A DNA stretch of 64,000 bases from Leptolyngbya sp. FACHB-321 (GTDB lineage Bacteria > Cyanobacteriota > Cyanobacteriia > Leptolyngbyales > Leptolyngbyaceae): NCBI RefSeq assembly GCF_014695975.1, contig NZ_JACJPI010000090.1, forward strand, positions 1 to 64,000, read 5' to 3'. Every line of letters starts with the position of its first letter. The stretch's first letter is position 1. This document shows, piece after piece, positions 1 through 64,000 of this stretch. Below the pieces are notes generated by a model. That model ran no database searches. It saw only the letters and a list, made by a program, of their open reading frames with translations, and was not told the DNA's origin. Position numbers and translations under genes: made by a program.

Positions 1-90
1 CGTTCTCCAGTCAATTGCTTTGTCAATATCTTGGGCGGATTGATTGCCTATTGCCATCAGCCAAAGAAGCCATCCATTGCCCTTGACCAC
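1..90 (-). CDS. N-terminal fragment of an unidentified protein (cut by window edge)
   Basis: An open frame on the minus strand starts at a GTG (88-90) and runs off the left edge, giving 30 codons. An AAGGAG Shine-Dalgarno box at 97-102 lies six bases upstream, which is the main support for a real start. The visible peptide has a short hydrophobic stretch ([10 protein letters not shown]) followed by a polar segment. That is too little to assign a family. It lies downstream of thiL on the same strand and could share its transcript. Confidence 0.45.
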
Positions 91-231
91 AATTTGCTCC
101 TTCCGGCTTAACCCGAACTGACGTTACTTAACAAGCAGCTTACGGTAGTCAGGCAAGCGACAGTCAATATCACGTTATCTCAGCCATCCTTACATCTTTA
201 GAGCTACTCGTTAGGCGATCGATTCCATACA

Positions 232-1329
232 CTAACCGCTAAAGTGCTGAAAACCTCGCTCAAGGGTTAAAGGTTGATCTGGTTGGTTCCCGGTTGCACC
301 CACTAGCCAAACCGCCAAGTCTTCAGTGATTGTGCCAATGATCGCTGCGCCATTACCTAACCGCTGCACCAATGCCTGCGCCCACGTCAACGGTAAACAG
401 AGAATTAGCTCAAAATCTTCACCGCCATACAGTGCCCAATCCAGCGCTTGTTCTGTGCCCACCCATTGCTGCAACGCAGAGGGCAGTGAAATCTGACTCC
501 GATCAATGATCGCGCCCACTCCGCTAGCACGACAGATCTGCACGATCGCGTCAGCTAACCCGTCGCTGCTATCCATGCCTGCGATTGGGGAGGGAAGTGA
601 GGAATAAGAAGAGGGGGAAGCGGGGGAAGAAGGGGAAGCAAGGGCTATTAGGTGTTGAGCGTCAGTTTGAATTGCGCCCTCTGAGCCCTCACCCTGCCCT
701 CTACCTTCTGCCCAGAGCCACTCCACTACATCTAACCGAGGCTTGGGGCGCTGATGGGCGTGAATCAGCAGGGCACGATCGCGCTCACTTAACGCTTCTC
801 CTAAGGCAGGATGCAACAGCAGTTCAAGCCCCGCTTTTGAAGCTCCATGTATGCCTGTTGCGACAATTGCGTCTCCCGGTCGAGCAGTAGAACGGCGAAT
901 AAGCTGGTTGGGTGCAGCTTCTCCAAAGGCAGTAATAGCGATGGAAAGGACGGGCGATCGACAGAGATCACCACCCACGATCGACGTCTCATACTGGTTC
1001 AAACATTCTGTTAGCCCGCGATACAGTCCTTCAATCCAAGCCACCGGAGTGTTTCCAGGCAGCCCTAGACCGACTGTAATGCCTAAGGGCGTTGCTCCCA
1101 TTGCTGCCAGATCAGAAAGATTAGCCGCTGCTGCCCTCCATCCCGCATCTGCCGCCGATGTCGTCTGATCGCTAAAATGTACGCCATCAATTAAAACATC
1201 TGTGGTAACGACCAACGATCGCCCCCGATGAGTGGTTAGTACCGCTGCATCATCTCCCACAAAGTCGGGGGGGCAAAACGACTGCACCAACTTCAGTAGA
1301 CCTTGTTCACCGATTTCTTGGACATTCAA
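232..1329 (-). CDS. thiL: Thiamine-monophosphate kinase ThiL
   Basis: ThiL phosphorylates thiamine monophosphate with ATP to give thiamine diphosphate, the last step of cofactor synthesis in the cytoplasm. The 365-residue product has the AIR-synthase-like fold signatures: an N-terminal GDDAAV motif near residue 26, LSDLAAMGA near 72, GGDL near 119 and the SSDGLADA motif from about residue 253. It is longer than typical ThiL (about 320-340 residues) because residues of about 206-250 are a Glu/Gly/Ser/Pro-rich insert encoded by short repeats (588-712), placed just before the SSDGL motif. All core motifs are intact, so the enzyme is probably active. Assignment is firm; the effect of the insert is unknown. 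Confidence 0.95.
   Translation of the reverse strand: MNVQEIGEQGLLKLVQSFCPPDFVGDDAAVLTTHRGRSLVVTTDVLIDGVHFSDQTTSAADAGWRAAAANLSDLAAMGATPLGITVGLGLPGNTPVAWIEGLYRGLTECLNQYETSIVGGDLCRSPVLSIAITAFGEAAPNQLIRRSTARPGDAIVATGIHGASKAGLELLLHPALGEALSERDRALLIHAHQRPKPRLDVVEWLWAEGRGQGEGSEGAIQTDAQHLIALASPSSPASPSSYSSLPSPIAGMDSSDGLADAIVQICRASGVGAIIDRSQISLPSALQQWVGTEQALDWALYGGEDFELILCLPLTWAQALVQRLGNGAAIIGTITEDLAVWLVGATGNQPDQPLTLERGFQHFSG
588..712. repeat. Short-repeat DNA inside thiL
   Basis: Two low-complexity patches lie in the thiL frame: GGGGAAG-like purine-rich units at about 588-646 and CTGCCCT-like heptamers at about 675-712. They encode a Gly/Glu and Ser/Pro-rich segment absent from ordinary ThiL proteins. 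The units resemble the 7-bp repeats elsewhere in the window. Confidence 0.6.
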
Positions 1330-1374
1330 GGCTGGCTTATCACGTTTTACTTTAGTGTTTGGTGCAATGATCGC

Positions 1375-1527
1375 TTACGCTTGATGCGTTTGCAACCAGA
1401 CTGTTATATCAGTTGGCCCAGCAAAATCGAGCAAGTCTTCACCTAAGGCTTCTAGCAGTGGTAAGGGTAAGGCAGTAATTTGCGATCGCACGATTGGGTC
1501 GATCGTGCTAAACCGCCGCGTTACCGT
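1375..1527 (-). pseudogene. Remnant of a DUF4351 C-terminal tail
   Basis: Just downstream of the ArsR gene, a minus-strand frame without a start codon ends at TAA (1375-1377). Its last about 30 residues, including LPLLEALGEDLLDF and ending in ITVWLQTHQA, resemble the conserved end of DUF4351 proteins, a domain often found behind PD-(D/E)XK or Rpn-type nuclease domains in cyanobacteria. In-frame stop codons close the frame upstream at 1528-1530, and it slightly overlaps the end of the ArsR gene. I read it as the 3' scar of a lost gene. The family call is from memory of the motif and is moderate. Confidence 0.5.
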
Positions 1528-1871
1528 TTACCAGCAAAGCTGAAGGCACGGAAGTGAAGGGCTTGCTGTTCAATGCGGTTGGCAAGACGATCGCACACCA
1601 AATTGCATAACTCAAAGATCAGATCATCTTCAACGCTGTAATAGGCTAACGTACCCTTGCTACGGCGGCTGAGAATGCCTGCCTGCATCATGACCTTCAA
1701 ATGCTTAGAGACATTTGCCTGACTAGTGTCGGTTGCTTCAACCAAATCTTGTACGCATTTCTCGCCATCACGGAGAAGGTTGAGAATCCGCAGGCGCATC
1801 GGCTCACTTAGCACACTGAAGTACTCAGCAACTTGTAAAACAACTTCTTGCGAAGGCTTTGCAGATTTCAT
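1521..1871 (-). CDS. ArsR/SmtB-family transcriptional regulator
   Basis: A 116-residue winged-helix regulator. ArsR-family proteins repress target promoters and usually release DNA on binding a metal or other ligand. The start of the domain (LSEPMRLRILNLL, near residue 21) and the recognition helix region (TSQANVSKHLKVM, near residue 49) are clear, followed by the beta wing (RRSKGTLAYY). Cysteines occur at about residue 39 and in the C-terminal helix (ELCNLVCDRL, near residue 89). These could be ligand or redox sites, but no known SmtB or CadC site pattern is complete. It is a single gene between accB and thiL, so its targets are not shown by context. Confidence 0.9.
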   Translation of the reverse strand: MKSAKPSQEVVLQVAEYFSVLSEPMRLRILNLLRDGEKCVQDLVEATDTSQANVSKHLKVMMQAGILSRRSKGTLAYYSVEDDLIFELCNLVCDRLANRIEQQALHFRAFSFAGKR

Positions 1872-2069
1872 GCAAATTTAATATGAAGTGCAGTGATCCC
1901 CAGATTCTAACCACTCAACCGCTACATAGCAATAGAGTATTTGATGACAATTCAAAGATTCTTTAGAATTTCATCGTTTTCTGAGTGATTTGGCTCTTTG
2001 TTCCAGGGATGCTTTTCAGTCGTTTGCTGTTATTGAGCAAGATGAAGTTGCTAACCGAAGGTAGGCTGC

Positions 2070-2618
2070 TCAGTCTGGATTAAGGCGCAGCAGCAACTGA
2101 CCGTACTCGATCGGCTCGCCATTTTGCACCAGAATCTCAACGACCTCACCGCCAATTTCTGCTTCCAGTTCGTTCATCAGCTTCATTGCTTCGATAATGC
2201 AAACGGTTTGCCCTTTACGAATGCGATCGCCTACTTCCACAAAAGGTGGTTCATCGGGAGATGCCGCACGGTAGAAGGTGCCCACCATTGGTGAATTCAC
2301 CTCAATCAGGCGACGATCGCTTTTGCTGTCCCGTAGGGGCGAATCGTTGGACGGTGCGTTTGGCACAGATGGCGTGGCAGCGCTTTGTGCTACCTGTTTA
2401 GCCTCAGAGTCGGTGCGGCTATCACCTACTATTTGCCGCGATGCGCTTGCCTCAACTGCCTGACGATGATCGCTATCGCTGGCATAAAGGCGCTCCTCAA
2501 CCCGAACACCACGATGCACCGTAAGTTCAAAATCAGCGCTTTTTAAAGTTAGTTCTGTAATATCGGTCTGATCGATCGCGGCTAAAAGCTCGCGGAGTTC
2601 ATTTAAATCCAGTGACAC
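2070..2618 (-). CDS. accB: Biotin carboxyl carrier protein of acetyl-CoA carboxylase
   Basis: AccB carries the biotin that is carboxylated by AccC and then passes CO2 to acetyl-CoA, the first committed step of fatty acid synthesis. The 182-residue protein has an N-terminal helix ([17 protein letters not shown]), a variable Ser/Ala/Asp-rich linker at about residues 55-105, and a C-terminal biotinyl domain whose EAMKLMNE motif places the biotinylated lysine at about residue 146. It follows efp on the same strand with a gap of about 100 bases, the efp-accB pairing common in cyanobacteria. Length and motifs are typical. Confidence 0.97.
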
Positions 2619-2642
2619 AATGACTGTAAACCTCAGAAACAG

Positions 2643-2691
2643 GGGCTAGGGGCTAGGAGAAAGGCTAAAGGATAAACGCTAAAGGCTAAAA
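2643..2691. repeat. Heptanucleotide repeat between efp and accB
   Basis: Seven tandem 7-bp units on the plus strand: GGGCTAG twice, then GAGAAAG, GCTAAAG, GATAAAC, GCTAAAG and GCTAAAA. The phase stays at exactly seven. It lies in the efp-accB spacer and belongs to the drifting heptamer family found throughout the window. Confidence 0.75.
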
Positions 2692-2716
2692 CAAGTTTCA
2701 TCCTTTATCCCTTCGC

Positions 2717-3277
2717 TTACTGCTCTCTACCCAAATAAGAATCATTACGAGTATCAACTTTGATGCGTTCTCCAATGGTGATAAAGAGAGGCACCATAAT
2801 TTGAGCGCCTGTTTCGACGATCGCAGGTTTGGTACCACCTGTTGCCGTATCACCCTTCACGCCTGGATCAGTTTGGGTTACTTCCAGCACAACAGAGTTG
2901 GGCAGCTCTACTTCTAGCACCTGCTCACCCCAACGGACGACGTTCACTTCCATCCCTTCTTTAAGGTATTTCACGCGATCGCCAATCTGTTTGGCATTGA
3001 GACGTGCCTCTTCATACGTCTCCATTTCCATAAAAACGAAGTCATCCCCGTCTTTATAGGTATGCTGCATTGTGTTTTTTTCCAAGTTTGCCTGGGGCAA
3101 GCTTTCGCCCGCTCGAAACGTTCGCTCCATCACGTTCCCGGTTTGAACGTTTTTGAGCTTAGTTCGCACAAACGCAGACCCTTTACCGGGCTTAACGTGC
3201 AAAAATTCGACGACTCGCCAGACCGATCCGTCTAGCTCAATGCTTACGCCTGATCGAAAGTCATTACTAGAGATCAT
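2717..3277 (-). CDS. efp: Translation elongation factor P
   Basis: EF-P binds ribosomes stalled on polyproline stretches and restores peptide-bond formation. The 186-residue length and three-domain layout are typical: an N-terminal KOW-like domain ([18 protein letters not shown]), the domain I loop [10 protein letters not shown] with the tip lysine near residue 32, and the C-terminal signature [17 protein letters not shown]. It probably heads the efp-accB transcription unit. The ATG start matches the family. Confidence 0.97.
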
Positions 3278-3778
3278 GAGTGTGTGTATCGGGAGAAAAT
3301 GTTCGGCATCTCATTGTACCGCTCAGGGGTAAACCACGTTAAGCAGGCGAAGGACAAAGATAAAGGAAGGGAAAAAGGGTTTTTGCCAAACTCGTGCCAG
3401 TTTCGAGTAAGGAAGTTTCGAGTAAGGAATAGGACTTAAATAAGTTCGATCTTTGGTGGGGGCGGGTTTTGCTGTCAAAGCGATTGCAGGATGCCGTTTG
3501 GTCTGCTAAGACCGCCCGTACAATTTACGGCTTGACTAAATTCACGATCCTAAGCAAAGCATTAGGCTGCCGTCCCCTCTTTCCTACGCGTCTCTTCCCC
3601 ACGCACCCTCTTACTTCTGCCTGTGTGACCCCGCTCTATGGCAAGATTAATGAGAGTAACTGACCGTTTGTAGCTTTGTGCTGCCAATCGCCTTCTCTCG
3701 CTTACCGTTGAGTGGGCAGACAGCACCAAAACAGATGTCCGCTTTTGAGCCGCTAACTTGAGCAAGCAGTACCCAGAC
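3278..3778. promoter_or_regulatory. Divergent intergenic region efp / cyclophilin
   Basis: About 500 bases between two divergent genes, with no convincing gene. It must hold the promoters of efp-accB (left) and the cyclophilin gene (right), but I cannot pick a clear consensus. A 15-bp unit, AGTTTCGAGTAAGGA, is duplicated head-to-tail at 3399-3413 and 3414-3428. Confidence 0.5.
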
Positions 3779-4918
3779 ATGGAACGACAAGGCTTTGACC
3801 GCTTCAAACTTGACCGCTTTAAGTTTGACCACTTAAGGCACTGGCTAAAAACGGGAGCAACCCTTTTGCTCATGATGATCTTGTCTTTGGGGTTAAGTGC
3901 GGCTACCAAACCCGCCAATATCATGCCTGCTGGCAACCCGATTACCGATGGCAAAGCGTTATTGCGCTACGCCTTGCCGATCGACAATGCACCCGTCCGC
4001 GAACTGCAAGGTAGCTTAGAAGATATTGCCACACAGCTAAGGGCAAATCGACGCTGGGGCGCGATCGCGGGCGATGTTAAACGAGCAAGCTGGATTTTGC
4101 GCGATAAGGAACCAGCGATCCTTGCTAGCGTGCTAGAAGCGAAGCAAGCCGAGGCACAAGCCATACTGGCTAAAATCAAAGACGGTATTGCGCCCCTGCA
4201 AGCGTCTATTGAAGCAAAAGATAAAGAACAAACCTTTCAACAGCGAACGGAGCTACTAGATTTAGTCGGGCAGCTTGAAGAAAGCATGGTGCAGAGCTTT
4301 CCCTTTGAGGTGCCTGCCGCTTATAACAACCTGCCGCAGCTTAAGGGTCGCGCCACGATCGCCTTTACAACTAACAAAGGCAAGATCACAGCCGTTGTCG
4401 ATGGTTATAGCGCTCCAGTCACCGCCGGAAACTTCGTTGATTTAGTCCAACGCGGTTTTTACGATGGCTTACCTTTCACCCGTTCTGAAGAATCCTACGT
4501 CTTGCAAATTGGTGATCCACCTGGAGAAGATGTTGGCTTTATCGATCCTCAAACGAAAAAATATCGCGCCATCCCGTTAGAAGTGTTGGTACAGGGCGAT
4601 GTTGAACCCACTTATGAGATCACGTTAGAGGATGCGGGGCGCTACAAAGACCAGCCTGTGTTGCCTTTTTCGTCCTACGGTGCGCTGGCGATGGCGCGTC
4701 CCGGTGAAGATCCAAACGGTGGTTCGTCCCAGTTTTTCTTCTTTTTGTTTGAGCCAGAGTTAACGCCAGCCGGACGCAACTTGCTGGATGGGCGCTACTC
4801 TGTATTTGGCTACGTTATTGAAGGCAAAGAGGTGCTGGAGCAACTGAGAGCCGGAGACAAGATTGAATCCGCTAAGGTGACTCAGGGTCTGGATCAATTG
4901 GTCGAGCCAGTTGCCTAA
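3779..4918 (+). CDS. Cyclophilin-type peptidylprolyl isomerase, exported (TLP40-like)
   Basis: Catalyses cis-trans isomerisation of prolyl bonds. A hydrophobic segment near the N-terminus (TGATLLLMMILSLGLSAA) looks like a signal peptide or anchor, so the protein probably acts in the thylakoid lumen or periplasm, like the plant lumenal TLP40 family. Residues of about 40-180 form the Ala/Lys-rich helical region typical of that family. The cyclophilin domain follows, with GRATIAFTTNKGKI, FYDGLPFTR and SSQFFFFLFEP. The frame also opens at a TTG at 3758, but ATG 3779 is preferred. Family identity is firm; the exact compartment is inference. Confidence 0.92.
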   Translation: MERQGFDRFKLDRFKFDHLRHWLKTGATLLLMMILSLGLSAATKPANIMPAGNPITDGKALLRYALPIDNAPVRELQGSLEDIATQLRANRRWGAIAGDVKRASWILRDKEPAILASVLEAKQAEAQAILAKIKDGIAPLQASIEAKDKEQTFQQRTELLDLVGQLEESMVQSFPFEVPAAYNNLPQLKGRATIAFTTNKGKITAVVDGYSAPVTAGNFVDLVQRGFYDGLPFTRSEESYVLQIGDPPGEDVGFIDPQTKKYRAIPLEVLVQGDVEPTYEITLEDAGRYKDQPVLPFSSYGALAMARPGEDPNGGSSQFFFFLFEPELTPAGRNLLDGRYSVFGYVIEGKEVLEQLRAGDKIESAKVTQGLDQLVEPVA

Positions 4919-5092
4919 ACGGAGCGATCGTAGCTTTTAGCTTAGAGTTTGCTGATTTTAAGAAAGAGGCTTAGGCGCGATCGGTGTTAGTCACTAAAGT
5001 AGAGATAAGTATCGATCGCCTTGAAACCTCCATTCTTATCTTTAAGGATTGAAACTCAAAGCTTTATGCTCAAATCCTCTCACAATTAGATC

Positions 5093-5407
5093 ATGGCAAT
5101 TTTTGAGTGGATCTTTTTGACTGGCTTTGGCGTGCTAGCTGGTGTCTCTCTTACAAACATCATTCAAAGTCGGCAGCAGCAGTCGCGCTTAGAGCAAGCT
5201 TTTTACCAACTGCTGGAAGTTGAGAATGGCAATGTATCCCTTATCCAACTAGCCGCTGCCGCACGAGTCAATGCCGAATTAGCCAAAAGCTATTTGGATA
5301 CCCAAGTGAAATTTTTCGGCGCAGTGCCCGAAGTAGACGACGATGGTGACGAGTTTTATCGCTTTCCTAAGTTGCGCCGCTGGAGCGAACCCGAAGAGTG
5401 GCAGTAA
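5093..5407 (+). CDS. Conserved cyanobacterial small membrane-anchored protein
   Basis: A 104-residue protein with an N-terminal hydrophobic helix (IFEWIFLTGFGVLAGVSL), a Gln/Arg-rich turn, and a compact soluble part in which LIQLAAAARVNAELAKSYLD looks like a winged-helix-type helix-turn-helix. It ends in an acidic, Trp-containing tail. I recognise the type as a hypothetical protein recurring in cyanobacteria but know no function. It stands alone on the plus strand and does not overlap its neighbours. Confidence 0.75.
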   Translation: MAIFEWIFLTGFGVLAGVSLTNIIQSRQQQSRLEQAFYQLLEVENGNVSLIQLAAAARVNAELAKSYLDTQVKFFGAVPEVDDDGDEFYRFPKLRRWSEPEEWQ

Positions 5408-5475
5408 TGTGGAGGCGTTTAACGATCAATAAGGCGTGGCGTGCTTATAGCCAGTGTTTTGCCATAACCAAATTC

Positions 5476-5503
5476 CTGAAAGCTGGAAGCTGATAGTTGA
5501 TAG
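5476..5503. repeat. Heptanucleotide repeat abutting the GerMN gene
   Basis: Four 7-bp units, CTGAAAG, CTGGAAG, CTGATAG and TTGATAG, run directly up to the stop codon of the GerMN gene. They belong to the same drifting heptamer class as the other repeats in the window. Confidence 0.6.
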
Positions 5504-6184
5504 CTACTCTCCAAGCGGAAAATCGCGGTTAAAGCTCTCACGGGTAAATGGTTGTTCTAGCATCAAGCCTTCGCCGCCTAGTGTTTCCAGTGGTTTACCT
5601 TCTACCGCTAACCGAACCCTGGCATCTGGATTCAAGCTAGTGGCAGTGTAAAGAATTTGCCCAACCCTGGCAGTCATTGAGGTACTGCCGCCGCCTTGTG
5701 TAAAGGCTTGGGAGAGGTCAACATGAATTTCATCATCTTTGATGTAAAGGCTGCGAAGTTTAGTGTCACGCGGAATAGTTGTTGTCACACTCGCACTGCT
5801 GGGACCCGCAAGTAATTTATTGACAGCGGCTGCCAGGATGTCGTTAGGAGTTTCCTGGGCACTCAGCGTCACGGGGCTGGGGCTAAAGGCGATCGTGCTT
5901 CCCGATGCTTTCAACCAATAAACCTGAAGCGTCTTGGTTTCCGAAGCAGGGGCAACCTTGCTAACTGGCAGCTTTGATGCAGTGTTAGGAGCAACAACCG
6001 CTGGCAGCGCTTTTTGCTGTTCTGAAGGCACCTGGGAATTTTCGATTACGTCTGGTGCAGGTGCTTTGCGTGACGCAGATTGAAACTCCCACCAGGCAAC
6101 AGCACTGCCTGTAGCCAGTACTAGAGCAGATAACCCTGCAATGATTCCAAGTGGGAGGTGGCGACGCGATCGTTGGTCTTCCAT
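5504..6184 (-). CDS. GerMN-domain envelope protein
   Basis: A 226-residue protein with an N-terminal membrane segment (GIIAGLSALVLATGSAVAWW, about residues 13-32), a Pro/Ala/Ser linker and a C-terminal GerMN domain from about residue 85. Visible GerMN features are the KTLQVYWLK strand, NDILAAAVNKLLAGP, a central VDLSQAF strand and a late RVRLAVEGKPLETLGGEG segment. GerMN domains occur in GerM and in LpqB-like lipoproteins and are thought to bind cell-wall or envelope partners. The function here is unknown. It follows the DUF2993 gene on the same strand about 100 bases downstream. Confidence 0.85.
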   Translation of the reverse strand: MEDQRSRRHLPLGIIAGLSALVLATGSAVAWWEFQSASRKAPAPDVIENSQVPSEQQKALPAVVAPNTASKLPVSKVAPASETKTLQVYWLKASGSTIAFSPSPVTLSAQETPNDILAAAVNKLLAGPSSASVTTTIPRDTKLRSLYIKDDEIHVDLSQAFTQGGGSTSMTARVGQILYTATSLNPDARVRLAVEGKPLETLGGEGLMLEQPFTRESFNRDFPLGE

Positions 6185-6289
6185 AGCGCAAATTCTCCTT
6201 GCAAGTGACGTGCAGAGCGGGTGAAGGCTTCCTGGATAACTACCAATCTATTTATGGCTATTTCGGAAACGTAAAACGCTTTCTTAGAG

Positions 6290-7072
6290 TTACTTGTCTG
6301 GCGCGACCTGAACAAAGGCAGCCAGGTTGATTTGATTCTCTGTCAAATTCAATTGTAAGATTCTTGCTGTTAGACCAGTTTTTTTAAACTGGCGCAGGTC
6401 AGACTGGTCGCTAAGACCTTTAGCGATCGACCGAATGATCGATTCTGGTACGGCTTCATCATCCAACGTCACAACGGGACTGAGAAGCTGTAGCTGCCGT
6501 CCTGCAATGATTGCGATCCCTGACTCCACCACAATAGTTAGCGTATCAGGATCGGCTGCTTCCTGTAGTTCAGCCTGAAGCCGCAAGCGTTGATTCGCGA
6601 GGAATTCAATACGAGGGTTGAGCAGCGTATACCGTTGGGCACGTTGTCTAGTCTGTTGACCTAAGGTGTTAACGCCCAAGGCTTTAAGCTGATCGAGGAC
6701 GATCGGCGATCGCAGTGCACGGTTCATATCCTCTTGCTTAAGCACTAGCCGTACCCCGGCTCGGAGCGGTTTTTCTAGCCGTGGCTGACCGCGCCGCAGG
6801 CGAGCGGCATCAAGCTGAATGGGATCAGTTTCTAGCTCAAAGGCTTCCAGGCGAATGTCTTGGGCAGGAAACAGCCCACGGCCCGCAACGCGGATGCGAT
6901 CGACTTTGCCCTGTACAAGTTGATAGCTCGGCGCATTATCAACACGGACTTCCAGTTGTTCTACTGATTCAAACTGCTTGCGAACCGTCGTTTGGGCAAC
7001 GCGATCGACCACAACGCCTGCTGGAGAAATCAGAGTAATCAGGCTAGAAAGAAAAATGGTGAGAAATTCCAA
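6290..7072 (-). CDS. DUF2993 (LmeA-like) protein
   Basis: A 260-residue DUF2993 protein with a hydrophobic start (FLTIFLSSLITLISPAG) suggesting export or anchoring. The family includes mycobacterial LmeA, a phospholipid-binding periplasmic protein, and is common in cyanobacteria without an assigned role. The start codon is TTG, three bases after the proS stop, so it is probably translated from the proS transcript. Conserved features are VDRIRVAGRGLF and the segment RLVLKQEDMNRAL. Confidence 0.85.
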   Translation of the reverse strand: MEFLTIFLSSLITLISPAGVVVDRVAQTTVRKQFESVEQLEVRVDNAPSYQLVQGKVDRIRVAGRGLFPAQDIRLEAFELETDPIQLDAARLRRGQPRLEKPLRAGVRLVLKQEDMNRALRSPIVLDQLKALGVNTLGQQTRQRAQRYTLLNPRIEFLANQRLRLQAELQEAADPDTLTIVVESGIAIIAGRQLQLLSPVVTLDDEAVPESIIRSIAKGLSDQSDLRQFKKTGLTARILQLNLTENQINLAAFVQVAPDK

Positions 7073-7075
7073 AGT

Positions 7076-8908
7076 TTAATGTTGCTCCAAAAGCCACTGT
7101 TGTAAGGTTGTGACCACATCTTCAAGCGCCACTTCCTGAGATTCTTTACTAGCACGTTTGACAACTTCGACTTTGCCTTGCTGGAGCGATCGCCCAGTTA
7201 CAAGGCGGTAGGGTATCCCAATTAAATCTGCATCCTTAAACTTTACGCCTGCGCGTTCATTGCGATCGTCCAACAAGGTTTCAATGCCTGCCTGATTGAG
7301 TTCGTCATACAGCTTTTCGGCTGCCTGTACTTGCTCGGCTTTGGCAATGTCGGGAATCACGACGATCGCTTGATAGGGCGCAATCGCAGTGGTCCACACG
7401 ATCCCATCTTTGTCGTAGGATTGCTCGACGGCGGCTTGTGCCAAGCGGGAAACACCCACACCATAACAACCCATGATCAGAGGCTTCTCTTCACCTTGCT
7501 CGTTCGTATAGGTTGCTCCCAGCGCTTCAGAATACTTTGTGCCCAACTGGAAGATATGCCCAATTTCAATGCCTCTAGCAGTTTTGAGCGTTTGGGTAGG
7601 GTCATGGAGGGCACGATCGCCTGCCGTTGCCTTTCGCACATCCACAACCAGCTTCGGTAGCTCAAACTCCTTACCCCAGTTCGCACCAACCACATGGTAA
7701 CCAGCTTCGTTAGAGCCTGTGACGAAATGCGCCAAGTCAACGGCAGTTTTGTCCACCACTCGCAAGAACTTTGGGGCAACGGGATTAGCAGCAACCTGTC
7801 CTGCTGGGGCTGGCTTGGGTGGCTTGATGTAGCTGTCTTCTAAGTTGGGAGCAATATAGCCGAGCGGCAGTGGTTTTGCTGCCCATTTTGCCTGTGTCTC
7901 TGCATCCGGCACGGTCAACGACAGAAGCGTTTTGCTAGCGTACTGGTCGGCTAGTTTGACCAACTCGTTTTGTAGCTTCACCTCGTTCACATCTTGGTCG
8001 CCTCGGATGCTGATTAGGACAAGCACTACTCTGCCGCTATCAAACACTGCCTGATACAAAACATTTTTAACAATCGCCGTGGGAGAGCACTTCAGCAATT
8101 GAGACAATTTGGCGATCGTTTCTGTGCCAGGAGTCTCTAGTTTCTCGTAAGCAGTAAAGGAAGATGGCTCTGCATCAGACGGTAGAGAAACAGCCTTCTC
8201 GACATTGGCAGAGTACTGACCATCCTCGGTGTACAGTACTTCATCTTCCCCTGCCTCTGCTAGCACCATGAATTCTTGCGAACCCGCACCACCGATCGCG
8301 CCTGAATCAGCATCCACTGCCCGAAAAGCCAAACCACAGCGGTTCAGAATATTGCAGTAAGCTATGTGCATTTTTTCATATTGCCGCTTGAGACCAGTTT
8401 CGTCAGCATCAAACGAATAAGCATCTTTCATGATGAATTCACGCCCGCGCATCAGACCAAAGCGAGGACGAATCTCATCGCGAAACTTCGTTTGAATCTG
8501 GTAAAGGTTTTGCGGCAATTGGCGGTAGGAGCGAATCATGTCACGAGCGATCGTCGTAATCACCTCTTCGTGCGTGGGACCCAACCCCATTTCGCGCTGC
8601 TGGCGATCAACCAGCGAAAACATAATGCCTTCCGCTTTTGTATAGGTATCCCACCGTCCTGATTCGCGCCATAGCTCAGCAGGCTGCAACTGTGGCAGCA
8701 GGCATTCTTGTGCCCCAGCGGCATTCATTTCCTCGCGAACAATCTGCGATACCTTCTGCAAGACTCGCCACATTAAAGGCAAGTACGCATACACACCACC
8801 TGCAATGCGCCGAATGTAGCCTGCCCGCAGCAGCAGCTTATGGCTAGGAATCTCCGCCTCTACCGGATCTTCTCGAAGCGTCACAAACAGCATTTGAGAC
8901 AGTCGCAT
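7076..8908 (-). CDS. proS: Prolyl-tRNA synthetase
   Basis: Charges tRNA-Pro with proline. This is the bacterial class II form of about 610 residues. Motif 1 and 2 regions ([46 protein letters not shown]) lie in the first 160 residues, an editing insertion domain follows, and the C-terminal anticodon-binding domain ends the protein. I place the start at ATG 8908, because homologues begin with MRLSQML; a longer frame opens at 8932. The DUF2993 and GerMN genes follow on the same strand. Confidence 0.97.
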
Positions 8909-9006
8909 TGCCCAGTTCCTTTTCAGACTCAAGAATCATCTCTCAGTCTAGAACATCCGATGTACTGGAACGGTAAACGATGGCAATTTGCAGTACGCTT
9001 CCACTT

Positions 9007-9534
9007 CTAAGTGGACGGTACAAAGCGCTTTCGCAGTGACTCTGCACGACGTTTAGATGTGGCATTTTGGGGTTCGATCGCTAGCGCCTGCTCGTAAACT
9101 TCCAACGCTTGACTCGCTAACTGTTTACGCTCGTAGGCATGACCAATGTTGTTTAGCGCTGTGACATAGTTTGGATCAATTTTGAGCGCCTCTTTATACT
9201 GACGAATCGCCAGATCGTACTGCTCCTGAGCAAAGTAAGCAAAACCAAGCGCATTGTAAATGGGTGCGCTTTCTGACTCCTGCAAGTCCTCTGCTTTCAA
9301 CGCTTTCTGAAACAGCATGATCGCTTGAGAAAAAATCTTCTTATCAAGATAGATGCTGCCCAGTTCGTAGTATTCCTGTGCAGAACCGGCTTCTTTAGTC
9401 AATTTTGACTGCAACTTAGCGAGCGCTAACTCTACTTTGCGCGTTTTGAGAATTTGGCGCACGACAGACCAGCCTGCAAAGGCCAGCAGCAACAGTAGAA
9501 AGGAGATATAGATGAGGGGAGACGGTGTATCCAT
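9007..9534 (-). CDS. Ycf37-like TPR protein (photosystem I assembly)
   Basis: Ycf37 in Synechocystis and its plant homologue Pyg7 assist assembly or stability of photosystem I. The product has an N-terminal transmembrane helix (LIYISFLLLLLAFAGW) followed by TPR units from about residue 50: the diagnostic ELGSIYLDKKIFSQAIMLF segment, then two further repeats (YNALGFAYF; LNNIGHAYERK). I take ATG 9534 as the start; a TTG at 9555 would add seven residues. Assignment rests on the remembered Ycf37 sequence pattern plus the TM-TPR architecture. Confidence 0.8.
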   Translation of the reverse strand: MDTPSPLIYISFLLLLLAFAGWSVVRQILKTRKVELALAKLQSKLTKEAGSAQEYYELGSIYLDKKIFSQAIMLFQKALKAEDLQESESAPIYNALGFAYFAQEQYDLAIRQYKEALKIDPNYVTALNNIGHAYERKQLASQALEVYEQALAIEPQNATSKRRAESLRKRFVPST

Positions 9535-9747
9535 ACCAAGAATTAGTTTACGCAAATAACGGTCAAAGCTGGCTATGCATCAACCTTATCGCAAAATGGG
9601 GGAGGTCGAGGAAAGGCTCAAGGATGAATGTGAAGTCGTCAGCATTTTTATAGCACTTACGCCATTTCCATTTGCATTGACTACACTCGCGACCTTACAC
9701 TCGTCTTCAAAGACTGATCGCGTGCTCAAGCATCCGCCGCTGATTCC

Positions 9748-10533
9748 TTACGGCAGTCCCCAGTAAAGCGCACGTTCTTGCAGCCATCCTTCTGCTGTCC
9801 AGCGGGCAATAATTTGGTTGATACGAAGTTGCAAATCGTTATACTGCAAGCCTTTTGGCATCACGATGCAGAGTGGCTCTGCTGAAAGGGTAGGCATCAG
9901 CAGCCGATAGCGCGGAAATTCTTGTACCCATCCAGTTAGCACGCTTGCATCAGCGGCAAAAGCAACCGCTTCACCCGCTTCGAGCAAGGTATATGCGTCA
10001 GCATAGGATGTCACGCTGATTAGGGTTGCCTCGGGCAGACGGTAACGTAGAATCGCGATCGTACTTGAACCATCCAGTACGGCGATCGCACGCTTGCCAA
10101 CATCTGCTAGCCGCTGCAACGATGAATCGCGTGTAACAAGGGCTGTACCATCCAGATAGTAGGGCACACTGAAGCTGACCAAACGCGAACGAGAGGGCGT
10201 GCCAGTCACACGGGCGATCGCAATATCTGCCTTGCCCTCTAATACTGCTGCCAGCCGATCCTGGTTAACTACAGGCTGTAGCTCAACAGCATCCTTGCTT
10301 CCTAGCAATTCCTGCGCTAGCCGTTGGGCAATCTCAATTTCTAATCCTTGTAGCTGTCCATCGGCTCCCCGAAAGCCTAGTGGGCGAAGGTTATCCTTCA
10401 CTGCCACAATCAAACGCCCCCGTTGCTCGATCGCTTGCAAATCAGCAGCAAAAATTGGGGGCACTAAAGACAGTGCCCCCAATAAGCTTAGACTGAGTAC
10501 ATTACCAAGCAGCGCAGACAGTTTCATTGCCAT
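9748..10533 (-). CDS. Periplasmic amino-acid-type solute-binding protein
   Basis: A 261-residue SBP_bac_3 family protein. An N-terminal signal peptide (about residues 1-29, cleaved after an Ala-rich site) is followed by the bilobed binding domain: RGRLIVAVKDNLRPLGF, LEIEIAQRLAQELLG, DIAIARVTGTPSR and the hinge region KRAIAVLDGSST. Such proteins deliver amino acids or similar polar solutes to ABC transporters; no permease or ATPase gene is adjacent. A strong intrinsic-terminator hairpin lies inside the signal-peptide codons (10454-10483), so transcription through this gene may be conditional. Confidence 0.88.
   Translation of the reverse strand: MAMKLSALLGNVLSLSLLGALSLVPPIFAADLQAIEQRGRLIVAVKDNLRPLGFRGADGQLQGLEIEIAQRLAQELLGSKDAVELQPVVNQDRLAAVLEGKADIAIARVTGTPSRSRLVSFSVPYYLDGTALVTRDSSLQRLADVGKRAIAVLDGSSTIAILRYRLPEATLISVTSYADAYTLLEAGEAVAFAADASVLTGWVQEFPRYRLLMPTLSAEPLCIVMPKGLQYNDLQLRINQIIARWTAEGWLQERALYWGLP
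10449..10483 (-). terminator. Intrinsic terminator inside the signal-peptide codons
   Basis: A perfect 12-bp inverted repeat, ATTGGGGGCACT (10454-10465) with AGTGCCCCCAAT (10472-10483) and a six-base loop, is followed on the minus strand by a short T run. This is a textbook Rho-independent terminator 70-100 bases after the rplT stop, but it lies within codons of about 17-27 of the solute-binding protein gene. Confidence 0.75.
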
Positions 10534-10553
10534 GCCAAGCAGTCAAACCTGGA

Positions 10554-10919
10554 CTAAGCTGCTTTCTTTACAGCAGTACCAACGGCTGCAACAACTTCAC
10601 TAAATCCAGCTGGATCAAGGATCGCCATCTGCGACAGCATCTTGCGGTTAATCTGGATATTTGCCTTTTTCAGGCTACCCATAAACTGGCTATAGCTCAA
10701 ACCGTGCTGACGGGTAGCTGCATTGATGCGGGTAATCCAGAGACGACGAAAATCACGCTTCCGCTTACGGCGATCGCGGTAGGCATTTCGTAACGCCTTC
10801 ATCACCTGCTGATTAGCTGTGCGGAAAAGGCGAGAATGTGAACCTCTGAAACCTTTTGCCAGCTTTAAAATCTTTTTGCGGCGCTTGCGAGCGACATTGC
10901 CGCGCTTTACCCGTGTCAT
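10554..10919 (-). CDS. rplT: 50S ribosomal protein L20
   Basis: A 121-residue L20, a 23S rRNA-binding assembly protein of the large subunit. The very basic N-terminus ([18 protein letters not shown]) and the block [20 protein letters not shown] are diagnostic. It follows rpmI by about 95 bases on the same strand, the usual pair. In many bacteria L20 represses its own operon by binding the leader mRNA. infC is not adjacent in this window. Confidence 0.98.
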
Positions 10920-11014
10920 TTCTACAAATTCCTCTAAGTTCTGTCCACTGATTCAGTAATTTTGAGCTTTTAGCCTCAAGTTGAGTGGTGCACTCAACGC
11001 TTTGCACTCAAAGT

Positions 11015-11212
11015 CTATAGATAAGGGAGCATAAGGCGTACATTTGCCTCATCCCGTTCATTTACAACAGCCATGCCTGCAAGACGGCGCTTGCGTGAGG
11101 CGCTTTTATGCTCGAGCAAGTGGCTTCTAAAGGCTTTGCGGCGAAGTATCTTTCCACTACCACTAGCTCTCAGGCGTTTAGCAGCAGCTTTGCGGGTTTT
11201 TAGCTTAGGCAT
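11015..11212 (-). CDS. rpmI: 50S ribosomal protein L35
   Basis: A 65-residue L35 with the classic start [20 protein letters not shown] and the [14 protein letters not shown] core. It is first in the rpmI-rplT pair. Length and sequence are typical, and nothing is unusual. Confidence 0.97.
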
Positions 11213-11405
11213 GGGTCGCTTTTATTCAACACAGTCTCCCATCATATTACCGAAAGACTAGGAAAGGCAAGCTTTTACTTAGAGAACTATAGTCAATTTC
11301 CTGCCAGAGCTTAACCCTTAAACGGTCAGGTCGCTGGTTCTGATCGTGACTGCCTTAATGTGTCTAGACTTTAGCAATCCATTTGCAGTAGCCAATCTGC
11401 GTTGT

Positions 11406-11993
11406 TTAATAAAAGAGCCAACTGGTGAAGGAGTATTTTCGTCCTCGGACAACTGGCAGCGATTGATGGGGGTGAGTGTAATAGGAGGGAAAGACGATCG
11501 CGCTGCCTGCCTGGGGTTTAACTTTAATGTTTTGACGATCGAATAGTGTTTCGCCGCCCTCAAAATCGTCGTTTAAGTAGCCGACAATGCTGATATCGCG
11601 GGTTGGGATACCATTGGCAACTTCCTGAAAGCGGCTTGCTAGGAGTAAGTTATCAACGTGGCGTTTATAGCGCTGTCCTGGCTTGTAGCGCAAGATAGAA
11701 CACATCTCTGCTTGAGAAAATTTGATGCCGTAGTGCCTAAAAAGCAAGTCCTGAACGAGCTTGACTTTAGTCAGCAGGATCTGATTAGTTGATTCCTGAA
11801 GCTGCTGCCCTGTGTTGCCCAGGGGAAGCATATCGCTGCTACGAACATCAGTATCGACTACATTCACTAGGATGCTGGATGGTTTAAACTGGCAACATTC
11901 TGCTACCTGTATCACATGGCTACAGAGCGATGGTTCCAGCAATTGCTCGATCAGCAGAATATCTGAACCTAAGTGCTTAAATGAGAGTCCCAC
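11406..11993 (-). CDS. 2-oxoglutarate/Fe(II)-dependent oxygenase (prolyl 4-hydroxylase-like)
   Basis: A 195-residue P4Hc-type dioxygenase. The double-stranded beta-helix carries the iron triad: H and D in KRHVDN (near residue 108), and the distal His in THPHQSLPV, followed by the 2-oxoglutarate-binding basic residue in RGRKYSFTSW. The segment YLNDDFEGGETLF is typical of PKHD-type hydroxylases. These enzymes hydroxylate protein or small-molecule targets; the substrate is unknown. The start is GTG at 11993 with an AAGGA box five bases upstream. It is a single gene without operon partners. Confidence 0.88.
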   Translation of the reverse strand: MGLSFKHLGSDILLIEQLLEPSLCSHVIQVAECCQFKPSSILVNVVDTDVRSSDMLPLGNTGQQLQESTNQILLTKVKLVQDLLFRHYGIKFSQAEMCSILRYKPGQRYKRHVDNLLLASRFQEVANGIPTRDISIVGYLNDDFEGGETLFDRQNIKVKPQAGSAIVFPSYYTHPHQSLPVVRGRKYSFTSWLFY

Positions 11994-12100
11994 GTCTATC
12001 CTTATCCAATTGACCAGAACGTCAGGTCACGAAACAATAATGTGTTGATGATCGGAGTGTGTTGACGCTTGGCTTTGATGTCTTTACCTAGAGTGCCCCA

Positions 12101-13624
12101 TTGACTCACTCAAAATCTACTGCCAGATTACGACGCTTCTTGCCACAACCCCTCGATCGCGTTGCTGTCGTCCTCATAGTAGCGTTGTGCTTGCTGATTG
12201 GCATCCTGCTATTAAATGGAGAGCAAGCAGCGGCTCGTGTACGCGACTTTAGCTGGCAAGGCAAACAAGTTGGTGCTGACGATACGGCTTTTACGCTAAC
12301 GTTCAGCCGCCCGATGGATCGCGACAGCGTAGAGTCAAATCTACGCGTTGAACCACCGCTCCCTGGCAAGGTGAGCTGGTCAGGGCGACGAATGGCATAC
12401 ACACTGAATACGCCTGCTCCCTACGGTACGAAGTTTCAGGTACAGCTTCAAGAGGCATACGATCGCTTTTCGGAGGGTCGTAGTGCAGCCATTCAGCCGT
12501 TCAAAGGGCAGTTTCAGACGCGCGATCGCTCCTTTGCGTATATCGGCGTAGACGGTGAAGAAGCGGGGCGATTGGTGCTGTTTAATCTCAATCAGCAACA
12601 AAAGCAAATTCTTACGCCGTCAGAATTGGTGGTCATGGAGTTTCAGGCTTACCCTCTGGGTGATCGACTGCTGTTTGCAGCGACACAGCGAACCACCCAG
12701 CCCTCAATGTTAACGGAACAGCAGCTTTTTACCGTGACGACGGGCATTCGGATAAAGCCTCCTGTGCAACCCTATGCTCAGGTAACGGCAGATATTGCGC
12801 CGCCCTCTGATGCCCCAGCAGGAAAAGTCGAGCTAGTTCTGGACAACAAAGATTATCAAAACCTCAAGTTTGACCTGTCGGCAGACGGCAATGTGATTGT
12901 CGTGCAACGGGTCAATCGTCAAAATCCAAGTGATTTTGGTCCCTGGTTGCTCAAGACGGGCGCACCACCGCAACCGCTCAAGGGCGATCCGGGAGGCGAT
13001 TTTGTAATTACGCCGGATAGTAATTCGCTAGCGATCGCTCAAGGGCAAGGGCTGGCAATCTTACCTTTGCAGCCGAATAGCAAACCGCTGGACTTTCTGC
13101 CTAAATTTGGCATGGTGCTCAGTTTTGCTAAAGATGGCTCACTAGCGACGATGGTGAAGTTCAATAGCGACAACACACGATCGCTCTTCTTGGTAAGCAA
13201 CCAGAACACTCAAAAGGAACTGTTTCGCACAACTGGTTCTATTATTAGCACTCATTTTGACCCCACTAAGCAAACCCTTTACTGCTTGTTAACTGAACTC
13301 CTCACTGAAGGCGAGGTTTACCGCGAACAGCCTTATCTAGCGGCGATCGACCTTAAAACTGCCAAACTCCGTCCGCTTGTCCTTCTGCCCAATCAACGCG
13401 ATGTGCAGGTAAGTTTGGCACCGGATGGGTTAGCGCTTTTATTTGACCAAACAACGGAAGCCGCACAGGGCAAAACGGAAGCAGGTGAACTAAGCACCAG
13501 CATGGGGAAAGCGATCGCTGACAGCCGTCTCTGGCTTCTGCCCCTTGATGCTGCTGACCTCAACGCCAAACCGCAGCCAGAAGCGTTGCCATTGCCGGGG
13601 CTGCGACCCCTTTGGCTACCCTAA
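12101..13624 (+). CDS. Membrane-anchored protein with Big_5-type Ig-like domain and beta-propeller-like region
   Basis: A 507-residue protein with a basic N-terminus and one transmembrane helix (VAVVLIVALCLLIGILLL, about residues 22-39). Residues of about 50-125 (FTLTFSRPMDRDSVESNL; the later Y-G-T-KFQV strand) match the bacterial Ig-like Big_5/SbsA fold. The rest is rich in short beta segments and repeated loop patterns resembling a degenerate propeller. It is likely extracytoplasmic, and I know no function. The start is a TTG at 12101, as no ATG precedes the membrane segment in frame. Confidence 0.7.
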   Translation: MTHSKSTARLRRFLPQPLDRVAVVLIVALCLLIGILLLNGEQAAARVRDFSWQGKQVGADDTAFTLTFSRPMDRDSVESNLRVEPPLPGKVSWSGRRMAYTLNTPAPYGTKFQVQLQEAYDRFSEGRSAAIQPFKGQFQTRDRSFAYIGVDGEEAGRLVLFNLNQQQKQILTPSELVVMEFQAYPLGDRLLFAATQRTTQPSMLTEQQLFTVTTGIRIKPPVQPYAQVTADIAPPSDAPAGKVELVLDNKDYQNLKFDLSADGNVIVVQRVNRQNPSDFGPWLLKTGAPPQPLKGDPGGDFVITPDSNSLAIAQGQGLAILPLQPNSKPLDFLPKFGMVLSFAKDGSLATMVKFNSDNTRSLFLVSNQNTQKELFRTTGSIISTHFDPTKQTLYCLLTELLTEGEVYREQPYLAAIDLKTAKLRPLVLLPNQRDVQVSLAPDGLALLFDQTTEAAQGKTEAGELSTSMGKAIADSRLWLLPLDAADLNAKPQPEALPLPGLRPLWLP

Positions 13625-13746
13625 AGCCATTCGCTCGTTTTCCTCCCCCTTCACATCCTCACTTTTTCATTCCTTCACCTTCTCACCCTTCACCTCTTCA
13701 CTCCTCGCCTGTGAGACCCTACACTCTCATTCTTGTATTCGCTCTG

Positions 13747-13752
13747 TATAAT
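13747..13752 (+). promoter_or_regulatory. Possible -10 element for the pentapeptide gene
   Basis: A perfect TATAAT lies 137 bases before the chosen start of the pentapeptide-repeat gene. No good -35 hexamer stands at 16-18 bases, so this is weak. The 13650-13715 stretch before it is C/T-rich, with TTCACCC-like units. Confidence 0.3.
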
Positions 13753-13888
13753 TTGCATCACACATAATGATTGCGATCGACTGTTAACATCAAGTTGCTT
13801 CTTCTGCCTCCATACCGAAGCAACCACGACAGGCGAGCCAAAATAAGGCGTGCAGTATCGCGATTGTCATCCTGCTTCAAAGGTCAAT

Positions 13889-15637
13889 ATGCAAGTACAG
13901 GATTTGCTAGAGCGTTACCAGAACGGCGAACGGAACTTTGCTCAGATTGACCTTAGCAGCGCTAACCTGAGTGGGGTCAATCTGCGAGATGCTGACCTCA
14001 CAGGCGCTAATTTGACAGGCGCTAATTTGAGTTGGGCTTTTTTAAGCCGCGCTAATTTGACAGGAGCCTGCCTGAGGCGGGCAGACCTTCGCAGTGCGTC
14101 ACTTAATAACGCCGTGCTGAACCAGACAATTCTAAGCGGCGCTAACCTCGGCAAAGCTGATTTGCGGATGGCACAGCTAGAAGCGGCTGATCTAAGTTGG
14201 GCAGTACTTCAGGAAGCCGACCTTAGTGGTGCCAACCTCCAAGCAGCTAAGCTTGATCAGGTCAACCTTGAACGGGCAAAGTTAAGTAACAGTTGCCTGG
14301 CTGCAGCAGAATTAATGGAAGCCAACCTGCGTCGTGCCAACCTCACTAGCGCCACGCTCGATCGGGCAAATCTGCGAGAAGCACATCTGGAAGAAGCAAA
14401 CCTGCGAGAGGCATCGCTGATTGGCGCAAACTTAATCGAAGCCAACTTAAACGGCGTGTATCTACGACAAGCTAATCTCACCGAAGCGGATCTGCATCGC
14501 GTTGTGTTGACTGGGGCAGACATGAGTGAAGCAATCCTTACCAATGCTGATCTCAGCCGATCCAATCTGGCAGGAGCCTACTTGCTCAAAGCCAGTATGA
14601 GTAAAGCACAACTCTTACGAGCAAACCTACAGGATGTCTATCTATTAAGGGCAGACCTTAATGGAGCGAACCTGCGTGGGGCCGATCTGCGACGAGCAGA
14701 TCTCAGCGGAGCCTATCTGAGCGATACGTCCTTGAGCGAAGCCGACCTCAGCGATGCTTACTTGCTGGAAAGCCATCTCATTCGCACCAATTTAGACGGG
14801 GCACAGATGACCGGCTGCTGCATCGCTAATTGGCACCTGGAAAACACAGATTGCTCTAGAATCAACTGCCGTTATGTGTTTACTGGGTTTGATTACACAA
14901 CTAAAAGCCCTGCCGATCGCTACCCAGTTGGACGAGATCTGGAAGCAGGCGAGCTAGAGCGGCACTATCAGGAAGATAATGCGGTGGTTGAAGTCTACCT
15001 TACTGAACCACCTAATTGGGAAGCGCTTGCGTTTACGTTAGCGCAGCTTGATCTTGAAGAAAATGCGTTGGGACTGACGATAAAAGCCTACAAGCCGTCA
15101 GACGATAACTACCTGATTCAGTTAAAGGCAACTCGCCCAGTGAATGCTAAAGCGCTGACGCGGCGCATCTTTCAGGTTTATCCAAAAATTTTGCAGCAGT
15201 TGCTCACGCATCGAACCGAGATACTTAGCCTGTTGGCGATCGCACCTCAGACCAAGCAATCAGACGTAGCCTTGGAGCCAGCATCTCAGGTTAACCGAGC
15301 CGCACCGGAGGTACCATCACACGATCGCCGCATCCGGCTTTACCAGGAAGTTGTGCGGCAAATCCAGCACATTATGATGAACCAGGCTCCTGACCAATTT
15401 GTGCAGAGTGTGCAGCAACTACTTGATTATCTGAACCACCAAGGCATTGCTACAGAAGCGATTCAGAAGAAGGTTATTAGTCAGGTCATTACACAGCGCG
15501 CTAAGCAAGACAAAAGCTTTTGCGACCACATCCAGCGCTGGGAAAAAACGGCTCCTGACGTTGCCCGATCGTCAGCCGTTGGTCAGGCAATGCGTTTTGC
15601 GATCGCGCAGATGTGGGCTGACACCAAACAAAACTGA
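13889..15637 (+). CDS. Large pentapeptide-repeat protein
   Basis: A 582-residue protein. Residues of about 18-320 are continuous pentapeptide repeats of the A(D/N)LXX type (for example ANLSGVNLRDADLTGANL), which fold into a right-handed quadrilateral beta-helix. The C-terminal about 250 residues are not repetitive, with a DNYLIQLKATRPVN strand region and a helical end containing YQEVVRQIQHIM. Such proteins are abundant in cyanobacteria and mostly of unknown role. ATG 13889 (MQVQDLL) is preferred over an upstream start at 13850, because homologues begin at this segment. It appears monocistronic. Confidence 0.85.
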   Translation: MQVQDLLERYQNGERNFAQIDLSSANLSGVNLRDADLTGANLTGANLSWAFLSRANLTGACLRRADLRSASLNNAVLNQTILSGANLGKADLRMAQLEAADLSWAVLQEADLSGANLQAAKLDQVNLERAKLSNSCLAAAELMEANLRRANLTSATLDRANLREAHLEEANLREASLIGANLIEANLNGVYLRQANLTEADLHRVVLTGADMSEAILTNADLSRSNLAGAYLLKASMSKAQLLRANLQDVYLLRADLNGANLRGADLRRADLSGAYLSDTSLSEADLSDAYLLESHLIRTNLDGAQMTGCCIANWHLENTDCSRINCRYVFTGFDYTTKSPADRYPVGRDLEAGELERHYQEDNAVVEVYLTEPPNWEALAFTLAQLDLEENALGLTIKAYKPSDDNYLIQLKATRPVNAKALTRRIFQVYPKILQQLLTHRTEILSLLAIAPQTKQSDVALEPASQVNRAAPEVPSHDRRIRLYQEVVRQIQHIMMNQAPDQFVQSVQQLLDYLNHQGIATEAIQKKVISQVITQRAKQDKSFCDHIQRWEKTAPDVARSSAVGQAMRFAIAQMWADTKQN

Positions 15638-15877
15638 CGGTTTTGACAAGCAGGACTGTTGAATCACTGGACTCACAGCTAGACTGCTGACTCAACAAAT
15701 CCCAAGGCTAAAGCCTTATGCTAACAGTGCCACCTGCGATTTGTGATTAAAGCTGGGCTTTGTAAGAAGCTGGGCAAAATCAAAGCAAAGAGAGTGGGAG
15801 GGAGAAGGGAAAAACCTCTTGCCTATGGGCAAAGTTTCTACCCCCCTCCCTATAAAGAGTGGAGGCTACTACTTGTA

Positions 15878-16078
15878 CTAGTGCGCCTGACGAGAAACTA
15901 ATTTTTCAAAGGTTGCCTGGGTCTGATGCAGCATCTGTTCGCGGCTGTCATCCGTATTGGTTAGCGTTGGTACCAGATTACGAGCTTGGAGTGCCATATG
16001 AAGTTGGAGGTGCGCGACGTACTCGCTAAAGTCTTCTCGGTATGCAGCGTTTGAGGATTGACGTAAAGACGAATTCAA
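15878..16078 (-). CDS. Small hypothetical protein with TTG start
   Basis: A 66-residue Gln/His/Ser-rich, probably helical protein with no recognised domain, signal or membrane helix. The start is TTG, supported by an AAGGAG box ending six bases upstream, which is stronger than at many annotated genes here. It lies between the pentapeptide and ABC1-kinase genes. Possible coding roles are open; the good ribosome-binding site is the chief evidence. Confidence 0.6.
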   Translation of the reverse strand: MNSSLRQSSNAAYREDFSEYVAHLQLHMALQARNLVPTLTNTDDSREQMLHQTQATFEKLVSRQAH

Positions 16079-16370
16079 AGCGTTCTCCTTGTTAACTCTA
16101 GAGCCTAAACCACGTCATGAATGTATCACGCAGGCTTTTTACACTCCTAACTCTGCAACGAAGATTAACGGTTCATTGGTTAATCATTGAGAACTGTAAA
16201 GTTTCTTGATGTCACCCTAGACGACAACGCAAAAATGACTGCTGTCCAGTACCTGAACCTTTGTTTTGCATCCACAATTGAGAGCAAGACAAACGGTAGG
16301 GAAAGGACGGCAGTCAAAGGTTATACAGAGCGATCACAGGTGTCACTTCGTCTCTACATCAATCGTTGCT

Positions 16371-18113
16371 CTAGGGCTTGCGAACTGAAGATAAGACAGA
16401 TGGCAGCAAAGTAGCGGTGCTGGCAGTCGATAGCTCTGCCAATGCGCCAATCGCAGCATTAAATAAACGCCCAGGTTGGAGGTCGTCCTTAATCAAGTTC
16501 CAGAGGCGTTGGACTTCTTCTGTATGGAGGCGATCGTCTTCAGTAAGTGCAATAACCAATTGCCGCCGCAGAAACTTGCCTTCATCGGACAATAAGAACT
16601 GGATGCCAAGTTGCGCCGTCGGCAATAGATCAAACGACTGATCACTACGGGCGATCGCAATCAAGTTTTCCAGCCGCTCCCACTGGAACTTCCCATCTTT
16701 AAACAGCACTTCAAGCAGTCGGCGTCGTAGTGCTGGCGACTCTCCCTTCAACAAGCGCTGCGCCACGTATGGGTAAGCAACATCGACAATTTTGAAGTTA
16801 GGGTTGAGGGTCAGCGCAAGACCTTCCTGCGTCACCAGCGAACGAATAATCAGTGCAAACTTAGCTGGTAAGCGGAATGGATATTCATACATCAACTCTG
16901 AGAAGCGATCGGTAATGGTTTTGAAGTTAAAGTCCTTCACGCTTTCGCCCAGCACGTTGCCTAACACTGCTTCAAGTGCTGGAACAATCGGCTGAATGTC
17001 GGTATCAGGAGTCAGGAAGCCTAGCTTCACAAAATCCCTTGCCAGATCAACATAATCTTTGTTGATGAGATGCACGACAGCATCTACGATCGTTTCCTTA
17101 GCCGTCTCGTCAAGCTGATCCATCATACCGAAGTCGATGTATGCCATCTGAGCAATCGGCTGCTCCGTCGTTTTGCTGCCGTCCACGTTGCAGTGCGGTG
17201 CCATTGCGAAGAGATTACCGGGATGCGGATCAGCATGAAAGAAACCAAACTCTAAAAGCTGACGCAGACCAGAGGTAACCCCAATCTCAATCAGTGCATC
17301 AGTTGCCAAACCTGCTTCGCGGATGCTCTCAGTATCGGTTAGCTTAAAGCCATGAATCCACTCTAAAACCAGTATGTGCTGGCTGCTGTAGCGCCAGTAA
17401 ATCGCAGGCACTTTAACCGTTGGATCATCGCGGAAGTTCGTGGCAAAGGCTTCAGCGTTGCGTCCCTCATTTAAGTAATCAATTTCTTCAAAGAGCTTGA
17501 TGCCAAACTCATCTACCACTAGCGCTAGGTCGTGCCCCAGGTTAAGCGGTAACCAGGGAGCTAAGAAACTAGCTGCACGCCGCATTAAGTAAAGGTCTAA
17601 CGTAATCACTGGCAGAAGATTGGGACGCTGCACTTTGACAGCAACTTCCTCACCAGTGTAGAGACGGGCATGATAGACCTGTCCCAAACTGGCCGCCGCT
17701 ACTGGCAGGGGCGAGATTTGGCTAAAGATTTCGTTAACAGGGCGATCGAGTTCGGCTTCAATCCGCGCTAGGGCGATCGGCGTGGGGAAGGGTGGCAACT
17801 GATCCTGTAGCTTGATCAGTTCATCCAAAAAGTCCTTACGGATCAAGTCAGGTCGCGTAGAAAGCGCTTGACCCACCTTGATAAATGTTGGTCCCAGCTT
17901 GATCAGTGTCTTACGTAACTGCTCGGCTCGCTTGAGCTTGTGACGCTCTTGGTTACCTTGCCACTCGTCCCACTTTAAACCCAGAAAAAAGCCAAGAAAC
18001 GAAAAAATAACGTGAAGCGTACGAGAAAGTGCTCTCCAGGGGCGATAGCGATAATATTGCGCGATCGCGCCTGCATCGTAACGTCTCAATTGACTAAGGG
18101 GATGCTGACCCAC
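16371..18113 (-). CDS. ABC1/UbiB-family atypical kinase
   Basis: A 580-residue member of the ABC1K (AarF/UbiB/COQ8) family. The KxGQ signature is in GPTFIKVGQALSTRPDLI (about residues 73-90), followed by an Ala-rich loop with AAASLGQVYHARL, the catalytic-lysine strand EEVAVKVQRP, and HADPHPGNLFAM with AYIDFGMMD as the catalytic and metal-binding loops. Cyanobacterial and plastid homologues influence prenyl-quinone metabolism. The C-terminal part has hydrophobic helices. The start is GTG. No quinone genes adjoin it. Confidence 0.93.
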   Translation of the reverse strand: MGQHPLSQLRRYDAGAIAQYYRYRPWRALSRTLHVIFSFLGFFLGLKWDEWQGNQERHKLKRAEQLRKTLIKLGPTFIKVGQALSTRPDLIRKDFLDELIKLQDQLPPFPTPIALARIEAELDRPVNEIFSQISPLPVAAASLGQVYHARLYTGEEVAVKVQRPNLLPVITLDLYLMRRAASFLAPWLPLNLGHDLALVVDEFGIKLFEEIDYLNEGRNAEAFATNFRDDPTVKVPAIYWRYSSQHILVLEWIHGFKLTDTESIREAGLATDALIEIGVTSGLRQLLEFGFFHADPHPGNLFAMAPHCNVDGSKTTEQPIAQMAYIDFGMMDQLDETAKETIVDAVVHLINKDYVDLARDFVKLGFLTPDTDIQPIVPALEAVLGNVLGESVKDFNFKTITDRFSELMYEYPFRLPAKFALIIRSLVTQEGLALTLNPNFKIVDVAYPYVAQRLLKGESPALRRRLLEVLFKDGKFQWERLENLIAIARSDQSFDLLPTAQLGIQFLLSDEGKFLRRQLVIALTEDDRLHTEEVQRLWNLIKDDLQPGRLFNAAIGALAELSTASTATLLPSVLSSVRKP

Positions 18114-18271
18114 GCTTGCTCTTACCTCTCTAACGTGCTCTCAAAGGGTGAGGGCAGCGCCGCAGCTTGCTAGCATCGCCCCCAGTAAAATCAATCGCGT
18201 GCAAAAATGGCGCTAAACACTTTCAGAGTTCAGCTCTTAATCTTTGCTTACTCTTTGCCTTACTTCACTAT

Positions 18272-18303
18272 AGTATACGAAACTACAAACATTTTCGTAT
18301 ACT
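18272..18303. repeat. Perfect 11-bp inverted repeat
   Basis: AGTATACGAAA (18272-18282) and its exact complement TTTCGTATACT (18293-18303), separated by ten bases. It could be an operator for a dimeric regulator or a hairpin. It lies about 160 bases upstream of the ABC1-kinase start. Confidence 0.7.
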
Positions 18304-18401
18304 GCTTGACCCACTAGCAACAGGTGTATAACCGCACCGTAAGCTAAGGCAGGGGTTGATCCCGAACCACTTCCAGGTCAGGCTTAGCAAGCACCATCAC
18401 C

Positions 18402-18455
18402 AGACGGGTCAAGGTTGATGCACGACGGATTTCGTCGCTTTGGTCTTACCCGTCT
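18402..18455. repeat. Nested inverted repeats after the DegT gene
   Basis: AGACGGGT (18402-18409) pairs with ACCCGTCT (18448-18455), and within the loop CGACG (18423-18427) pairs with CGTCG (18433-18437). It lies 15-68 bases past the DegT stop codon and may be a structured 3' end or weak terminator. Confidence 0.5.
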
Positions 18456-18469
18456 AGGGTTCCCATCCG

Positions 18470-19630
18470 TCAAGCGGCACGATCGCTCAGGCAATCTTTC
18501 AAGGCATACGCTACTCGCTCTTGCTGTTCGGGTAGCATTTCAGGAAACATCGGCAATGACAGCACTTCGTTAGCGATCTGCTCGGCGATCGGGTGCGATT
18601 TGGGCGCTTGCATTTGATCCTTATAAATGGGCTGGAGATGCAGCGGTAGAGGGTAGTACACCATAGAACTCACCCCTTCTGCCTGTAGCTGCTGGCGTAC
18701 CTGATCTCTGTGGTTACCGTCGTTTGATGGTGTCTGGTGTGGCGCAGTATTGAGCAAGCGAAGCGTGTACTGGTTCCAAACGCCTTTGCCACCCGCTGGT
18801 TCTTGCGGTAGAACGAGACCTGGAACGTGCTGGAGCATCTGTTGGTAGCGATCAGCAACAGCGCGACGCTGGTCATTCCAGATGTCTAGGTAGCGAAGTT
18901 TGACTTGCAGAATAGCGGCTTGCAGAGCATCTAGCCGCGAGTTAACGCCGATCGCCTCGTGATAATAGCCACCCGCTCGTCTACCGTGGTCACGCAGCAT
19001 ACGGATAGTAGCAGCGATCGTCGGATCATTCGTTGTCACCGCACCGCCATCGCCACACGCGCCCAGATTTTTGGTGGGATAGAAGCTAAAGCAGCCAATG
19101 TGCCCAATGCCGCCAACCTTTTGCCCTGCCCATTCCGCACCCACAGCCTGAGCGCAATCTTCAATAACAGCAAGCTTGTGAGCTTGAGCGATCGCCATCA
19201 GCCGGGTCATATCCACTGGTTGCCCAAACAAGTGAACTGGCAGAATTGCCCGCGTCCGTTCTGTAATCGCCGCTTCGACCCGATCAAGATCCAGGTTAAA
19301 GGTATGCGCTTCGATATCAACAAAAACAGGTGTGGCACCGATCGCACTTACAACTTCTGCTGTTGCGATAAACGTAAACGGGGTTGTAATTACCTCGTCG
19401 CCCGGTTTGATATCTAACGCTCGCAATGCCAGATACAGTGCATCGGTGCCAGAGTTGCAGGCAATACTTTCTGAAGTGCCGATATAGTGAGCAAACTGTT
19501 GCTCAAACGTTTCAACCGCAGCGCCGCCAATGTAATGACCTGACGCAAGCACAGCTAGCACTGCTGCATTTACCTCATCGCCAATAATTTTGTACTGCTC
19601 AGATAGATCGAACGGGGGAATTTTACTCAC
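18470..19630 (-). CDS. DegT/DnrJ/EryC1/StrS-family PLP aminotransferase
   Basis: A 386-residue sugar aminotransferase. The PLP-binding lysine lies in FYPTKNLGACGDGG (near residue 188). Other features are NSGTDALYLALRAL (about 59), VIEDCAQAVGAE (about 155) and GVNSRLDALQAAIL (about 228). These enzymes transaminate nucleotide-linked keto-sugars for envelope polysaccharides or glycan decoration. The partner genes that would define the sugar are not adjacent. The start is GTG. The gene ends close to the nested inverted repeats. Confidence 0.93.
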   Translation of the reverse strand: MSKIPPFDLSEQYKIIGDEVNAAVLAVLASGHYIGGAAVETFEQQFAHYIGTSESIACNSGTDALYLALRALDIKPGDEVITTPFTFIATAEVVSAIGATPVFVDIEAHTFNLDLDRVEAAITERTRAILPVHLFGQPVDMTRLMAIAQAHKLAVIEDCAQAVGAEWAGQKVGGIGHIGCFSFYPTKNLGACGDGGAVTTNDPTIAATIRMLRDHGRRAGGYYHEAIGVNSRLDALQAAILQVKLRYLDIWNDQRRAVADRYQQMLQHVPGLVLPQEPAGGKGVWNQYTLRLLNTAPHQTPSNDGNHRDQVRQQLQAEGVSSMVYYPLPLHLQPIYKDQMQAPKSHPIAEQIANEVLSLPMFPEMLPEQQERVAYALKDCLSDRAA

Positions 19631-19887
19631 TCACTTACACCACACATCACACTCTGTTAATAGAATCAAATTTTGTCCACAAATGGAATCAAATTGCTGC
19701 CTTTAGTTCACTGGACTGGATTAAAGCACCGATTGTTTCAGCCAGAGAGGAAAGAGCAGTAGGAGTAGGAGAAGCTTTTTAAGTGATGAGTTGAAGTTGT
19801 TGACTGCTGGTCGGCTGCTGCTTGCTTTCTTTTAGCATCCATAACGTTCTAATCTGTCCCCAGGGCGTTACAACCAACAACTCTATT

Positions 19888-20652
19888 ATGGATTCACCGT
19901 TACAAATTGTTTGGGCATTGGGCATGATGGCGATCGCCATTGCCCTCTCAGCCTGGCAACGGCTGGGATTGGAGTGGAATTTAGCCGTCGCCACCGGACG
20001 TACAGTTATGCAATTGTTGGTCGTAGGCTACGTGCTGGCAGCAGTATTCGCCCTTCGCAATCCCTGGGCAGTGCTAATGGTGCTGGGAGTGATGCTAGCG
20101 ATCGCCACGATCGTCGCTCGTAATCGAATTAGCAAAAAAGTGCCGCACCTGCTGCCCCTGGTCGGTGGCTCCATTCTAATTAGCACGGTTTTGACCCTAG
20201 CGTATACGAGCCTACTGGTGATCCGACCGCAAGTCTGGTATGAACCACAGTACGTCATTCCCTTAGCAGGCATTGTGCTGGGCAATGCGATGAATGGTGC
20301 CGCGATCGTGGGAGAACGTCTAGTCAGCACCCTAAACAACAGCCAGCTAGAGATTGAAACTCACCTAAGTTTGGGCGCTACACCTCAGCAGGCGATCGCG
20401 CAATACCGCAAAGATGCCATCAAAGCGGGACTCATTCCAACCATCAACACCATGATGGTCGTCGGTATTGTTACCCTACCAGGCATTATGACGGGGCAGA
20501 TTTTAGCCGGAGCCGATCCTCTCTTGGCAGCTACTTACCAAATGCTAGTCATGTTCATGCTGGCGTTTGCTACTCTCACTACGACACTGCTTGTAAGTTG
20601 GGGTATTTGTCGGCAGTTTTTCAATCAGGCAGCGCAGTTAGTCCTCTGGTAA
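19888..20652 (+). CDS. FetB/YbbM-type ABC transporter permease
   Basis: A 254-residue integral membrane protein of the UPF0014/FetB family, with about seven hydrophobic segments, for example IVWALGMMAIAIALSAW and LLVVGYVLAAVFAL. The family signature GNAMNGAAIVGERL and the LSLGATPQQAI segment are clear. In E. coli FetAB exports iron; the cognate ATPase is not in this window. ATG 19888 (MDSPLQI) is chosen because the upstream extension from 19822 is polar and unlike homologues. The DegT gene is divergent. Confidence 0.87.
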   Translation: MDSPLQIVWALGMMAIAIALSAWQRLGLEWNLAVATGRTVMQLLVVGYVLAAVFALRNPWAVLMVLGVMLAIATIVARNRISKKVPHLLPLVGGSILISTVLTLAYTSLLVIRPQVWYEPQYVIPLAGIVLGNAMNGAAIVGERLVSTLNNSQLEIETHLSLGATPQQAIAQYRKDAIKAGLIPTINTMMVVGIVTLPGIMTGQILAGADPLLAATYQMLVMFMLAFATLTTTLLVSWGICRQFFNQAAQLVLW

Positions 20653-20714
20653 TGCCTCTTAAAGACACTCTTTGCACCCTGGGTGGAATGTCTTTTTAGT
20701 GCTGTAAGAGGCAT
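20652..20714. terminator. Long hairpin between convergent genes
   Basis: ATGCCTCTTA (20652-20661) pairs with TAAGAGGCAT (20705-20714), and inside it AAAGACA (20661-20667) pairs with TGTCTTT (20689-20695) followed by TTT. The structure begins at the stop codon of the permease gene and faces egtD from the other side. It probably ends transcription in at least the plus direction. Confidence 0.6.
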
Positions 20715-20876
20715 GTTTCAACAAGGAGCAGAGCAGAGGGACTCAAGGGCTAAGAGTAGCGATCGCCCACGACTACCGCTTCTCTAAGGCGAACGGGGCG
20801 ATCGCTTTGATACAGGAACGAGGCTTTTAACAATATTGCAACCATCCTCTTGCTACTGTTAGCATTCTTGCTAGCG

Positions 20877-21893
20877 TTAGGGACACTCATCGCTGATGCA
20901 CTGACGCTGACAGAGTAACAACCCAAACCAGTTGTTTGGATCAGTCCAGACTTGTAATGGTTGAAACGCGTATGTCTCCAGTGTTTTGACCAGGGCTGGC
21001 AGGTGGAACTTGCGTGAGATTTCGGTGCGAATGGTTTCACCAGCCTGGAGCGTCGTCTGAAATGCTAAGGCTTCTAGTGCGATCGTTTGCGTGACCAAAC
21101 TGCGGAGATGCATCTCAATTTGATGCTCAGTCGTGTTGTAAAACGCCCAATGGTCAAACTGCTCAAGGTTGAAATTGCCTTGAAACCGCCAGTTTAAGTG
21201 ACTCAAGCTATTGAGATTAAACGCTGCCGTAATGCCCTGAGCGTCGTTATAAGCGGCTTCAAGAATCGCTGGATCTTTTTGCAAATCAACGCCCAACAGA
21301 AAAAATTCTCCAGGCTGAAGCGCCTTACGGACACGATCGAGAAATTGTTGATACTCTGCTTCACTGAGATTACCGATCGTGCTGCCTAAAAAGATCAGCA
21401 TCCGGTTTTCCAATTCAGCCGGAGGCAGTTGGTCTAACGCCTGCTCATAGGTTCCAGCTAACCCGCACAGTTTGAGTTTGGGGTATTGATGTAGTAGCTC
21501 CAGCGCGGTGGTTTTAAGAATGCCAGCGCTGACGTCGATCGGGCAATACTGCAATGGATCGCTGAACTGACTGTATGCCTCTAGCAGCAACCGAGTTTTG
21601 CGAGAGCTGCCACTGCCTAGCTCAACCAATTCGCAAGCCCCTGTTAATTGAGCAATTTCAGAGGCATAGGTTTCTAAAATTGACTGCTCAGTACGAGTGG
21701 GATAGTACTCTGGCAAATCGCAGATTTGTTCAAAGAATTGCGAGCCGCGATCGTCATAAAAATAGCGGCAAGGGAGCGTCTTTGGCGTTTGCTCTAGCCC
21801 TTGAATGACATCTTCTCCCTCGCGGATCAGTGCTTCTGATGAATTGAGCGTAATCCAGCGCAGGCGAGACAATGATGATTGCACAGTGGTCAC
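20877..21893 (-). CDS. egtD: L-histidine N-alpha-methyltransferase (ergothioneine synthesis)
   Basis: EgtD trimethylates histidine to hercynine using S-adenosylmethionine. The 338-residue product shows the DUF2260/EgtD family motifs: CRYFYDDRGSQFFEQICDLP near residue 42, ELGSGSSRKTRLLLEA near 90, and a later LGSTIGNL. EgtB, which adds the sulfur donor next, is not in this window. The start is GTG at 21893 with an AAGGAG box about nine bases upstream. It follows an unusual about 590-base spacer containing strong hairpins. Confidence 0.93.
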   Translation of the reverse strand: MTTVQSSLSRLRWITLNSSEALIREGEDVIQGLEQTPKTLPCRYFYDDRGSQFFEQICDLPEYYPTRTEQSILETYASEIAQLTGACELVELGSGSSRKTRLLLEAYSQFSDPLQYCPIDVSAGILKTTALELLHQYPKLKLCGLAGTYEQALDQLPPAELENRMLIFLGSTIGNLSEAEYQQFLDRVRKALQPGEFFLLGVDLQKDPAILEAAYNDAQGITAAFNLNSLSHLNWRFQGNFNLEQFDHWAFYNTTEHQIEMHLRSLVTQTIALEALAFQTTLQAGETIRTEISRKFHLPALVKTLETYAFQPLQVWTDPNNWFGLLLCQRQCISDECP

Positions 21894-22485
21894 TAAACGG
21901 ATCTCCTTGCGTAATGGCGACGGTGTATTTCTCGTTCCCCAAGTTACTGAGGCAATCGCTGACGACTGAGGCTGTCTCCAGACGAGCGATCACTCACATC
22001 TTTCAAGACGCTGCAAAAGGTGATGCTTAACGCCTTAATCGAGCAGTCATACAGATCAGGACGAAGTGCAAAGCGAAAAATCCCAGTCTCCCTTCACTTC
22101 CAAGAGTTTAAGCCCGTACAGTCTTAAGCCCGTTAGCTATGGAGGTACTAGCCTTAAAGACTGACAAAACCTCTGCTGTCTTAAGCAAGGGGGAAACCTT
22201 AAGACAGCAAGAAGCTCAAGCTCAGGCTAACAGGATATGTCTTCTTATGGAGATTAAAGCTTTCTCTAGAGCATTCGCGTCTGCCTTTAGGTGAAAGGAT
22301 CAGCAAACATTAACGAAGAATATACCGGTCGAGAGAAGAGCATAAGCGCGAACCTCTGTCTTTAGCCTCTTGCGGGAGTCGCGATCGTGCTGAAACTATG
22401 CTTAAAAACTGGTAAGAAGATGTAGGCGCAAAACTTCTTTAAAGGACACTTTAGAGCAATCTCAAATCATGATGTCTTGGTACGA
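21894..22485. promoter_or_regulatory. 590-base gene-free region upstream of egtD
   Basis: No convincing gene is present on either strand. The left end holds the egtD ribosome-binding site, and the middle carries the double-hairpin element at 22119-22209. The rest lacks obvious structure. The length and the structures suggest a long leader or a separate RNA. Confidence 0.5.
22119..22209. ncRNA. Candidate structured RNA with two hairpins
   Basis: Hairpin 1: CAGTCTTAAG (22119-22128) with CTTAAAGACTG (22153-22163), and an inner GCTA/TAGC stem. Hairpin 2: a perfect 12-bp stem TGCTGTCTTAAG (22174-22185) with CTTAAGACAGCA (22198-22209). The loops contain TGGAGGTAC and AGGGGGAAA on the plus strand, hence CCTCC and CCCCC on the minus strand. 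Both stems share the core CTTAAG. The strand is not settled, and no known riboswitch consensus fits. Confidence 0.4.
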
Positions 22486-23748
22486 TCAAGATGCTTTAGC
22501 AGGGTCAGCCGGACATTGAACTGCCCCATTGGTTGACTGAAAGACTAACGGCGGCACCTTTGCAGCTTGTTGAGATGCACAAATTGCTGTAACAAACTTG
22601 TTGGTTGGCTTCGCGATTGCAACGGCTGCCGTGTAGCTCTTTAAGCCTTCAGCTTTTGGAATTGCAGTAAGTTGAGCTTGATTGTTGTTGGGTACTGTGA
22701 GCTTGTAGGTGTAGTCGCTGTAAACGGCGATCGGAACAGCTGCAAACCGCTCCAGTTCCTCTAATGTGACGGCAAAGCGAGTGTTCTGGCGATAGAATGC
22801 CTGCTGCGCTTTATTCATTGTGTCCAGGTAGTTTCTAGCCGCTGTCTGCTGCTGGTCGCGCGTACGCTCTGCCTTGACCTGAGGGGACACCTGGTTGCTA
22901 GAGGAAATTGTGGAGATTTTTTCACCCGCCTTTCGTTCCGCACCGCCCCAGGCATAGGAATGGGCAATAAGCGCAACCGCTCCACCCGCAACAAAAGACA
23001 CCACTGTCACGATTGCTGACACCTTAAGATAGTTAACCGAACGATCGCTAGTTGCCGAGTCGTTGGGTGCCTCTGGGAAAGAGCGATCGCGCCAGGGCAA
23101 CCGCGCACTAATCTGCTGGAGTGCGTCATTCCACGTCGCTAAAACACGAGGCGAAGGCGCTTGAGGCTGTGGTGAATCTTGTGAAGATGAGTCTTGAGAC
23201 TGTGAATTTTGAGAACGTAGAGCTTGAATGTTTGCTTTAGCCTTTATCCAGCGCTGCTTCCACGTATCAAATTGAGTTGAGTGATCGCTAAAAGAGTCCG
23301 TCGTAACACTAGAGTCTGAGGCGCTAGAATCCGAGCTATCAAAATCTGAGACGTTAAAATCTGGGGTGCTAGAATCTGGGACGTTAGAATCTGGGGCACT
23401 AGGACTAGACTCTGGAGCGCTAAAGGGTATCTCTGAGGTTTCAGCTACTGACGATCGAGGCACTGTAAACGTTTCAACCCAGTGAGGCTGCTCCTCGCCA
23501 AGGCGCTTCCCATACACCTGCACCTGTTGAATAGACGCAACTTCCAAGCGGAGAATGCCTCGTTGCACAAACGCTACCAGTGTTTGGGCATTTAACGGAC
23601 GAGCAGCATTGAGAAACACATGGAGACAATCCACCTCAACAAAAGTCTCTGCTGTTACGCCCTGCGGCTCTAGCGTGGCATTAATGAGTGTCGCGATCGC
23701 CTGTGGATCACCCTGTTTCGCAAGTTCAAGAAGATGCGGCTGAGTCAT
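22486..23748 (-). CDS. Type IV pilin-like G/H family protein with cyanobacterial N-terminal domain
   Basis: A 420-residue protein. Residues 1 to about 95 form a soluble domain seen at the start of several cyanobacterial proteins (DPQAIATLINATLEPQGV; FVQRGILRLEV). Residues of about 105-160 are an Ser/Asp/Pro-rich repeat. A single transmembrane helix follows near 245 (AIVTVVSFVAGGAVALIAH). The C-terminal domain (RNYLDTMNKAQQAFYRQNTR; TYKLTVPNNNQAQLTAIP) matches the pilin-like G/H family. The pilin-type N-terminal helix is absent, so it is not an ordinary pilin. Its role is unknown. Confidence 0.82.
   Translation of the reverse strand: MTQPHLLELAKQGDPQAIATLINATLEPQGVTAETFVEVDCLHVFLNAARPLNAQTLVAFVQRGILRLEVASIQQVQVYGKRLGEEQPHWVETFTVPRSSVAETSEIPFSAPESSPSAPDSNVPDSSTPDFNVSDFDSSDSSASDSSVTTDSFSDHSTQFDTWKQRWIKAKANIQALRSQNSQSQDSSSQDSPQPQAPSPRVLATWNDALQQISARLPWRDRSFPEAPNDSATSDRSVNYLKVSAIVTVVSFVAGGAVALIAHSYAWGGAERKAGEKISTISSSNQVSPQVKAERTRDQQQTAARNYLDTMNKAQQAFYRQNTRFAVTLEELERFAAVPIAVYSDYTYKLTVPNNNQAQLTAIPKAEGLKSYTAAVAIAKPTNKFVTAICASQQAAKVPPLVFQSTNGAVQCPADPAKAS
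23301..23425. repeat. Degenerate about 18-bp tandem repeat encoding Ser/Asp
   Basis: Units of the type GCTAGAATCTGGGACGTT recur imperfectly within the pilin-like gene and encode DSNVPDSSTPDFNVSDFD-like residues. It looks like a slippage-prone linker. Confidence 0.65.
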
Positions 23749-24067
23749 GGCAGAGCACTGAGGGAAAAAACTTGACTCGACAAATCATTTAGCATCAGGA
23801 TACTCGCAAACTGTCGATCGGGCACAAAGTCAACTAAGCCCCCAGCAAGACTGTCACAGTGTTTCAGGACAGTTCTTTGGGCAAACCTTATCACCGTCTA
23901 AAGACTACAGTAGGAACGTTACACGTAGCGTCCCTATAAAATGTTCCTTACCCCTCATGCCCCACGCCTCAAAGAGATAACGAACCCATCTTTCAGTTGC
24001 CATTTCGCTCTACAATGCTTGGCAAGCTGACTCGCAACACCCGATCACCCTCTAACTCGACGTTCTT
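23749..24067. promoter_or_regulatory. Divergent promoter region, pilin-like gene / GH57
   Basis: About 320 bases between two divergent genes and no gene of its own. Promoters for both must lie here. I see no conserved operator or strong hairpin. Confidence 0.4.
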
Positions 24068-25657
24068 ATGAGTATTGGATATCTTGCCCTCGTTCTCCAT
24101 GCCCACCTACCTTTTGTTCGCCATCCCGAAAGCGACTATGTGCTGGAAGAAGAGTGGCTCTATGAAGCCATTACAGAAACCTATATCCCGCTCCTACAGG
24201 TTTTTGAGGGGTTAAAGCGAGACGGCGTTGATTTCAAAATCACCATGAGCATGACACCGCCGTTGGTGTCGATGTTGCTCGATCCACTGCTGCAACAACG
24301 CTATGACGAGCATCTAGCCCAGCTTGAAGAACTGGCAGAGATGGAAATCGATCGCAACGCGCACAATGGGCACCTCAAGTATTTGGCAGAGTATTATGCC
24401 AAAGAGTTTAACCAAGTGCGGCAGGTCTGGGAGAAGTACGATCGCAACCTCATTAAAGCCTTCAACCAGTTTGCCGAGTCCAATAATCTCGAAATCATCA
24501 CCTGCGGCGCAACTCACGGCTACTTCCCCTTAATGAAGATGTACCCGCAAGCTGTGTGGGCGCAGATTAAAGTTGCTTGTGAACACTACGAGGAGACGTT
24601 TGGACGCGCTCCGAAGGGCATCTGGCTACCCGAATGTGCTTACTATGAAGGGGTTGAGCGGATGCTAGCGGATGCTGGCTTGCGCTACTTTCTCACTGAT
24701 GGGCATGGCATTCTCTATGCCCGTCCTCGTCCCCGTTTTGGCACCTATGCGCCCATCTTCACCCCTACCGGCGTAGCTGCTTTTGGGCGTGATCACGAAT
24801 CGTCACAGCAGGTTTGGTCATCAGAAGTGGGCTACCCCGGTGCTAGCGAATATCGCGAGTTCTACCGCGATTTGGGCTGGGATGCCGAGTACGAATACAT
24901 TAAGCCTTACGTAATGCCCAACGGGCAGCGCAAGAATGTGGGCATTAAGTATCACAAGATCACTGGCAAAGGTTTAGGACTGGGCGACAAGCAACTCTAC
25001 GATCCCTACTGGGCACGCGAAAAAGCAGCAGAGAACGCTGGCAACTTTGCTTATAATCGGGAGCGCCAAGTCGAACATCTTTACGGCATGATGCAGCGCA
25101 AGCCCATCATCGTCTCGCCGTACGATGCGGAATTATTTGGGCATTGGTGGTACGAAGGTCCCTGGTTTATCGACTATCTGTTCCGCAAGGCGTGGTTTGA
25201 CCAGGGCACCTTTGAGATGACGCATCTAGCAGATTACTTGCAAGGGAATCAAACCCAACAGGTGTCAAATCCTTCCCAATCAAGCTGGGGCTACAAGGGG
25301 TTTCACGAGTACTGGCTGAATGAAACCAACGCCTGGATTTATCCCCACCTCCATAAAGCAACAGAACGGATGATTGAACTGGCAAAAAATGAGCCAGAAG
25401 ATGAACTGGGCTGGCGATCGCTCAATCAGGCTGCACGCGAATTGTTATTGGCGCAATCGTCTGACTGGGCATTTATCATGCGTACTGGCACGATGGTGCC
25501 GTATGCAGTGCGCCGGACACGATCGCACCTGATGCGCTTTCACAAGCTCTACGAGGAAATTAAGCAGGGCAAAGTGGATGCGGGTTGGTTGGAGAAGGTA
25601 GAGGCGATCGACAATATCTTCCCCAACATCAACTATCGCGTCTACCGCCCCCTTTAG
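24068..25657 (+). CDS. GH57 1,4-alpha-glucan branching enzyme
   Basis: A 529-residue GH57 protein. These enzymes cut alpha-1,4 glucan and form alpha-1,6 branches in glycogen. The N-terminal motif HAHLPFVRHPE, the catalytic Glu in WLPECAYYEG (residue 189) and the catalytic Asp in SPYDAELFGHWW (residue 353) match the GH57 branching-enzyme pattern. The C-terminal DUF1957 part and the LGLGDKQLYDPYW segment fit the same group. Length agrees with characterised enzymes of about 520-560 residues. GH57 amylase or 4-glucanotransferase is less likely. It is convergent with the next gene, 15 bases away. Confidence 0.9.
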   Translation: MSIGYLALVLHAHLPFVRHPESDYVLEEEWLYEAITETYIPLLQVFEGLKRDGVDFKITMSMTPPLVSMLLDPLLQQRYDEHLAQLEELAEMEIDRNAHNGHLKYLAEYYAKEFNQVRQVWEKYDRNLIKAFNQFAESNNLEIITCGATHGYFPLMKMYPQAVWAQIKVACEHYEETFGRAPKGIWLPECAYYEGVERMLADAGLRYFLTDGHGILYARPRPRFGTYAPIFTPTGVAAFGRDHESSQQVWSSEVGYPGASEYREFYRDLGWDAEYEYIKPYVMPNGQRKNVGIKYHKITGKGLGLGDKQLYDPYWAREKAAENAGNFAYNRERQVEHLYGMMQRKPIIVSPYDAELFGHWWYEGPWFIDYLFRKAWFDQGTFEMTHLADYLQGNQTQQVSNPSQSSWGYKGFHEYWLNETNAWIYPHLHKATERMIELAKNEPEDELGWRSLNQAARELLLAQSSDWAFIMRTGTMVPYAVRRTRSHLMRFHKLYEEIKQGKVDAGWLEKVEAIDNIFPNINYRVYRPL

Positions 25658-25672
25658 GACACAGACGAGTTA

Positions 25673-27820
25673 CTAGGCAAAGAACTCATCAGCCGGAGCA
25701 TGAACGCCTTCTTTAATGAGGGTTGTGCGGTCTTTGACAGGCGACCAGCCAAGCTGGCGCTCCGCTTTGGAAGAGTCGAAGACCGCAGCAAAACTGCGAC
25801 CTTCCCAGTCCGCATAGCTGGGGAACGCGGCATTGGGATCGCGTCCCAGGCTCTTCACTGCCCATTTCACCAACGCTTCCGAATAGTTGCGCCAGCTAGC
25901 GGTGGGAATGCGTCGTAGCTTTAACCCAGCACGTTGCTCAAATTCATCCAGGTAGTCGTTAGCAGAAATCTGGGGTTCGCTAGTGAGGTTATAGGACTCG
26001 CCTTCAATACCAGGAACCGCGATCGCGCGCGCCATCGCATCGGCAACATCATCAACCAGGACGATCGGCAGTTTGCTGTTGCCATCACCCCACAAGCGGC
26101 ATACGGAGTTGTAAGGCCAGGCGGCAATGCCCCAGTGATAGGGGTTCCCGCCGCGACCAAGAACCACACCGGGGCGGAAAATGACGACAGGCAAACCCTT
26201 TTCGCGCTGAAGCTGAAGTAAGATTCGTTCATTTTCGACCTTCGAGCGTGGATAAGGCGCAACCCGCAGCATCCCTTCGTGAGGTTTTGTTTCTTCAGTA
26301 ATCGTCCCAGCACCGTTGCCTGCATAGTAAATAGCGATCGACGATGCATAAAACAACCGCTTTACGCCATGCTCCAGACACAGCTCCGCAACTTTACGGG
26401 TTGGTTCCACATCGGTTTTGAGGTAGTCATCCCAGGTTTTGCCGTTACCGCGCGCCAGATGGTAGACATACTCAATGCCCTCAAGCGCTGCACTAACCGC
26501 GTTTGCGTCGGCAAAATCGCCTTTCGCTAGTTCGACACCTAGACTACGCAGCGCGGGTGAGCAGTTGTTGGGATCACGGGCGAGAATGCGAACCCCGTGC
26601 CCATCTTGCCGTAAGCGTTGCACCAATGCCTGACCGATAAAACCAGTGCCACCAATAACTAGCACATTAGACTTTGGCAGCTCTGTTGGAGCAGGCTGAT
26701 TCAGCGCAAAAGGTTCTGTTTGAGGCTCTGGCAAATGGGTTTCGCGGGCAATCCACTCTGCTAGAGCGATCGCGCCTTCTCCTAGAGACGGGTCGATACG
26801 CTCATCAAGCTTGGCACTGCGGGTAGCATAGAAACTTTCAACCGTTCGCGCAATGCTGTAAGAGAAGGGAGCAGAAACCTTCGATAGTCCCGCTTTGGAG
26901 AGAACAAAGTTCGCTAAGGTGCCAGTCGCCTGTGCCATAGAATCACGAGCAACCGTAGCAACCGTGGCGAAGCGATCGACATCGAGCAGATACGGCGTGT
27001 GTTCCTGGCAGGTGTAAGTGTTGTTTTCAAAATCCACATGAGCAACTGCATTAGTGCCACGTATATGGATGTAATGCTCTGGATAGCCGTCGATGAACGA
27101 AAACCGCAGTCGAATGCTAGTGTTGCCCTTCCAGCCGCGTACTTCCCAACGGCGGTAGAACTCTAGCCCACGGGGAAGATCAATGCGATCGTTCACATCC
27201 ACCGACAGCGAATCTGGTTGCCCAATGAGGTGAACCAGATGCGTAAAGGAGTGCGGTGCGACTTCAAACAAAATATTCTTCGGTGTCTGGAGCATCCACG
27301 CACCGTAGGGTCCACCCGATAACTGGCCTAGCTCTTTGTTCCAGACAATATCAATCTGATCGACGCGACCGAGCCGCCCACTGCGCAGATCCGCCACCAG
27401 CCTTTCGTAAGCTGGGAAGTAGAGAAAATTATGACTGACGCCGATCGATCGCCCGGTCGTTTCAGCCCGGCGGCGGAGTTCCTGACAGTCGCTGACTCGA
27501 TGGCACAACGGCTTTTCGATGAAGGCATCGACCCCTGCTTCGACTACCTGGCAGCCTGTAGCAAAGTGGACATGAGGCGGCGTGAGAATGTGAACCGCAT
27601 CCAGACGCTCTTCAGACAGCATCTTGCCGAGATCAGAGTAGACAGTTGGAATACCTTTTGACTGGGCAAATTGCTCTGCTAGTCGCTTGTTCAGGTCACA
27701 GATGGCACGCACTTCAACGTTGGGTAATTGGCGCAGTGCCGCGAAGTGGTAGTCAGAAATGTAGCCTGCCCCAAGAAGCGCGACGGCGATCGGTTTGCTT
27801 TGTCCGTTACTGGCTGACAT
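25673..27820 (-). CDS. Fusion of Gfo/Idh/MocA oxidoreductase and SDR epimerase/dehydratase
   Basis: A 715-residue two-domain protein. Residues of about 10-360 are a Gfo/Idh/MocA oxidoreductase: the Rossmann start ALLGAGYISDYHFAALRQL, the EKPLCH motif with the catalytic Lys near residue 98, and GPHAxxH-like VAPHSFTHLVH. Residues of about 382-715 are an extended SDR: VLVIGGTGFIGQALVQRL, the active-site YPRSKVENE, and a C-terminal substrate domain. Both act on sugars or sugar nucleotides. The gene lies three bases downstream of a glycosyltransferase gene, so an envelope-glycan role is inferred. The fusion probably channels two steps. Confidence 0.85.
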   Translation of the reverse strand: MSASNGQSKPIAVALLGAGYISDYHFAALRQLPNVEVRAICDLNKRLAEQFAQSKGIPTVYSDLGKMLSEERLDAVHILTPPHVHFATGCQVVEAGVDAFIEKPLCHRVSDCQELRRRAETTGRSIGVSHNFLYFPAYERLVADLRSGRLGRVDQIDIVWNKELGQLSGGPYGAWMLQTPKNILFEVAPHSFTHLVHLIGQPDSLSVDVNDRIDLPRGLEFYRRWEVRGWKGNTSIRLRFSFIDGYPEHYIHIRGTNAVAHVDFENNTYTCQEHTPYLLDVDRFATVATVARDSMAQATGTLANFVLSKAGLSKVSAPFSYSIARTVESFYATRSAKLDERIDPSLGEGAIALAEWIARETHLPEPQTEPFALNQPAPTELPKSNVLVIGGTGFIGQALVQRLRQDGHGVRILARDPNNCSPALRSLGVELAKGDFADANAVSAALEGIEYVYHLARGNGKTWDDYLKTDVEPTRKVAELCLEHGVKRLFYASSIAIYYAGNGAGTITEETKPHEGMLRVAPYPRSKVENERILLQLQREKGLPVVIFRPGVVLGRGGNPYHWGIAAWPYNSVCRLWGDGNSKLPIVLVDDVADAMARAIAVPGIEGESYNLTSEPQISANDYLDEFEQRAGLKLRRIPTASWRNYSEALVKWAVKSLGRDPNAAFPSYADWEGRSFAAVFDSSKAERQLGWSPVKDRTTLIKEGVHAPADEFFA

Positions 27821-27823
27821 AGG

Positions 27824-28864
27824 CTATCTCCCTGTGATTTGAATGGTATCGGCAATGGGTGTTTGAGCACCCTTATATTCAATAATTTCGTGCTGTCTAT
27901 GGAGCAGGCGATCGCCCGTAAACTTGACCACCCCAAAGGCTTCTGGAAACACGGACGCGCCACAGGACAACCCCCAAGGAATGCTCTCGCCCCAGGAAAA
28001 ACCACGTTTACGTGTGCCTAGAATCGTTCGCAATGCCGTCAGCGGATAGCGTCCCAAAACCAGGAGGGAAAGTCCAGCAGTAAAGGGCGTGAGGGCGATC
28101 GCGCCCAATGGCACCAGTACACCCCACAGCCAGGTTCGCCGGATCTCCTTCACAAACTTGCGTTCTGGCGGCGCACCATGCAGGCTAGAAACCTGAGCAT
28201 AGGCATACCCACAGCGCTTTGCCCGTTGCCACCACTGGGACAGCCGATGGATATTGGCATCGTGCAGAGTACTATTGTGGTCGATCCGCAGAATAGAGCT
28301 ATTTGCTTGCCGCAAGCGGACACTCAGTTCATCGTCCTCAGCCGCAATCACACCACTGTTGTAGCCACCGACGGCTGCGAAGGCGCTGGCACGAAGCATC
28401 ACGTCGCCACCAAAATGAGTGGTTTCGCCAACCTGACCCATCCGCCACTCAACATCACAAATCCGGTTATATGGGCTGCGATCAGGATAGCGTTCGCGTC
28501 GCCAGCCACAAACGGCAACAACAGTAGGATGCTGATCTAAAGCGATCGCCGCTGCTTCAAGCCAACCAGCTGCAACTTCGCAGTCACCATCAATAAATTG
28601 GACGTACTCAACTTGAGGAGATTGCTCACGTAGCCGCTCAAAGCCAGCATTACGAGCACGGGCGGCTGTAAAAGGAAGGGACAAATCGAGATTGACGACC
28701 GTTACGCCGCGATCGCGGGCTGCCTCACAGCTTCCATCCGTCGAGCCAGAGTCCACATACACAACGGGACGCAAGCCATCCACGACCGAATCCAAACTAC
28801 GAACCAGGCGATCGCCTTCGTTCCGCCCAATGACCACGACTCCAACCGTTTGTGAGCTAGTCAC
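27824..28864 (-). CDS. Glycosyltransferase family 2
   Basis: A GT-A fold glycosyltransferase of about 347 residues. The N-terminal strand VGVVVIGRNEGDRLVRSLDS, the nucleotide-binding VYVDSGSTDGS, the metal-binding DGDCE (near residue 107) and DDELSVRLRQ (near 187) are visible. The C-terminal region has a membrane segment (LVPLGAIALTPFTAGLSLLVL). A GTG at 28864, preceded by an AGGAGG box, decides the start; the open frame extends to an ATG at 28888. The oxidoreductase/SDR fusion follows at once, so the two form an operon. Confidence 0.88.
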   Translation of the reverse strand: MTSSQTVGVVVIGRNEGDRLVRSLDSVVDGLRPVVYVDSGSTDGSCEAARDRGVTVVNLDLSLPFTAARARNAGFERLREQSPQVEYVQFIDGDCEVAAGWLEAAAIALDQHPTVVAVCGWRRERYPDRSPYNRICDVEWRMGQVGETTHFGGDVMLRASAFAAVGGYNSGVIAAEDDELSVRLRQANSSILRIDHNSTLHDANIHRLSQWWQRAKRCGYAYAQVSSLHGAPPERKFVKEIRRTWLWGVLVPLGAIALTPFTAGLSLLVLGRYPLTALRTILGTRKRGFSWGESIPWGLSCGASVFPEAFGVVKFTGDRLLHRQHEIIEYKGAQTPIADTIQITGR

Positions 28865-28888
28865 ACACCCTCCTGCCAACACCACCAT

Positions 28889-29284
28889 TTGCCATTACGA
28901 GGCTCCATCGTTGCCTAACTCTGCCCAGTCAGTATTTCAGACTATGCCCCTCAACTTCGCAGAGGAAGATTAAGGGTAGAGTGCCCAAAACGATCGCTCT
29001 GTTCACCCCAGGTTTACAAGCTAGCCTGAAGCTGCTTGCTGCCTTCCAGTACAACACAGAACCCGGCGGGGTTAAAGCCAGAAACGGCTCAAGAACACAA
29101 AATTATCAGTACATACTGAATTGTGAAGCAATGGTTAAGGACTGATTTCAGCTATGAGCCGTCAGCCGTCAGCTTAGTAGCGTGAGAGAAAAGCATGGTA
29201 TGTAGAGCTATAGTCTGCTTCCCGAAGGATAAATTGCGATCGCCAACTGCTGATCGCTGACTGCTGACCACTAACCGCTAACCA
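28889..29284. promoter_or_regulatory. Spacer between GT2 gene and uvrC with heptamer repeats
   Basis: About 400 bases without a gene. It holds the GT2 promoter region. Heptamer repeats appear twice: AGCCGTC doubled at about 29156-29171, and the tandem array 29250-29291 that runs into the uvrC stop codon. Confidence 0.5.
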
Positions 29285-29291
29285 CTAATTC
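29250..29291. repeat. Heptanucleotide tandem array ending in the uvrC stop
   Basis: Six contiguous 7-bp units: CTGATCG, CTGACTG, CTGACCA, CTAACCG, CTAACCA and CTAATTC. The last contains the UvrC stop codon (CTA 29285-29287 on the plus strand). The array appears to have reached the edge of the gene. Confidence 0.8.
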
Positions 29292-31264
29292 GTAACTGCC
29301 TCTGGTTCTGCCATGTCTTGTGTCGGGTGGAAATAGTCGTAGATCTGCTGCGCCAGACGAGGACCAATACCCGGAACGGTGGCAATTTGAGTAGGTGTTG
29401 CCTCTCGCACGTAGTCGATCGACCGAAACGTAGCCAGCAGTTGCTTTTGGCGATGGTGCCCCAGCCCAGGGATGTCGTCAAGACGCGATCGTCTCATGCG
29501 CTCACTACGCTGCTGACGGTGGAAGCTCACTGCAAAACGGTGAGCCTCATCGCGTAACCGACGCAATACTTGCACTCCTGGTTGCTCTGCCTCCGTTTTC
29601 AGCGGGAACGATTCTCCTGGTAGAAAAATTTCTTCTCGCTGTTTGGCAAGGCTGACGACTTTAACATCGTCCAGCAAGTTTAGCTCTCGCAAAACCGTCA
29701 CAACAGCCGAAAGCTGGCCCTTACCGCCATCGATCATCACCAGATCAGGAAAATCAGCCGTTGCTGACACATGGCGACTCAGGATAGAATCTTGTTCGGC
29801 TTTCACCAACTCGCCCTTCTCTTTGAGCGCAGCATACTTACGAAAGCGTCGACCGATCACCTCTGCCATGCTGGCAAAGTCGTCGGAGTGTCCAGAGATG
29901 ACGGTAGGCGTTTTGATTTTGTAATGGCGATAGTGCTGTTTGGCAGGTAGCCCATCTATAAAGACAACCTGCGACGCAACGGCATCAGAACCCTGAATAT
30001 GAGAAATGTCATAGCCTTCGATACGGCGCGGTAGTTCGGGTAGATCCAGGATAGTAGCAAGGTCAAGCATTGCCTGAGCATTGCGATCGGCAAACCGTTG
30101 CGTCCGTGCTAGCTCATAGCCAGCATTACGCTCCACCATCTCGATCATCTCAGCTTTGACCTGACGTTGCGGAGTAACGATCGCCACCTTGCGTCCTTTG
30201 GTCTGACTGAGAAACTCTCCCAGCATGTCCCCTTCAGGCAATTCATGCTGCACGATAATCTCAGCAGGGATTTCAACCGCATCCACTGTTTGGTAATGTT
30301 CTTCAAGGACGCGCTGAAGGATAGCTCCTGGGGAACCAGATTGGGCATCGGCAACAAAGCCCAAACGCCCAACCAGTCGCCCTGCACGAATTTGAAAAAG
30401 CTGCACACAGGCGTATTGGTCATCAGCCGCAAGGGCGATCGCATCCCGCGAAATGGTATCGTCTGCCATCGAAACCTTCTGGTCAGCGCCCAACAGCTTC
30501 AGCCCAGCAATCTGGTCGCGAATTTTTGCCGCTTGCTCAAAGTTGAGCGACTCCGCTGCCTTTTCCATTTGAGCTGTCAGAACGTCAGACAGTTCGCGTG
30601 ATCGTCCCTGGAAGATCATCGCGACCTTTTGCACAATCTTGTGGTATTCCTCGGGCGTCACCAATGCCTGACACACACCGGGGCAGCGACCAATATCGTA
30701 GTTCAGGCAAGGACGATCCTTAAACAACGGCTGGGGGCGTTGCCGCAAGGGAAAGATCCGCTTGACCAGATGCAGCGTTTGGCGCAGCAGCCCAGTATCG
30801 ACGTAGGGACCGTAGTAGCGGTCTTTTTCCTTACCGAGCCGCCGCCTGCGCGTGATGAAAATGCGGGGATACGGTTCTGACCATGTGATGCAGAGATAAG
30901 GATACTTTTTATCGTCTTTCAGCAGCACATTGAAATGAGGCTGGTGCTGCTTGACTAGATTAGCTTCTAGCGCCAATGCTTCAGCTTCAGTATCCGTAAC
31001 AATAAACTCAATTTCCGCAACTTGCTTGACCATCAACGCAATCCGAGGACTCAGCCCCTGGCTATCGCGAAAATAAGAGCGGACGCGCGATCGCAGCTTT
31101 TTTGATTTTCCGATGTAGAGAATCTGATCATTTACATCCCGCATATAGTAAACGCCCGACTCCGCTGGAATCTCTTTGAGGCGGCTTTCCAAGCGCTCTG
31201 GATCTTTAACCAGTGTCAGAACTTTTGCAGGTGTCACAGGTAGGACTTTGCTGTAGGACTTCAT
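29285..31264 (-). CDS. uvrC: UvrABC system protein C
   Basis: UvrC makes both incisions during nucleotide excision repair. The 659-residue protein has an N-terminal GIY-YIG nuclease domain ([25 protein letters not shown]), the UvrB-interacting UVR motif ([13 protein letters not shown]), a central RNase H-like nuclease domain with [14 protein letters not shown], and a C-terminal helix-hairpin-helix ([19 protein letters not shown]). It is slightly longer than E. coli UvrC (610), normal for cyanobacteria. mfd lies nearby on the same strand. Confidence 0.97.
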
Positions 31265-31377
31265 CTCAATTTTAAACGAATCTATCGAGACTTCAAACGC
31301 AACTAAGGTCGATCGTCTCCGTAATTGCTAAGATTGCAGTGTATCCAATTAAACACACGTACACTGATTATTGTCAT

Positions 31378-31557
31378 ATGACGCTCGAAGAGTTTGAATC
31401 ACAAACCCGTGAAGAACTAGAACAAGCCCTTAACCAGCTTCAAGCTGCAACCCTATTGATTGCAGAACTTTCCGCTCAGGTTTCTCAAGCTGGTAACACC
31501 GTGCAGGCACTGAGCCGACGAGTCGAAACCTTTGTTTCTCAACAAAAAGGTCAATAA
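31378..31557 (+). CDS. Small helical hypothetical protein
   Basis: A 59-residue Gln/Glu-rich protein predicted to be all helix and probably coiled coil (EFESQTREELEQALNQLQAA). ATG 31378 is chosen; the frame extends upstream to 31339. It is divergent from uvrC. The composition is protein-like and the frame free of overlap, so it is probably real. I know no function. Confidence 0.6.
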   Translation: MTLEEFESQTREELEQALNQLQAATLLIAELSAQVSQAGNTVQALSRRVETFVSQQKGQ

Positions 31558-31622
31558 TGACTTGTGATCGTTCTACTTGAAACGTTCTTTAGCGTGGCGA
31601 TCGAGAACGAACTGCATTGATC

Positions 31623-31673
31623 AGTAGAACGGTTGGTTAAGTAGAACAGTTTATTAAGTAGAACGGTTGCTTA
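31623..31673. repeat. Three exact-length 17-bp tandem repeats
   Basis: AGTAGAACGGTTGGTTA, AGTAGAACAGTTTATTA and AGTAGAACGGTTGCTTA lie at 31623-31639, 31640-31656 and 31657-31673. The third copy covers the stop codon of the response-regulator gene. A partial inverted copy, GTTCTACTTG, lies at about 31570. Confidence 0.75.
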
Positions 31674-32087
31674 AATCATGCGGTGCTTTAGTTCATCACT
31701 AATAGCCTGCTGAATTTGCGGTAGCACCACAGGCTTGACCAAATATTGCCGCGCACCTAAATTTAAGGCACGCTGTCGATCGGACTGAAAGGCAAACGCT
31801 GAAACAACAATAATTGGGATTTCTGACCACTCTGATGCTTGTTGCGCCTGCTCCAGCAACGTAAACCCATCAACATCTGGCAGTTTTAGGTCGAGCAAAA
31901 CCAGGTGCGGTCGAAACTGCGCCATTTCTTGAGCAAACGTCGAGCCACTTGCAAGACTACGGACACAATAGCCACAGTGCCCTAAAAAGTCATGCATCAG
32001 TTGACGACTGATATCATTATCTTCGATCAGTAAGAGGCGGATACTGGAGTTTAACTGAGACATCGGAGCAGCGATCATTGTGTGCAT
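31671..32087 (-). CDS. Single-domain response regulator
   Basis: A 138-residue CheY-like receiver with no output domain. The acidic pair (LLLIEDNDISRQL), the phospho-acceptor Asp in LVLLDLKLPDVDGF, the switch Ser in IPIIVVSAFAF and the conserved Lys in YLVKPV are present. Such proteins act through partner histidine kinases or by protein binding; no kinase gene is near. Another ATG 24 bases downstream (32063) could be the true start, with no ribosome-binding site to decide. Confidence 0.9.
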   Translation of the reverse strand: MHTMIAAPMSQLNSSIRLLLIEDNDISRQLMHDFLGHCGYCVRSLASGSTFAQEMAQFRPHLVLLDLKLPDVDGFTLLEQAQQASEWSEIPIIVVSAFAFQSDRQRALNLGARQYLVKPVVLPQIQQAISDELKHRMI

Positions 32088-32443
32088 GAGTTTGAGTCAC
32101 GTTGTAATCAGCTATCTAGCCACTGCTGCTGTACTTGAATTGCGCTTAGATGCAAATGTTTTGTGTGCCATATGGCACTTACGCAAATCACTCTAGCAAC
32201 AAAAATTGACACGTTAAGCCTTTGATGACTCAATGAGTGAGCACATCGACTAGTTCCTACTACCCCTGAGAGTATTAGAAGTACATCAAATTAAAAGCTT
32301 CGTCTGCGATCAAGATCACTCAGTAATTGTTCCCAAATATCTGTGCCAATAGTAACTCGTAGTTGGGAGGCCTTCAGTTTAAGAAGCGCCCTTTTTGTCA
32401 AACGTGCTCTAGCATTGAGGTGGAAACGCAGATGTATTTGGCT
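32088..32443. other. Gene-free spacer with a palindrome
   Basis: About 350 bases between the response-regulator start and the mfd stop. A 14-bp perfect palindrome, GTGCCATATGGCAC, lies at 32165-32178. The mfd frame continues open for about 50 codons past its stop (to TAA 32291-32293), but without a start codon of its own I do not call a gene. Confidence 0.4.
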
Positions 32444-35400
32444 TCAGACGATCGCGGGTTCTGGTAAGGCACCTTGCATTCGACTGAGCCAGTTGAGCAA
32501 GCTATCAAGCTGTTGTTCTGCCTTCAACGCTCCCAGTCCTCGCACTGTCACCTTCCCTGGTGTGTAGACAAAGCGCGAATGCAAATGATCCGGCAGATTA
32601 GCCTTAAGTAGATTCCAGGCAGGTTCTGCCATTGGTGTTTCCAGCACAATATGCTGAGTGCCATCAGGCTTGATGCGAGAGAAACCGCACTTTTTAGCTA
32701 CTTGCTTTAGTTCCACAATGCGGATGAGCTGAAGGGCAGCAGCAGGGATGGCACCATAGCGATCGCTCCAGTCGGCGGCGATCTGCGTCAATTCTTGCTT
32801 GCCTTCGGCAGAGGCAACAGCACGATAGGCACTCATTTTTTGATCAAGATCAGGGATGTAATCAGCCGGAATGAACGCGGTCAGGTTGAGGTCAATCTGG
32901 GTGTCATCGACAGTGGGGATTTCCTGCCCACGGATTTCGCCGATCGCTTCTTCCAGCATCTCAATGTAAAGATCAAAGCCGATCGCATCCAGTTGCCCAG
33001 ACTGCTCCGCACCCAGCAGGTTGCCCACACCGCGAATTTCCATATCCCGTACAGCGAGTTGATAACCAGAGCCAAGCTGCGCGAATTCTTGAATGGCTCG
33101 TAAACGCTGACGTGCGGTATCCGTTAGCTGGCTTTGCTTGGGGTAAAACAGCCATGCGTGCGCCTGAATGCCTGCCCGCCCGACTCGTCCCCGCAACTGG
33201 TAAAGCTGCGACAACCCAAACCGCTGCGCGTCTTCAATCAGGATGGTGTTAACGCGGGGAATATCCAACCCCGATTCGATAATGGTGGTGCAGAGAAGAA
33301 TGTCTGCTTCGCCTTCGCTGAAGGTCAGCATGGTCGTTTCAAGTTCAGCTTCGGGCATCTGTCCATGAGCGATCGCAATGCGAATTCCCGGTATCATTTC
33401 ACGGATGCGTGTGCCAATCTCTTCGATACCTTCTACACGGGGCACGACATAGAAGATTTGCCCACCGCGATCGAGTTCTTGCCGCATAGCGGTACGCATC
33501 ACTTCGGGGTCGTAAGGCGACAAGTGCGTTTTAATCGGACGACGAGAGGGCGGCGGAGTCGTGATCAGGCTCATCTCACGCACGCCCGAAAGCGCCATGT
33601 AGAGGGTGCGGGGAATCGGCGTAGCGCTGAGAGTTAGCACGTCAACCTGCGTACGGAGCGATTTGATTTTCTCCTTCTGGTTCACGCCAAAGCGTTGTTC
33701 TTCATCCACTACGAGCAAGCCTAAATCCTTTGGCTGCACGTCCTTACTTAGCAGTTGATGGGTGCCAACTACAATGTCCAGTTCGCCCGTTTTGAGCCGT
33801 TGGATGATGTCCTTGCGCTCTTGCGGGCTACGAAAGCGGTTCAATAAGCCGATTTGAATGGGGTAAGGTGCAAACCGTTCTTTTAGCGTGTGGTAGTGCT
33901 GCTGCGTCAGGATGGTTGTAGGAGCCAACATTGCCACTTGTTTGCCAGCCGTCACCGCTTTGAAAATAGCGCGAATGGCAACCTCTGTTTTACCAAAACC
34001 GACATCGCCGCAGACAAGCCGATCCATGGGGCGATCGCTCTGCATATCCTGCTTCACATCCTGCGTTGCTTTCAGTTGATCTGGCGTGGGCTGATAGGGA
34101 AACGACTCTTCCATTTCTTCCTGCCAGGGCATATCAGCGGGATAGGTAAAGCCAGTTTGTTGCGCTCGTTGAGCATAAAGCTGAAGCAAGTCCACTGCCA
34201 CTTTCTTAATCGCTTTGCGGACTTTGCTCTTAGTGCGCTCCCAGGCTTTGCTAGACATCTTGTTGAGTTCAGGCGTGGTGTCGCCTGCCCCCCGAAAGCG
34301 CGAGAGCGAACTAAGTTGATCTGCTGCTACCCGCAGCAAGCCATCGGCATATTGCAAGACCAAATACTCGCGGGTTTCATGGTTGAGCGTCAGGCTTTCG
34401 AGCTTGAGGAAGCGACCCACGCCGTGATTTTTATGCACGACGTAATCGCCGGGACGCAACTTGTTGGGATCAACCTGTTTAGAGGCAGCCCGCCGACGTT
34501 TGCGGACGTAACTGGGCGTTGCCAGGGAATGTTGACCGAAAAACTCCCGATCGGTCACGACAACCAGGCGGAAAGTCGGCAAAATAAAGCCTTCCAGTTC
34601 CGCCAAGCCAGAGTATTTCACTGCAACGGGGACATGCTGCACCTGAAGCTTATCGATTGCTAAGAAATCGCGCGGATTTGGGATAAACTGCGCTGGACAA
34701 TCGTGTTCTTGCAGCAAGGACACCGATCGCGACGGTTGTGCCGACACTAGCCAAATCGAAAAGCCGCGATCGCGCTCATCCCGCAGGGTTTCCGCCAGCC
34801 TGCCAAACTGATGGGGAATGGCAGGCACCGATCGACTCGCCAAATTAATTGGAGCAGGACCCTTATCCTGTGCGGTTCGTACCTTCGGTTCTTCTGCCAG
34901 TTCGGACAGGTAAAGGCGATCGAAGAGTTCGACCTCTGCCAACGATTCTGCAAACGTCCGGTGAATACGGGGAAAATCCAGCCTTCTTCCAACGTTATCT
35001 ACTCTTGCTTCGCCTGTAGATTCAATAACGTTGCCCTCTGCCTTCTGCCTTCTACCTTCTTCGTACTGCTCTTCGGCGTGCTCAAACCAGCGATCACCGT
35101 GCGCTTCTGATTGATCGGGTTCGTCGATCGCGATCAGCGTGTTTTCGGGTAGATAATCTAGCAGCGATGCAGGTTTGTCAAACGCAAGACCCAAAAAGCG
35201 ACGGGAGCCTTCCGGCATTAGCCCCTGATCAAACTTCTCCTGCTCTTCTTCCGACAAAAACGCTTTTATGGCATTGGCTTTACTGCCTGTGAGCGCCGTT
35301 TGAATAATGGGCGCAAAGTTTGTGGGAGTGAGAACGAGTTGCTCAATGCGATCGAGCGATCGCTGGGTTGCTGGGTCAAACTCTCGAATTTGGTCCAACT

Positions 35401-36052
35401 CATCGCCAAAAAGCTCTAACCGCATCGGCAATTCAGACGCAACCGGAAACACGTCAATAATGTCTCCCCGCCGACTCCACTGCCCTTCTGTCTCAACCAG
35501 GGGGACGCGATCGTAGCCTAGCCGCGCCAATTCATGCCCCAATGTTTCCAGGTTTAACTCTGTGCCTCGCTTCAGCGTTAAGCAGTAGGGCTTAAAGGCA
35601 GAAACAGGAGGCAAGTGAGGCTGAAGGGCACGTTCAGTAGTGACAATGGCGAAGGATGAAGGATGAAGGCTAAAGGATGAAGGTTGGGCTTCCGCCTTCA
35701 TCCCTCCGCCTTCATCCCTTAGAAGATCCGCCAACACCTGCAACTGCCCCCAAACCATCTCCGATTCAGGATCAAATGGCTCGTAGGGTGATGATTCGGA
35801 TGTGGGGTAGAAGTGAACGGTTTGCCAGCCCATTGCGTCGAGTTGGGCAGTCCAGCGTCCGGCTTCTTCCAGCGTGGCAGTGACGACCAGTAGATTACGA
35901 GACTGCGCCTGCGCCAGGGCAGAACTAACTAAGCCCTTGGGCAACCGTGCCAAGCCGTTTAACCTCAGATATTGATGCTGCTGAAGTTTCGCTAAGAGTT
36001 CGGTGGTGAGGGGCGATCGCCCCAGCGCACGAGTGATAGAAGAAAACGCCAT
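32444..36052 (-). CDS. mfd: Transcription-repair coupling factor
   Basis: Mfd removes RNA polymerase stalled at DNA damage and recruits UvrA. The 1202-residue protein has the UvrB-like N-terminal region, the RNA-polymerase-interacting domain near residue 530 ([15 protein letters not shown]), the helicase core with Walker [12 protein letters not shown] (near residue 680) and DEEQRFG, and a C-terminal D7 domain. Two small inserts are encoded by heptamer repeats: near residues 113-132 (35655-35718) and near 330-340 (35034-35061). The catalytic motifs are intact. Length remains near that of other cyanobacterial Mfd. Confidence 0.97.
35034..35061. repeat. Heptamer repeat inside mfd (1)
   Basis: Units CCCTCTG, CCTTCTG, CCTTCTA and CCTTCTT on the plus strand, in frame with mfd, encode an [10 protein letters not shown]-type segment. 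The sequence is almost the same as units between aspA and hisB and inside moeA. Confidence 0.7.
35655..35718. repeat. Heptamer repeat inside mfd (2), with inverted copies
   Basis: GATGAAG, GATGAAG, GCTAAAG and GATGAAG (35655-35682) are followed by inverted CCTTCAT units (35695-35701 and 35709-35715). The arms can pair. In mfd they encode a Met/Lys/Ala then Ser/Phe/Leu/His-rich insert. Confidence 0.7.
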
Positions 36053-36192
36053 GTTGAAACCGCGAAGCCTGTCGAGAGGAGTTACCTATCTTCATGATAA
36101 AGGGCTTGCTATGCTGCTGAGTTACCTTTGAGGAGGTCGCTGTAGCCCTTTGTAGAATAATCAGCACGATTCAAGTTCTTTGTAAGACCAGC

Positions 36193-37389
36193 ATGAACCG
36201 GAAAAGACGAGTAAAAAGAGTTATCTTCTTTGGACTAATTAGCCTCATAGTTGTAGCCATAGCGTTGGCTGTTGTCACTTTCTCTTTCGGTCCATCTTTT
36301 GTTGCAAAGCGATTCAACCCCATTGATGCCAACAGAACGCAACCAATTTCAGAGGCTGCTCAAACGCTGCACAAATCTCTGGCTATTGCTGATTTACATG
36401 CAGACTCACTGCTGTGGGGCAGTGACTTATCCAAATTGATAAACTACGGTCATGTTGATATTCCACGGCTTATTCAAGGGAACGTTGCCTTACAAGTTTT
36501 TACAAGCGTAACTAAAGTTCCAGCTCCATTACTTTTAGAAAATAATAGCGATCGCAGTGATGACGTTACAAAACTTGCCGTTTTACAACGTTGGAGCATT
36601 CCGACTTGGTTTAGCCTTTCAGAACGTGCTTTATATCAAGCTAGAAGACTGAAATCTTTTGAATCAAGTACCCAAGGAAAGTTCAAAGTCATTGCATCAA
36701 AGCAAGATTTAAGCAATTATCTTGCTGCAAGACAGCGTAATGTACAAATCACAGCGGGTTTATTAGGTTTAGAGGGCGCACATGCCTTAGAAGGCAAGAT
36801 TGAAAATGTCGATCGTTTTTACAAAGCGGGCTTTCGGCTCATTGGGTTAGCTCATTTCTTTGATAATGACGTAAGTGGCTCTGCGCATGGAATCAAAAAG
36901 GGAGGACTGACTTCGTTTGGTCGTGAGGTAGTACGACTGATGGAAAGCCGTCATATGATTATCGACTTGGCTCATGCCTCATCTCAAACAATTGATGAGG
37001 TGCTAGATTTCACCAACAACCCTGTATTGGTTTCTCACACAGGTGTGCAGGGAACCTGCAGCAATGCTAGAAATCTGAGCGATCGCCAAATACAACAAAT
37101 CGCTCAACATAAAGGAGTGATTGGCATTGGTTTTTGGAAAACGGCAACCTGCGGAAATGATGCAGCCGCGATCGCTCGCGCTATCCGTTACGCAACAGAT
37201 TTAGTTGGCGTTAATCACGTTGCGCTTGGTTCAGATTTTGATGGTGCTGTCCGGCTTCCGTTTGATGTTGCTGATATGGTTCAAGTTACCAATGCGTTAT
37301 TAGTAGAAGGCTTTTCTAAGCAAGAAATTGAGAAGATAATGGGGTTAAATGTCCTCAATCTCCTACAAGCTCTTCTCCCAGAAAAATAG
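36193..37389 (+). CDS. Membrane dipeptidase (peptidase family M19)
   Basis: A 398-residue zinc dipeptidase of the renal dipeptidase family. An N-terminal transmembrane helix (about residues 11-33, ISLIVVAIALAVVTF) anchors it outside the membrane. Metal-site motifs are ADLHADSLLW (near residue 66), LGLEGAHALEG (near 192), the VSHTGVQ His and the GLAHFFDND region; LGSDFDGAV carries the usual substrate-site Asp. It cleaves dipeptides, possibly D-containing. By eye the gene is more A/T-rich than its neighbours and could have been acquired, though this is weak. Confidence 0.88.
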   Translation: MNRKRRVKRVIFFGLISLIVVAIALAVVTFSFGPSFVAKRFNPIDANRTQPISEAAQTLHKSLAIADLHADSLLWGSDLSKLINYGHVDIPRLIQGNVALQVFTSVTKVPAPLLLENNSDRSDDVTKLAVLQRWSIPTWFSLSERALYQARRLKSFESSTQGKFKVIASKQDLSNYLAARQRNVQITAGLLGLEGAHALEGKIENVDRFYKAGFRLIGLAHFFDNDVSGSAHGIKKGGLTSFGREVVRLMESRHMIIDLAHASSQTIDEVLDFTNNPVLVSHTGVQGTCSNARNLSDRQIQQIAQHKGVIGIGFWKTATCGNDAAAIARAIRYATDLVGVNHVALGSDFDGAVRLPFDVADMVQVTNALLVEGFSKQEIEKIMGLNVLNLLQALLPEK

Positions 37390-37533
37390 CAAGATTGCCC
37401 TTACCATCGATTGGTTTAAGCCTTGTCAAGCCTTCGTCCATTAACCATTACGTGAAGCGAAACTCAAACATACCCGATCAGGTGATCGCTCGTTTGAGGA
37501 TAAGCGCGATGCCGTAACGGACGTTGATTAGTT

Positions 37534-37752
37534 TTATAACCCTTCCCATTCATCCCGGCTGATACCAGCTTGTTTCAAAATCTCGGCAAGCAAGTGTTTA
37601 CTAATGTCTTGTTTATGAGGATTCGGGATTCGCACTCTGAGGCTGTCTTTGACCAAGTATTGATGCTTTCCGCCTGGGAACGGTCCGCTGAATCCAGCCG
37701 CTTTGAGATAGTAAATCAGGTCTGAGCGCTTGATTGATCTGAATGGAGGCAT
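37534..37752 (-). CDS. hicA: HicA-family mRNA interferase toxin
   Basis: A 72-residue HicA toxin, which cleaves mRNA through a double-stranded RNA-binding fold. The start (IKRSDLIYYLKAAGF), the catalytic His in GGKHQYLV and the RIPNPHKQDISKHLLAEILKQ tail match the family. Its start codon overlaps the hicB stop by one base (TAATG), which couples translation. It looks intact. Confidence 0.92.
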   Translation of the reverse strand: MPPFRSIKRSDLIYYLKAAGFSGPFPGGKHQYLVKDSLRVRIPNPHKQDISKHLLAEILKQAGISRDEWEGL

Positions 37753-38006
37753 TACGCAACCTCAGATTCAAGCGCTTGAATATTCAAATCAAGTCCTTCT
37801 AGCACTGGAATTGGGTGATGAAGATAAATACCTAGCAGAATCCAACCTTCTAACGCTTCCGCCAATTCATTGCGGCAGGCTTCCAACGTATCAGCGTTTG
37901 CCCACACACCTTGAAAGCCAGGGATCGAGCCAAAGAAGCCTTCATTGCCTTCCAAGATTTCGTAAGTAGCCTTGCTCATTGCCAGCTTGATGTATTCAGC
38001 AATCAT
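37752..38006 (-). CDS. hicB: HicB-family antitoxin
   Basis: An 84-residue HicB-like antitoxin that neutralises HicA. The partially degraded RNase H fold is visible (YEILEGNEGFFGSIPGFQGV; EACRNELAEALEGWI). I place the start at ATG 38006, because a GGAGAA box stands six bases upstream, rather than at the longer frame opening at 38102. No clear DNA-binding tail is present, so autoregulation may need another factor. Upstream is a broken DUF6887-like gene. Confidence 0.9.
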   Translation of the reverse strand: MIAEYIKLAMSKATYEILEGNEGFFGSIPGFQGVWANADTLEACRNELAEALEGWILLGIYLHHPIPVLEGLDLNIQALESEVA

Positions 38007-38220
38007 CAGGTTCTCCGTTTTGCATCGCGGCAAAATTGTTGTAGCACTTCGGGATAATTCTCCAAATCGTCGAGGGATTTTAAGGGAGGAGACGTAATCC
38101 AATTTTCTTCACTACTGAGTTAAGCCATGTACGCATGGAACGTCTCATCATCGTCCGATGAGCCAGCACATAGGCTCGTAGTTCGCGTTTGCTCATTTCC
38201 TGGAAGTTAAGCTTAGTCAT
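38006..38220 (-). pseudogene. Broken DUF6887-like gene upstream of hicBA
   Basis: The minus-strand frame from ATG 38220 begins with MTKLNFQEMSKRELRAYVLA, a start typical of the small DUF6887 family found in cyanobacterial toxin-antitoxin loci. Near 38153-38157 a one-base loss shifts the frame. The expected DDDETFHAYMA then appears in another frame and meets a TAA at 38120-38122 where a Lys codon would fit. The frame afterwards continues as LSSEENWITSPPLKSLDDL to TGA at 38006-38008, which overlaps the hicB start. Two lesions support a pseudogene rather than a sequencing slip. The family name is from memory. Confidence 0.6.
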
Positions 38221-38362
38221 CATTTTGACAGAGCCACTTTTTTGGATTTTAACATTCGAGCAATCCTTACGTCTGGGGATGGAGTATCGCAAGTGACCGC
38301 TTCAGCGCTAACGTGTGGAATATTGGTGAAAGCAAGCAGACCAGAATCCCCAGAGTAACCTT

Positions 38363-39769
38363 ATGACGAACCCAGAAGCGTATCGCGTTGAGAAAGATTC
38401 GATGGGCGATCGGCAGCTTCCCGATACGGCGTACTATGGCATTCAGACGCTACGGGCGATCGAGAACTTTCCGATTAGCGGCTTAAAGCCCTTGCCAACC
38501 TATGTTGATGCTTGTGTGCTGATTAAGAAGGCAACCGCGATCGCCAACGGTGAACTCGATTGCATCACACCTGAAATCAGTCAGGCGATCGTGCAGGCAG
38601 CCGACGAAGTGCTAAACGGCAAGCTGCGCGATCAGTTCGTGGTGGATGTATATCAAGCAGGTGCAGGCACATCGCATCACATGAATGTGAATGAAGTGCT
38701 GGCAAATCGGGCACTGGAGCTTCTAGGTGATGTCAAAGGTAACTACAAACGGCTGAACCCCAATGATCATGTGAACTACGGGCAATCCACTAATGATGTG
38801 ATTCCGACAGCAATTCGGCTCGGTGGGCTGTTGGCGTTGGAGCGATCGCTGTACCCGGCGTTGGCAGGGGCGATCGCAGCACTAGAAGCCAAAGGGCAGG
38901 AATTTCAAGACGTGATCCGATCGGGTAGGACGCACTTACAAGACGCGGTGCCAGTGCGATTAGGCGACAACTTCCGCGCCTGGGCACAGATCTTGAGCGA
39001 ACATCTGCTTCGCATTGAAACGGCTTCTAAAGATTTGATGGTGCTTGGCTTAGGCGGAAGTGCAGCAGGCACCGGACTCAATACCCATCCGCAGTATCGC
39101 TTTCGCGTAGCAGAAATCCTGTCGGATTTGATCGATCAACCGTTGCGACCAGCACCAAATTTGATGGCAGCAATGCAAAGCATGGCTCCTTTCGTGAACG
39201 TCTCTAGCTCTTTACGAAACCTGGCGCAAGATTGCGTCAAAATTTCCCACGATCTGCGCCTGCTTGATTCGGGACCGAAGACTGGCTTCAAAGAAATTCA
39301 ACTGCCGCCCGTTCAGCCTGGCTCGTCCATCATGCCAGGGAAATACAATCCCGTGATGGCAGAAATGACCTCAATGGTGTGCTTTCAGGTCATGGGCTAC
39401 GACAGCGCGATCGCCCTTGCTGCCCAGGCAGGACAACTTGAACTGAACGTGATGATGCCCCTCATTGCCTACAATCTGATTCATAGTATCGAGATTCTCG
39501 GCAATACGATCGCCGCGCTTGCCGAGAAAGGTATTAAAGGCATTACTGCCAATCGTGATCGCTGTCTTGCTTACGCAGAGGGTAGTTTGGCGTTAGTAAC
39601 TGCACTTAACACACATATTGGCTATCTCAATGCCGCTGCCGTGGCGAAAGAATCCCTTGAAACAGGCAAATCACTCCGCGAAATCGTGCTAGAGCGAGGC
39701 TTGATGAATGCTGCAACGCTGGCAGAGGTGCTGAATCTAGAACAAATGAGCCAGATTCCAACACTCTAG
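38363..39769 (+). CDS. aspA: Aspartate ammonia-lyase
   Basis: AspA converts aspartate to fumarate and ammonia. The 468-residue member of the fumarase/aspartase superfamily starts with the aspartase-type VEKDSMGDRQLPDTAYYGIQ segment and TLRAIENFPISG, which favours aspartase over fumarase class II. The superfamily signature is GSSIMPGKYNPVMAEM near residue 320, with the catalytic Ser in its first part; the substrate-binding TSHHMNVNEV and NYGQSTNDVIP are also present. Fumarase remains possible but less likely. Heptamer repeats follow the gene. Confidence 0.9.
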   Translation: MTNPEAYRVEKDSMGDRQLPDTAYYGIQTLRAIENFPISGLKPLPTYVDACVLIKKATAIANGELDCITPEISQAIVQAADEVLNGKLRDQFVVDVYQAGAGTSHHMNVNEVLANRALELLGDVKGNYKRLNPNDHVNYGQSTNDVIPTAIRLGGLLALERSLYPALAGAIAALEAKGQEFQDVIRSGRTHLQDAVPVRLGDNFRAWAQILSEHLLRIETASKDLMVLGLGGSAAGTGLNTHPQYRFRVAEILSDLIDQPLRPAPNLMAAMQSMAPFVNVSSSLRNLAQDCVKISHDLRLLDSGPKTGFKEIQLPPVQPGSSIMPGKYNPVMAEMTSMVCFQVMGYDSAIALAAQAGQLELNVMMPLIAYNLIHSIEILGNTIAALAEKGIKGITANRDRCLAYAEGSLALVTALNTHIGYLNAAAVAKESLETGKSLREIVLERGLMNAATLAEVLNLEQMSQIPTL

Positions 39770-39818
39770 GAGGCAGTGACAGGCGTTTGGGATGTGTCAA
39801 GAACCAGTCGTTTTTAGG

Positions 39819-39865
39819 GGTCAGCGGTCAGCCTTCTGCCCTCTGCCTTCTGCCCTCTGCCTTCT
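39819..39865. repeat. Heptamer repeats between aspA and hisB
   Basis: GGTCAGC units (39819-39832) then CCTTCTG/CCCTCTG units up to the hisB stop codon. Two repeat families sit side by side, as in the linkers of the 1993-residue gene. Confidence 0.75.
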
Positions 39866-39866
39866 T

Positions 39867-40529
39867 TTACAACACACCTTTAGAACTGGGGATCGTATGC
39901 GCCCGCCTGGGATCAATTTCGACCGCCATACGGAGCGATCGCGCCAGTGCCTTAAACGTTGCTTCGATGATGTGGTGGGAATTAATGCCGTTCAGTTGGC
40001 GAATATGTAGCGTCATTTGGGCATGGTTGACGATCGCTACAAAGAACTCGCGCACTAACTGCGTATCGTAGGTGCCAACACGCTGTGTGGGGATTTCTAG
40101 CCCATAGCTGAGATGAGGACGGCCCGAAAAATCAAGCGCCACCTGAATCAAGGCTTCGTCCAACGGCGCAACAAAGTGACCAAAGCGGACAATGCCTTTG
40201 CGATCGCCCAGTGCCTTTGCCAAAGCCATCCCTAGCGTAATGCCCACATCTTCGTTGGTATGGTGATCATCAATCTCGATGTCGCCTGTCGCCCGCACAT
40301 CCAGATCCAGCAGCCCATGCGAGGCAATTTGGTGCAGCATATGATCCAAAAAGGGCACCCCAGTTTTGGCGGTGCATTGTCCAGTGCCATCCAGATTCAG
40401 CGTTACCTGCACGTCTGTTTCGCCTGTGGTGCGGCTCACCGAGGCAACACGATTGAGTCCGGTCAAATTCTGAGTAAGGTTCGTGAGGCGTTCATGTCGT
40501 GACTCTGTAAGAGCATCGCTGGTCTGCAT
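39867..40529 (-). CDS. hisB: Imidazoleglycerol-phosphate dehydratase
   Basis: HisB dehydrates imidazole glycerol phosphate in histidine biosynthesis. The product (220 residues from ATG 40529) carries the duplicated fold with manganese ligands in [27 protein letters not shown] and, in the second half, NAHITLHI-like NHAQMTLHI and [15 protein letters not shown]. Homologues begin close to [13 protein letters not shown] prefer ATG 40529 (MQTSDA) over the longer frame from 40592. It is monofunctional, as usual outside enterobacteria. No other his gene is adjacent. Confidence 0.95.
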
Positions 40530-40615
40530 GGCGTTTGTGCGTTGAGAGGTGTATATCGAGCGGCAATAACTCATTATCAGCATTTTTGGCAAAGATGAGT
40601 GCCTTGCAGCCGACT

Positions 40616-40648
40616 CAGCAAAAAGCCCCCAATCATGCGATCGGGGGC
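40616..40648 (-). terminator. Intrinsic terminator after the DUF4912 gene
   Basis: GCCCCC (40625-40630) pairs with GGGGGC (40643-40648), extended by AATC/GATC with one wobble, followed on the minus strand by TTTTT. It ends the DUF4912 transcript 30 bases past its stop codon and separates it from hisB. Confidence 0.85.
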
Positions 40649-40679
40649 AAAGGGAGTACGGAATGCTGTCTTACTTAGA

Positions 40680-41936
40680 CTAGGCAAGCCACTCTTGAAC
40701 CGCTTCAGCTTTTGTATTGGTGCGCCGTTCAGGAGTTTCGCGATTGAACTTCATGTGGATCGCACGGTTCTGTTCACCATCAGCCGCGACTGCAAGAATC
40801 GGGTAATCGATCAAACCATCCTGGAACGACATTTGAAAGCGGAAGGTGCCATCCGAGTTCAGCTTAATTGGACGACCGCCGATCGTAACCGTCGCATCGG
40901 GTTCCGTTGCACCATAGACAATCAACTCAGCATCCGCAACTAGCCAAAACTGACGAGGACGGATAGGAGGTGCAGAGGCAGAGAACCCAACGCCTGACAT
41001 CCCAACGCCTGACATTGTAAGACCGGATGTGGTGGGAAGTGCCCAAGCACCAGCACCAGAGGGAAAGACATAGGAACTAATGGCTTGCTCATGCACGGGC
41101 ACCTGTTGCATAGAGCCATAGAGGGAACCTGCTACTCGCTGCACTTCGGTCGCTTCTGCCAAACCAAAAATTTGATCGTAGATGGCGTTGCCCGTACCTG
41201 TAGCGGCACCTGCAACCACACCTGTCGTCGCTGGACGAGCGCTCGGCGGCACCAGTTCCAGGAATGTTTTGTCAACCAGTGTTTCATCCCATGCCACTGT
41301 GATGAACTGATCATCAATCCAGTCAGAGGGATAGACAGGTGGCACTCGCACTGGCGCAGAGCGAGCCAGCACCAGCCAACGACCATCCGCACAGCGATAG
41401 CCAATATCCACTACGTAGTCGCGATCGCTAACAGGAATTGGCAAGTACCACTCCCGTGCTAGCTCATCGCTAGGATATTCCTGAATACTGTGTGGCGACT
41501 GGTAAGCCAAATTAACGTTGGTCACATCATAAAGACGCAGGGCAATCTGCTGTCCACCTTGGTGACGTAAGGCTTCTTTTTGTTCATTGGGGATGTCCCA
41601 ATAGGTGTACGCCCACTGTGGATCACGCGGCATCAGCACAATGCGGCTCTCGCCATAGCCAGCTGGAAGATCATTCAGCCCTTCATCGACGGCAGACAAT
41701 GAACCACCCACACGATCGTCTTGACCCAAATCAAATTTTGCTGCTTCCACTTCTGCTTGTGCCTCCAATGGTCTGGCTGAGATAGATGTGCCCTGAGTAC
41801 GCTGCTGAATTTCTTGAATGGACGCTAGAAGTTGCTCTTTACGCATCCGGCTATAACGAGAGACACCATATTCACTGGCAACTCGGCGGAGTTGCCGTAA
41901 AGTCATGTCTTCAAGAGGAGGACGTTCTTTAGTCAT
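40680..41936 (-). CDS. DUF4912 protein with Rho-N-like N-terminus
   Basis: A 418-residue protein. Residues of about 8-45 (LEDMTLRQLRRVASEYGVSR) resemble the SAP/Rho-N nucleic-acid-binding helices. The DUF4912 domain follows near residue 95 (IVLMPRDPQWAYTYWDIP) and runs to about 215. A Gly/Ser/Met-rich linker with MSGVG repeats comes next, then a C-terminal domain (FWLVADAELIVYGATEPDATV) like a second beta-rich module. The family is widespread in cyanobacteria without known function. A GGAGAG box lies before the ATG, and a clear terminator follows. Confidence 0.85.
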   Translation of the reverse strand: MTKERPPLEDMTLRQLRRVASEYGVSRYSRMRKEQLLASIQEIQQRTQGTSISARPLEAQAEVEAAKFDLGQDDRVGGSLSAVDEGLNDLPAGYGESRIVLMPRDPQWAYTYWDIPNEQKEALRHQGGQQIALRLYDVTNVNLAYQSPHSIQEYPSDELAREWYLPIPVSDRDYVVDIGYRCADGRWLVLARSAPVRVPPVYPSDWIDDQFITVAWDETLVDKTFLELVPPSARPATTGVVAGAATGTGNAIYDQIFGLAEATEVQRVAGSLYGSMQQVPVHEQAISSYVFPSGAGAWALPTTSGLTMSGVGMSGVGFSASAPPIRPRQFWLVADAELIVYGATEPDATVTIGGRPIKLNSDGTFRFQMSFQDGLIDYPILAVAADGEQNRAIHMKFNRETPERRTNTKAEAVQEWLA

Positions 41937-41997
41937 GGCGGTTTGCTCTCCAGATTAAGCATTTGTTGCTAGTTAGCTCGATTTCAATCAGTTGCTT

Positions 41998-42017
41998 CTG
42001 ATCCCAATTGGGATCAG
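41998..42017. repeat. 20-bp perfect palindrome
   Basis: CTGATCCCAATTGGGATCAG reads the same on both strands. It lies about 60 bases upstream of the DUF4912 start and is a good candidate operator for a dimeric regulator, or a remnant of a mobile palindrome. Confidence 0.75.
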
Positions 42018-42137
42018 GGATCCAAAGGTGCTGGGATCACTTCGTTAGGCTTATATTGCGACAAAGTAAAATTTGGGTCAAGAGTGGAAGACACTGAATT
42101 TTAGGCATTTATACGTATTCTCAGGCAAAACGGGGAT

Positions 42138-42165
42138 CGTAATGTCAGGATTTCATGACATTACG
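42138..42165. repeat. 10-bp inverted repeat with 8-base loop
   Basis: CGTAATGTCA (42138-42147) and TGACATTACG (42156-42165) are exact complements. GGGGATCG flanks the pair directly on both sides (42132-42139 and 42173-42180). It is a second possible operator in the same spacer. Confidence 0.7.
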
Positions 42166-42511
42166 CGCTTATGGGGATCGCTTGCTCAAGAGCTGCTGAC
42201 ATTTGATCCCTAGCAAGTGGAAAGATAAAGGAGTGAAAGGGTGAAGGAGTAGAAGGGTGAAGGAGAGTTGGCTTCATCTAGAGCGCGTCTAAACGTTTGT
42301 TTCCGCGGTTCTCTGTTCGTGTTTTGCATTCAGTCAAAGTCAATCAGCAGGATCATTTCTGTCCTCGGTCTAAAGCCACTAAGGAGGTCGGGCGATCGCT
42401 CGTGTTACAGGGCATTACGCTGGGCGTTACTGGCTTTGCGAGGCGGGTAGAATAGATTGCCTCATAGACAACCACAACAATTACGAGGCAGTACAGGATA
42501 GGAAGCCTGCT

Positions 42512-45500
42512 ATGACGCATCCCCCTGAATCATTAGCTGTCGCCTTGCAATGGCACCGTAGCGGGCGTATTGCTGAAGCTGAAGCTGCGTACCGTCACCT
42601 GCTTGAGCAGCAGCCTAATGCTATTGATGTGCTTAATCTCTTGGGAGCGCTGGTCTATCAGCAGCAACGCTTTGAGGAGGCGATCGCCTGCTTTGAGCGT
42701 GTCCTACTGCTGCAACCCGATAGCCCTGATGCGTATAACAGTATGGGCATTGTGCTGAAAGGGCAGGGGAAACTTGAGGACGCAGTTACCCACTATCAGC
42801 AGGCGTTAGCACGACAGCCTGACCATGTGGAAGCGTTAAATAACCTGGGCAATGCGTTGAAAGAGTTGGGCAAGCTAGAGGATGCGATCGCGGCTTACCA
42901 GCAAGCCCTAAGACTGCGCCCCGCCTATCCTGAAGCACACAATAACCTGGGCATTGCCCTCAAAGATCAGGGGCAATTAGAGGATGCGATCGTCCATTAC
43001 CGAGAAGCGCTTCTGCTCAAGCCCAATTACTCAGAGGCGCACCACAACCTGGCAGTTGCCTTACAACGTCAGGGGACACTTGATGAGGCGATTGACCAGT
43101 ATCAGCAGGCGATCGCACTCAAGCCTGACTATCCAGAGGCACATCATGGTTGGGGCAATACACTTCAACAGCAGGGGGAGCCAGACGCAGCGATCGTTCA
43201 CTACCAGCAGGCGATCGCACTCAAGCCAACTTATGCTGAAGCTCATCATGGGCTAGCGACCGCACTTCAGCAGCAGGGAAAGTTAGAGGAAGCTGTCATC
43301 GTTTACCGTCAAGCGCTAACTCTGCGTGAAGCGTATCCCGAGGCGCACAACAATCTGGGTAATGCACTACAGGAGCAGGGGCAACTGGAAGCGGCGAGCG
43401 CTCACTATCAACGCGCACTCACCCTACGACCCCAATTCGCAGAAGCGCATAGCAACCTGGGAGCAGTGCTGAGAACACAGAAGCAATATGAGGCGGCGAT
43501 CGCTCAGTTTCAACAGGCGCTTGCCCTGCGTCCCGACTATGCCGAAGTTCACAACAATCTGGGGAATACCTATCAGGATCAAGGCAAACCAGACGCAGCG
43601 ATCGACTGTTACCGCCGAGCCTTAGCCATTAATCCTAACTCTGCCGAAATTCACAGTAACTTAGGCAATTTGCTTCAGCAGGATGGCGAGTTTGAAGAAG
43701 CATTTGAGCACTTGGAAGCCGCAATTGCCATCCAGCCTCATTACTTAGGGGCATACAACAACTTGGGCATTGCCCGTCGCAACTATGGTGACACTGCCGC
43801 TGCCTTTACCGCTTATGAACGAGCCCTTGCGATCGATCCAGCATTTGTCGAAGCACAGTGGAACAAAGCCCTAACTCAATTGTTTACAGGCGACTTGGCA
43901 CAAGGCTTTGCTGGCTACGAGTGGCGGCTCCAATGGAGCAAGTTTAGAGAGCAAAACCCAGTTCGATCGTTCCAGCAACCTCGCTGGGACGGCACACCGC
44001 TCGACGGCAAAACCATCCTGCTCTACACCGAACAAGGCATGGGCGACACGCTGCAATTTATCCGCTATGCCTCGATCGTTGCGGCACTCGGTGGGCACGT
44101 CATTGTCGAATGCCAACCGCTCCTCATCAACCTACTTCAGGGCGTTACAGGTATTCAGCAACTGATTCCTGAGGGCAGCCCGCTCCCTTCGTTTGATGTC
44201 CACGCGCCGCTCCTGAGCCTGCCCTACATTCTAGGCACCACTCTAGAAACGATTCCCGCCGACATCCCTTACCTTCAACTACCACTATCCAGCGATCGCC
44301 CCTCGCTCCCTACTCCCGCTTCACCCCTTCACCCCTCCACTTCTTCACTTCCACTCAAAATCGGCATCGTTTGGCAAGGCAATCCACTCAATCCCTACAA
44401 CCGCAGCCGTTCCTGCCCCCTGGAGCAACTTCTGACCCTGGCAGCATTACCTGATGTGCGGCTCTACAGTCTGCAAAAAGAGCCGTCACTAACCGACCAG
44501 CAGCAATTGCAAGCCTCGTTACAAACACAGTCCAATGTTCACGATTTACGAGCACACTTGCATGACTTTGTAGACACTGCTGCCCTGATCCAGCAACTTG
44601 ATCTCATTATTGCGGTGGATACATCGATCGCGCATTTGGCAGGCGCATTAGGCAAACCTGTGTGGCTGCTGCTCCCCTTTGCCCCTGACTGGCGTTGGAT
44701 GCAGCAGCGACACGATAGCCCCTGGTATCCAACCATGCGCCTCTTTCGACAGCCTGTACATGGCGATTGGGAAAGTGTCATCACGCAGGTGCAGGAAGCG
44801 TTGAGGGAGAAAGGGCAGAAGGTAGAGGGCAGAGGGCAGAAGGCAAAAGGCAAAAGGCAAAAGGTAAAGGGCAATAAGCGGTCAGCGGTCAGCGGTCAGC
44901 CTGTAGCAATTCGTCAGCCAATTCCTGTAGAGAAGCAAGCGACAGCGCCCAGTAGCCAACGATCGCAACTGACTCAAACGTCTCATGTACAAACAGACAA
45001 CACGCTACTCCCCACTCCCTACTCCCGATTCGCCGCTCCCCACTCCCCACTCCCACAAGCTCTTAAAAACGCTGTACGGCACCACCAGGCAGGACGCTAC
45101 CGTGAGGCAGAGCAGCTTTGCCATCAGGTGTTGCAAGCACAGGAAGACTACGCGGATGCATGGCATTTGTTGGGAATGATCGCCCATCAGGAACAACGCT
45201 TTGAGGCGGCGATCGCGTTTTACCGCCGCGCACTAACGACACACTCTGACAACCACGATACTCACAACAATTTGGCAGTAGCGCTTCAGGAGTCCAATCG
45301 CATTGATGAGGCGATCGCGCATTACGAAAAGGCGATCGCCCTGAAGCCAGATTTTGCGGATGCTCACAATAATTTTGCCAATGCACTGCGCCATAAAGGT
45401 TTAATGGCTGAAGCGATTGCTCACTATGAGCAGGCGATCACCATTCGACCCAACTATGCCGATGCCCACAATAATTTAGGCTTGATCTACTTCTCCCAAG

Positions 45501-48493
45501 GAAACTTTGAACAGGCAGCAGCTTGTTATCGGCAGGCGATCGCGATGAAACCCGACTTTCCACAGGCACACAACCATTTGGGGAATGCGCTGAAAGAATT
45601 GGGTGACTTTGATGCTGCGATCGCTCACTATAAGCAGGCGATCACGCTGAAGCCAGACTATGCCAAAGCATTTAATAACTGGGGCAACATCTTTCGCGAT
45701 CGGGGTGAGTTGCAAGAGGCAGTGCAGTACTACAACCAGGCAACGGCGATCGAGCCAAATTTTGCCGAAGCACACTGGAACAAAGCACTGACCCTTTTGC
45801 TTAATGGCGACCTGCTACCGGGGTTTGCCGCTTACGAATGGCGCTGGCAGGTCAAGCTACCGACCTTTCAACCCATGCGACCGATACCGCAACCTCGCTG
45901 GGATGGGTCTCCCCTTAACGGCAAAACTATCTTTCTGCACGCCGAACAAGGCATGGGCGACATGATTCAGTTCGTTCGCTACGTGCCACTTGTCGCGCAG
46001 CGCGGCGGACACATCATCCTGGAGTGCCATGCACCATTGATGCACCTGTTTCAGGGCTTACCCAATGTGGCAGCGATCGTCTCCTACGGCAGCCCACCCC
46101 CTCCGTTTGATGTCCATGCCCCCCTGATGAGCTTGCCTCATATCCTGGGCACCACTGTAGAAACGATTCCGGCTACCACACCCTATCTCCAAATACCAGC
46201 CGCCGCTTCCCTTGCTCCTCGCTCCTTACCCCGCTTTCCTCCCTCCTCCCTCAAAATCGGCATTGTCTGGGAAGGCAACCCCCAAAACCCCTATAACCGG
46301 ACGCGCGCCTGTCCGCTAGATTACCTGCTGCCCTTAGCCGATCGTCCCAATGTGGACCTGTATAGCCTGCAAAAAGAACCGTCCTCTGCCGATTTAGCAC
46401 GGTTGCAGGCACATCCTCACATCCATGACCTGCGAGAGCATCTGCATGATTTCGTCGATACCGCTGTCTTAATGCAGCAGCTTGATTTGGTCATTGCTGT
46501 TGACACTTCTGCCGCACATCTGGCAGGCGCACTCGGTAGACCGATCTGGCTGCTGCTGCCCTTTGCCCCCGATTGGCGCTGGTTGCTGGCGCGTGAAGAT
46601 AGCATCTGGTATCCCACTATGCGGATTTTCCGTCAGCCTTCCTATGGAGACTGGGCAGGCGCGATCGAACAGATACAAGACGCACTAGTTAAACTACAAC
46701 CGCAGAGAGGCAGAGAGACAGAGCCGCAGAGGCAAGAAGCGGTCAGTAAGCAGAAGGCAGAAGGCAGAAGGCAGAAGGCAGAAGGCAGGCTTCCCAGAGC
46801 GTCAGCCGACGGGAGGCAGAAGGCAGAGGGCAGAGGGCAACCGTTTGCAAGCCGTCAGCCAACTTCTACAGAGAAGCAAGCGACATCGACCAGTGGTCAG
46901 CAGTTAGCACTGGCTCAAACGTCCCCTGTACAATCTCATGGACAAACAGACAGCACGCTGCTCCCCACTCCCTCCTCCTTACTCTCTGCCGCCCTTCAGC
47001 ACTACCATGACGGCAAGTTTACAGAAGCGGAACGGGTGTGTCGTGAAATTTTGCAGCAAGAGCCTGATCAGGTAGCAGCGCTCCAAATTCTCAGCGTCGC
47101 GTTGTGTCGTGCAGGGCAGTCGATCGCCGCATTGCCGTACCTTCAGAAGGTTGTGCAGCTACAGCCGGAAGCACCGGAAGCTTGGAGCAACCTGGGTAGC
47201 GCGTTGCAAGAGCAGGGAAGCATTAAGGCAGCGATCGCCGCCTTCAACCGTGCGATTGCCCTCAAACCAGATCATGCGGATGCTCACTACAACCTGGCGG
47301 TCGTACTGCAAGAGCAAGATCGTTTGGAGGATGCCCTGTTCCATAGTGAGCAGGCGATCGCGCTGAAGCCTGACTTTGCTGATGCTTATTACAATCAGGG
47401 GTTTATTCTCCGACGGTTGGGTCAGCTAGAGGCAGCGATCGCCCGTTACCGTACGGCGCTTCAGCTTGCCCCCCAATCAGCAGGCGCACACAAAAATCTG
47501 GGTCATGCGCTGCTGTTGACAGGCGACTTACAGCAGGGTTTTCAGGAATACGAGTGGCGCTGGCAGCAACCCGGTTGGACACAGCGATCGTTTGCTCAAC
47601 CGCTGTGGGATGGCTCACCATTGCAAGGCAAAACGATTCTGCTCCATGCCGAGCAAGGCTTAGGCGATACAATCCAGTTCATTCGTTATGTTTCCCTGGT
47701 GCGTCAAGCTGCTTTTGGTGATTCTGGTGGACAGAATCACGGGGGAAGAGTGATCGTCGAGTGTCAGCCTTCACTGCTGCCGTTGCTTGAAACAGTGGCA
47801 GGTATTGACCAGTTGATTGCTCAGGATAGCCCTCTACCAGCATTTGATGTTCACGCGCCCCTCCTAAGCCTGCCCCACATTCTGGGCACAACTTTGGCAA
47901 CGATTCCCGCTGACATCCCCTACCTCCAAGCATCCCGCGCTGCCTCCGCGCCTCAGCTTCCCCTGCCTCACCCGTCCCCACCGCAGAGCGGAAGCACTCT
48001 ACACCCCTCACCCCTTGCCTCTCTTCCCCTCAAAGTCGGCATTGTATGGACTGGTAACCCTGCCCACAAAAACAATCCCTATCGTTCCTGCACGATCGAG
48101 CCTTTTCGTGACCTGTGCCAGATACCCGGCGTATGTTTTTACAGTTTGCAGAAAGGTGCTGCCGTAAATGATTTGCAGGCGGCTGACCTGCCAATCCAGG
48201 ACTTGAGCCAGACGTTGGCTGATTTTGCTGATACGGCAGCAGCGATCGCTCAACTCGATTTAGTTATTACCATTGATACGGCGGTTGCTCACCTAGCAGG
48301 GGCATTGGGTAAACCCGTGTGGTTATTGCTCTCCTTTGCCCCTGATTGGCGCTGGTTGCTAGAGCGTGACGACAGTCCCTGGTACCCAACGATGCGGCTC
48401 TTTCGACAACGCCAACGGGGAAGTTGGCAAGGGGTGTTTGAGCAAGTGACAGCGACATTAGAGCAATGGGTGGAACGCCGGAAACACGTTTAA
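42512..48493 (+). CDS. Giant protein with three TPR plus glycosyltransferase-like modules
   Basis: A 1993-residue protein made of three like modules. Each has tandem TPRs followed by a GT9-like domain. Module 1: TPR to about residue 449, GT to about 765. Module 2: TPR about 849-1088, GT to about 1395. Module 3: TPR about 1491-1665, GT to the end. The GT domains share blocks such as GKTIL with a following EQGxGDxxQFIRY, FDVHAPL with LSLP, and PVWLLL with FAPDWRW. Linkers of about 766-848 and 1396-1490 are Glu/Gly/Arg/Gln-rich and coded by heptamer repeats. It is probably cytoplasmic and glycosylates protein or glycan targets; the substrate is unknown. A GGAAG box precedes the ATG. Confidence 0.85.
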   Translation: MTHPPESLAVALQWHRSGRIAEAEAAYRHLLEQQPNAIDVLNLLGALVYQQQRFEEAIACFERVLLLQPDSPDAYNSMGIVLKGQGKLEDAVTHYQQALARQPDHVEALNNLGNALKELGKLEDAIAAYQQALRLRPAYPEAHNNLGIALKDQGQLEDAIVHYREALLLKPNYSEAHHNLAVALQRQGTLDEAIDQYQQAIALKPDYPEAHHGWGNTLQQQGEPDAAIVHYQQAIALKPTYAEAHHGLATALQQQGKLEEAVIVYRQALTLREAYPEAHNNLGNALQEQGQLEAASAHYQRALTLRPQFAEAHSNLGAVLRTQKQYEAAIAQFQQALALRPDYAEVHNNLGNTYQDQGKPDAAIDCYRRALAINPNSAEIHSNLGNLLQQDGEFEEAFEHLEAAIAIQPHYLGAYNNLGIARRNYGDTAAAFTAYERALAIDPAFVEAQWNKALTQLFTGDLAQGFAGYEWRLQWSKFREQNPVRSFQQPRWDGTPLDGKTILLYTEQGMGDTLQFIRYASIVAALGGHVIVECQPLLINLLQGVTGIQQLIPEGSPLPSFDVHAPLLSLPYILGTTLETIPADIPYLQLPLSSDRPSLPTPASPLHPSTSSLPLKIGIVWQGNPLNPYNRSRSCPLEQLLTLAALPDVRLYSLQKEPSLTDQQQLQASLQTQSNVHDLRAHLHDFVDTAALIQQLDLIIAVDTSIAHLAGALGKPVWLLLPFAPDWRWMQQRHDSPWYPTMRLFRQPVHGDWESVITQVQEALREKGQKVEGRGQKAKGKRQKVKGNKRSAVSGQPVAIRQPIPVEKQATAPSSQRSQLTQTSHVQTDNTLLPTPYSRFAAPHSPLPQALKNAVRHHQAGRYREAEQLCHQVLQAQEDYADAWHLLGMIAHQEQRFEAAIAFYRRALTTHSDNHDTHNNLAVALQESNRIDEAIAHYEKAIALKPDFADAHNNFANALRHKGLMAEAIAHYEQAITIRPNYADAHNNLGLIYFSQGNFEQAAACYRQAIAMKPDFPQAHNHLGNALKELGDFDAAIAHYKQAITLKPDYAKAFNNWGNIFRDRGELQEAVQYYNQATAIEPNFAEAHWNKALTLLLNGDLLPGFAAYEWRWQVKLPTFQPMRPIPQPRWDGSPLNGKTIFLHAEQGMGDMIQFVRYVPLVAQRGGHIILECHAPLMHLFQGLPNVAAIVSYGSPPPPFDVHAPLMSLPHILGTTVETIPATTPYLQIPAAASLAPRSLPRFPPSSLKIGIVWEGNPQNPYNRTRACPLDYLLPLADRPNVDLYSLQKEPSSADLARLQAHPHIHDLREHLHDFVDTAVLMQQLDLVIAVDTSAAHLAGALGRPIWLLLPFAPDWRWLLAREDSIWYPTMRIFRQPSYGDWAGAIEQIQDALVKLQPQRGRETEPQRQEAVSKQKAEGRRQKAEGRLPRASADGRQKAEGRGQPFASRQPTSTEKQATSTSGQQLALAQTSPVQSHGQTDSTLLPTPSSLLSAALQHYHDGKFTEAERVCREILQQEPDQVAALQILSVALCRAGQSIAALPYLQKVVQLQPEAPEAWSNLGSALQEQGSIKAAIAAFNRAIALKPDHADAHYNLAVVLQEQDRLEDALFHSEQAIALKPDFADAYYNQGFILRRLGQLEAAIARYRTALQLAPQSAGAHKNLGHALLLTGDLQQGFQEYEWRWQQPGWTQRSFAQPLWDGSPLQGKTILLHAEQGLGDTIQFIRYVSLVRQAAFGDSGGQNHGGRVIVECQPSLLPLLETVAGIDQLIAQDSPLPAFDVHAPLLSLPHILGTTLATIPADIPYLQASRAASAPQLPLPHPSPPQSGSTLHPSPLASLPLKVGIVWTGNPAHKNNPYRSCTIEPFRDLCQIPGVCFYSLQKGAAVNDLQAADLPIQDLSQTLADFADTAAAIAQLDLVITIDTAVAHLAGALGKPVWLLLSFAPDWRWLLERDDSPWYPTMRLFRQRQRGSWQGVFEQVTATLEQWVERRKHV
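44811..44900 (+). repeat. Heptamer repeat linker 1 in the TPR-GT gene
   Basis: Units of GGCAGAA/GGCAGAG/GGCAAAA run for about 60 bases, then GGTCAGC units three times. Three reading-frame passes of 7 bp give a 7-residue period (EGRGQKA). The array joins module 1 to module 2. Confidence 0.8.
46751..46839 (+). repeat. Heptamer repeat linker 2 in the TPR-GT gene
   Basis: GGCAGAA repeated in tandem, a short break containing GAGCGTCAGCCGACG, then further GGCAGAA/GGCAGAG units. It joins module 2 to module 3 and again encodes KAEGRRQ-type residues. Confidence 0.8.
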
Positions 48494-48527
48494 CCACGAT
48501 CGTTTCTACTACTAACGCTGGTTACAA

Positions 48528-50372
48528 CTAATCTGCTAGTTTCTCCAGTAGTAATACGCCACCTTGATGTAGCCGTTTAGTCTTGTTTTCAAAAAGAGTC
48601 ATGAAGGCATCGATCGCGCCTTTTGGCAGCAGTTGAGTCGTGTTTTGTGCTGTATTAACGCCGTAATCCTCAAAGACGATCAGGCTACCAACTGTTAATA
48701 AGCTCCAGCTTAAAACGGCAATTTCTAGTGTTTCGCTAGCCGTTTTCATGCCACCGATGTAAAGAAGCTGATAGCTGTGATGAGGTAGCGATCGCAGTCC
48801 ATTGCAGGGAGCGCCAACAATTTTTTGCACCTTCTCAGCCGCACCTGTACGAGCGATATTCGCCTCAAAGCAGGTCAAAAGCGGTTGTCCGTCTGATGAG
48901 CCTTCAAAGCGATCGAGACAGGTGATGTGTGCTGTTTGAGACAGCAAAAGATTGTCTAGCAGCCAGCACGTAATGCGCCCATCCCGACATCCAATTTCAA
49001 GCGCCTTAAGATCTACAACGTGCTGCAATAAATGACGATAGCTGGTTAAAAAATTTAGATCAACGTCAGCGAACTCGCTAGAAAATTGATAGCCTTTAGT
49101 CAAGTGCTGAAACTGCTTTTTAGCCCTGGCAAGCTCTGCGATCGCTTCTGCAAACGCTGGCTGTAATGTCACGGCTTGCTGCAAAACCAATATTGCCTGT
49201 TCAAGCCGGTTTTGCTTATATAAAACGGTGCCGAGATTAAAATAAATTCTAGATAGATCAACAGTCGAAAGGGCTGAATTGAGGTCAATTGCTTGTTTGA
49301 AGTAAACGCCCGCTTCTTCTAGCTTGCCTTGTTGATGCAATGCTGAGCCAAAATTGTTATAAGCGGCGGCTAAAATGTTTTTAACCGTTGCACGTGTTGC
49401 CGGTTCCGCTTGCATACCATGTTCATAAAGCGAAATTGCTTCGGTATAGCACCCTTGTGATAAATAGTCGTTAGCTAGCTGCTGCCAGTTCAACTGTGCA
49501 GTTAGTTCAGTGGTTAAAGCAATTTTTCGGAATTTTTCGCCTAGATAACTAAAGCGCTCTTGTTCCAAACGCCGTCGTAGAAGGTGCAGTTCTCTCTCAT
49601 GAGGAGGCGTTTCATCCTGATACTGATCAGGTGGGGTTTGAAATTTTTTTAACTGTCGATCCAGATTATTGCCAGGATAGCGAATATATTCAACCGTTTC
49701 AATTTCAACTTTCAACACCTTAAAAAACTTTGACAGCCATAACGTGTAGGACACATCTTCACAACCAATTTGTTTATAAACGGGTGCTTCAGGAAAGCCC
49801 TCAACAAATTCATGGCAGTCTCGGCGTAGGCATAAGTTGAGAGGAATCGTATTTTCGATCGCGGCTTTCCATTCTGGGTAAACGGGATCTGCTAGCCGCA
49901 CACCTGTCCGTACAATGCCAACAGGATGGGGCGGTAGCGTTAAGGGATAGGAGGTCTCACCAACCTTTACTTGTAGGGGTTTGAGTGCTGCCTCAGACGA
50001 CGAGGGTTGATGATTGAGCAACATGAAACAGAGATAAATATGTTCTTTGAACATAAGATCATCCCCATCGCAGAAAAAGAGAATATCGCCCCTAGCAATC
50101 TTCACTCCCGTATTTCTAGCGGCACCACTGCCCAGGCTTCTAAAGTGCTTGATGACTTGAAAGTAAGGCTTATCTCGACCAAATTCTGCCAGCAGTGTGA
50201 GTGTGCGATCGCTCGATCCCTCATCAACCGCAATTAACTCAGCGTAAACGTTGTGCTCAACATTATCCTGCTGATAAAAGTAGGCAATGCTGGCATCAAT
50301 ACTTTCTAGCGTGCGAATAATTTCACGCTCTTTGTTTAGCACCGGGACAATAACAGAAAGTGAGCGAATCAT
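48528..50372 (-). CDS. GT2 - TPR - methyltransferase fusion protein
   Basis: A 614-residue protein. The N-terminal GT-A domain (about residues 1-265) shows SVIVPVLNKEREIIRTL, AVDEGSSDRT and the metal-binding FFCDGDDLMF. TPR units follow at about residues 300-435 (NFGSALHQQGKLEEAGVYF; YFNLGTVLYKQNRLEQA). The C-terminal 170 residues are a class I SAM methyltransferase of the type-24 kind (ALEIGCRDGRITCWLL; YIGGMKTASETLEIAVLSW). ATG 50372 with an AAGG box is preferred over TTG 50396. It is convergent with the giant TPR-GT gene 34 bases away, suggesting related glycan work. Confidence 0.82.
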   Translation of the reverse strand: MIRSLSVIVPVLNKEREIIRTLESIDASIAYFYQQDNVEHNVYAELIAVDEGSSDRTLTLLAEFGRDKPYFQVIKHFRSLGSGAARNTGVKIARGDILFFCDGDDLMFKEHIYLCFMLLNHQPSSSEAALKPLQVKVGETSYPLTLPPHPVGIVRTGVRLADPVYPEWKAAIENTIPLNLCLRRDCHEFVEGFPEAPVYKQIGCEDVSYTLWLSKFFKVLKVEIETVEYIRYPGNNLDRQLKKFQTPPDQYQDETPPHERELHLLRRRLEQERFSYLGEKFRKIALTTELTAQLNWQQLANDYLSQGCYTEAISLYEHGMQAEPATRATVKNILAAAYNNFGSALHQQGKLEEAGVYFKQAIDLNSALSTVDLSRIYFNLGTVLYKQNRLEQAILVLQQAVTLQPAFAEAIAELARAKKQFQHLTKGYQFSSEFADVDLNFLTSYRHLLQHVVDLKALEIGCRDGRITCWLLDNLLLSQTAHITCLDRFEGSSDGQPLLTCFEANIARTGAAEKVQKIVGAPCNGLRSLPHHSYQLLYIGGMKTASETLEIAVLSWSLLTVGSLIVFEDYGVNTAQNTTQLLPKGAIDAFMTLFENKTKRLHQGGVLLLEKLAD

Positions 50373-50419
50373 GCTGTTGCACCTTAGTAACTCCAATGTG
50401 CCGAAAGCTTTATTCCACC

Positions 50420-51790
50420 TTAACTTTGCAGCGATCGACCAATTTGCATCACATAAATCGACTCGCCACTGCTAATGTGGGTTTTTCCAATTGGCACTAC
50501 AGCTAGCCCGTTTGTACCAGCTAGATTGATCAAGTTTCCCGAACTGTGGCTACCGCCAGCTAAAGCAAACTCGTACAGCCCATCCGCCAAATCTAAGTGT
50601 CCCCAAAGATAAGACTCTCGCTTACCGTTCGATCGCAAATCGACCTGCGTTTTTGCCCTCACAAACGTTGGTTTCCACGCACGTTCAGGTAAGCCTGATA
50701 GTTTACGTAGCGCTGGCTCTACAAAGCGACAAAATGTGACCAGCGCTGAGACTGGATTGCCAGGAAGACCGAAGTAGAGCGTAGCAGCCTTGGAGAGTGG
50801 GAATCGTGAATCTGCCGACTCAAGCGCCCTAGCCTTCTCTGCCTCCTGCCCTCTGCCCTCTGCCCTCTGCCCTCTGCCCTCTGCCTCCTGCCCTCTGCCT
50901 TCTGCCTTCTGCTCAAACGTCGCCACGGTCAACGGCTTCCCTGGCTTCACTGCAACGGCACGAATGTGAATGTTGCCACCCAACTCCGCAAGAATGTCTT
51001 CTACATAGTCGTAGTCACCGACAGAGACACCACCGGAGGAAAGCACTATATCAGACTGATCAAGAGCGATCGCGATCGCCTGTTTCAGCGCCTCTGGTTC
51101 ATCCCGTACCACTCCTAACCGTATGGGGATTGCACCAGCCTGAGTGATCAAACTTGCCAGCGCATACTGGTTGGAGTCTACAATTTCACCCGACTGAAGC
51201 GGCTGATCAATGCTGACCAGTTCGTCACCCGTAGAAAGGATAGTAACCCGTGGCTGTCGGTAGACTTTGACCTGAGCGCACTGAGCCGCCGCCAGCACTG
51301 CCATTTCTGGAGCCTGAAGCCGCAAGCCTGATGACAAAAGCGGTTGTCCAGACTGATAAAAGGCTGCTCGCTTACGGACAAACGCCTGTGGCTGTGGCGC
51401 TGCCAGAATGGTCACTTGATCGCCGTCCCGCTGTGTTTCTTCCTGTATGACGATCGTATCAGCCCCAGCAGGCATCACTGAACCCGTTAAAATGCGAGCG
51501 GCTTGACCAGCCTCAACAACACACTGCGGTTGATAGCCCGCCGGGATCGTTTCAATGACCGCTAACGTAACCGGAGACTCCGCCGAACACGCCTGCACAT
51601 CGGCATAACGTACGGCATAGCCATCCATCGCTGAATTATCCCAGTGGGGAAAGTCGAGATCACTGGTTACAGAACCTGCCAGAATGCGACCGCGTGCCTC
51701 TAGTAACGGCAGCATCTCACTATCACGCTCGACATCAAGCGGCTGCACAAGGCTCAGGATAATTGTCTCTGCTTGCTCAACTGGAATCAT
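50420..51790 (-). CDS. moeA: Molybdopterin molybdenumtransferase
   Basis: MoeA inserts molybdenum into adenylylated molybdopterin. The 456-residue protein has the MoeA start (VEQAETIILSLVQPL), the DNSAMDGYAVR motif near residue 51, the central STGDELV, SSGGVSVGDYDYVE and VKPGKPL near 289. The closing LYFGLPGNPVSALVTF motif is delayed by an inserted stretch of about 40 residues (AEGRGQEAEGRGQ type), encoded by the heptamer repeats at 50832-50913. Conserved motifs on both sides are intact, so it is probably functional. No other moa/moe gene is adjacent. Confidence 0.95.
   Translation of the reverse strand: MIPVEQAETIILSLVQPLDVERDSEMLPLLEARGRILAGSVTSDLDFPHWDNSAMDGYAVRYADVQACSAESPVTLAVIETIPAGYQPQCVVEAGQAARILTGSVMPAGADTIVIQEETQRDGDQVTILAAPQPQAFVRKRAAFYQSGQPLLSSGLRLQAPEMAVLAAAQCAQVKVYRQPRVTILSTGDELVSIDQPLQSGEIVDSNQYALASLITQAGAIPIRLGVVRDEPEALKQAIAIALDQSDIVLSSGGVSVGDYDYVEDILAELGGNIHIRAVAVKPGKPLTVATFEQKAEGRGQEAEGRGQRAEGRGQEAEKARALESADSRFPLSKAATLYFGLPGNPVSALVTFCRFVEPALRKLSGLPERAWKPTFVRAKTQVDLRSNGKRESYLWGHLDLADGLYEFALAGGSHSSGNLINLAGTNGLAVVPIGKTHISSGESIYVMQIGRSLQS
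50832..50913. repeat. Heptamer repeat inside moeA
   Basis: About ten 7-bp units of the CTGCCCT/CTGCCTC/CTGCCTT type on the plus strand. The number of bases keeps the moeA frame open. On the coding strand they read GGCAGAG-like and give an EGRGQ-type heptad peptide. Confidence 0.85.
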
Positions 51791-52177
51791 AAGAGGCTTA
51801 AGAGATTAAAGCTTGAGATATAGCAGTCCTAAATCATTTATGAGCAAGGCTCAATCATTTAGTGGTCAGCGATCAGCTTTTTTGCTAGCTGCTGACCGCT
51901 GACTGCTGACTGCTGATCGCTTATACCAGCGTAATTCTCATTATCTAAATAGGAGCGCTATAGCATTGCCAACTCAGTCTAAAGCGTTATCTTCATTTTT
52001 TAACTTTCGCTGCAATTAATCAAACATTATGCTGAAATGTTGTGGCAATCACACTCCATTTTTGGGGGTGCGCTATTCTGGAATAGAGTGAGAGTTTTTT
52101 GCAATCGCTCTGCCTAACGCATCATAACTCTGCCAACCACTGGTGCGTTTTAGAAGTTTATTCTCCTTGAGGTGTTT
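51791..52177. promoter_or_regulatory. Divergent spacer moeA / small gene, with inverted heptamer repeat
   Basis: About 390 bases without a gene. The left third holds an inverted pair of heptamer repeats (51861-51921). The rest should contain promoters for moeA and for the gene at 52178; none is obvious. Confidence 0.5.
51861..51921. repeat. Inverted heptamer-repeat hairpin
   Basis: CTGACCG, CTGACTG, CTGACTG and CTGATCG (51892-51919) face reverse copies at 51861-51877. AGCGATCAGC (51868-51877) pairs exactly with GCTGATCGCT (51912-51921). Confidence 0.75.
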
Positions 52178-52426
52178 ATGGCTAATCCACAGTTCCGCCC
52201 ATCTTTTGGAAATGCTTCCCTGCCAGACAAGCTAACGCCAGAACTTTTAGACCAGCTCCCCGGCGATTCTGAAATTTGGCACAACCTCAAGCAGGCGATC
52301 GCCGCTAGCTCTGGGTTTGAGCGCTGGCAGTTAGAACGCAACACAGATGGTCGCTTGAGTGGGTTAAACCTAGATCATTTAGTGCGCTACTACTTGCGTG
52401 AGACGCTGGAAACGCTGGCTTATTAA
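52178..52426 (+). CDS. Small conserved cyanobacterial protein
   Basis: An 82-residue soluble protein with a Pro/Ala-rich start and helical remainder (SEIWHNLKQAIAASSGFERW; LDHLVRYYLRETLETL). Its Leu/Tyr pattern suggests a compact helical bundle. I recognise the style as a cyanobacterial conserved hypothetical but know no function. ATG 52178 has a GAGG box five bases upstream. A strong terminator follows 48 bases past the stop codon. Confidence 0.7.
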   Translation: MANPQFRPSFGNASLPDKLTPELLDQLPGDSEIWHNLKQAIAASSGFERWQLERNTDGRLSGLNLDHLVRYYLRETLETLAY

Positions 52427-52473
52427 GCGGTTCTGTTAGTGCCATTACCGCAGTCTTAACGACGCATAAAATC

Positions 52474-52519
52474 AACCCCTCCTGATGCTCCTTATAAGAA
52501 GGAACGGTCAGGAGGGGTT
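52474..52519 (+). terminator. Strong bidirectional intrinsic terminator
   Basis: AACCCCTCCTGA (52474-52485) and TCAGGAGGGGTT (52508-52519) are exact 12-bp complements with a further inner hairpin in the loop, followed by TTAAT. Reading the other way, the AA before the stem gives a T run, so it may also end the convergent DUF1400 gene. Confidence 0.9.
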
Positions 52520-52551
52520 TTAATATGTTGCATGGGGAACTGGTAACAGCG

Positions 52552-53100
52552 TTAAAGTTTCTCAAACACGCCCAGAATTTTGCGGATACCGCTTTCGAGT
52601 TCACTTAGTTTGAGAGCAGTGTCTACGAGCTGATCAACTTCTACTTCCACTTCTTGAGTAGGATATTTTTCGATCGCTTCGATGAGCGAGAGTTTGCCAT
52701 CATCACTGGCAGAAAGCACTAGGGACGAGCGCAATGCCTGACGGTTAGCAGTGTTAGCAGAGGTATGGATAGTTTTGCCCACTTCGTCGAGTATCCGTTC
52801 CCCAACAAAGTTATTTAAAGCGCGATCAAGCACGACCACACTAACTTTGGCTTCTTTAGTCAACGCATTCCGAATCTCTTCTGGCTCCTTGTTTGCCAGC
52901 TTCATATAGGCTGCTAGCGTCGGCGAGGGTTCACCCGTTTCGGCAAAACTTGATAGCTCGGCAACAGAAATAGACTCTTGAAAGACGCCATACCGTAAGA
53001 CAACTTTCTCTGCTGCCAGTCCAGCAGTACTGTAAAGCGTGGCACCCGCACCAGCAGCGAGCAGTAGGCAGCAGTGGAGCAATGAATGTGGGAAGCGCAT
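52552..53100 (-). CDS. DUF1400 alpha/beta-hydrolase-like exported protein
   Basis: A 182-residue protein. From ATG 53100 a signal peptide (SLLHCCLLLAAGAGATLYSTA) precedes the DUF1400 region with VVLRYGVFQESISVAELSSF, AYMKLANKEPEEIRNAL and SLIEAIEKYPTQ. In cyanobacteria DUF1400 is often the N-terminal part of a predicted alpha/beta hydrolase. Here there is no following catalytic Ser/His domain, so this is a stand-alone copy. The longer frame to 53247 lacks homologue-like sequence and is not used. Confidence 0.82.
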   Translation of the reverse strand: MRFPHSLLHCCLLLAAGAGATLYSTAGLAAEKVVLRYGVFQESISVAELSSFAETGEPSPTLAAYMKLANKEPEEIRNALTKEAKVSVVVLDRALNNFVGERILDEVGKTIHTSANTANRQALRSSLVLSASDDGKLSLIEAIEKYPTQEVEVEVDQLVDTALKLSELESGIRKILGVFEKL

Positions 53101-53470
53101 AGGTCGATTGCAGGAAACAGTGATTACCTTGACGGTCTCTGAACGGTATTCGTTTCCCTTGATGTACAACATCTGGCACAAGACATACAAGGATTGCAAG
53201 ATGCGCCTAACCCTATGGTCGATCTGGAGCAGCGCTGGAACTTCCATCCTTTAACTGTTGTCAGAATGTCAGAGTGCTGGCGATGCGTCATCCTTTTAGA
53301 ACGCCGCATTGCACATTAGCGGGTACACTCTGGCATTCAAATAATAGACAGATCAAGACATTACAGTTTCAGTATGATCGCAATGAGCGCGATCGCTACT
53401 AGGGCATACTAAACCGCGTTCATTTCTTACCTTGCGTTTCTTCTACAACCCCGTCATTAGCGCACACGTT
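53101..53470. promoter_or_regulatory. Divergent region DUF1400 gene / SLH gene
   Basis: About 370 bases without a gene between divergent genes. Promoters should be here. I see no repeat or strong hairpin. Confidence 0.4.
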
Positions 53471-55123
53471 ATGTCGTACCAGGGCTTTCAGATCGATCGC
53501 TGGCTACAAAGATGCCGTTTTTCAGCCACTAGCTTCAAACCGCGTCTGGGGCTAGTCATGCTGCTTCTGCTGGGCGGACAAGGGTTGGGGCTAGTTTTGC
53601 CAACCACCGCTCAGGTAAAAGCGCCAGTGCTGCTGGCTCAAACGCCGCTTTCGGCAACACTTCTTTATGTCAATCCGGCTTCTGGTACCGATGCGCCTGG
53701 TGCGGGCAATGAGGCTACCCCTTACCGCACGGTCACCTACGCTCTCCGGCAAGCAACACCAGGAACCTATGTCCAGTTAGCGCGAGGCAGCTATACGCAA
53801 GCTTCTGGCGAGGTCTTTCCGCTTAATGTGCCACCGGGAGTCACGCTTCGGGGCGAAGAATCTGAGAAGGGGCAGACCGTTGCCATTATCGGCGGTGGCA
53901 ACCTGGTTAGCCCAACGTTTGCACGGCAGAATGTAACGCTTCAGGCAGGCAAAGATACTGAAATCCGGGGCATTTCGGTTACAAACCCCAATACACGCGG
54001 CACAGGTATCTGGATCGAATCAGTCAATGCCAAAATCCAGAACTGCACGTTTAACCGCAATAATCGGGAAGGCGTTTTTGTAACTGGCACAGCTAATCCG
54101 GTGATTGCAGACAGCGTGTTTACTCAGAATGGCGGCAATGGCATTTCAGTTGCTAACCGTGCTACGGGCGAAATTCGCAGCAATATGTTTCAAAACACAG
54201 GCTTTGGGCTGGCGATCGGCGGTAACGCGGCACCCAGGATAAGTGGCAACCGCATTATTGAGAACACAGACGGACTGTATATTAACGACGCTGCCCGTCC
54301 TATCTTGCGGAACAATACGATCGAAAACAACAAACGGGATGGCATCGTTGCCACCAGTAACGCTCAACCTGACATCGGCACGACTGGCAGTGATGGTAAC
54401 AACATCGTTCGCAATAACCGTCAGTACGACCTCAATAACACTACTAATAAGACGCTCTACGCTGTAGGCAATACGCTCGACTCAAGGAAGGTTGCTGGTT
54501 CTGTAGAATTTGGCGCATCCCCGATCGCCTCTGGCAACGCTGATCAATTTGCTGATGTGCAAGGGCATTGGGCGCAAGCATATATCGCCGCTTTAGCACA
54601 GCGAAACATTATCAGCGGCTTTCCTGGTGGTACGTTTCGTCCAGATGACTCCGTAACTCGCGTGCAATTTGCTGCCATTATCAACAAAGCCTTTGCACCA
54701 TCCGCTAAGCAAAACGTGGCTCAGTTTAAAGATATCAGCAGTAACTTTTGGGGCTACTCGGCAGTTCAATCTGCGGCTCGAGGTGGCTTTATGCGCGGCT
54801 ACCCTAACGGCACTTTTAGACCCAATCAAGTGATTCCTAGAGTTGAAGTGTTAGTAGCACTCTCCAATGGGTTGAATTTCACTACTAGCAACACCAGCGT
54901 TCTGTCTAGATATCAAGATGATGCCCAAATTCCATCCTGGGCAACTACCGCCGTTGCTGCTGCCACCCAGCGCAAAATTGTTGTGAATTATCCATCGCTG
55001 GTGCGACTCAACCCGACTCGTCAAGCAACGCGTGCCGAGGTTGCTGCCTTTGTCTACCAGGCAATGGTTAATGCCGGCAAAGCCAACGCGATCGCCTCGC
55101 CCTATATCGTGTTAGCGCCGTAA
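53471..55123 (+). CDS. Exported right-handed beta-helix protein with SLH domains
   Basis: A 550-residue envelope protein. A signal peptide (about residues 24-50, LGLVMLLLLGGQGLGLVLP) leads to a DUF1565/parallel beta-helix region of about residues 65-350, with repeated N-x-I/V rungs (NVTLQAG; NPVIADSVFTQNGGNGISVA). Two or three SLH repeats follow from about 360 (FADVQGHWAQAYIAALAQRN; FKDISSNFWGYSAVQSA), which anchor the protein to wall polysaccharide. ATG 53471 is preferred over a TTG at 53432. Function is structural or carbohydrate-binding by inference. Confidence 0.88.
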   Translation: MSYQGFQIDRWLQRCRFSATSFKPRLGLVMLLLLGGQGLGLVLPTTAQVKAPVLLAQTPLSATLLYVNPASGTDAPGAGNEATPYRTVTYALRQATPGTYVQLARGSYTQASGEVFPLNVPPGVTLRGEESEKGQTVAIIGGGNLVSPTFARQNVTLQAGKDTEIRGISVTNPNTRGTGIWIESVNAKIQNCTFNRNNREGVFVTGTANPVIADSVFTQNGGNGISVANRATGEIRSNMFQNTGFGLAIGGNAAPRISGNRIIENTDGLYINDAARPILRNNTIENNKRDGIVATSNAQPDIGTTGSDGNNIVRNNRQYDLNNTTNKTLYAVGNTLDSRKVAGSVEFGASPIASGNADQFADVQGHWAQAYIAALAQRNIISGFPGGTFRPDDSVTRVQFAAIINKAFAPSAKQNVAQFKDISSNFWGYSAVQSAARGGFMRGYPNGTFRPNQVIPRVEVLVALSNGLNFTTSNTSVLSRYQDDAQIPSWATTAVAAATQRKIVVNYPSLVRLNPTRQATRAEVAAFVYQAMVNAGKANAIASPYIVLAP

Positions 55124-55127
55124 GGAG

Positions 55128-55424
55128 TCAAGAGTCTGACTTGCGTTCCGCCTTACCTTCAAGGCGAAGCAGCCAAAGCATCAGCGCCACAACGCCAATC
55201 TGAATTGCCAGGTTTGGCAATGTATTGCTTACCTCTTGCCCTGCCAGCAGTTGCGTGACAAAAATGAAAGCACCGATCGCTCCTGACGCCGCAAAAGCCA
55301 CATAGACAAACTTCCGCAAGCCCCGATAGGGAGCCTCTGCCTCTGCTTTCAAAAAGGCATACTTTTCAGGGTCGGTCTGCTGTAGCGTTGACGGTTTGCC
55401 TGCTTTGCGGGAATTGTTTGCCAT
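55128..55424 (-). CDS. DUF3493 membrane protein
   Basis: A 98-residue protein with a Lys/Gln start, the DUF3493 core (LKAEAEAPYRGLRKFVYVAF) and two transmembrane helices (AASGAIGAFIFVTQLLAG; LAIQIGVVALMLWLL). Plastid relatives of this family are linked to photosystem II assembly, so a thylakoid role is likely but unproved. It lies four bases from the end of the convergent SLH gene. Confidence 0.85.
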   Translation of the reverse strand: MANNSRKAGKPSTLQQTDPEKYAFLKAEAEAPYRGLRKFVYVAFAASGAIGAFIFVTQLLAGQEVSNTLPNLAIQIGVVALMLWLLRLEGKAERKSDS

Positions 55425-55489
55425 ACCTCATTGCCCTTTTTACGCTCTTATACTCTCTACCCTACACGCATTACAAACCCTAAGCCTGC

Positions 55490-55495
55490 TATACT
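55490..55495 (+). promoter_or_regulatory. Probable -10 element of the tRNA-Thr gene
   Basis: TATACT stands 13 bases upstream of the tRNA 5' end, a suitable place for a start site near 55502. A good -35 box at 17 bases is not evident. Confidence 0.45.
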
Positions 55496-55508
55496 AATCA
55501 ACTGTTAT

Positions 55509-55580
55509 GCCGATGTGGCTCAGTGGTAGAGCACTCGATTCGTAATCGAGCGGTCGGGGGTTCAAATCCCCCCATCGGCT
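55509..55580 (+). tRNA. tRNA-Thr (CGU)
   Basis: A 72-base cloverleaf. The acceptor GCCGATG pairs with CATCGGC (discriminator T). The D arm carries GGCTCAGTGGTAGAGC. The anticodon stem CTCGA/TCGAG encloses loop TTCGTAA with anticodon CGT (reads ACG). The T arm is GGGGG-TTCAAAT-CCCCC. No encoded CCA end. All stems are perfect, so the gene looks functional. A terminator follows within ten bases. Confidence 0.95.
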
Positions 55581-55586
55581 TCAAGT

Positions 55587-55622
55587 AAAAACCCCTGAAG
55601 TGCTTGCTTTGAGGGTTTTTGC
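55587..55622 (+). terminator. Terminator of the tRNA-Thr gene
   Basis: AAAAACCC pairs with GGGTTTTT across about 17 bases, with a T tract at its end. It starts just after the mature tRNA and fits an intrinsic terminator. Confidence 0.7.
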
Positions 55623-56169
55623 TGTTTTAGTTTTGTCTACAATGCTGATGTTGCACAAAACAGTCAGAATCAGATCTACTAGAAGATCTTTAGGAACTGT
55701 CTGGGTAGCAAGTCCTAGAGATAAGAAAAGGACGATCGCACCCTGTACTTAGAAACACACCACTCATGTCTTTGCATAATTTCGTTTACATAGCGGGATG
55801 ATGCTGTCACCAGCGTAGACCCAAGGCGATCACTCCTTGCACGAGTTAAGTGCGATCGCTTAGATATGATCAGGGCAACGAAGCCAACGTTAAACAGCTT
55901 GTTCTAAAGTAAGAATGCTCTCAAAGCTCTTTTGAAGTCTCAAGCTGAAAGCGTAATTTTAGTTCGAGTTCGCAACTGTACCTTGCCTATCTTCTGCCAC
56001 CCCCATAATGGACACCATCAGACAGCCATCGACCCAAAACTGATCAGGTTTAGCACCTCAATCAAGGTTCTGGTAAAGAATTTTGTCTCTGATCGGCAGG
56101 ATATCTCAATCACGATCGGCTGTGTTAGATTGAGCATAGTTTTTTGTCGTTCTTCACTGGCTCAGTACT
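55623..56169. other. 550-base spacer before the processing protease
   Basis: No gene is convincing. AGATCT occurs twice around 55673-55690 as part of a small palindromic stretch, and one GCGATCGC site lies at about 55852. The protease promoter should be in the last part. I see nothing else. Confidence 0.4.
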
Positions 56170-57456
56170 ATGGCAGTCACGAAACGTGGGCTTCTTCTCG
56201 CTTCAACAGCAGTCGCAGTTAGTGCAGTCACCATTACAGGAGCTGGGATACACCTCTCTGAAGGGCAAGCCTTCTTTCAAGAGAGTCCGAAAGGGCTAGT
56301 GGACGAAGTTTGGCAAATTATCGATCGCACCTATGTCGATGGCTCCTTTAACAAGGTGGATTGGAAGGCAACACGCACTGAGTATTTGAACAAGCCCTAC
56401 ACCAATAAGGAACAGGCGTACAAAGCGGTTCGGGAGATGCTCAAGAAGCTGGGCGACCCCTACACGCGCTTTATGGACCCGCAAGAGTTCAAGAACATGC
56501 AGATTGATACCTCCGGCGAACTTTCTGGGGTAGGTATTCAGCTTGCAGCGGATGAAAAAACCAAGAAATTGACCGTCATAGCGCCGATCGAAGATTCGCC
56601 TGCTTTTGCGGCTGGTATTTTAGCTAAAGACATCATCACGAAAATTGATGCGAAAAGCACTGAAGGGATGGATGTTAACCAGGCTGTAACCTTGATTCGG
56701 GGTGTGGCTGGTACCAGCGTTAAGCTGACTGTCCTGCGGGGCGGTAAACAACTGGAATATCAGTTGAAGCGGGCAAAGATTGAAATCCATCCTGTACGAG
56801 CCAGCTATCAGAAAGATGCAAATGGTGGTGGCATTGGCTATATCCGGCTGGTGCAGTTCAGTGCTCCTGCTCCAATCGAAATGAAAAATGCGATTGAGAA
56901 GTTAGAGAAGCAGAACGTCAGCGGTTATATCCTTGACTTGCGCTCTAATCCTGGTGGGTTGCTCTTCACCAGCGTTGAGATTGCGCGGATGTGGCTCAAG
57001 CAAGGCGCGATCGTTTCTACCGTCGATCGCAAGGGCGAGAGGGAGCGTGAGCAAGCAAACAACCGCGCTCTGACTGATAAGCCACTAGTAATCCTGGTTG
57101 ATGGCGGTTCTGCTAGTGCCAGCGAGATTTTATCGGGTGCGCTACAAGACAATAAACGGGCAACGTTGGTTGGCACCAAAACGTTTGGGAAGGGGTTGGT
57201 TCAATCGGTACGTGGGCTTGGTGATGGCTCTGGTCTAGCAGTGACGATCGCTAAATACCTGACGCCCCTTGGTCGAGACATTAACAAGAACGGCATTAAT
57301 CCAGATATCGAAGTCAAGCTGTCAGATGAGCAACGTCAGGCATTAAGCGGCGATCGCAACAAAATTGGCACTGCTGCTGACCCACAGTACGCCAAAGCGC
57401 TGGAGGTGCTGACACAACGCATCAAAGCACAGCAGCCTACAGTACCCAAGTCGTAG
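56170..57456 (+). CDS. C-terminal processing peptidase (S41 family)
   Basis: A 428-residue carboxyl-terminal processing protease. A signal peptide (about residues 6-30) exports it to lumen or periplasm. The PDZ domain spans about residues 105-190 (GELSGVGIQLAADEKT; PAFAAGILAKDIITKID). The catalytic pair is Ser316 in GGSASASEILSGAL and Lys341 in FGKGLVQS, 25 residues apart, as in D1-processing proteases. Cyanobacteria carry several paralogues (CtpA, CtpB, CtpC), and I cannot tell which this is; CtpA matures the photosystem II D1 protein. Confidence 0.93.
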   Translation: MAVTKRGLLLASTAVAVSAVTITGAGIHLSEGQAFFQESPKGLVDEVWQIIDRTYVDGSFNKVDWKATRTEYLNKPYTNKEQAYKAVREMLKKLGDPYTRFMDPQEFKNMQIDTSGELSGVGIQLAADEKTKKLTVIAPIEDSPAFAAGILAKDIITKIDAKSTEGMDVNQAVTLIRGVAGTSVKLTVLRGGKQLEYQLKRAKIEIHPVRASYQKDANGGGIGYIRLVQFSAPAPIEMKNAIEKLEKQNVSGYILDLRSNPGGLLFTSVEIARMWLKQGAIVSTVDRKGEREREQANNRALTDKPLVILVDGGSASASEILSGALQDNKRATLVGTKTFGKGLVQSVRGLGDGSGLAVTIAKYLTPLGRDINKNGINPDIEVKLSDEQRQALSGDRNKIGTAADPQYAKALEVLTQRIKAQQPTVPKS

Positions 57457-57471
57457 AGAGTTATGGCTTTA

Positions 57472-57515
57472 AGTGATGAGTTCTGTGTTGAAACCGCAGC
57501 TTAAAACTCATCACT
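57472..57515. terminator. Hairpin between convergent genes
   Basis: AGTGATGAGTT (57472-57482) and AACTCATCACT (57505-57515) are exact complements over 11 bp. It lies 16 bases after the protease stop and just before the stop of the minus-strand small gene, so it may terminate both. Confidence 0.6.
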
Positions 57516-57518
57516 GTT

Positions 57519-57716
57519 CTAAGCTGGTTGACATTTGCCTGCCCGGATCAGACCGATACGATGGGCGATCGCACTTTGCTGAGAGTCGTAGGGTCCCCAT
57601 CGCTGGAGCATTGAGGTCTGGTCTGAGCCTTGCTGGCTTTCCTCCATTTGACTGGCAGGCACAATAGCGCATTGCCCATCTGCTTGCTTCACAACGTACC
57701 AGGTAGCATCGTTCAT
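57519..57716 (-). CDS. Small conserved cyanobacterial protein
   Basis: A 65-residue protein with the recurrent pattern WYVVKQADGQCAIVP at the start and WGPYDSQQSAIAHRIGLIRA with the ending GKCQP, which I recognise as a widespread cyanobacterial small protein. Databases sometimes label it a transposase-family protein, but it has no catalytic site. Two Cys (residues 16 and 62) could bind metal or pair. Function is unknown. Confidence 0.75.
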   Translation of the reverse strand: MNDATWYVVKQADGQCAIVPASQMEESQQGSDQTSMLQRWGPYDSQQSAIAHRIGLIRAGKCQPA

Positions 57717-57997
57717 TAGCTCATTTTCATCCGGTTACATCACGAAAATGATAGGACAACTAGAGATATGGGAAGACTTTTCTAGAGATGAGTGTCTGTT
57801 ATTTTGGTAAAGATGCGTCGCGTAGAAAAACGATCGCAGTTGGTTAAACCTAAACGTGAATACACCACGCGGACTGCCTGACCAACCTACACGTGCTTTT
57901 TTACCCTCAGCGACTCTCGTTCACACATAGCTGCACGGATCTTTACTAGAGTCCGTCGCTCGCTTTTACCGCTCTAGGGTTTACAGAGAAATAGCAT

Positions 57998-59413
57998 ATG
58001 ACTGAATCACAGCGTCCGTCTAGTTCGCCACCGCCGCCACCGCGCGTCCCACCCGCCCCGCCGCCGCCGATGCGAACTAGCGCCAATAATGGTGCTACCG
58101 TCGCTGCAACGCAACAAATGACCTCAGCGATGCCCTCTGGTGCAGCAACCCCAACCATGATTTCGACACCAGCGACGAGTGCGGCAACTCCAACCATCAT
58201 GTCGTCCCAGGCGACAGGTCTAGCTACCCCAACGATCGCATCACCATCGGCTGCATCTCAGACAGTTGTTTCTGCACCACCTGCACCACCTGCTGGACAC
58301 CGCCCCACTGCTCCGCCACCCCTGCCAGCACAACCACATAGGCCCAGCAATGGTTCGCCCACGCTCGCCGAAATTGTGCGCCACGCGTTTGATAAGGGCT
58401 ACTCAGATGTTCATGCTGGTGTAGGCGAAGTCCCCCGTTATCGGAACCGGGGTGAAATTGATGCCACTGACTGGCCCGTGACCGATCGCGCCACCTTTTA
58501 TAGCTGGCTGCGCGAAATCCTTAGTGAAGAAGATATCCGTGAGTTTGAGGAAACCCTGGATTTTGACGCTGCTACTCAGTACGACTTTGCCCGTGTACGG
58601 ATCAATATCTTTGACTCCTTGCATGGTCCAGCCATGGTGCTGCGGCTAATCCCGCTCAAGATCTTGACAATGGAGCAACTTAACCTCCCGCCTGTGTTCA
58701 AGGACGTGTGCCACTACCACAAGGGCTTAGTTCTAGTAACGGGTCCTACGGGTTCGGGTAAGTCCACCACAATGGCAGCCATGGTTGATTACATCAACAA
58801 GGAGATGCCTAAGCACATTATTACCATTGAAGACCCGATTGAATTTGTCCATAAGAGTCAAAAGGCGCTGATCAAACATCGGGAAGTTGGTATTCATACC
58901 CGCAAGTTTGATAATGCACTGAAGGCAGCCCTACGGGAAGATCCAGATCTCATCCTGGTTGGAGAAATGCGGGACAAAGAAACAGTCAACACGGCGCTCA
59001 AGGCGGCTCAAACGGGGCACCTTGTGATGGGCACGTTGCATACAAACAGTGCTGTCAAGACAATCGAGCGGATTTTGCAGTTGTTTGAACCAGAACAGCA
59101 GGAACCCATTCGGATTTCATTAGCTGAGTCGATGGTTGCAGTCATCTCTCAAGGTCTATGCCGTACGACTGATGGTAAACGTGCTGCGTTTCACGATATT
59201 TTGATCAACACGGATGCCATCAAAGACTTTATTCGGCGTGGGGAAATTGAGGAGATTGAGCAAATCATTCCCCGATGCACCTTTGACGGCATGTGTACAA
59301 TGAATCAGTCTCTCTACAAGCTGTACGAAGCGGGACGGATTACAGAAGAGGTAGCTCTGGAAATGTCGCCGAAGCCGAATGAGATGGCACAGTCTCTGAG
59401 AGGGCGCGTGTAA
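57998..59413 (+). CDS. pilT: Twitching motility ATPase PilT
   Basis: PilT powers retraction of type IV pili. The 471-residue protein has an unusual about 125-residue Pro/Ala/Thr-rich N-terminal extension, then the PAS-like N domain (LAEIVRHAFDKGYSDVHAGV), the Walker A GPTGSGKST (about residues 249-257), Asp box ITIEDPIEFVHK, Walker B DPDLILVGEMRD and the His box TGHLVMGTLHTNSAVKT. Cyanobacteria often have two PilT genes. pilB and pilC are not adjacent, so this may be the second, stand-alone copy. The downstream KaiB-domain gene starts after 18 bases and is probably co-transcribed. Confidence 0.95.
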   Translation: MTESQRPSSSPPPPPRVPPAPPPPMRTSANNGATVAATQQMTSAMPSGAATPTMISTPATSAATPTIMSSQATGLATPTIASPSAASQTVVSAPPAPPAGHRPTAPPPLPAQPHRPSNGSPTLAEIVRHAFDKGYSDVHAGVGEVPRYRNRGEIDATDWPVTDRATFYSWLREILSEEDIREFEETLDFDAATQYDFARVRINIFDSLHGPAMVLRLIPLKILTMEQLNLPPVFKDVCHYHKGLVLVTGPTGSGKSTTMAAMVDYINKEMPKHIITIEDPIEFVHKSQKALIKHREVGIHTRKFDNALKAALREDPDLILVGEMRDKETVNTALKAAQTGHLVMGTLHTNSAVKTIERILQLFEPEQQEPIRISLAESMVAVISQGLCRTTDGKRAAFHDILINTDAIKDFIRRGEIEEIEQIIPRCTFDGMCTMNQSLYKLYEAGRITEEVALEMSPKPNEMAQSLRGRV

Positions 59414-59431
59414 TCAGCACAGGAAACTCTA

Positions 59432-60193
59432 TTGAACGCAGATTCCAATGCTGCCAGCGTTTTTAAGGGCATCGCGCTCTTTACACCTGGAGGCGGTTTG
59501 ATTTATTGCATCGATCGCAAAAAGCAGGAACGCTGGCACGTTCACCTTTGTGCTGCCTTACGCGATATTTTGAACCTACCAGAACCGCCGCATTTTTTAG
59601 TGCCTTGCTATGCTGCCACCGTCGATCGCTGGCTGATTCCTCAGACGCAGCAGTTACAAATGGTGGCAGAAGCATCGCCGCTAGTGCTCCGGTATCAAAC
59701 CTTACTCAATGCTGTCTTTGACACAGGAGATTTGGTTTGGCAGCCTTCACGCTTGCCAGAGGGTCTTTGCGATGCTGTTGTGCTGTCTGCCTATCGTAAG
59801 CAGTTTCCTCAACTTTGGGAGCCGCATGATCTTGTCGTGCGTTATGAAGCGGCTGAACCGTATGCTCATTTACATCAGGAATTACCCGTCGCACCGCTAG
59901 AACACTCGCCGCTGCTAAGCGCAAGAGGTTACGTCTTGCGCCTGTTTGTTTCTGGTCATAGCATTGCTACAGAACGAACCTTGCAAGCGCTGCATCGAGT
60001 GTTAGAACAATCGCTCAGTCATCCTTACACGCTCAAAGTCATTGATGTCTCGCAGCATCCTGAGCAAGCAGAACTCGATCAGGTTTCAGCAACACCTACG
60101 CTAGTGAAGGTCTATCCTCAACCGGTGCGCCGGATCGTAGGGGATTTAGATAATGTGGATCAGTTGTTACGCATCTTTGGACCAGACAGGTGA
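59432..60193 (+). CDS. KaiB-domain protein with an N-terminal cyanobacterial domain
   Basis: A 253-residue protein. Residues 1 to about 150 form an uncharacterised alpha/beta domain with IALFTPGGGLIYCIDRKKQ and HFLVPCYAATVDRWLIP. Residues of about 166-250 are a KaiB/SasA-type thioredoxin-like domain (YVLRLFVSGHSIATERTLQA; LKVIDVSQHPEQAELDQVSA; TPTLVKVYPQPVRRIVG). KaiB-like domains interact with KaiC-type ATPases in the circadian clock or with related partners. The start is TTG with a GGAAA box. Being just behind pilT suggests a link between pilus retraction and a timing or sensing factor, but this is inference. Confidence 0.82.
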   Translation: MNADSNAASVFKGIALFTPGGGLIYCIDRKKQERWHVHLCAALRDILNLPEPPHFLVPCYAATVDRWLIPQTQQLQMVAEASPLVLRYQTLLNAVFDTGDLVWQPSRLPEGLCDAVVLSAYRKQFPQLWEPHDLVVRYEAAEPYAHLHQELPVAPLEHSPLLSARGYVLRLFVSGHSIATERTLQALHRVLEQSLSHPYTLKVIDVSQHPEQAELDQVSATPTLVKVYPQPVRRIVGDLDNVDQLLRIFGPDR

Positions 60194-60235
60194 AGCTTGT
60201 CACAATGGAAACGTAGTCGCTGATTCTGATGTGCT

Positions 60236-61372
60236 GTGGTTACCATAACAGTTGAAAAGATTCTCGATCGCGCTCTAGAAGGGCACGACTTGTCTTGGGA
60301 AGAAGGGGTAATGTTGCTGAAGCAACGATCGCCCGATGCGATCGTTCAAATTCGTCAGACGGCTGACCAACTGCGGCAGCAACAGTCTGGTGAGACAGTT
60401 ACCTACATCATCAACCGCAACATTAATTTCACTAATATCTGTGAGCAGCACTGTAGCTTTTGTGCCTTTCGACGAGATGAGGGCGATGAGGGTGCGTACT
60501 GGCTTGATCTAGAGCAACTGTTGGCAAAAGCAACCGATGCTGTGCAGCGTGGGGCGACTGAGCTTTGTATGCAGGGTGGCTTGAATCCGAAGGCAACACT
60601 TAAGGGGTCATCGTTGTCCTACTATCTGCGGATTGTTGAAACGTTGAAGGATAAGTTTCCCCGGCTGCATTTGCACGCCTTTTCGCCACAAGAAGTGCAG
60701 TTTATTGCCAGAGAAGATGGTCTGAGCTATGCAGCAGTCATCGCAGCGCTGCGGGATGCGGGAGTTGATTCATTACCTGGAACCGCTGCAGAGGTTTTAG
60801 ACGACTCCGTCAGGCGTGTGTTGTGCCCTGAAAAAATTGACACGGCAACCTGGCTTGAGATCGTGGGCATCGCGCATCAGCAGGGGCTGTATACGACTAG
60901 CACAATGCTGTCGGGACATATCGAAACGCCAGAGCAACAAATACATCACCTAGAGTTACTGCGATCGCTCCAGCAAGCGTCTTTAGAAAAAGGCTATCCT
61001 GGCATTACAGAGTTCATTTTGCTACCGTTTGTAGGGCAAGAAGCGCCCAAACCCTTGCGTCGTCGTGTCGGACGCGATCAGCCTGTCCTTGCCGATGCGC
61101 TGTTGTTGATGGCGGTTGCTCGTATTTTTCTAGGGCACTGGATTACCAACCATCAGCCCAGTTGGGTCAAACTGGGACTCGCTGGTGCAACCGAAGCACT
61201 CACCTGGGGCTGTAATGACATCGGTGGCACCCTGATGGAAGAACACATTACCTCAATGGCGGGCGCGCAGGGTGGTACGTGCATGGAAGTCGAGACGTTG
61301 GTAGAAGCGATCGCCTCGATCGATCGCCCCTATCGACAGCGAGATACCCTGTATGGATCTGTCAGTCATTAG
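60236..61372 (+). CDS. cofH: 7,8-didemethyl-8-hydroxy-5-deazariboflavin synthase subunit CofH
   Basis: CofH is a radical SAM enzyme. With CofG it builds F0, the deazaflavin chromophore used by F420 and by some cyanobacterial DNA photolyases. The 378-residue product has the [4Fe-4S] cluster cysteines C69, C73 and C76 in [12 protein letters not shown], then [24 protein letters not shown] and [11 protein letters not shown], all typical. The start is GTG at 60236. cofG is not in this window. It lies 43 bases after the KaiB-domain gene. Confidence 0.93.
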
Positions 61373-61607
61373 CGGTTAGCCAACGCAGCAGCATTAACCA
61401 GAGCAACTTCATTTCGCACTTGTTTCAGCCCTAAAATTTGCCACGCCATCGACAACAAATCCACAACAAGCCTTAAAGGGGTAAGCCACAGTTCTGGTAG
61501 AAGGGTGTAGCTTATTCCCAGAATGGGTAGGAGTGGAAGGGTAGGGCTTCTGTAAGTGGAAATGGCTATAAAATCCAGAAGGGTATGGCTGTTGGGTAAA
61601 CTGTCGC

Positions 61608-62276
61608 ATGAATCGCATTCTCATTGCTGAAGACAACCCCCGTATCACCTCCTTTTTAGAAACGGGACTGCAAGCCCACAGTTTCACAACAACAGTGGTA
61701 GCAACCGCTCAAGAGGCAACTCGTCTTGCCTACAGCGACAATTTTGACTTGTTGATTCTTGACCTCGGCTTGCCCGATGGCGATGGCTTGACTGTCATTG
61801 CGACGGTACGCGGTCAGGGTGAAACCATTCCCATTATTGTGCTGACGGCACGCGATGGTGTAGATGATACGGTGTCTGCACTGGAGGCAGGGGGCGATGA
61901 TTACGTTACTAAGCCCTTTCGCTTTGAGGAACTGCTGGCACGCATTCGAGTGCAACTCCGCAATCGGCAAGTACCCGGTGCACGGCAGGAAACCACACTG
62001 CAAGTGGGCGATATGACGCTAAATTTGTTGAGCCGTCAGGTTTGGGTGCGAGAGCGGGCGATCGACCTCTCTGCTCGTGAGTTTTTGCTTGCCGAAGTCT
62101 TTTTGCGGCATCCGATGCAGGTGCTCACCCGCGAACAACTCCTCGATCGCATCTGGGGCTACGACTACGACCCCGGCACCAATATTGTCAATGTCTACAT
62201 CGGGCATCTCCGGCGCAAACTAGGCGAAGACCGCATCGAAACAGTGCGCGGCATTGGCTATCGCCTCAAACTTTAA
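61608..62276 (+). CDS. OmpR/PhoB-type response regulator
   Basis: A 222-residue two-domain regulator. The receiver has ILIAEDNPRI, the phospho-acceptor Asp52 in LLILDLGLPDGDG, and Lys102 in YVTKPFR. The winged-helix output spans about residues 130-220 (LSAREFLLAEVFLRHPMQVL; IVNVYIGHLRRKLG; IETVRGIGYRLKL). It should bind direct-repeat promoters when phosphorylated. No histidine kinase gene is next to it in the window, so the partner is unknown. About 235 bases upstream of it contain no gene. Confidence 0.93.
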   Translation: MNRILIAEDNPRITSFLETGLQAHSFTTTVVATAQEATRLAYSDNFDLLILDLGLPDGDGLTVIATVRGQGETIPIIVLTARDGVDDTVSALEAGGDDYVTKPFRFEELLARIRVQLRNRQVPGARQETTLQVGDMTLNLLSRQVWVRERAIDLSAREFLLAEVFLRHPMQVLTREQLLDRIWGYDYDPGTNIVNVYIGHLRRKLGEDRIETVRGIGYRLKL

Positions 62277-62280
62277 TTCA

Positions 62281-62667
62281 TCAGTCCATAGAATTCCAAA
62301 TTGTTTTTGTATCAGCGAACATTTGGAAACGGCGCACCTTGCGATCAACGAGAGCATAAACGTGTGCGGCGGCAGCACAAAGTGACTTCTGCGTGTGTCG
62401 ATCGCAGCCGACATAGGCTCCAATGACAACGACAGAATCCCCTGCATCAAGGTCCTGATCGACGCGAAATGAGAACGTTTCCCATCGCTCATCATTGGAC
62501 TTGAGGACTCCTTCAACTACTGAGGCTGCACCTTGATAAGCTGCACCGTGTGGAAAGCCTTCACTCTGAATTCATTCTAGGTCAGTGGTACAAATGTGCA
62601 AGAAGGCATCGTAATCTTTCTCGCAGAAAGCTCTGTATAGCTCTTGGCTAATTTCAAGATTTGTCAT
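62281..62667 (-). pseudogene. NTF2-like (SnoaL-type) gene interrupted by an in-frame TGA
   Basis: From ATG 62667 the minus frame reads MTNLEISQELYRAFCEKDYD and on to codon 31, then meets TGA (62572-62574, codon 32). It continues in the same frame for a further 96 codons as IQSEGFPHGAAYQGAASVVE with RWETFSFRVDQDL to TGA at 62281-62283. The product resembles a SnoaL-like/NTF2 fold protein of about 128 residues, with a Trp expected at codon 32 (TGG to TGA). Its ATG overlaps the azoR stop (ATGA), which couples translation. A single base change explains the lesion. Confidence 0.65.
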
Positions 62668-63302
62668 GTATTGCTTCCCACTAGTTGCGCTACCTGGGTA
62701 CGAGCAGAAGCAATCGACTCTGCTAACTTTTGCCCGCCATATTCATCGTTTTCAACGTGGATAAAGGTGATGTCAGTAATGCCCATAAAGCCGAAAACGG
62801 TAACAAGATAAGGGTCGTGATGATTCATCTTTTCGTAGCGTCCGCCCGGTTGAAAACCAGAATCACCCCGAGCTTCAATCACAAACATCTTCTTACCAAG
62901 TACTAGCGGTTTGAAAACGTTAGCAGCATCATCTGGTTCAAAAGCAACGGTACGCCCAACTCGCACAATTTGGTCAATATACGCCTTGAAGCTACTGGGA
63001 ACGCTGAAGTTATACATGGGAACACCGATGATATAGATATCAGCTGCCAAAAATTCATCCACCAGTTGATCGCTCAGATGAATGGCTTCCTGCAATTGAG
63101 GAGTGTGTTTTTCTGGCGGTGTAAAAGCAGCAGCAATCCACGGTTCATCGATATGCGGAACCGGATTGCGACCGACATCGCGATAGCTAACAGTATCGCC
63201 AGGATGAACTTGCTGCCATTGTTCAACAAACTCTCTAGTCAGCCGTCGAGACTGCGATCGCTCGCCTCTAGGACTCGAATCAATGTGTAATAAATGTGCC
63301 AT
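62664..63302 (-). CDS. azoR: FMN-dependent NADH-azoreductase
   Basis: A 212-residue flavodoxin-like quinone/azo reductase that reduces quinones and azo compounds with NADH. Family features are HIDSSPRGERSQSRRLT (FMN phosphate loop, near residue 6), YIIGVPMYNFSVPSSFKAYI (near 92), and VIEARGDSGFQPGG (near 146). An AGGAGG box is four bases before the ATG. The interrupted NTF2-like gene follows, and an AraC-type regulator gene is divergent, suggesting a locally regulated detoxification unit. Confidence 0.94.
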   Translation of the reverse strand: MAHLLHIDSSPRGERSQSRRLTREFVEQWQQVHPGDTVSYRDVGRNPVPHIDEPWIAAAFTPPEKHTPQLQEAIHLSDQLVDEFLAADIYIIGVPMYNFSVPSSFKAYIDQIVRVGRTVAFEPDDAANVFKPLVLGKKMFVIEARGDSGFQPGGRYEKMNHHDPYLVTVFGFMGITDITFIHVENDEYGGQKLAESIASARTQVAQLVGSNT

Positions 63303-63534
63303 AGTTCCTCCTGCCTAATCATTCTCTCAGCGTAGGGAACTCACATCTGTTTTGCTATCTAATTGTTGTGCCACTGTCAAAATCTTGCGATCAATCTTTA
63401 GGTGGCTTGGCAGAAGTGTTGTGAACGCTCATACAATCAGACTTACAGCGGTTCTATTTGGGCTCATGAGCAAGTTTTTTATAGAAACACCCAGGCAGCA
63501 TCTCGCTCTGATAGGGAATTGAGGCTTGCTAGCG
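63303..63534. promoter_or_regulatory. Divergent promoter region azoR / AraC-type gene
   Basis: About 230 bases between divergent genes. It contains both promoters and presumably the regulator's binding site. I see no perfect repeat. Confidence 0.4.
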
Positions 63535-64000
63535 ATGAATTGGATCTACACGAAGAAGTCGATCGCCAATCACCAGCTTGAAACCGCTGGGCAGCCGATC
63601 CTGTCTAGTCAGAAGCACGGTTGGGAAAACATTCTGGTTGAGCAATTCCAACATCCGCCGGGTGAGGCAAACTGCCATTACAGCGATGAGCATACGATTT
63701 GTTTATCGCTTGCCTCCCGTCCAGTCCGCTTTTTGCAAGTTAGAGAAGGGAAAACCTATTCAGGGCTATATGGGAAAGGTGACATTTCCATCACACCAGC
63801 GAAGACACCATTTTTCGCTCGGTGGGATAGTGAGGATCATTACTTGCAGATTCGGCTTGCCGCTCACTTTATCCAGCGCATTGCCCAAGAAATCCTTGAC
63901 CAAAATCTAGAGCACCTGGAATTACTCCCCGAATTTCGGACTCGTGATCCTCAAATTGAGGCAATCGGCATGATGCTGCTGAATGAACTACAACAGGAAA
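63535..64000 (+). CDS. N-terminal part of an AraC-family regulator (cut by window edge)
   Basis: An open frame from ATG 63535 runs off the right edge (155 complete codons). It begins with a W/K-rich segment and continues HGWENILVEQFQHPPGE, then DISITPAKTPFFARWDSEDH, a cupin-like sensor pattern seen in AraC regulators next to oxidoreductase genes. The helix-turn-helix domain would lie beyond the edge. Being divergent from azoR suggests it controls that gene. Confidence 0.75.
   Translation, partial: MNWIYTKKSIANHQLETAGQPILSSQKHGWENILVEQFQHPPGEANCHYSDEHTICLSLASRPVRFLQVREGKTYSGLYGKGDISITPAKTPFFARWDSEDHYLQIRLAAHFIQRIAQEILDQNLEHLELLPEFRTRDPQIEAIGMMLLNELQQE

Follow-up and report, generated by a model that had tools for sequence, protein, structure and literature searches.

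A conserved three-module TPR-glycosyltransferase gene of Leptolyngbya sp. FACHB-321 and the heptamer repeats in its linkers

Gene architecture and predicted function of the modules

The stretch of DNA analyzed here (referred to below as the window) comprises 64,000 nucleotides from Leptolyngbya sp. FACHB-321. It contains an open reading frame for a single long chain, in which three modules of the same layout, TPRs followed by a glycosyltransferase (GT) domain, are separated by two linkers encoded largely by tandem heptamers. An earlier sequence-only reading had placed three TPR-glycosyltransferase modules in one polypeptide at exactly these coordinates, and our analysis bears this out. The features of the gene are as follows.

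42512..48493, + strand: open reading frame with ATG start, 1993 amino acid residues, three TPR-GT modules
42512..44803, + strand (residues 1-764): module 1, long TPR domain and GT9-like domain; GT at ~43922-44803; PF01075 score 25.2 bits
44810..45046, + strand (237 nt): linker 1, heptamer-coded, purine-rich (EGRGQKA), then pyrimidine-rich (TPYS/TPHS)
44817..44900, + strand: heptamer array of linker 1, GGCAGAA/GGCAAAA, then GCGGTCA
45007..45054, + strand: heptamer array, ACTCCCC
45047..46693, + strand (residues 846-1394): module 2, TPR and GT9-like domain; GT at ~45839-46693; PF01075 score 18.6 bits
46694..46972, + strand (279 nt): linker 2, heptamer-coded; residues 1398-1483 with pLDDT <50
46750..46788, + strand: perfect heptamer array of linker 2 (GCAGAAG), 5.6 copies
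46790..46815, + strand: 26-nt dispersed repeat lying within the heptamers of linker 2; 6 genome copies with up to 3 mismatches
46973..48490, + strand (residues 1488-1993): module 3, TPR and GT9-like domain; GT at ~47561-48490; PF01075 score 21.8 bits

The same reading described the linkers as heptamer-coded and composed of Glu, Gly, Arg and Gln. The heptamer coding stands, whereas the composition holds for the first half of each linker only; the second half is rich in Thr, Pro, His, Ser and Leu and is encoded by heptamers of the ACTCCCC type. A GT2-TPR-methyltransferase fusion gene (48528-50396, - strand) adjoins the three-module gene in all six members of the genus that were examined.

TPRs are present in each module, with 21 stretches matched by the Pfam model TPR_1 alone in a profile search. 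Matches of the GT domains to Glyco_transf_9 (PF01075) are weak, the score of GT1 lying above and those of GT2 and GT3 below the Pfam gathering cut-off of 22 bits, and weak matches of the GT part to heptosyltransferase profiles were also found. When GT3 was compared by sequence with the PDB, no match up to an E-value of 1 appeared, and fold comparison was therefore used. The structure predicted for module 3 has a pLDDT of 91.3. Linker 2 is modelled as disordered. In the VIA structure alignment, a GT9 structure ranks first and aligns to the GT part (3tov; Z 18.2, 3.0 Å, 251 residues), followed by heptosyltransferase II (1psw; Z 16.9) and TibC (4rb4; Z 16.4); the TPR part of module 3 matches the TPR domain of OGT. 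A Foldseek search with the whole chain of module 3, TPR and GT together, returned SPINDLY as the first hit and OGT among the top matches.

Conserved motifs were checked for each GT domain. Six motifs (EQGxGD, GxxWxGN, SLQK, DTxxxHLxG, DWRW and WY..FRQ), searched as slightly relaxed patterns, were found in all 48 of the 48 GT domains tested, which suggests that the catalytic heads are probably active in all three modules. In the pairs of species tested, dN/dS is 0.06-0.13 for each module. In each module, a GT9-like GT-B catalytic domain is paired with an OGT-like TPR superhelix, the putative receptor for the substrate, and the three heads would be tethered to one another by the flexible linkers. 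By analogy with FlmG, OGT/SPY and TibC, the most likely function is glycosylation of multiple sites on a protein or a repetitive surface polymer, either of which is a putative substrate.

Conserved modules and variable linkers

The gene was found in 19 of the 42 genomes of the family that were searched, representing 8 of 19 genera (E-values up to 1e-150). According to our own reading of the matches, 12 of these 19 genomes carry three modules in one frame, five genes are apparently cut by contig ends (G003, G004, G007, G021 and G032), and two are exceptions: in Stenomitos frigidus the reading frame is broken within linker 2, and the G010 gene has no module 3 past linker 2. A search for module 3 elsewhere in the G010 genome, covering the best 7 of 133 candidates (E-values up to 1e-60), gave no match that falls chiefly on this module. 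Eight outgroup orthologues have longer open frames (2237-2462 amino acid residues), in which the chain runs past module 3. In the one longer orthologue that was scanned (L088, positions 2270-3490), the extension is a GT4 domain, absent from the gene in the window.

A tree of 59 GT domains, comprising 48 module domains and 11 from outside, with GT segments shorter than 200 residues dropped, sorts by module and not by species. The four labels require 4 changes on this tree (least possible 3; mean of shuffled labels 32.7), and the nearest rows of each module from the window are the same module in other species. Module 2 forms a single clade (support 99/98) and the value for module 1 is 60/85; monophyly of modules 1 and 3 is not well supported. 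Judging from these relationships, the three-module layout very likely predates the split of the genera carrying it, and the enzyme is not a recent fusion.

Chains with several GT domains are also encoded in distant bacteria, where we counted from 2 to 7 GT domains per chain and saw one heptamer array among all of them. In G051 (L123 and L124), 4 and about 7 GT domains were counted, the latter number being a sum over two stretches that overlap; a chain of G039 (L125) has about 6 (7 matches, two of which are halves of one domain), and one from a Magnetococcales MAG has 3. The giant TPR-GT chains of G051 are clustered in one region. The three-module enzyme belongs to a known and widespread type, and the gene can be placed in a class of multi-headed TPR-glycosyltransferases with up to about seven GT domains per chain.

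In the window, linkers 1 and 2 have period-7 scores of 38 and 32, respectively, and the maxima over 500 base shuffles are 8 and 9. Across 30 complete linkers, a count that leaves out two linker rows of G007 (6 and 12 nt), 17 score higher for period 7 than every one of 500 shuffles; 10 of these belong to the 12 linkers of the genus and 7 to the 18 from elsewhere. The remaining 11 linkers from outside the genus fall short of this, two of them tying with the best shuffle. The motifs of the linker repeats differ from species to species. Within the genus, the similarity of linker 1 to linker 2 of one species averages 0.453, versus 0.343 when a given linker is compared across species, and the within-species mean was reached by 13 of 720 re-pairings. 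Only 6 of the 12 genus linkers have their nearest counterpart in the second linker of their own genome; in the Centralia MAG the similarity of the pair is only 0.29. No orthologous signal was seen in these linkers, the similarity of the same linker between species (0.343) being not above that of the other linker (0.361). Outside the repeats, linkers 1 and 2 of the window have cores that agree at 83 of 106 positions, where the best of 40 shuffles reaches 55%, and matching bases amount to 68% in the 100 residues before each linker and 47% after each linker.

The linkers are younger than the modules, and their repeats are secondary. Within a genome the seams tend towards likeness, whereas between genomes each module retains its identity. 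Two processes, copying between the linkers and filling from a species-specific pool of repeats, both fit the within-species likeness.

Heptamer repeats in the genome and in the reading frame

The window contains eight arrays of period 7, three of them in this gene, and none of periods 4-6 and 8-11. Sampling of 400 kb at regular steps along large contigs of this genome gave nine arrays of period 7, one of period 9 and four of the multiple 14, with none of periods 4-6, 8 and 10-13; array density is higher in the window than in the sample. Five of the nine period-7 arrays in the sample lie within open reading frames (at least 150 amino acid residues), which cover 78.6% of it; thus, coding regions are tolerated but not favoured. 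A strict rule requiring a purine-rich sense strand in every coding array was rejected: two of these five arrays are pyrimidine-rich and one is mixed. Short heptamer stretches are also present at 35032-35060 and 35651-35719, in a large open reading frame (32444-36052, - strand) that is mfd-like by eye and would be a housekeeping gene.

Linker 1 has at least 43 other matches in the genome outside both linkers, as counted from the best 40 of 267 candidates; moeA is among the matches listed, most of which are to the purine-rich heptamers of the linker. The 26-nt repeat of linker 2 lies inside GGCAGAA-type heptamers in all six of its genome copies (reversed control, 0), and it gives the peptide EGRLPRASADGRQ in the products of the three-module gene, a crt-like gene and a GT2 gene. 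Translated heptamer blocks occur in loops of moeA and of menE-like (L129, three blocks), PBP1C-like (L127) and crt-like (L128) genes of this genome, and also in sbcC-like (L126) and GT2 (L130) genes; except for moeA, which was named by a family search, the gene names are our reading of the sequences. These genes do not constitute a sample, because they were found through carrying repeats or lying in the window. The array in moeA (50420-51790, - strand) is 76 nt long (50837-50912) and lies in-frame within the MoCF domain.

Genus orthologues of four block-bearing genes have the same loops with different peptides and conserved flanks. For moeA, the comparison covered six genus relatives; the loop differs among them, and S. 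frigidus and the Centralia MAG have a short one. The loops of the menE-like gene are mostly shorter in outgroup rows, where heptamer peptides were not seen by eye, and five outgroup rows lack the insert of the crt-like gene, which G010 has.

How such repeats can be accommodated in genes follows from their period. When all tandem heptamers were enumerated, the three frames agreed on stop content in 16384 of 16384 cases: stops occur either in every frame of a tandem heptamer or in no frame, because 21 nt run through all three. On a given strand, 69% of heptamers are open; all 11 heptamers listed for the linkers are open as oriented, and 4 of these 11 are closed if inverted. An open tandem heptamer yields one peptide in whatever frame it is read, and only the copy number modulo 3 affects what lies downstream. 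Heptamers can persist in coding DNA because an array that is stop-free in one frame is stop-free in all, with the same peptide. A period that is not a multiple of 3 therefore offers a simple route from repeat to protein, and frame neutrality predicts which repeats can invade genes, where they can do so (disordered hinges) and at what risk (a change of phase of the downstream module). Our search of the literature, with most subscription journals outside its reach, did not find translated heptamer blocks in these genes; frame-neutral heptamer DNA that fills the joints of this gene and the loops of other genes in the genus is the new part of these results.

In S. frigidus, linker 2 (L090, oriented positions 7169-7447) is 278 nt long, which is not a multiple of 3, and contains about six AACTCAA units. 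The peptides SKLKTQNSKLKT and TPHPTPH read through it in both the module-2 and the module-3 frame. Module 3 is out of frame, yet it has an intact open frame of 505 amino acid residues. No ATG, GTG or TTG start for a separate module 3 is present between position 7367 of oriented L090, where this frame opens, and position 7560. Relative to Tildeniella nuda, dN/dS is 0.113 for module 3, 0.085 for module 1 and 0.076 for module 2. Since module 3 is intact with a dN/dS of 0.113, the break would be recent, reversible or a fault of the assembly.

To the sequence-only reading, the gene had looked like an in-place fusion or amplification of a TPR-GT gene. Under such a scenario, three neighbouring TPR-GT genes, or copies of one, would have been joined by an intergenic expansion of heptamers that removed the stops. 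Stop-free heptamers could in principle join genes in this way, and the heptamers at both seams as well as the likeness of the two linkers at 83 of 106 core positions agree with it. However, each module has orthologues in other genera, the GT domains group by module, and 12 of the 19 genomes have all modules in one frame. Moreover, the identical layout is found with unrelated linkers, the very observation that the sequence-only reading had named as weakening its fusion idea: 11 of the 18 outside the genus are not above all period-7 shuffles (two ties), and a G007 linker is only ~12 nt long. The chains with 2-7 GT domains elsewhere show a single heptamer array among them, and divergence is far greater between the modules that follow the linkers than between the two linkers. 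With orthologous modules and unrelated linkers under one layout, we reject repeat-mediated fusion as highly improbable. We consider it very likely that the gene encodes an old three-module TPR-glycosyltransferase, probably a multi-site enzyme with a putative substrate, whose linkers were secondarily filled by dispersed heptamers. The linkers would have taken up the heptamers and the small dispersed repeat because they tolerate hydrophilic, disordered sequence, and turnover of the repeats, possibly by copying between both linkers, would keep the linkers species-specific and the modules conserved. As to how the repeats arrived, a tentative alternative to expansion by slippage, to which we give somewhat less than an even chance, is that heptamers and the small dispersed repeat form a mobile composite element that was inserted as linker blocks, similarly to Rickettsia palindromic elements (RPE). 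By eye, several genes share one order, with purine-rich heptamers first and pyrimidine-rich ones after them; the 26-nt repeat has the same heptamer surroundings in all six copies and is translated alike in three proteins. These observations are consistent with such an element, but fixed ends of the blocks were not seen, and the different content of blocks at the same loop in different species also fits turnover in place.

As a further alternative, slippage by one heptamer unit could bring the module behind a linker into or out of the reading frame and so change the number of active heads, making the linker a phase-variable switch. The linker 2 of S. frigidus, with its 278 nt and about six AACTCAA units, would suit this, as would the open module 3 of 505 residues that lacks a nearby start and has a dN/dS like that of the in-frame modules; the loss of module 3 past linker 2 in G010 points the same way. 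Only one of 30 linkers is out of phase, though, the arrays are of modest length, and the S. frigidus case comes from one draft assembly of one strain, where an assembly fault is possible; we regard such a switch as unlikely. A more general proposal, according to which stop-free heptamers throughout the genus are frame-neutral, self-copying coding DNA that colonises loops and linkers, with copy number modulo 3 acting as a reversible switch of the number of catalytic modules, is likewise doubtful.

Comparison with known systems

Heptamers of the STRR type were reportedly described in cyanobacteria by Mazel in 1990, and small dispersed repeats (SDR) of cyanobacteria are said to have been described by Elhai in 2008. 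The size range of SDR is about 21-27 nt. The repeats described here resemble both in being dispersed tandem heptamers, specific for period 7, in which a 26-nt repeat is embedded; they differ from STRR heptamers in lying in-frame inside conserved genes. One study reports that the G-rich heptamers it examined are under-represented in coding regions (PMC4692102). Rickettsia palindromic elements, according to another, are ~150 bp long and lie in-frame in unrelated genes (PMC10969869). The likeness consists in small repeats translated in-frame within unrelated genes, whereas the blocks in our case are arrays of variable length without visible fixed ends.

With respect to the enzyme, OGT and SPINDLY (family GT41 in CAZy) share with each module a TPR superhelix followed by a GT-B domain and are top Foldseek matches, but for the GT part of module 3 the VIA alignment gives GT9 structures as the closest. 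OGT and SPY carry one catalytic head per chain. The GT9 heptosyltransferases WaaC/WaaF and TibC, which is likewise titled a heptosyltransferase, share the fold of the GT part (Z 16-18) and the weak matches to PF01075 and heptosyltransferase profiles, but their structures align to the GT part only and the PF01075 scores of modules 2 and 3 are under the cut-off. The TibC family modifies autotransporters, as stated in a title cited in PMC7591256. The literature that we searched on multi-headed TPR-glycosyltransferases contained no functional description beyond that of the one-module FlmG. FlmG of Caulobacter (PMC7591256) is a TPR-GT flagellin O-glycosyltransferase of 596 residues with an N-terminal TPR domain, which binds flagellin, and a C-terminal domain of GT-B type; glycosylation requires both domains. 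Each module here has the same succession of a TPR and a GT-B-type domain and a comparable size, but FlmG has one module and transfers pseudaminic acid to flagellins, whereas the present chain has three modules. FlmG is the nearest functional precedent for the TPR-GT module.
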